Positions 1 through 21,123 of a stretch of 21,123 bases of DNA are shown here, in pieces; the first letter of the stretch is position 1; the number at the start of each line of letters is the position of its first letter. The DNA lies in NCBI GenBank assembly GCA_903866485.1, contig CAIPNT010000127.1, positions 1 to 21,123 of the forward strand. The letters run 5' to 3'. Source of the DNA: an uncultured Micrococcales bacterium (lineage in GTDB: Bacteria > Actinomycetota > Actinomycetes > Actinomycetales > Microbacteriaceae). The notes beneath the pieces were generated by a model. That model had not been told where the DNA came from. It saw only the letters and a list, made by a program, of their open reading frames with translations, and searched no databases. The translations under genes and the position numbers were made by a program.

Positions 1-399
1 GGCGCTACAGGTGCCACCGGTGCACAAGGCCCGGCAGGCCCAACCGGAGCAACTGGCCCTCGAGGCGCAGATGGAAACGCCGGCGGTCCACTGAGCGTGA
101 GTTACCCGCGGCCCGAAAAACTAGATTTGAGTAACCAAGTTTTCAGCCTTGAGAATGGAACCTACGTTTTGCCCGATGGCAAGGAAGGCCAGTTGGTCTA
201 CTTTACGACCACCGATGCGGCAGACATTGCGAGAATTGATGTGACCGTTTCACACTTGCGTTACACGCACGGTTCCGAGGTGCGCACCGAAGCAGATGAC
301 CCGTGGACGCCATTCGACGTTAACCTGTCGCCGGTAACAATGGTGAGCGCCATCTTCACGCATGGCGCCTGGAACGTTAGTGGCGGTAAAACCCACTAA
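1..399 (+). CDS. Collagen-like repeat protein, 3' end (5'-truncated by window edge)
   Basis: Frame 1 is open from the first base to the TAA at 397-399, giving 132 residues of a longer protein. The first 30 residues are ten uninterrupted Gly-X-Y triplets (GAT GAT GAQ GPA GPT GAT GPR GAD GNA GGP), the pattern of bacterial collagen-like proteins, in which such stretches form a triple-helical stalk, usually on the cell surface. About 100 residues follow without repeats (SVSYPRPEK... to ...GAWNVSGGKTH), rich in beta-prone residues, plausibly a C-terminal head or trimerisation domain that I do not recognise. There is no sortase motif or C-terminal membrane anchor. A GTG at 97 would give a 100-residue protein, but the frame is open upstream with collagen triplets, so 97 is not the true start. 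The gene ends 13 bases before the convergent flavin oxidoreductase gene. How many triplets precede the window cannot be seen. Confidence 0.8.
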   Translation, partial: GATGATGAQGPAGPTGATGPRGADGNAGGPLSVSYPRPEKLDLSNQVFSLENGTYVLPDGKEGQLVYFTTTDAADIARIDVTVSHLRYTHGSEVRTEADDPWTPFDVNLSPVTMVSAIFTHGAWNVSGGKTH

Positions 400-412
400 C
401 CTCATTACCCCG

Positions 413-1501
413 CTAGCCCAGGTTGCCGAACGCAGAGTCAAACACGTTGGTCGCCTCTTCGCCCAGCAACTTGCGAACGCGAGGAACCACCTCGGTTGCG
501 TAGAGCTCAATCGAAGTCATCAGGTGCTCGTGTGGCACCGGCCCGTTGTCATATTTCATGTCAAAACGCGAGGCGCCAACCGAAGAAATCGCGTGAGCAA
601 TCTTCTTGGCAACGGTGTCAGGCGAACCAACATAGAGCGAACCGTGTTCAACCTCTTGGATGAAGTGACCCTTGCTTGCCGGACCCCATCCGCGTTCGCG
701 ACCAAGGCGGTCAATGAATTTTTCGTAGTAAGGCCAAACCAATTCGCGAGCCTCTGCATCGGTGGCCGCAATGTGACCGGGTGAGTGAATCGAGATCGGC
801 AGCGAACTCTTGCCAAACTTCTCGAGGGCCTCGTGATAGAGGTTTGCGTAAGGCGCAAAGCGAGCCGGGTCGCCACCGATGATCGCCAGCGCCATCGGAA
901 TGCCTAGTCGAGCAGCACGGATAACCGACTCTGGGCTGCCGCCAACCCCGACGCGCATCTTCATGGCACCAGACTCGGTCTTTGGGTAGACCTCTTGGTT
1001 GGTCAAACTCTTGCGAGTTGTTCCGTGCCAGGTGACCGGCTGCTCTTTGAACAGCTCGACCAAGAGCTCAAGCTTCTCTTCAAAAAGCACGTTATAGTCG
1101 CTGAGCTCATATCCAAACAGCGGAAAAGACTCAGTGAACGAGCCGCGACCGGCGGTGATTTCGGCGCGACCATTTGACAGGGCATCGATGGTGGCAAAAC
1201 GCTGATATACGCGCACCGGGTCTTCGCTCGAAAGCACGGTTACACCGGTGCCCAAGTTGAGGTTCTTGGTCACAGTTGCGATGCCGGCGAGAACTGTGTC
1301 TGGCGCAGAAACCGCAAAGTCGTCACGGTGGTGTTCGCCGACGTTGATGCCATAGAGCCCGAGCTCGTCGGCCAGTTTGGCCTGCTCAACGATGTTGCGA
1401 ATAACCTGCGCTGCGGTTTCTGGCGTGCCATCGGTTTTGACACTCATGCCACCGAAGGTGTCTAGGCCGAACTTGATTTCTGCTGGATTGATTGCGTTCA
1501 C
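413..1501 (-). CDS. LLM-class flavin-dependent oxidoreductase (luciferase-like)
   Basis: A 362-residue protein with the look of the bacterial luciferase-like (LLM) superfamily, TIM-barrel enzymes that use reduced FMN or F420. Visible family features are the N-terminal strand KFGLDTFGG, the segment GLYGINVGEHHRDDFAVSAPDTVLAGIA near residues 49-75, and DPVRVYQRFATIDALSNGRAEITAGRGSF near residues 95-125. It most resembles the subgroup typified by Agrobacterium Atu2307 (the 'LLM_2I7G' type), whose substrate is unknown. The start is GTG at 1501-1499; no strong Shine-Dalgarno sequence is seen. Starting at this GTG keeps the whole first barrel strand. The gene diverges from a nitroreductase gene with 100 bases between them, so two flavoenzymes may share a regulatory region. 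The substrate cannot be read from sequence. Confidence 0.88.
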   Translation of the reverse strand: MNAINPAEIKFGLDTFGGMSVKTDGTPETAAQVIRNIVEQAKLADELGLYGINVGEHHRDDFAVSAPDTVLAGIATVTKNLNLGTGVTVLSSEDPVRVYQRFATIDALSNGRAEITAGRGSFTESFPLFGYELSDYNVLFEEKLELLVELFKEQPVTWHGTTRKSLTNQEVYPKTESGAMKMRVGVGGSPESVIRAARLGIPMALAIIGGDPARFAPYANLYHEALEKFGKSSLPISIHSPGHIAATDAEARELVWPYYEKFIDRLGRERGWGPASKGHFIQEVEHGSLYVGSPDTVAKKIAHAISSVGASRFDMKYDNGPVPHEHLMTSIELYATEVVPRVRKLLGEEATNVFDSAFGNLG

Positions 1502-1601
1502 GGCTCAAGTCTAAATGCGCCGATGAAGTCTGTCTAGTGGGGGTTTACTAAACTGGCTGATAGATTGGCAACAACCCCATCTTTGGAGAGGCGAACCATT
1601 C

Positions 1602-2357
1602 ATGACCAACCGACCAAACACACGCGCCAAGTCAAAGATCACCGGAGACCAGTTTGCTGAGTTTGCCGCCACCCGACGCAGCACTCGCGACTTCTTGCCA
1701 ACGCCTATCCCCCAAGATGTGCTGGATGAGATCTTGCGCGACGCCATGTGTGCGCCATCCTGGTCAAACACCAAGCCGATTCTTGTGGCAATAGCCTCGG
1801 GCGAGAAGCGCGATCGACTTGCCGCCGAATTCTCGAACCACTGGAAGGCGGTTCAAAAGGCTCGCTCTGGCGGGTTCTGGCCCAAGCTTCGCCTGTTGAT
1901 CACCCGTTATGGGCTGCCGAGCAGCAACCGATTTATATCTAAACCTTATGTGCCGTCGCTCTTGCCTCGCGCTCAGCGAGTTGGCAAAGAAATGCTTGGC
2001 TCGATGGGTATTGAGCGCGGCGACATGGCCGGCCGCAATGCCAGCTGGGCACGAAACTATGACTTCTTTGGTGCACCAACCGAGCTGTTTATCTTTTCGC
2101 ACAAGTCACTCGGCAACTTTGCTGCCAACGATGCCGGACTATTTGTGCAAAACCTGATGCTTTCAGCTCACGCTCGAGGCCTCGGCACCTGCGCTCAAGG
2201 AGCCCTGTCTACCTGGGAGAACGTGGTGCGCGGCGAGTTCGAAGTGCCGGCCGACTATGGCTTCTTATATGGCATAGCGATCGGTTACCCGAGTGACGCC
2301 AAAATCAACGACTTCGGGGCACACCGCCTAGACATCGAAGAAATCGTGGTGCGCTGA
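1602..2357 (+). CDS. Nitroreductase-family FMN oxidoreductase
   Basis: A 251-residue protein of the nitroreductase superfamily (FMN-dependent NAD(P)H oxidoreductases, normally homodimers). The N-terminal FMN-binding motif is clear: RRSTRDFLPTPIPQDVLDEILRDA followed by APSWSNTKP (residues 25-59). The C-terminal part has the usual ARGLGTCAQGALSTW segment and a GIAIGYP strand that completes the flavin site. A GGAGAG Shine-Dalgarno at 1585-1590, 11 bases before the ATG, supports the start. An insert of about 60 residues between the two conserved halves (KARSGGFWPKLRLLITRYGLPSSN...) makes it longer than minimal members (about 200 residues). The real substrate is unknown; nitroaromatics, quinones or flavins are possible. 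The gene converges on the racemase gene with an 18-base gap. Confidence 0.9.
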   Translation: MTNRPNTRAKSKITGDQFAEFAATRRSTRDFLPTPIPQDVLDEILRDAMCAPSWSNTKPILVAIASGEKRDRLAAEFSNHWKAVQKARSGGFWPKLRLLITRYGLPSSNRFISKPYVPSLLPRAQRVGKEMLGSMGIERGDMAGRNASWARNYDFFGAPTELFIFSHKSLGNFAANDAGLFVQNLMLSAHARGLGTCAQGALSTWENVVRGEFEVPADYGFLYGIAIGYPSDAKINDFGAHRLDIEEIVVR

Positions 2358-2375
2358 GGTTGAACCCAGAGCAGC

Positions 2376-3485
2376 CTAGGCGCGCACCCATTCACGCGAG
2401 ACCGCAAATCGCTCAATAATCTCGGCAATCGGGTCGACGCCGATGCCTGGCCCGGTTGGCACATCGATGTGGCCGTCGACGAGCACAAATGGCTCGGTTA
2501 GGTCAGTCTCGAAATAGCGGCTCGATGCCGAAGTGTCGCCCGGCAGGGTGAAACCAGGCATTGCTGCAAGCGCCAGGTTTGCCGCCCGGCCGATGCCAGT
2601 CTCGAGCATGCCACCACACCAAACTGGGATGCCCGCGGCAACCGAAACATCGTGAATCTTCTTTGACTCGATGTAGCCGCCAACACGCGACGGCTTGATG
2701 TTGATAATCTCAGCCGCGCCAAGCTCGATGGCATCCCGTGCAATGTCTGCCGACACAATGCTTTCATCCAAGCAAACCGGGGTGTCGATGTAATCGGCCA
2801 GTTTTGCGTGACCCAAGACATCTTCTTCATTGATTGGCTGCTCGATCAACAGCAAGTTGAACTCATCCAAGCGCTTCAAAAGATCGAAGTCTTCGCGGGT
2901 GTATGCGGTGTTGGCGTCAACCTGCAGAAGCAGGTCATCGCCAAACTTTTCGCGCACCATCTTGACCGGCTCATAATCCCAGCCCGGCTCAATCTTGAGC
3001 TTGATGCGCACATAACCCTCGGCGAGGTAGCCGGCGACAAAGCGCTCAAGCTCATCCATGCTGTTCATGATTCCAACCGAGACGCCAGATGGCACGCGGG
3101 TCTTGGTTGCCCCCAAATAGGTGGCCAACGACATGTTGGCCGCGCGCAACTGAGCGTCGAGAATCGAGGTTTCAAGTGCGGCCTTGGCCATTCGGTGACC
3201 CTTGGCCCAGTGCAGGGTTGGGGCAATTGCCTCGGCAGTGAGGTCGTTGCCGAGCTTGAATAGGTCGGGCAGCAAGAACTGCTTCATGACGGCCATTGCG
3301 CCGGTGTGATATTCGCTTGAATAGTCTGGGCGGTCGTTGGCTCCACACTCTGCCCAGCCCTCGCCGACATCTGTTATCGCGTGCGCCCACACCACCTCGT
3401 GCACGTTTACCGAACTGAACGAGGTGCGAAATGCCGACTTCAACGGCACGTTCAAACGGATGAGTTCGACAGCTTCGAGTTTCAA
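2376..3485 (-). CDS. N-acylamino-acid racemase / o-succinylbenzoate synthase-family enolase
   Basis: A 369-residue enolase-superfamily enzyme of the NSAR/OSBS group (N-succinylamino-acid racemase, related to MenC). All expected catalytic residues are present: the KxK pair at K162/K164 (RIKLKI), Mg2+ ligands D190 (QVDANTAY), E215 (LLIEQP) and D240 (CLDES), and the second acid-base lysine K264 (INIKPSRVGG). They sit one residue from the numbering I remember for the Amycolatopsis enzyme (K163, D189, E214, D239, K263). GGMLETGIGRAANLALA near residue 290 is also typical. The start codon is TTG at 3485-3483, one base after the stop of the GNAT gene, with AGGAG seven bases upstream, so translation is probably coupled. 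The GNAT gene and amino-acid transporter next door favour racemisation of N-succinyl-amino acids over menaquinone synthesis; this is an inference, as many family members catalyse both reactions. Confidence 0.88.
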   Translation of the reverse strand: MKLEAVELIRLNVPLKSAFRTSFSSVNVHEVVWAHAITDVGEGWAECGANDRPDYSSEYHTGAMAVMKQFLLPDLFKLGNDLTAEAIAPTLHWAKGHRMAKAALETSILDAQLRAANMSLATYLGATKTRVPSGVSVGIMNSMDELERFVAGYLAEGYVRIKLKIEPGWDYEPVKMVREKFGDDLLLQVDANTAYTREDFDLLKRLDEFNLLLIEQPINEEDVLGHAKLADYIDTPVCLDESIVSADIARDAIELGAAEIINIKPSRVGGYIESKKIHDVSVAAGIPVWCGGMLETGIGRAANLALAAMPGFTLPGDTSASSRYFETDLTEPFVLVDGHIDVPTGPGIGVDPIAEIIERFAVSREWVRA

Positions 3486-3486
3486 C

Positions 3487-4227
3487 TTAGTTCTCCTGTT
3501 TTTCTAAAACCAATGATTGGCGGTCAAGCATTCCGGTCACGCGGTATCCTTCGGCGATTGCCGGTTCAAGTTGCTGGCGCACTCGAGCCCTCCACTGACG
3601 GGCCTCATTCAAATCGGTCTTGCGCAGCGACTCGATGTCTGCCGGCAACTCAACCACGATGGCCTCGACGGTTGCCTCGGTTTGGCTCTGCAGCGCCTCG
3701 GCGGTGGCGAAAGTGGCACTCGGGGTGACCGACCAATAGGCGAATAGCCGATCTGAGTCATCGCCTGCGTTGATGGCGTCGGTCATGGTGCCATAAAAAT
3801 TTGGCAGATAGTCGATGCCGATGGCGCCCAGTTTTTCAAAGTTAAACACAGAGTTGCGGCGCACCAGCGGATCAAAGGTCCAGGTGATTGCGTCTAACTT
3901 TCGCTCGGCAGCCCACTCACGTTGATGCAGCTTCAGCGCATGGCCGATGCCCGCAACTGTGGCGGCTGTGACGTGCGAATGCAGGATGCGTTGCCCGGCA
4001 AACTCACCAGCGTCGGCATCTAGCGTGCCCTGAAAACCGAAAGACGCACCGACGATTTGGCTATCCAGTTTGGCGATTGCCGAATAGCCGCCAACGTGCT
4101 GCGCGGCGAGCGCCAGGTCAAATGGCACAACCTCGGGGCCGTCGGCCCATACCTGCCTAAAGAATGCGCTCATCGCCTCGGTGTCGGCAATCGTCTGAAC
4201 GATTTGCACCAGCGGGGTTTGATTCAT
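3487..4227 (-). CDS. GNAT-superfamily acyltransferase (COG3375-like; putative amino-acid N-succinyltransferase)
   Basis: A 246-residue protein resembling the COG3375 GNAT branch, which often neighbours NSAR/OSBS genes. Its most family-like stretch is ALKLHQREWA, then TWTFDPLVRRNSVFNFEKLGAI and YLPNFYGTM (residues 97-148). In Geobacillus kaustophilus a GNAT of this kind was reported to transfer succinyl from succinyl-CoA to D-amino acids, making the substrate of the neighbouring racemase; the same role is inferred here. The acyl-CoA loop, usually close to R-G-R-G-I-G, reads T-V-A-G-I-G (residues 90-95) and has lost the arginines. The reading frame is open up to 4371, but the start is set to the ATG at 4227-4225: it has AAGG six bases upstream, gives the family N-terminus, and lies beyond the intergenic hairpin, which the longer frame would translate. 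The stop is one base from the racemase TTG. Confidence 0.85.
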   Translation of the reverse strand: MNQTPLVQIVQTIADTEAMSAFFRQVWADGPEVVPFDLALAAQHVGGYSAIAKLDSQIVGASFGFQGTLDADAGEFAGQRILHSHVTAATVAGIGHALKLHQREWAAERKLDAITWTFDPLVRRNSVFNFEKLGAIGIDYLPNFYGTMTDAINAGDDSDRLFAYWSVTPSATFATAEALQSQTEATVEAIVVELPADIESLRKTDLNEARQWRARVRQQLEPAIAEGYRVTGMLDRQSLVLEKQEN

Positions 4228-4254
4228 GATGAGCCTTTGATTTGAAAAGTGAAA

Positions 4255-4290
4255 GGGGCGGGCACCCGACCTAAGCCGCGAACCCGCCCC
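4255..4290 (-). terminator. GC-rich hairpin between binding-protein and acyltransferase genes (attenuator or 3' stabiliser)
   Basis: Perfect 8-bp inverted repeat, GGGGCGGG at 4255-4262 and CCCGCCCC at 4283-4290, with a 20-nt loop. In the transcribed minus-strand direction the stem is followed by TTTCACTTTT, a weak interrupted U-tract. It lies 23 nt after the binding-protein stop and ahead of the acyltransferase Shine-Dalgarno. It could partly terminate transcription or protect the upstream message, keeping the binding protein more abundant than the two enzymes. This is inferred from position and structure. Confidence 0.65.
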
Positions 4291-4313
4291 AAACCACTCT
4301 TTTGATTCTTGGA

Positions 4314-5252
4314 TTACTTCTTGGTGCCGTTGATGCTGGCGGTGGTGATTCCAAATGAGGTTAGGTTCCACTTGGCAAGAATCTTGCCGTAGGTGCCATC
4401 ATCCATTAGCGACTGAACTGCTGCCTGGATTGCCTTGGTTAGACCGGTGTTGGCCTTCAAGACACCGATGCCGGTGAATACGGTCTCATAACCGTTTGGG
4501 TTTGCAGCATCGGTGATTAGGTCAAAGTACTGACCGTTTCCGGCGGTCTGTGCGTTGTAAGCAGCAACCGGTGAGTCCATTACGTCTGCAACACCCTTGC
4601 CGGCGCGAAGTGCGCTTAAGGCGTCTGGGTCGGCAGGGTACTCGTTGATAACAACTGGGCCCTTGCCGGCAGCCTTACACTGTGGGGTTAGCGCCTTGAG
4701 CATGTCGCCCTGAACGGTTGCCTTCTGGATGGTCACTGGCTGACCACAGAGGTCGAGAAGAGTCTTGATGCCCTGTGGGTTGCCCTTGGCAACAACAATT
4801 GAGAAGCCACCCTTGAAGTAGTCAACGAAGTCTACGGTCTTCTGACGGTCAACGGTGTCGTTCATGCTCGACATGATGATGTCGTGGTTGCCGGCCTGAA
4901 GTGACGGGATGATGGTGTCGAAAGCCTGCTTGTTGAAGCTGACCGTGACGCCAAGCTTCTGACCGATTGACTGTGAAAGGTCATAGTCGAAACCGGTTGG
5001 CATGTTTGATGAGTCAAACATCTCCATTGGTGCATAAGGGATGTCTGAAGCTGCGTTGATGCCGGCGGTCTGATACTTGGCTGGCAATAGTGCAGCAGCG
5101 GTTGCATCTTTAGCGACGGTTGGCAGCGCCGCTGGTGCAGCAGTGGTGGCCGAAGCCGATGGGGTGCTGGCTGGGGTTGATGCACAACCGGCCATGATTA
5201 GAACTGCAGAGGTTGCCATTGCGGCAACGGCTGCAAACTTCATCTTTGACAT
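4314..5252 (-). CDS. Amino-acid ABC transporter substrate-binding lipoprotein (SBP_bac_3 type)
   Basis: A 312-residue extracellular binding protein of the polar-amino-acid family. The N-terminus is a lipoprotein signal peptide with lipobox MAGC, the lipidated cysteine being C23, followed by a Ser/Thr/Ala/Pro-rich linker (24-50). The bilobal domain shows FDYDLSQSIGQKLGV, SMNDTVDRQKTVDFVDYF (the conserved arginine that pairs with the ligand carboxylate in this family) and DVMDSPVAAY in the second lobe. The open frame reaches 5411, but the ATG at 5252-5250 is chosen: GGAG lies five bases upstream and the next residues form a normal signal peptide. It follows the ATPase gene by 28 bases and is the third gene of the operon. 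The ligand is unknown; the two downstream enzymes suggest a free amino acid, possibly a D-form. Confidence 0.92.
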   Translation of the reverse strand: MSKMKFAAVAAMATSAVLIMAGCASTPASTPSASATTAAPAALPTVAKDATAAALLPAKYQTAGINAASDIPYAPMEMFDSSNMPTGFDYDLSQSIGQKLGVTVSFNKQAFDTIIPSLQAGNHDIIMSSMNDTVDRQKTVDFVDYFKGGFSIVVAKGNPQGIKTLLDLCGQPVTIQKATVQGDMLKALTPQCKAAGKGPVVINEYPADPDALSALRAGKGVADVMDSPVAAYNAQTAGNGQYFDLITDAANPNGYETVFTGIGVLKANTGLTKAIQAAVQSLMDDGTYGKILAKWNLTSFGITTASINGTKK

Positions 5253-5280
5253 TGATTCTCCTAATTTGGTTGATGCGGTT

Positions 5281-6045
5281 TTAAAGCACGCTGTTGATGA
5301 ATGCCTTGGTGCGTTCGTGCTGAGGGTTATCAAGCACCTGAGCCGGTGAGCCGGCCTCGACCACAACACCCTTATCCATGAAGACAACGGTGTCGGCAAC
5401 CTCGCGGGCAAAGCCCATCTCGTGGGTTACCACGATCATGGTCATGCCCTCTTTGGCCAGGTCGCGCATGACGTCAAGAACGTCACCAACCAACTCTGGG
5501 TCAAGGGCCGAGGTTGGCTCATCAAACAGCATGAGCTTTGGCTCCATCGCCAGGGCGCGCGCGATTGCAACGCGCTGCTGCTGACCGCCCGAAAGTTGCG
5601 ATGGATAGTGGTCAAACTTGTCGCCCAAACCAACACGTTCGAGCAGCGCCATACCGCGCTTTTTAGCCTGCGCCGAAGATTCGCCATTGACGCCAATTGG
5701 CGCCTCGATAACGTTTTCGAGTGCGGTCAGGTGTGGAAACAGGTTGAAGCGCTGAAACACCATTCCGATGTGGCGGCGTTGAGCTGCGATGGCCGAAGGC
5801 TTCATCTCGTGCAGCACGTCACCAGCCTGGCGATAACCCATGAGGTCGCCATCAACATAGATGCGGCCTCCGTTGATGGTTTCGAGGTGGTTGATGCAAC
5901 GCAAGAAGGTTGACTTGCCAGAACCGGATGGGCCAAGCAGCACCAAGACCTGCCCCTGTTCAACACTTAGCGTGATGCCCTTGAGCACCTCGTTTGAACC
6001 GAAAGATTTGCGAACGCTGCGTGCGTCTACCATTAGGCGACTCAT
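5281..6045 (-). CDS. Amino-acid ABC transporter ATP-binding protein (GlnQ/HisP type)
   Basis: A 254-residue ABC ATPase with every expected motif: Walker [10 protein letters not shown] (38-46), Q-loop glutamine in [10 protein letters not shown] (Q98), signature LSGGQQQR (151-158), Walker [13 protein letters not shown] (171-182) and H-loop VTHEMG (H208). Length and motif wording match the polar-amino-acid family, and the [16 protein letters not shown] segment is characteristic of it. It powers import through the membrane subunit encoded just upstream. Its ATG overlaps the permease stop by four bases (ATGA, 6045-6042), so the two are probably translationally coupled. Nothing looks missing. Confidence 0.96.
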
Positions 6046-6953
6046 GCTGACACCTGCTTCTTGCCAAAGCCGAACATTCGGCTGCGGGCTGTGGTTACGT
6101 TAAAACCCTTGCCATACTTCTTTTCGAGCTGACGCTGCGGAATCGAGAGCACGGTGGTCATCACCAGATACCAGAAGCCGGCAACGACCAGAAGCTCAAC
6201 CTGAGCCAGGTTTTGAGCCGAGATCATGGTCGACTGGGTATAAAGCTCAAGCACCGCAACCACCTCAAGCAAGGCGGTGTTCTTAAGCATCGAGATGAAC
6301 TCGTTGCCCATTGGCGGAATGATCACGCGCATCGCCTGCGGCAAAATGATGCGGCGCAGAGTGTAGCCACCGCGCATGCCAAGCGAGGCAGCTGCCTCCA
6401 TCTGGCCACCATCAACCGACAGGATGCCGGCGCGCACGATCTCGGCCGAGTAGGCGGCTTCGTTGAGCGATAGCGCGATGATGCCGGCGGCAAGCGAAGG
6501 AATGATGGCGCTCGTGGCACCATGCACAAACACGACGCTGGTGAACGGAATGCCGATGGTGAGCGTTGGATAAATAATGCCCAGGTAGCCCCAGAAAACA
6601 ATCTGCAGCAGCAGCGGAGTGCCGCGGAAGAACCCGATGAAAGCACTGGCCACCAGCTTGAGCAGCGGGTTAGGCGAAAGCTTCATGACCGCCAAGACCA
6701 CTGCAAGGATGGTGGCGATAAGCATCGCGATGATGGTGATGACCACCGTCAGAACCGCGCCGTTTAGAATCTGCGGGTTAAAAAGGTATTGAGCGATGAT
6801 CTGGTGGTTGATCGATGGAGACGACCAGAGCGAATAAACGAATAGGCCAAGAATGCCGATGACAAGAACACCGGATACCCAGCGCCAAGGGTGTCGAAGC
6901 GGCTTGGCTACGACGTCATCGTCGTTGACTTGTGCGGCTGGGGATGCTGCCAT
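6042..6953 (-). CDS. Amino-acid ABC transporter permease (HisM/GlnP type)
   Basis: A 303-residue integral membrane subunit. After a cytoplasmic N-terminus of about 25 residues come a first membrane segment (28-44) and the transport domain with segments near 62-90, 102-125, 137-165 and 245-270. The EAA loop that contacts the ATPase is clear: [21 protein letters not shown] with EAAASLG following (163-192). [12 protein letters not shown] and [14 protein letters not shown] are also family-typical. The family usually has 220-240 residues; the extra length is the N-terminal extension with its additional helix. It is the first gene of the five-gene operon. The start ATG has AAGG nine bases upstream, and a candidate promoter lies at 7021-7050. 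Confidence 0.95.
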
Positions 6954-6970
6954 GTTTTAAAACCTTTATT

Positions 6971-7024
6971 TAACGGAGACAACCAAAAGCCTAAGGGTTC
7001 AGAGTTCACTAAGTGGCTCCGTTA
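6971..7024 (-). promoter_or_regulatory. Inverted repeat in the leader of the amino-acid ABC operon
   Basis: TAACGGAG at 6971-6978 is exactly inverted as CTCCGTTA at 7017-7024, 38 nt apart, and the pairing resumes for one more base after a mismatch. One arm overlaps the candidate -10 box and the other lies just upstream of the permease Shine-Dalgarno. It may be a pair of operator half-sites or, if transcription starts further upstream, a leader stem next to the ribosome-binding site. The two options cannot be separated from sequence. Confidence 0.35.
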
Positions 7025-7050
7025 TAAAAGGTTTATCTAACTTGTAACAA
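7021..7050 (-). promoter_or_regulatory. Candidate promoter of the amino-acid ABC/racemase operon
   Basis: Read on the minus strand, TTGTTA (7050-7045) and TATAAC (7026-7021) are separated by 18 bases, matching the -35 and -10 consensus at four and five of six positions. It lies about 70 bases upstream of the permease ATG, in the only sizeable gap ahead of the operon. The palindrome AAGCGCTT at 7050-7057 touches the -35 box. Confidence 0.5.
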
Positions 7051-7078
7051 AGCGCTTGGGTGATTCAAGCAAGCAAAT

Positions 7079-8293
7079 TTAGTCGGCAGCGGCGAGCTGA
7101 CCGCACGCACCATCAATCTCTTTGCCTCTGGTGTCGCGCAAGGTGGTCGGAATTCCGGCCCGCTCGAGGCGATAAATGAACTCACGGGTGACATCACTGG
7201 TTGACGCCGTCCAGATCGACCCCGGGGTCGGGTTGAGCGGAATCGGGTTGACATGCACCCAGCCCTTGCCGCGCTCGTTGAGCTTTTGCGCGAGCAGATC
7301 GGCACGCCAGGCATGGTCGTTCATGTCTTTGATCAGCGCATACTCGATCGAAACTCGGCGACCGGTGGCGTCAAAATAGGCGCGGGCCGCGTCCAATACC
7401 TCGTCTACCTTCCACTTTGAATTCACCGGGATGAGCTCATCGCGCAGCCCGTCATCCGGCGCGTGAAGTGAAAGCGCGAAGGTGACCGGCACCTTTTCGG
7501 CGGTGAGTTTTTCAATGCCCGGCAGCAGGCCTACGGTTGACACCGTGATGTTGCGGGCAGACATTCCGAGACCCTCGGGTTGCGGCGCAATCATGGTGCG
7601 CACGGCCTTCATCACGCGGCTGTAGTTTGCCAGCGGCTCACCCATGCCCATAAACACGATGTTGGTCACCCGGTCTGGCGAGTCGGCCAGCTTGGCTTTT
7701 GAACCACCGAGTTCACCGGCGGCAATCACCTGGTTGGCGCGAACGATTTGATCGACGATTTCGCCGGCCGACATGTTGCGGGTTAGGCCGGCCTGGCCGG
7801 TGGCACAGAACGGGCAGTTCATGCCGCAGCCGGCTTGGCTTGAAATGCACAGCGTGATGCGGCCGGTGTATCGCATGAGCACCGACTCGACCAAGGCGCC
7901 ATCGTGCAGCCTCCACAAAAACTTGATGGTGTCGCCGTTGTCAGTCTGCAGGCGCTTGACCTGAGTGAGCAGTTGCGGCAGAAGTGCCGCCGCGAGTTCT
8001 TCACGACCAGCTGCCGGCAAGTCAGTCATGTCGGCAGGGTCGCTGGTGTAATGCGTGAAATAGTGGGCTGCGATCTGCTTGGCTCTAAAGGCCGGAGCGC
8101 CAATCTCATTCATTTTTGCCGCACGCTCATCGGCTGTTAAGTCGACCAGGTGCACCGGTGGCTTTCCGCGCTTTACCTCGGCAAACTGCAGCAGTGGCTT
8201 GCCGGTTTTTTCATCCAGCTTCTGCTTCCAGCCTTCGGTGGCAGGTCTAACCTGAGGCCTCAAAGGTGCCCCGGCTGTTGGCTCTGGCGACAT
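7079..8293 (-). CDS. rlmN: Dual-specificity RNA methyltransferase RlmN (23S rRNA A2503 / tRNA A37 C2-methyl)
   Basis: A 404-residue radical-SAM enzyme that adds a methyl group to C2 of A2503 in 23S rRNA, and in studied members also A37 of some tRNAs. The [4Fe-4S] cysteines are C156, C160 and C163 ([10 protein letters not shown]). The two other cysteines of the mechanism are C149 (LCISSQ) and the methyl-carrying C397 in [14 protein letters not shown] near the C-terminus. [32 protein letters not shown] and [13 protein letters not shown] are all in place. The N-terminal extension of about 40 residues ([31 protein letters not shown]) is usual in actinobacterial RlmN and supports the ATG at 8293, which has GGAG six bases upstream. 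It is transcribed away from the sucrose phosphorylase gene and looks like a single-gene unit. Confidence 0.97.
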
Positions 8294-8428
8294 GTGAGGC
8301 TCCTAGTTGATTAGCTATTGCTGCTCGGCCGCCGCGATTTTGCAGTTTGCGACCTTGCTTCGATATTAGTTTGCCGGCGGCCAAACGGGCACCCGGGCCG
8401 GCGGCAAAGCCCATGGATGCGCCAGACG

Positions 8429-8442
8429 CGCAAGCGCTTGCG
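8429..8442. promoter_or_regulatory. 14-bp perfect palindrome, LacI-family operator type
   Basis: CGCAAGCGCTTGCG is a perfect palindrome with a central CG and fits the general LacI/GalR-family operator pattern GNAANCGNTTNC at every defined position. It lies 50 bases upstream of the -35 box of the sucrose phosphorylase gene. LacI-type repressors commonly control sucrose genes, so a sugar-responsive operator is the likely role; no regulator gene is in the window. Confidence 0.6.
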
Positions 8443-8491
8443 ATTCATCGGCGGTTTTTAGTCAGCCCATTTATAGAAACGTTGTAAAAAC

Positions 8492-8522
8492 TTGACCAAA
8501 AAGCGGTGTAACCGCTTACAGT
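8492..8522 (+). promoter_or_regulatory. Candidate promoter of sucrose phosphorylase with embedded operator (8501-8517)
   Basis: TTGACC (8492-8497) and TACAGT (8517-8522) match the -35 and -10 consensus at four or five of six positions each, with a long 19-base spacer. That spacer holds the inverted repeat AAGCGGT-gta-ACCGCTT (8501-8517), whose right arm runs into the -10 box. A repressor bound there would block RNA polymerase directly. Another TATAGT lies at 8530-8535 but has no good -35 partner. Confidence 0.5.
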
Positions 8523-8596
8523 TTGGATTTATAGTTGACGAAGCAATCGATCAAAAGAATCGAACACGTTTCGTGCGCCCGGTTCAAGGAGGAACA

Positions 8597-10066
8597 ATGT
8601 CAGGTGTCAGCGTCTTGGTTTATGCCGAGCGAGTCGGCGGTTCGCTGGGTCACATCGAAAAGCTTCTTCACGGCCCACTGGCCGACTTCAACGGCATCCA
8701 TGTTCTTCCGTTCTTTCACCCATACGACGGCGACGACGCAGGCTTCGACCCAATCGACCACAAAATTGTTGACCCGCGCCTTGGCAACTGGTCAGATTTC
8801 AAGCGCATCTCTGAAACCCACGAGCTAACCGCCGATCTAATCGTTAACCATGCCTCGGCTCTGTCACCAGAGTTCATCGACTGGCAAGAGAAGGGTGACA
8901 AGTCAGATTACGCCGGACTCTTTCTAACCTTCGACACCGTTTTTCCAAACGGCGGCACCGAAGATGGCATCACCTCTTTCTATCGCCCACGCCCGGGAAT
9001 GCCATTCACAGCATATGAGGTAGCCGGCAAGCGCCGCCTAGTGTGGACCACCTTCATGCCATCGCAGGTAGATATCGACATCAAGCACGAAAAGGGCCAG
9101 GCATACCTGCGCTCGGTGCTTGACGCCCTAAAGTCTGGCGGAGTCAAGGTTGTGCGTCTCGACGCCGTTGGCTATGCGGTTAAGACCCCTGGCACCGACT
9201 CTTTCATGACCAAAGAGACCCTCGAGTTTGTTGAAGAGATCGCCGATTTGATTCGCTCGTACGACATGCGCGTCTTGGTTGAGGTGCACGCTCACTACAC
9301 CCAACAGCTCGAGATTGCTCCGCTGGTTGACCTGATCTATGACTTTCAAACCGCCCCGTTGCTGCTGCACTCATTCTTCACTGGCACTGTCGACCGCCTA
9401 GACAACTGGTTCAAGATTCGCCCGGCAAACTGCCTCAACGTGCTTGACACCCACGACGGCTATGGAGTCATCGACGGCGGCCCGATCAATGGTCGCCCAG
9501 GGCTTATCACCCAGGATGAGATGGCCTACATCTTTAAGAAGGCCGAAGAGAACACCAACGGTCACAGCGCCATCGCATCGGTTGTGCCACAGTGGTTCAC
9601 CCTGCCACACCAGATCAACGCGACCCTGCCAAACATCGTGGCCGACGACACCGCCTATGTGATTATGCGCGCGGTTCAGTTCTTCTTGCCTGGTGAACCA
9701 CAGATTTACTATGTTGGTCTGTTCAATGGCATGGATGACGTTGAACTATTCAACAAGACAGGCCAGGGTCGCGACGTAAACCGCCACAACTACACCCCGG
9801 CCGAGATTGACGCTGCTCTGCAGCAGCCGGTCACCAAGGCCATCCTCGGTCTGGCTCGCCTGCGCAAACTATCGGTGTTCAACGGCCAGTTCAGCTGGGC
9901 AGTCACCGGTGGCGACAGCCTGCGTCTCGACTGGATCAGCGGCTCAGACAGCCTGTCGCTCGAGTTCACCACCAAGGTGGGCGCGGCAGACTTCAAGGTT
10001 TCAATCAGCGACGCCAGCAGCACTCGCAGCTATTCGACCATCGAAGAGCTGGGTTCGGCCAACTAA
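8597..10066 (+). CDS. Sucrose phosphorylase-family enzyme (GH13 subfamily 18)
   Basis: A 489-residue enzyme close in length and wording to the Bifidobacterium adolescentis sucrose phosphorylase. It would convert sucrose and phosphate to alpha-glucose-1-phosphate and fructose in the cytoplasm, saving ATP. Catalytic residues by motif are nucleophile D189 (VVRLDAVGY), acid-base E229 (LVEVHAHY) and transition-state stabiliser D287 (VLDTHDGYGVID). LPFFHPYDGDDAGFDPIDH, YRPRPGMPF and AVQFFLPGEPQIYYVGLFNG are also typical. The frame opens at 8492, but the ATG at 8597 follows a perfect AAGGAGG (8586-8592) and gives the family N-terminus, so it is the start. No signal peptide is present. Other GH13_18 specificities (sucrose-6-phosphate, glucosylglycerol or glucosylglycerate phosphorylase) cannot be excluded. 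A phosphatase-family gene follows after 20 bases. Confidence 0.92.
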   Translation: MSGVSVLVYAERVGGSLGHIEKLLHGPLADFNGIHVLPFFHPYDGDDAGFDPIDHKIVDPRLGNWSDFKRISETHELTADLIVNHASALSPEFIDWQEKGDKSDYAGLFLTFDTVFPNGGTEDGITSFYRPRPGMPFTAYEVAGKRRLVWTTFMPSQVDIDIKHEKGQAYLRSVLDALKSGGVKVVRLDAVGYAVKTPGTDSFMTKETLEFVEEIADLIRSYDMRVLVEVHAHYTQQLEIAPLVDLIYDFQTAPLLLHSFFTGTVDRLDNWFKIRPANCLNVLDTHDGYGVIDGGPINGRPGLITQDEMAYIFKKAEENTNGHSAIASVVPQWFTLPHQINATLPNIVADDTAYVIMRAVQFFLPGEPQIYYVGLFNGMDDVELFNKTGQGRDVNRHNYTPAEIDAALQQPVTKAILGLARLRKLSVFNGQFSWAVTGGDSLRLDWISGSDSLSLEFTTKVGAADFKVSISDASSTRSYSTIEELGSAN

Positions 10067-10074
10067 ACTCGCTT

Positions 10075-10080
10075 ACCCTT
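10075..10080 (+). promoter_or_regulatory. Possible -10 box (TACCCT) for leaderless transcription of the phosphatase gene
   Basis: TACCCT fits the actinobacterial TANNNT -10 pattern and ends six bases before the phosphatase ATG at 10087, the spacing expected when transcription starts at the A of the ATG. The only Shine-Dalgarno-like sequence (GAAGG) is one base from the ATG, too close to work normally. The pattern is short and could be chance. Confidence 0.25.
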
Positions 10081-10086
10081 GAAGGT

Positions 10087-10827
10087 ATGAATCTTGATGA
10101 CCTTCTCGAGTGTGCTCTTGCCGCAGCCAACATCGGTGCGGCCGAGCTGAAGCAACGCTTTCGCGGTCCACTGCAAATCAGCTCGAAAACCTCACCCGAA
10201 GATCACGTCACCGACGCCGACCTAGCCTCTGAGGCGATGGTGCGCGCGGCAATCGGCGAGCGCCGACCAAACGACACCATCACCGGCGAAGAGCTGGCAA
10301 ATCAGGTTGGCGAGCACGCTGAGGTTCGCTGGAGCATTGACCCACTAGATGGCACGGTCAACTACACCCGAGGCTTTCCAAACTATTGCACTTCGGTTGG
10401 CGCCGCCTCGGTCGAAACCGGCGAGTGGTTGGTTGGTGCTGTTGTGGCTCCATCGCTTGGCCTCACCTACTATGCCAAGCGGGGCGGTGGCGCGTTTGTG
10501 ATTCGGGATGGGCAGCACATCCAGCTGTTTGGCCCACCGGCAGAACGAGCCACCAAGATTGTTGCCACAGGGTTTTCTTATCAGGCCGAAAAGCGCATTC
10601 CGCAGTTGCAAAAACTGATTGAACTAATGCCAGAGTTTGTTGATATTCGCAGGATGGGTTCTGCCGCGCTTGACATTTGCGCGGTAGCCGAAGGCGCCAT
10701 CGACGCCTACTATGAGGCCGACATCAAAGAGTATGACTGGGCGGCCTCGGCGCTGATCGCTGAGGAGGCAGGGCTAACTGTGCAGCGCCCCGCCTACGTT
10801 GGCGATCTGTGCCACGTCAGGCGCTAG
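10087..10827 (+). CDS. Inositol monophosphatase-family phosphatase, C-terminus probably frameshifted
   Basis: A 246-residue protein of the Mg2+-dependent IMPase/HisN/CysQ family, which hydrolyses small sugar or inositol phosphates. The metal-site motifs are GEE (residues 67-69), WSIDPLDGTVNYTRGFP (DPLDGT) and YDWAASALIAEEAG (the family W-D site, here Y-D-W). The specific substrate (inositol-1-phosphate, histidinol-phosphate, others) cannot be assigned. The end is odd: after AGLTVQRPAYVGD the frame runs DLCHVRR and stops at 10825-10827, whereas one frame over the DNA reads ICATSGASLGVQLEL, which resembles a normal IMPase tail and matches the tail-like sequence in the second repeat copy at 14121-14183. 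A 1-nt insertion or 2-nt deletion near 10791-10812 would explain this. The active-site motifs are untouched, so the protein may still work. Confidence 0.85.
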   Translation: MNLDDLLECALAAANIGAAELKQRFRGPLQISSKTSPEDHVTDADLASEAMVRAAIGERRPNDTITGEELANQVGEHAEVRWSIDPLDGTVNYTRGFPNYCTSVGAASVETGEWLVGAVVAPSLGLTYYAKRGGGAFVIRDGQHIQLFGPPAERATKIVATGFSYQAEKRIPQLQKLIELMPEFVDIRRMGSAALDICAVAEGAIDAYYEADIKEYDWAASALIAEEAGLTVQRPAYVGDLCHVRR

Positions 10828-10871
10828 CCTTGGCGTGCAGCTCGAGCTTTGTATAAAGGTCTTCGAGCAGC
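10813..10871. repeat. Imperfect direct repeat, copy 1 (left flank of surface-protein gene)
   Basis: These 59 bases match 14150-14207 in the same orientation with five substitutions and one 1-nt gap. A further 13-base block (10778-10790 against 14122-14134, one mismatch) extends the match upstream. Read on plus it carries the phosphatase 3' end; read on minus it carries LLEDLYTKLELHAKASA-stop, a C-terminus like that of the nucleoside hydrolase. It abuts the stop codon of the surface-protein gene exactly. Confidence 0.85.
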
Positions 10872-13800
10872 TAGTTAGCCGGCTGGAACCTCAGCGTGGC
10901 AAGTGTCTTGGTCGCGTATCGAACTCGCAAAGTCGTAGCCGGTGCGATCATACGATTGAAAGTTCCGACACCACTTTGGTTGAGTTTTATTGAGCCTAGA
11001 ACACGATATAGACCGTTGTTCTTGACCGAGCTCTCAATGCCAACTCTTTTGTTTGCATAAGCTGCCCCGAGGCTAATCAGAACACTCCTGACCCCGACGA
11101 CAATGGGAACAGCAAGCACGTTCAATTTGACCGGCTTCGAGCTTGAGTGCAGATAGATTTCATCGCCAGCCTTGATAGCAACCACGGCACAAGCTCCGGG
11201 CTTTATACCCTTGACAACGCCGGTGCTCGATACGCTGCAGGTAGCAGGAGTGTTGGATTGGTAGAGCACAACGCCGACACCTGAACCGCCCTTTGAAACC
11301 AAGGCGCTGGTGGCGTTGACATACAAAGTCACAGCCTTTGCACTGACAGTTTGCTGCACTGGTTGTGCTTTTTTCAAACCATACACCGTCAGGTGATTTG
11401 AAAGAATAATCACCGTTCCGTCCTGGTCTAGGTAATAGCCGTCGGTCATGCCACTAGGCAAAACCGATGAAGAAATCATTGGAATTGGCAGCCAAATTAG
11501 CCCATCCTCGGATTTGGCCACCACTAAGGCACCCTTTTGGCTGAGGATGTGAAGCGACATTGGCGATGCCAAACTTTCAACGGGTGCCCCGTTCTTGTCC
11601 AGAATTTCAACTTGAACCGAGACAGCTCCGAGACTAAGAGCCGTGTCATTCGATCTAGGGGTGATGCGCACTTGAGCAGCTGCCCCGCTAACGCCCGACG
11701 GAATAGCCACTTCAACCGGAACCAAGACACCGGTTGCGCCAACCACATTGACGAGCAAGTCTTTCGACTCATCTAGAGCCAGATTCATCGTCAACTTTTG
11801 GCCAATGGTTAGCGTGACGGCAGCCAATGGAATCTTTGTCCACTCGGCATACAACGTTATGTCAGCACCAAACTGATAGATTTCACCCGCATCCAGTTCA
11901 AACCCAGTGTGGTTTGAGGTTGAATTCCAGTCATGAAAGACATATCCAGGTCTAACGAATCCGTTTTGCCTAACGGCAGCTGGACCATTGCTGGTCTGCG
12001 TTTCGGTTGAACCTGAGGCGGCTCCGTTGCCAAGGAAGGTTATGGTGTGACTGCCAGAGTTGCCTCCACCGATTGGTGCGGGATATTCCCACATCGCATA
12101 GAGAGTTGTATCTGAATCGAAGGAATAGGTCGTGGCGTCGTCATAACTGCTGCCGGAACCATCGATTGCAGTGTTCCACTCGTCAAAAACATATCCGGTT
12201 TTGGAAAAGCTGTTTGCCTGCAAGGTTGCCGAACCGGCGTGAATCTGGCTTGACATGGTTCCGCTGGTTGCGCCATTACCGTTGAAAGTAACGGTGTGCG
12301 CAACCGGAGGAAGGGCAACCCACTGCGCATAAAGAGTCACATCGGCGTCGAATTCATAGATTGAATCATCCGCATAGAAAGTGCCGCCGGTGGTGGCGCT
12401 GGTTGACCAACCCTGAAACGTGTATCCCGTTTTCGAGAACGCATTGACGTTCAAGGGCGTCTTCAGGTCAGCGGTTTGAACATCCATGTTTCCGCCAGTC
12501 GCCTGGTTTCCGTTGAAAGTGACTCTATGCGCCGATGCATATCGAACAAATCCACTGAAAGTCTGCGAGTAGGTGCTTGGTGATGCTTGGGCAACCGTTG
12601 ACGTGATCGTGAACGAGTAGGGGCCAGATGAAGTAGGTGTGCCCGACACGTAAGGGTCGCCACCACCGCCCTTGCCACCGCTGGTCAAGTTGACCGCGAG
12701 GTCAGGGATGAGTGCAGAACTAGAGATCGAGAAGGTGCCTCTGTCGCCATCGGTGCGAATGCCAACGCCCAGGGTGTCAGAGTAAGGATCATCGGCTATT
12801 GGAGAACCGACGGTCAGGTCTCCGAAGGTAGCGATGCCAGAAACCAGGGGTTGCAAGAATCTAGTTGGGGTTCCTGGAGCCTCTGAAATCGAGAAGTCAA
12901 AATATGCTGACCGTCGCTGGGAGTCATAGACGTGCAATCGCATTTGATAGGTTCCGGGGGCGATGCAGTTCCACGCAGCATCATTCTGGTAGGTGCCAGT
13001 CTGCACCTCTAGAGCTCGATAAATAACTCCGGCTGGAGGTGTTGGCGCCCAGGATGGCGCTGAACTGCTTATGGTAACTGCCGGGCCGTTTTGACAACTG
13101 GTGTTTAGGTCGTTGTTTATCGAATTGAATGAACCATCCGAGTAAAAGGGAAAGTTCGCAACTATTGCGTAGCCGGTCTGCGGCGGATTATCGCCGAAAC
13201 CCGTCAATGCAATGAGCGTGTTCACTCCAAAACCATCCGGCGAGGTGTGAGTGAAGTGGGTTGCGGTCACGGTGTTGATCTGGTTGCTTGCCGTCGCATC
13301 AAACATAGCCACGGACGGAGTCACCACTGGCTCGGAATAGCTGAACGCACCAGCAGATCGAAGCCTCGAGCCATCTGGATTTCGAATAATTAGGGTCACT
13401 TGACCAGGCGTTGAGTAGGCCGGCATGATTGCACTTATTCGAGTGCTAGTCGCCGAAAGAACCGTCAAATAGTCAGGCGTGCCAGCATCGTCTACCGCCA
13501 CCGTTACCTGACTATCAAAGCCCGTGCCAACGATGGTGACCACCTGGCCACCAAGCGTTGAACCGGTTGGCGGGTCAATCGTGTCAAGCGTCGGCCGGCA
13601 AAGAGAGTCGATCAGCCCAACCACCGTCTGCGAGTCGTGGTCTGGGTCGATCGGCGATGCAATGATGAAGCGATCGTTGAAGACGGCAGTCGGGGTTCCT
13701 GAAATAATTCCGGTCTGGCTATTAAGAGATAGCCCGGCCGGCAGTTGGCCGGCTAAGACGCTGAATTGGCCGTCATCCGTGCCATCATCTGGCATTGATA

Positions 13801-13993
13801 CGAATGGATCAATTGGCTGACCCACGCAGCCATAAAGCGAGTCTTGGTTCCATGGTGACGAAGAGGCGCTGGCTGGCTGAACCGGCTCAAAGGGTGAAAC
13901 CACAGAGAGCGCCAGACCTATGAGAGCGATTGCCCCAACAGTTTTTGCCGCAAATAATTTCACTGGACGGATTGCTTTTGATTCGTGAGACAT
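10871..13993 (-). CDS. Large secreted surface protein with IPT/TIG and three InlB-type (Flg_new) repeats
   Basis: A 1040-residue exported protein. A signal peptide spans about residues 1-43 (basic start, hydrophobic AKTVGAIALIGLALSVVS, cleavage near ASA). Residues 75-112 resemble a putative-Ig (He_PIG) module (LPAGLSLNSQTGIISGTP). IPT/TIG-like sequence occupies about 135-222 (GSTLGGQVVTIVGTGFDSQ). Three InlB B-type repeats lie at about 488-558, 565-635 and 648-718, each running from a VTFNGN-like strand through SKTGYxFxxW to LYAxW. The remaining 320 residues are beta-rich, Ig-like and unrecognised. There is no LPXTG or C-terminal membrane anchor, so attachment is unclear. The ATG at 13993 follows GGAAGGTGGG. 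The gene is bracketed by a 59-bp direct repeat and has an iron box about 95 bases upstream, suggesting an acquired, possibly iron-controlled adhesin or binding protein; the function is inferred only. Confidence 0.85.
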   Translation of the reverse strand: MSHESKAIRPVKLFAAKTVGAIALIGLALSVVSPFEPVQPASASSSPWNQDSLYGCVGQPIDPFVSMPDDGTDDGQFSVLAGQLPAGLSLNSQTGIISGTPTAVFNDRFIIASPIDPDHDSQTVVGLIDSLCRPTLDTIDPPTGSTLGGQVVTIVGTGFDSQVTVAVDDAGTPDYLTVLSATSTRISAIMPAYSTPGQVTLIIRNPDGSRLRSAGAFSYSEPVVTPSVAMFDATASNQINTVTATHFTHTSPDGFGVNTLIALTGFGDNPPQTGYAIVANFPFYSDGSFNSINNDLNTSCQNGPAVTISSSAPSWAPTPPAGVIYRALEVQTGTYQNDAAWNCIAPGTYQMRLHVYDSQRRSAYFDFSISEAPGTPTRFLQPLVSGIATFGDLTVGSPIADDPYSDTLGVGIRTDGDRGTFSISSSALIPDLAVNLTSGGKGGGGDPYVSGTPTSSGPYSFTITSTVAQASPSTYSQTFSGFVRYASAHRVTFNGNQATGGNMDVQTADLKTPLNVNAFSKTGYTFQGWSTSATTGGTFYADDSIYEFDADVTLYAQWVALPPVAHTVTFNGNGATSGTMSSQIHAGSATLQANSFSKTGYVFDEWNTAIDGSGSSYDDATTYSFDSDTTLYAMWEYPAPIGGGNSGSHTITFLGNGAASGSTETQTSNGPAAVRQNGFVRPGYVFHDWNSTSNHTGFELDAGEIYQFGADITLYAEWTKIPLAAVTLTIGQKLTMNLALDESKDLLVNVVGATGVLVPVEVAIPSGVSGAAAQVRITPRSNDTALSLGAVSVQVEILDKNGAPVESLASPMSLHILSQKGALVVAKSEDGLIWLPIPMISSSVLPSGMTDGYYLDQDGTVIILSNHLTVYGLKKAQPVQQTVSAKAVTLYVNATSALVSKGGSGVGVVLYQSNTPATCSVSSTGVVKGIKPGACAVVAIKAGDEIYLHSSSKPVKLNVLAVPIVVGVRSVLISLGAAYANKRVGIESSVKNNGLYRVLGSIKLNQSGVGTFNRMIAPATTLRVRYATKTLATLRFQPAN

Positions 13994-14085
13994 AGTCCCA
14001 CCTTCCCCGGCGTTAGCAATCGATAAGTTTCAGTTGCCTTTTATGCCTTAAAGCGAACCTACTCTCTATTTGATTGAGTGCAAAC

Positions 14086-14104
14086 CTAGGCAAGCCTTAC
14101 CTAA
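14086..14104 (-). promoter_or_regulatory. DtxR/IdeR-type iron box upstream of the surface-protein gene
   Basis: CTAGGCAAGCCTTACCTAA matches 16 of 19 positions of the DtxR/IdeR consensus TWAGGTTAGSCTWACCTWA, and its two arms (TAGGCAAG / CTTACCTA) are inverted with one mismatch around a central C. It lies 93-111 bases upstream of the ATG at 13993; no other gene start is close. Such sites are normally bound by the Fe2+-loaded regulator, giving derepression under iron limitation. Confidence 0.65.
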
Positions 14105-14120
14105 TTTTTTTGAATTTGAT

Positions 14121-14183
14121 GCTGTGCACCGCCCGGTGACGACCATTGTCACGTTAGGCGCGAGCTTTGGCGTGCAGCTCTAG
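14121..14183 (+). pseudogene. Remnant of the phosphatase gene 3' end, displaced from 10778-10871
   Basis: Reading plus from 14121 gives AVHRPVTTIVTLGASFGVQL and a TAG at 14181-14183, with no start codon or upstream gene body. It corresponds to the C-terminal tail expected for the phosphatase at 10087-10827 (TVQRP..., then ATSGASLGVQL in the shifted frame). It overlaps the nucleoside hydrolase 3' end on the other strand by four bases. It is read here as the second copy of a duplicated gene junction. Confidence 0.6.
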
Positions 14184-14207
14184 CTTTGCATAAGGTCTTC
14201 GAGCAGC
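14150..14207. repeat. Imperfect direct repeat, copy 2 (right flank of surface-protein gene)
   Basis: 58 bases matching 10813-10871 with five substitutions; the gap is a missing A near 14192 (ATAAGG here, ATAAAGG in copy 1). On minus it forms the actual 3' end of the nucleoside hydrolase gene. Restoring the missing base would extend that protein to LLEDLYAKLELHAKARA-stop, nearly identical to the reading in copy 1. Confidence 0.85.
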
Positions 14208-15127
14208 ATTCGGTTGTCAAGCAGCGTATAGACCCTGATTGGTCGCCCGTTCGGATTTGCTCGGTAGAGCCCACTTTCGAGAAGGGTTGGGCAAGGCATG
14301 GTTACATAACGACTGCTTGCCGGGTCAGATTCGAACGCACTTTGCAAAGCAGTTAGCAAAACCAGCGGACTGTCACCGAGGCAATAGACCTCACCAGCGC
14401 GATAGCCCAAAGCACTGAGCGAGTCGCCGACCTGACCTAGTGCTTGGTAAAGATGTGCGCCGAGGGCACCTTGAGGTGCCACGCGCAACTTGAGTTCGGC
14501 GCGGCTGGCCAGCACATGGCGGTATTGATCGCGCGGAATCTGCCACAGCTGCAAGGCGCTGTGGTTAAAGAAAACCAACCCCGAGATCACGTCTTCGTGA
14601 AGGTTGTATTCGAGGTCAGGTGCGCCCGGAGGTGGCACTGCCAGACCCTCGTGTTCGTGACCGCCAATCCAAATGACGGTGAGTCGTTCGGCGATACGCG
14701 GCTCGATCAGATAGGCGCTGGCAATCTCGGTGAGGCTGGCACCACACACCACAAACAGAGGGGTGTCGGCATCGTCGCGCATCGCCTCTTGAATGATGAA
14801 ACGAATACCCTCAGATTGCTGAGGAGTGTGCACATTAATCATCGCGGTCGGGGCTCCAGCCAAAACCGATACCTGTCCAGTCTTGCCACAAAGCGACACA
14901 ATCTTTTCGGCAGCGGCAACCGCTACTGCCACCTCATCTCCATCCGGGCTTTGACCCCACGGGTCGCCCTCGCGAAGGTGGGTGCCGATTATTGCGCGCA
15001 CCTCGACGCTGGGGCTCAGCAGGTGGTGAGCCAGCTGCACTAGCCCATCCGGGTCGCCCGAAAAATCGTTGTCGATAATTACTCGCATGCGCGGTTGAAT
15101 CAGGTCGATGTTCCAGGCTTCGGTCAT
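14180..15127 (-). CDS. Nucleoside hydrolase-family protein (IUNH-like), C-terminus shortened by frameshift
   Basis: A 315-residue protein of the inosine-uridine nucleoside hydrolase superfamily, Ca2+-dependent enzymes that split N-ribosides into ribose and base. The N-terminal metal site reads IIDNDFSGDPDG (D19, D21, D25, D27), a variant of the usual DTDPGIDD in which the last aspartate is displaced by one residue. VVCGASLTEIASAY resembles the family G-x-LTN-x-A segment. IWIGGHEHEGLA and EYNLHEDVIS (family: W-x-GG and E-x-N-x-x-x-D) complete the pocket. The ATG at 15127-15125 has GGAG eight bases upstream. The last codons (LMQS, stop at 14182-14180) are out of frame relative to repeat copy 1; one extra base near 14192 would add about 11 residues. 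The loss is small and outside the active site. Substrate specificity is unknown. Confidence 0.87.
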   Translation of the reverse strand: MTEAWNIDLIQPRMRVIIDNDFSGDPDGLVQLAHHLLSPSVEVRAIIGTHLREGDPWGQSPDGDEVAVAVAAAEKIVSLCGKTGQVSVLAGAPTAMINVHTPQQSEGIRFIIQEAMRDDADTPLFVVCGASLTEIASAYLIEPRIAERLTVIWIGGHEHEGLAVPPPGAPDLEYNLHEDVISGLVFFNHSALQLWQIPRDQYRHVLASRAELKLRVAPQGALGAHLYQALGQVGDSLSALGYRAGEVYCLGDSPLVLLTALQSAFESDPASSRYVTMPCPTLLESGLYRANPNGRPIRVYTLLDNRMLLEDLMQS

Positions 15128-15183
15128 AGATTGCGCTCCTCTGCTTGCAATCTATCGTCAAAACATTGGGTCGAAACCGACTA

Positions 15184-15205
15184 GTTCAAAGTGTTCGTCT
15201 TGAAC
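15184..15205. promoter_or_regulatory. Inverted repeat in divergent nucleoside hydrolase / esterase gap
   Basis: GTTCAA (15184-15189) and TTGAAC (15200-15205) form 6-bp inverted half-sites with a 10-nt spacer, 22 bp overall, in the 121-base divergent gap. The arrangement fits a dimeric regulator acting on one or both genes, but the arms are short. No convincing promoter pair was identified here. Confidence 0.25.
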
Positions 15206-15248
15206 CCGAATCGCACTAGAGTCGAACCATCCACGAATAGGAGCCGCA

Positions 15249-16178
15249 ATGCCGCTAAGCCCGCTTTTCAAAAACCGCCTGCACCTGCTTTTTGACGAGA
15301 GCAAAGGTGAGCGCGAACGCCACCTGGCCTTTGAGGCGCCGCTGAGCGAATATGTTTCGCCGCCTATTGAAACCAAGGATGTGTCGATCGCCGGGCCACT
15401 TGGTTCAATCAAGGCTCGCCTCTACCGCCCGGCCGGCAACACCGATGACCTGCCTGGCTTCATCTGGTTTCACGGCGGCGGTTTCATGTTTGGCGATATT
15501 GAAATGAACGAGGCAGACATCGTGGCTCGCGAAATTGCGCACCGAGGCGGCATTGCCGTGTTGACCGTCGATTATGCGCTCTGCGGGCCAGAACAGTTCT
15601 TTCCGGCGCCACACAACGACGGCATCGCTTCGCTGCGCTGGCTTGCCAACAATGCGAGTGACCTGCACATCGACCGCGACCACATTTTTATTGGCGGCAT
15701 TAGCGCCGGCGGTGCGTTGGCCGCTTCGGTGGCGATTGCCGACCGTGATTCGGGCGATAACTTTTTGGCCGGCCAGCTTTTGAACTGCCCAGACCTGCAC
15801 CGCGCCCTGCCGGCCTTTAGCGAAGAGTTGGCCTCCAAGAAAGCAGAAGAGCCGCAGGCCGTTTTCTTTAGCCACGAGATCGTTGACCAACACCACGAGC
15901 GTCACATTCGCCCGGGCGACGAGGTTGCCGACTGGTGGTATGCCGGTGATGTGGCAAGCAAGGCCAGATTAGCCCCCGCCCAAATCATCAACTGCGAATA
16001 TGACGGGTTGCGCGCTTCGGGCGAAGAATATGCTCGCCAACTGGCAGCCGAAGGCGTTGAGGTTGAGGTGCTAACTCAGGCGGGTGTGCCACACGCACAC
16101 ATCAACCGTCATCCGGCAGATTGTGTCGAAATGGATGAGACGCTAAACGAGATGGTTCGCTGGATCAAGGCGCACTGA
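15249..16178 (+). CDS. Alpha/beta hydrolase, hormone-sensitive-lipase (HSL) type esterase
   Basis: A 309-residue alpha/beta-hydrolase fold protein of the HSL group (Abhydrolase_3). The oxyanion-hole motif HGGG is at residues 75-78 (WFHGGGFMFGD), the nucleophile elbow GISAGG places the catalytic serine at S152, the acid is D252 (INCEYDGLRASGEEYA) and the histidine is H282 or H284 (GVPHAHIN). No signal peptide is visible, so it is expected in the cytoplasm. Family members hydrolyse short-chain acyl esters; the true substrate here is unknown. The ATG at 15249 follows TAGGAG by five bases. It diverges from the nucleoside hydrolase gene and converges on the CtaG-like gene with a 34-base gap. Confidence 0.92.
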   Translation: MPLSPLFKNRLHLLFDESKGERERHLAFEAPLSEYVSPPIETKDVSIAGPLGSIKARLYRPAGNTDDLPGFIWFHGGGFMFGDIEMNEADIVAREIAHRGGIAVLTVDYALCGPEQFFPAPHNDGIASLRWLANNASDLHIDRDHIFIGGISAGGALAASVAIADRDSGDNFLAGQLLNCPDLHRALPAFSEELASKKAEEPQAVFFSHEIVDQHHERHIRPGDEVADWWYAGDVASKARLAPAQIINCEYDGLRASGEEYARQLAAEGVEVEVLTQAGVPHAHINRHPADCVEMDETLNEMVRWIKAH

Positions 16179-16179
16179 G

Positions 16180-16205
16180 CCTCGAACGGCCAGTCCGAGT
16201 CGAGG
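16180..16205. terminator. Possible bidirectional hairpin between convergent genes
   Basis: CCTCGA (16180-16185) and TCGAGG (16200-16205) form a 6-bp stem with a 14-nt loop between the esterase stop and the CtaG-like gene stop. There is no T-run on either side, so this is a weak candidate for termination in both directions. Confidence 0.25.
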
Positions 16206-16212
16206 TCTGCAA

Positions 16213-17097
16213 CTAGCCTCGAGTGCCCCGCAGGTGCTGACGCACCAGCTCTTCATACTCGGCTTCGCTGAGGTCATCCGTTTTGCGCGCCTCTTTGCGG
16301 TCAGATTTGCGCCAGCGAATCAGCAGCATAATCAGCAGTGGCAGGTCGGCACCCTCGGCAATCATCCAAAGCAGGTTGCCCGAGAAGTGTTGATCGCTGA
16401 GCGGGCCTGAAAACCATGATGGCGCGTTGACGGCGACGCGGGTTACGCCATCCATGATTGTGTCGCTGATGCTGAGAACAACGCCCGGAATGGCATCGAG
16501 CATGAGCTCCATAAACGCCAGCATGAACTCACCCGTGATAAAGAGGCTGCTGCGATGCGCCTGATGTGAAACCAACGGCAAGACCATGATTAGGCCGAGC
16601 ATCGGTACCAAAACAGAGATCAGGTTTTCGGCCAAATAACTTTGACGCACCACACCGGCAATCGGAGTGATGAAAAACATGAATAGCACCAGCGCAAAAA
16701 TCGGCGCAAAGATGGCGTTCGAAACCAGACGCACTGGCCACGAGCCCAAGACCCGACGTAGGCGCTTGCGAGGTGCCTCGCGCAGCACGGTTGCCGCCAG
16801 GGCGATTGGGCGACCAAGCGACATCAACAGCGGCACCCCAAAAAGCAGCAGGGCGATGCGGGTGGTGAATGCCCAGCGCAAGTCGTGGCTATAGGTGCCA
16901 AAAAAGCCAAAGCCGAGCCACGCGTATAGCCCAACGCCGAAGACTACAAATGCCAAGGTGCGAAAGATTGGCCAGCTGTGGCCACGGCGTGAGAGCGCAC
17001 GAACCCCTGATAAATAGAGTGCGATTGCAAGCGCCGAAACGATCAGCGTGGTCGGGTCAAAACGATAGGTTGAGACGAAAATTGCAAAGGTTGGCAC
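16213..17097 (-). CDS. CtaG_caa3-like multi-pass membrane protein lacking the family histidines
   Basis: A 294-residue protein with about seven membrane segments (near 14-32, 44-64, 78-103, 124-150, 158-177, 186-212, 238-262). It aligns by eye with the CtaG_caa3 family of cytochrome c oxidase assembly proteins, which are linked to copper delivery: FDPTTLIVSALAIALYLSGVRAL at the start, LLMSLGRPIALA, MELMLDAIPGVVLSISDTIM and DQHFSGNLLWMIAEG followed by RWRKSDRKEAR near the end. Where the family carries HMxxHM after the Y-S pair, this protein reads WAFTTRI (residues 75-81), so both histidines are gone, and the later H-x-x-H-x-H region is ENLISVLVP. It may not bind copper. The start is GTG at 17097-17095; AAAGG directly abuts it, so a leaderless or unusual start is possible. 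The gene diverges from a deacetylase gene with only 36 bases between them. Confidence 0.75.
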   Translation of the reverse strand: MPTFAIFVSTYRFDPTTLIVSALAIALYLSGVRALSRRGHSWPIFRTLAFVVFGVGLYAWLGFGFFGTYSHDLRWAFTTRIALLLFGVPLLMSLGRPIALAATVLREAPRKRLRRVLGSWPVRLVSNAIFAPIFALVLFMFFITPIAGVVRQSYLAENLISVLVPMLGLIMVLPLVSHQAHRSSLFITGEFMLAFMELMLDAIPGVVLSISDTIMDGVTRVAVNAPSWFSGPLSDQHFSGNLLWMIAEGADLPLLIMLLIRWRKSDRKEARKTDDLSEAEYEELVRQHLRGTRG

Positions 17098-17133
17098 CCT
17101 TTAACCTTGCCACCATTCGGATAGGTTTGTGAC

Positions 17134-17862
17134 ATGGCTCTCGAACTAAACCGACGCGGATTCTTGACTGCCGCAACCCTGTCGGCAACCGCAGCCGCCA
17201 CCACTGCATCGGCGTTTGCCATCGAGAGTTTGCCTGCCCAAGCAGCCGGCTGGCCGAAGTCGGCGCTGTGGCGACTGCCGCCACATTCAGGAGCGATTGC
17301 CTGGACGGTTGACGATGGCAAGAGCTATGACACGGTTTCTAAGTACATCGACTTTATTGAGCAGTCTGGCATTCGTTTGACGTTTTTTGTCACCACAAAA
17401 TATTCATCTTGGTTGAAGGTGCAACCGCGGCTGCAGCCTTTGGTCAACTCGGGCCAGGTGCAGTTGGGCAACCACACCATGAACCACCCAAACCTGACCA
17501 AACTATCGGCGGCACAGGTGCAGTCTGAGCTTGGCGGATGCCAAAAGTTCATCCATGATCACTTTGGGGTTGAATCGCGCCCCTATTTTAGGCCGCCATA
17601 CGGCTATCTCAACGAAACCGTTATCAAAGCCGCTGCTGACATCGGCTATAGCAAGCCAGTGCTTTGGCTGGGCAGCCTGGGCGACAGCACGCCGATTAGC
17701 GAACCTGCTCTGCTAAAACTGGCCAACACCTGGATGACCGAAGACCGCATTCTGATCGGTCACGCCAACCAGCCGACAGTCACACATCTCTACGCTCAGC
17801 TGCTCAAAATCTTGCAAAAACGCCACTTAAAAACCGTGACCATCAAGGATGTTTTTGGCTAG
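17134..17862 (+). CDS. Tat-exported polysaccharide deacetylase (NodB/CE4 domain)
   Basis: A 242-residue protein with a twin-arginine signal (NRRGFLTAA, residues 6-14, then an Ala/Thr-rich stretch to about 38, ending AQAAG) and one NodB domain. The catalytic motifs are TVDDG (D60, D61; family TFDDG), the metal histidines H114 and H118 in HTMNHP, RPPYG at 153-157 and the final histidine H210 in ILIGHANQ. CE4 enzymes remove acetyl groups from peptidoglycan, chitin oligomers or other N-acetylated glycans, so a cell-wall or exopolysaccharide role outside the membrane is likely. The ATG at 17134 has no clear Shine-Dalgarno; TAGGTT ends six bases upstream, which fits leaderless transcription. Export through Tat rather than Sec suggests folding with its metal in the cytoplasm. 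Confidence 0.9.
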   Translation: MALELNRRGFLTAATLSATAAATTASAFAIESLPAQAAGWPKSALWRLPPHSGAIAWTVDDGKSYDTVSKYIDFIEQSGIRLTFFVTTKYSSWLKVQPRLQPLVNSGQVQLGNHTMNHPNLTKLSAAQVQSELGGCQKFIHDHFGVESRPYFRPPYGYLNETVIKAAADIGYSKPVLWLGSLGDSTPISEPALLKLANTWMTEDRILIGHANQPTVTHLYAQLLKILQKRHLKTVTIKDVFG

Positions 17863-17901
17863 TTACGGCTGTTAGTCTGAAATCGTACAAGGAGGTACTA
17901 A

Positions 17902-19992
17902 ATGCGCCCACTAGCGCGCGTCATTTTTGACGAAAGTCACCGCCAAGCATGGTCCACAAGACCAGAAATGGCGATGAAGATCAATGCAAACAGCCCGGCC
18001 GACGCGGGTTATGTAACAGCCGCCAATCACCTTAAAGACTCTGGCTTCGATGTCGAAGTGCACGAGTCTGGTGAAATCAATTTGGACACCCTAAATCGAG
18101 CCCAGGTCTTTGTTGCCCTGCACGGCTCTGACGATGCCTGGGAGTCGACCACCAAAATTGGTGAACCGAAATACACCGATGCAGAAATCGACGCCCTGGT
18201 CGAATTTGTTCAATTTGGTGGCGGCCTGATTTTGCTTGGCGAAACCGAGGCACTCAAATATGGCAACTCGACCACGGCAATCGCGGCTCGCTTTGGCATC
18301 GATCTTCTGAACACCACCGTTCAAGACCCAACCAATAACTTCAAGGATGTTGCAACCTGGGTGCTTGCCGATTTGGTGCGCACCTCTGAGTTTGATCTCA
18401 GATCAGGCGCAACTCAGGCCTGCTTCTATCGCAGCGGCGCCATTGCCGTTCGCCCCGAAGCAGCGGCTCGCACCACCGTGATCGCCAAGACTTCGGCCAC
18501 CGCCTCACCGGCAAACACACCGGTCTTGGTTGCCCTAACCTACGGCGCCGGCCGAGTTGTCGTTGCCGCCGACTCAGACCTATTTGGTGACGATTCGATC
18601 AACGACCTGTCGCACCTCGAGCTTTGGCGAAACCTAATCACGTGGGCTGCAGTGGGCTCAAACGGGCAGACAACAAAGGCTGATTCTTGGGCCAAAACCG
18701 ATAAAAACTGGATGGCGCTTGCCGAAGCGGTCGAGTCTTTAAAACCACTGCAGGCCAAAGACGGCTCACTCATTAACACCGATGACAGAGAAGCTGCAGC
18801 GCATCACGTCGAAACTATGGTGGCAAGCATCCGTGCACTAATGCCACGCTTCGAGCACCAGCGGGCCCATCTAGAGGCAACCATAGTTGACCTGCAAAAC
18901 TGGGTGGCTAACGGTTGTGGCGTGCCCGACTTTCTCGACTCGCTCTTGCTTTTCAGGCCAGACCAAACTCGCGTAGGCGGCGTCGAAAACCTTGTGGTGT
19001 TTGCGATGTACACGCAAAACGGAAACCCTAACCGCAACTTTGAAGCCGTTATCACCAAGACCTTCTGGCCTGATTGGGTGGCACAGCTTGAGAAGAATAA
19101 GTATGACAATCCCGCGTTCGTGCCAATCGAGTTTGTCGAATTCACCTCGGGTTATGACACCAACTCGGCGGTGCTGTTTCCTGAGACCGTGGCAACTCGT
19201 GAGTTAGCCAAATTTCACTGGGGTGGCATCTTCTGCGATCGTGAAGCGGCGCGTTTCAGAAAGATAACCAGTGCGGCAGCCGACCTGCTAAAGCTCGCGG
19301 TTCCCGCTGACCTGCAACTGATGTTGAACGATCAGAAGCTGACTCAAGAGTCTTATGTGCTGTGGGATCTGGTTCACGACCGAGCTCACAGCCACGGCGA
19401 CCTGCCGTTTGACCCATTCATGATTAAGCAGCGAATGCCCTTCTGGATGTATGCCCTAGAAGAGCTTAGGTGCGACCTAACCACCTATCGAGAGTCGTTT
19501 GTGCTTGAGCAAAATGGAGTGCATCTAGCTCGCTTTGTGCGATTGGCTATTTTGTTTGACCGCCTATTTCGTTTTCCGATCACCGGAGATCGCAATCGCA
19601 ACTATGACGGCTTGGGAGGGCAAATAATCTTTGCCAGTCTGCACCGCGGCGGCATTGTGAACTGGACAGACAACACTCTGTCAATCGACTGGACTCGCAT
19701 CGACCAAGCCATGCTTGATTTGTGTGAGCAGGTTGAAGAGCTTTATCGAACCGGCATCGACCGCAGCCGACTGGCACACTGGCTTTCGGCCTTCGACTTT
19801 GTGTCAAAACTGGTTGAACCTCACCCAGCATCGCAGTGGGCGAAGGGCCCTGAAGCGTTGCCGCTTGACGGCGAGGTGCGTGGGCTGGTTGACGTGATTT
19901 TGCCGGATGAATTTCCTCTAAACGTTTTTTATGAGGCGTTACGCAAAAAACTAGCCCCTGAAATCGCCGCAACAGCCGGCATCACCGCATAG
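17902..19992 (+). CDS. Two-domain protein: GATase1-like N-terminus plus DUF6421-like domain with HDxxH...ExxxD
   Basis: A 696-residue cytoplasmic-looking protein without signal or membrane segments. The N-terminal 250 residues read like a class I glutamine-amidotransferase-like or DUF4350/IFT52-like fold: RVIFDESHRQAWS, VFVALHG, LVEFVQFGGGLILLGE and YGAGRVVVAADSDLFGDD. The rest (about 260-696) resembles the actinobacterial family I remember as DUF6421, notably LWDLVHDRAHSHGDLPFDPFMIKQRMPFWMYALEELRCDLTTYRE (488-531). This holds HDRAH at 492-496 and E521-xxx-D525, 25 residues on, spaced as in gluzincin metallopeptidases (HExxH then ExxxD), so a zinc enzyme is possible but unproven. The ATG at 17902 follows AAGGAGG. 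A threonine aldolase gene starts 13 bases after the stop, so the two are probably co-transcribed. The biological role is unknown. Confidence 0.8.
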   Translation: MRPLARVIFDESHRQAWSTRPEMAMKINANSPADAGYVTAANHLKDSGFDVEVHESGEINLDTLNRAQVFVALHGSDDAWESTTKIGEPKYTDAEIDALVEFVQFGGGLILLGETEALKYGNSTTAIAARFGIDLLNTTVQDPTNNFKDVATWVLADLVRTSEFDLRSGATQACFYRSGAIAVRPEAAARTTVIAKTSATASPANTPVLVALTYGAGRVVVAADSDLFGDDSINDLSHLELWRNLITWAAVGSNGQTTKADSWAKTDKNWMALAEAVESLKPLQAKDGSLINTDDREAAAHHVETMVASIRALMPRFEHQRAHLEATIVDLQNWVANGCGVPDFLDSLLLFRPDQTRVGGVENLVVFAMYTQNGNPNRNFEAVITKTFWPDWVAQLEKNKYDNPAFVPIEFVEFTSGYDTNSAVLFPETVATRELAKFHWGGIFCDREAARFRKITSAAADLLKLAVPADLQLMLNDQKLTQESYVLWDLVHDRAHSHGDLPFDPFMIKQRMPFWMYALEELRCDLTTYRESFVLEQNGVHLARFVRLAILFDRLFRFPITGDRNRNYDGLGGQIIFASLHRGGIVNWTDNTLSIDWTRIDQAMLDLCEQVEELYRTGIDRSRLAHWLSAFDFVSKLVEPHPASQWAKGPEALPLDGEVRGLVDVILPDEFPLNVFYEALRKKLAPEIAATAGITA

Positions 19993-20005
19993 AGAGAAAA
20001 TACCC

Positions 20006-21040
20006 ATGACTGAAACCAAAATTTCGCGCGGTTTTGCAAGTGACAACTACGCCGGAGTGCATCCAGATATTTTGGTTGCAATTGGCGCCGTAAACGCCGG
20101 CCACCAAACCGCCTATGGTGAAGACGCGGTCACCGCCGAACTCGAAGGCCTGTTCAAACGCGAATTTGGCGAACAAGCCCAGGTGTTTCCGGTGTTCAAC
20201 GGCACCGGCGCCAACGTGGTTGCCCTGCAGGCCTGCGCCAAGCGCTGGGAGGCGGTCATTTGCGCTGATACAGCGCACATCCATGCCGATGAGGGTGGCG
20301 CGCCAGAGAAAATGGCCGGCCTAAAGCTTTGGACCCTGCCAACCCCAGACGGCAAACTCACCGTCGACATCGTGAAGACGGCGATGTTTGACATCGGCAG
20401 CGTTCACCGAGCTCAGCCGGGCGTGATTTCGATCACCAACACCACCGAAATGGGCACGCTATATAGCGCAGATGAGATCAAGGCGCTGGCCGATTATGCC
20501 CACGCCAACAACCTCTATCTGCACCTCGATGGCGCCCGAATTTCAAATGCTGCAGCGGCACTTGGATTGCCGTTCAAGGCTTTCACCGCCGATGTTGGCG
20601 TCGACATTTTGTCATTCGGCGGCACCAAGATTGGCGCCCTCGCGGCCGAGGCGGTTGTGGTTTTGAACCCAGAGTTGGCCGCAGCCATACCGTTCTTGCG
20701 CAAGACCTCGATGCAGCTGGCATCAAAGATGCGGTTTGTCAGTGCGCAGCTGATTGAGATTCTTGCCGGCGGCTTGGGCATCAAAAATGCTCGTCACGCC
20801 AACGCGATGGCCGCCAAACTGGATGCCGGTTTGCGCGCGTTGGGCTTTGAGATTCCGAACCCAACCGAGGCCAACGCAGTGTTTCCCATCTTCACACCGG
20901 CTCAAACCAAGGCGCTGCAAGAGCACTTTAGGTTTTATGTTTGGAACTATGCCACCGGCCAGGTGCGCCTGATGTGCGCGTGGGACACCACCGAGGATGA
21001 TGTTGACCGACTAATTGCACTGGCAGCCGAACTCGTTTAG
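20006..21040 (+). CDS. Low-specificity L-threonine aldolase family PLP enzyme
   Basis: A 344-residue fold-type I PLP enzyme that should cleave L-threonine or L-allo-threonine (and related beta-hydroxy amino acids) to glycine and an aldehyde. Signatures are ASDNYAGVHP at residues 11-20, YGEDAVTAELE, FNGTGANVVAL, the aspartate D175 that binds the pyridine nitrogen (LHLDGARISNA) and the PLP lysine K208 in SFGGTKIGAL. Length is normal for the family. A weak AGAGA lies upstream of the ATG at 20006. It starts 13 bases after the 696-residue gene and is likely in one operon with it, so the substrate may be related to that unknown partner. Its stop overlaps the 3' end of a convergent partial frame by four bases. 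Confidence 0.92.
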   Translation: MTETKISRGFASDNYAGVHPDILVAIGAVNAGHQTAYGEDAVTAELEGLFKREFGEQAQVFPVFNGTGANVVALQACAKRWEAVICADTAHIHADEGGAPEKMAGLKLWTLPTPDGKLTVDIVKTAMFDIGSVHRAQPGVISITNTTEMGTLYSADEIKALADYAHANNLYLHLDGARISNAAAALGLPFKAFTADVGVDILSFGGTKIGALAAEAVVVLNPELAAAIPFLRKTSMQLASKMRFVSAQLIEILAGGLGIKNARHANAMAAKLDAGLRALGFEIPNPTEANAVFPIFTPAQTKALQEHFRFYVWNYATGQVRLMCAWDTTEDDVDRLIALAAELV

Positions 21041-21123
21041 ATCAGGCCCAGATCTAACCCAGCCAAGACCTGTTGCGCACGCTCACGCAGCTCGGGCAAA
21101 TCGCTAAGTCGGTTGAGGCCAAA
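21037..21123 (-). CDS. 3' end of an unrecognised convergent gene (truncated by window edge)
   Basis: The minus strand is open from the window end to a TAA at 21039-21037, encoding 28 residues: FGLNRLSDLPELRERAQQVL followed by AGLDLGLI. The composition (amphipathic helix, Leu/Arg/Glu rich) looks like a real protein C-terminus, and a 4-base convergent overlap with the threonine aldolase stop is unremarkable. It is too short to assign to a family, and a chance open frame is possible. Confidence 0.45.
   Translation of the reverse strand, partial: FGLNRLSDLPELRERAQQVLAGLDLGLI

Follow-up and report, generated by a model that had tools for sequence, protein, structure and literature searches.

A surface-protein gene between direct repeats of a putative convergent gene junction in a Rhodoluna-type genome

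How does a single gene come to lie between two copies of what looks like one junction of two other genes? The question is raised by a stretch of 21,123 nucleotides (the window), one contig of an incomplete Rhodoluna-type genome (a draft assembly of 1.08 Mb, 67% complete, in 192 contigs) whose host we take to be a small freshwater-type actinobacterium. In the window, a surface-protein gene stands between an inositol-monophosphatase-family gene (IMP) and a nucleoside hydrolase gene (NH), and a direct repeat lies at both of its ends (Table 1).

Table 1. Features of the locus and the basis on which each was assigned
Feature	Position	Strand	Basis or remarks
IMP, inositol-monophosphatase-family gene	10087..10827	+	Pfam Inositol_P, E 3e-52
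5' copy of the duplicated junction	10781..10871	none	Core 10813-10871; aligned with 14120-14207
Putative NH C-terminal remnant in 5' copy	10817..10870	-	Translation LLEDLYTKLELHAKASA + stop; C-terminal pattern of NH homologs
Surface-protein gene, 1040 aa	10871..13993	-	Pfam He_PIG, TIG, three Flg_new/InlB B-repeats
Putative inserted block (surface gene and upstream region)	10872..14119	none	Bounded by the two repeat copies
Candidate DtxR/IdeR-type iron box, TTAGGTAAGGCTTGCCTAG	14086..14104	-	92 nt before the surface-gene start codon; pattern search
3' copy of the junction	14120..14207	none	Core 14150-14207; putative IMP remnant 14120-14154 plus NH end
NH, nucleoside hydrolase, 315 aa	14180..15127	-	Pfam IU_nuc_hydro at E 1e-6, short of the curated cut-off; C-terminal comparison

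Two copies of one sequence flank the surface-protein gene

The two copies (88 to 91 bp) are identical in 74 of 91 alignment columns (81%). An earlier note on this DNA had described a 59-bp repeat, at 10813-10871 and 14150-14207, whose copies differ by five substitutions and a single 1-nt gap, and this description of the core is exact; extended leftward to 10781 and 14120, the match takes in a second gap, of 2 nt. The repeat is far above chance and occurs only twice in the assembly. The local alignment score of the two copies was 94, compared with a maximum of 31 among 280 random pairs of window pieces, and a search of the 1.08-Mb, 67%-complete assembly for a third copy returned, besides the two, a single 29-base match (E 1.04). 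When the 3' copy was compared with the fetched stretches of 13 relatives, the best score was 29, which implies that both copies derive from the junction of one lineage.

The two halves of the repeat have not diverged equally. The IMP half differs at 9 of 30 positions plus the 2-nt gap and the core at 5 of 58 plus the 1-nt gap (Fisher P = 0.014), a difference that unequal constraint could explain; where the duplication begins on its left side is uncertain. A terminator or other structured element was rejected as an explanation of the repeat. In folding, the 5' copy was somewhat ahead of its shuffles, at z -2.25 on the plus strand (7 of 200 shuffles did as well) and z -1.47 on the minus strand (16 of 200), whereas the 3' copy did no better than its shuffles (z 0.19 and 0.36), so that structure is not the cause of the repeat; promoter and terminator scans gave no excess.

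Each copy carries sequence from two gene ends

The 5' copy contains the last codons of IMP (CHVRR, with the stop codon at 10825-10827), and close IMP homologs terminate in a similar way, ..GDLCHVRL(V). Read on the minus strand from 10870 to 10817, the same copy gives 17 codons and a stop, an NH end of the full-length type that follows the C-terminal pattern of the family. The two 3' ends overlap there by 11 nt, and only the 5' copy reads as both a full IMP end and a full-length-type NH end.

The 3' copy is less complete. The NH protein itself, some homologs of which are annotated as purine nucleosidase or inosine-uridine nucleoside N-ribohydrolase, ends in ...LLEDLMQS, 9 residues past the D-x-R motif, as opposed to at least 15 in all 119 of the homologs listed. 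The 1-nt gap in the 3' copy shifts the NH frame and thus accounts for this early end. The IMP part (14120-14154) has the 2-nt gap and is without an in-frame stop. Shuffles equalled its likeness to the IMP end in 1 of 100,000 cases when the CACGT of the core was counted in and in 24 of 20,000 when CACGT was left out; for window pieces the corresponding counts were 1 and 12 of 20,845. When the stretch was scored against the IMP ends of four relatives, 20 to 63 of 5,000 shuffles were as good. These counts give moderate support to the idea that the stretch is an IMP remnant. The claim that each copy encodes both C termini therefore holds for the 5' copy; in the 3' copy the presumed IMP end is stopless and the NH end shortened. 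Even so, that both copies carry both gene ends supports an ancestral arrangement in which IMP and NH were convergent and overlapped.

The surface-protein gene and its surroundings

The surface protein is predicted, from a reading of its N terminus, to be secreted. Fifteen homologs, database proteins taken here without their genomic context, could be aligned with it at 42 to 61% identity; in four of these a stretch in the middle is missing. A search of solved structures returned 14 matches, each to a single short domain: those in the TIG region were to a serine-rich adhesin, HGF-receptor, plexin, and dynein heavy chains, and further ones were to the B-repeats of internalin B. The open reading frame is intact, and base 10871 is common to its stop codon and the repeat.

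The view that the surface block came in from elsewhere fits the finding that none of 66 other genomes of the genus, many of them incomplete, has a full-length ortholog. GC3 of the gene is 0.546, compared with 0.593 to 0.713 in 11 other genes, a low value that rapid evolution, instead of a foreign source, could have produced. A home taxon for the gene was not found in samples of 398 genomes of the family, 394 of the class, and 22 of another genus of the family, which may overlap and are partly incomplete; a C-terminal query gave only short or 30%-identical matches in these samples. Phage or plasmid cargo was rejected, the matches (to 4 phage and 10 plasmid records) being below 60% identity with at most 30% query coverage, and one scan of viral contigs yielded no relative of the gene.

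The ends of the block bear no sign of a transposon. No inverted repeat across them reached 20 nt, and the best inverted repeat in the terminal 60 nt scored 8, a value reached by 500 of 500 shuffles. An insertion sequence or composite transposon was rejected on the lack of terminal inverted repeats and on a duplication of about 90 bp, which is not short. In agreement with the earlier note, which had seen no transposase or integrase, Pfam found no recombinase, transposase, or integrase domain in 17 contig proteins tested.

That note had left att-like recombination open. In such a history, the repeats would be the attL and attR sites of a small integrative element that restored the IMP end and has since lost its integrase. 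Integrative elements typically insert at the 3' end of a gene and duplicate that end, as would be the case here, and what follows IMP varies within the genus. We nevertheless regard this origin as very improbable because no integrase domain was found among 17 contig proteins, the two cores disagree at 5 of 58 aligned positions, and the IMP-end repeat is absent from the fetched stretches of all 11 relatives with IMP. Furthermore, the cargo is one gene, and the longest exact stretch common to the copies is 16 nt; the identical crossover core expected of att sites is absent (five substitutions and a gap), and the repeat does not recur in relatives.

The locus in relatives

IMP adjoined NH in none of 80 fetched NH loci, a count that includes repeats, the window's own locus, and 10 loci with fewer than 500 bases of 3' flank; IMP was present in one of them, at 6.2 kb and not adjacent. 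The earlier note had proposed an ancestral convergent pair and had named adjacency of the two genes elsewhere as a check, its absence counting in part against the proposal. Both copies do join the two 3' ends, and an uninterrupted pair is missing from all 80 loci. This speaks only weakly against the proposal, since no more than 5 of the 66 other genomes of the genus have NH and even the nearest IMP relative is identical at only 60 of 128 fourfold sites. That value is near saturation, and dating by divergence was rejected for this reason. The available relatives included none close enough to display an empty site and none close with NH beside IMP. At the protein level, the homologs of NH include two of 90% and 88% identity, and those of IMP one of 92%.

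New here is that 4 of the 11 relatives have surface-type genes directly after IMP. This observation bears on a different history, in which the surface gene always stood between IMP and NH and the IMP end received a copy of about 59 bp from the 3' end of NH, the two genes never having been in contact. Most of the strong part of the repeat codes for NH, IMP and NH are adjacent in no other locus seen, and the IMP-like stretch is only moderately significant against the IMP ends of relatives, all of which suit such a copy. It does not, however, predict IMP-like sequence to the left of the NH end in the 3' copy, and that sequence was matched by 1 of 100,000 shuffles, or 24 of 20,000 without CACGT. 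On this account we think an ectopic copy unlikely.

The surroundings of IMP vary strongly among relatives, which implies that rearrangements are common at the locus. If an ancestral IMP-NH-surface gene unit had been duplicated in tandem, and the first NH and the second IMP had then been largely deleted together with a second surface gene, the same final order would have arisen without any insertion. This history would require at least three events with breakpoints that spared the coding ends of both outer genes, and the extra copies have left no other trace in the assembly; we give it little credence.

Both flanks of the insert resemble the neighborhood of one relative, G006, with IMP on the left and CtaG plus a polysaccharide deacetylase on the right. 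This match, the intact surface gene ending at the repeat, and an exact stretch of only 16 nt between the copies all speak against a misjoining of two strains or places during metagenome assembly, an artefact that a 67%-complete draft in 192 contigs could suffer and that we hold to be highly doubtful here.

A possible origin by insertion with a long target duplication

Taken together, the evidence makes it somewhat probable that the surface gene was captured once, at a convergent IMP-NH junction that was duplicated in the process, with no transposon involved that left a sign. In the ancestor, IMP and NH would have been convergent with overlapping 3' ends, and the junction would have captured about 3.25 kb of foreign or ectopic DNA (the surface gene, its own upstream region, and the iron box). 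The likely process would be illegitimate capture, for instance through a template switch, through a break that was staggered or copied anew, or through homology-facilitated illegitimate recombination with DNA that the cell had taken up. After such a capture, the left copy would hold the intact end of IMP and the right copy the end of NH, each together with the dead end of the partner gene. We infer the ancestral order, the direction (insertion as opposed to rearrangement), and the process from the final arrangement. The family-type NH end in the 5' copy and the IMP-like remnant in the 3' copy are consistent with this capture; the lack of an uninterrupted IMP-NH pair, the more diverged IMP half, and the moderate support for the remnant against relatives' IMP ends count against it. 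Recombination between the copies may also be able to delete the gene cleanly, as the earlier note had suggested.

Restriction-modification genes of Helicobacter pylori are described as inserted with long target duplications (Nobusato et al. 2000, as cited in PMC1643837, PMC3031569, PMC3154945). The likeness lies in a gene block between long direct repeats of the target, here with no transposon; in contrast, a surface-protein gene takes the place of the restriction-modification system as cargo, the host belongs to the small freshwater-type actinobacteria, and no close genome displays an empty target. Homology-facilitated illegitimate recombination acts in natural transformation and has been proposed for Vibrio effector-immunity arrays (PMC5361080, PMC3240628). 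It likewise captures a foreign gene beside a homologous anchor and leaves displaced or orphaned gene parts, but the present case is known from the final arrangement only, and no donor sequence was found. A study of transposed plant genes describes single genes between direct repeats of more than 30 bp, often genic and often matching the orthologous target site (Woodhouse et al. 2010); the single gene flanked by genic direct repeats is alike, and the difference is that those hosts are eukaryotes.

Titles and abstract openings of the literature on the mechanism and on Rhodoluna, in part only among the best matches, contained no description of this locus. If the repeats are indeed scars of an insertion, they would show that a single surface gene can become part of a small actinobacterial genome through insertion with a long target duplication, outside restriction-modification systems. 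Similar cases could be sought as convergent neighbors whose 3' ends recur across an insert. A bolder extension, which we offer as conjecture and rate as improbable, is that the spot after IMP in Rhodoluna is a transposase-free exchange site for surface genes. Cassettes of gene and operator would be swapped by junction-duplicating illegitimate recombination that leaves gene-end scars, recombination between scars would delete a cassette, and cells of a population would differ in an iron-controlled surface protein.

A candidate iron box upstream of the surface-protein gene

A further new element is that the putative insert appears to carry a DtxR/IdeR-type iron box. The search pattern was a DtxR/IdeR consensus relaxed until it fitted the site in the window. 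With it, the genome contained two places at up to 2 mismatches, the other lying before an FTR1 iron permease gene; 20 shuffled windows contained none at that threshold. The genome also has a DtxR-family gene (PF02742, E 7.9e-28). At up to 3 mismatches, no box was found at the surface genes in the fetched stretches of 13 relatives, in which some of the genes are truncated at the start, and we found no literature joining DtxR with InlB B-repeats. The arrangement resembles the DtxR/IdeR iron regulon of actinobacteria in its operator-like box before both the surface gene and the permease gene and in the presence of a DtxR-family gene; it differs in being known here from sequence and through a relaxed consensus. 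The surface protein is thus possibly a candidate for iron regulation, and DtxR-family proteins can sense manganese too. The position of the box within the block suggests that such cargo can bring its own control.

A direct repeat flanks the surface-protein gene

The earlier note had described a 59-bp direct repeat at the two ends of the surface-protein gene, and this core was borne out. Gapped alignment extended the repeat on its left side, giving an identity of 81%, a longest exact match of 16 nt and an alignment score of 94, compared with a control maximum of 31 among 280 random pairs. When we searched the assembly with the repeat, we recovered both copies and one 29-base match (E value, 1.04). 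We consider insertion with a long target duplication to be the most likely origin of this arrangement. The window is one entire contig (C127; 21,123 bases) of a draft assembly (1.08 Mb, 192 contigs, completeness of 67%), and misassembly is a less simple explanation.

Positions of the junction repeat and associated features in the window, in order along the contig
Feature	Position	Strand	Remark
RlmN gene		−	
Sucrose-phosphorylase-like enzyme gene		+	
Point without the ABC-transporter ATPase block of four relatives	10066-10087		
IMP phosphatase gene	10087-10827	+	Stop codon at 10825-10827
5' copy of repeat	10781-10871		Core, 10813-10871
Region with two possible hairpins	10808-10876	+	
Stop codon of NH remnant	10819-10817	−	In 5' copy
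Surface-protein gene	10871-13993	−	
Candidate DtxR/IdeR-type operator	14086-14104		TTAGGTAAGGCTTGCCTAG; upstream of surface gene, inside inserted block
3' copy of repeat	14120-14207		Core, 14150-14207
NH gene	14180-15127	−	Shortened C-terminus, 14180-14210
Esterase gene		+	
CtaG gene		−	
Polysaccharide deacetylase gene		+	

On the side of the inositol monophosphatase (IMP) gene, the copies differ at 9 of 30 positions with a 2-nt gap, versus 5 of 58 with a 1-nt gap in the core (Fisher P = 0.014), a greater divergence that relaxed constraint on an IMP remnant would explain. The left border of the duplication is uncertain. Two hairpins are possible in the 5' copy, between the convergent IMP and surface-protein genes (z, −2.25); folding of the 3' copy was no better than that of shuffles.

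Gene ends within the two copies

In the 5' copy, the IMP protein ends as ..GDLCHVRR, and the minus strand encodes LLEDLYTKLELHAKASA, which matches the C-terminal pattern of homologs of the nucleoside hydrolase NH (..LLEDLYAKLELHA..). The surface-protein stop codon starts at the end of this NH remnant, and base 10871 is common to the stop codon and the repeat. Ectopic copying of the NH end could also place it here but is less simple than insertion with a long target duplication.

The NH gene itself ends in the 3' copy, where it terminates early as ..LLEDLMQS because the 1-nt gap of this copy shifts the frame. Counted from the first D-x-R motif within the last 40 residues, 9 residues follow the motif in the window's NH, versus at least 15 in all 119 homologs listed, and the 60 homolog ends inspected agree. 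The shortening may be genuine, or it may stem from an error in the assembly. To the left of the NH end lies what we read as a degraded IMP end. With the core's CACGT included, one shuffle in 100,000 and one window piece in 20,845 scored as well; without it, 24 of 20,000 shuffles and 12 of 20,845 pieces did. With relatives' IMP ends in place of the window's, 28 (G004), 63 (G063), 57 (G027) and 20 (G006) of 5,000 were as good. Provided that this remnant is genuine, each copy contains the ends of both genes, which implies that IMP and NH were once in contact, convergent and with an 11-nt overlap. Tandem duplication followed by deletions is a less simple route to such copies than insertion with a long target duplication.

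Search for an uninterrupted junction

IMP orthologs (identity of at least 56%) were present in 12 of the 66 other genomes of the genus and NH in 5 (G001, G006, G014, G068 and G069). We fetched 80 NH loci from the genus, family and order and from a genome-wide scan, at least 7 of which are mutual repeats or the window's own. IMP was also present in a single one (L108, from G006), separated from NH by 6.2 kb and several genes, and the 3' flank was under 500 bases in 10 loci, including that of G014, and about 1.5 kb in many others. As a consequence, the predicted empty IMP-NH site was not seen among these loci. None of the available relatives is close: the IMP nearest to the window's (G004; 92% protein identity) shares 60 of 128 fourfold sites with it, and G004 yielded no NH. 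The core of the earlier note's interpretation, insertion of the surface-protein gene into a duplicated convergent junction, is supported, but with no empty site found it is unproven.

A single capture event would place the surface-protein gene and its operator between two junction copies. Insertion with long target duplication has been described for Helicobacter pylori restriction-modification genes (PMC1643837, PMC3031569 and PMC3154945, citing Nobusato et al. 2000), and homology-facilitated illegitimate recombination would be a plausible process (PMC5361080). Both cargo and host are unusual for such an insertion. A site-specific element, now without an integrase, is again less simple.

The surface-protein gene and the spot after IMP

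A full-length ortholog of the surface-protein gene was found in none of the 66 other genus genomes; partial matches occurred in 40, those listed being mostly to InlB-type repeats and otherwise short stretches elsewhere. Queried with the C-terminal 316 residues, samples comprising 398 genomes of the family, 394 of the class and 22 of a second genus within the family yielded nothing beyond short or 30%-identical matches. Fifteen homologs, database proteins without genomic context, were 42 to 61% identical and alignable lengthwise, four of them without a middle stretch. The GC3 of the gene is 0.546, versus 0.593 to 0.713 across 11 further genes on the contig. This would be in line with a recent arrival without proving it.

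The 3' side of IMP was visible in 11 relatives, the twelfth (G078) being cut by a contig end. In 4 of the 11, the next gene, convergent with IMP, encodes a surface-type protein (L038, L041, L047 and L048): an fn3 protein in G006 and G063, a protein with InlB-type repeats in G007, and, in G088, a laminin-G-like protein, with an InlB-repeat protein encoded next. The other seven have a dienelactone hydrolase, a polysaccharide deacetylase (on the IMP strand), a PIN protein or genes that either had no Pfam match or were left untested. No repeated IMP end was found in the downstream stretches fetched (0.9 to 11 kb), where the best direct-repeat scores were 20 to 28, near those of shuffles, versus 94 in the window. 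The spot after IMP is open to change, but in the comparison with the 11 relatives the duplication scar was seen in the window alone. On the other side of IMP, L038, L039, L041 and L042 carry an ABC-transporter ATPase block of ~2.6 to 2.8 kb after the sucrose-phosphorylase-like gene; by reading, that of L038 also includes a BioY-like and a TetR-like gene.

A candidate iron box

We take the site upstream of the surface-protein gene to be a DtxR/IdeR-type operator on the basis of a consensus that we relaxed until it matched the site itself. With up to 2 mismatches, an 18-letter pattern occurred at two places in the assembly, this site and L177:5882-5915 (contig C90), which lies between two divergently oriented genes, immediately upstream of the one for an FTR1-family iron permease; the reversed control pattern had no match in the assembly. 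Against a 19-letter pattern, the window site has 1 mismatch. The overlapping pair of sites at the permease gene has 3 and 4 mismatches, and shuffled windows average 1.6 matches when up to 4 mismatches are allowed, so the permease box is the weaker. The stretches fetched from 13 relatives showed no box with up to 3 mismatches. The window's own genome has a gene of the DtxR family, which, together with the box, suggests that the surface-protein gene is possibly induced when iron is scarce.
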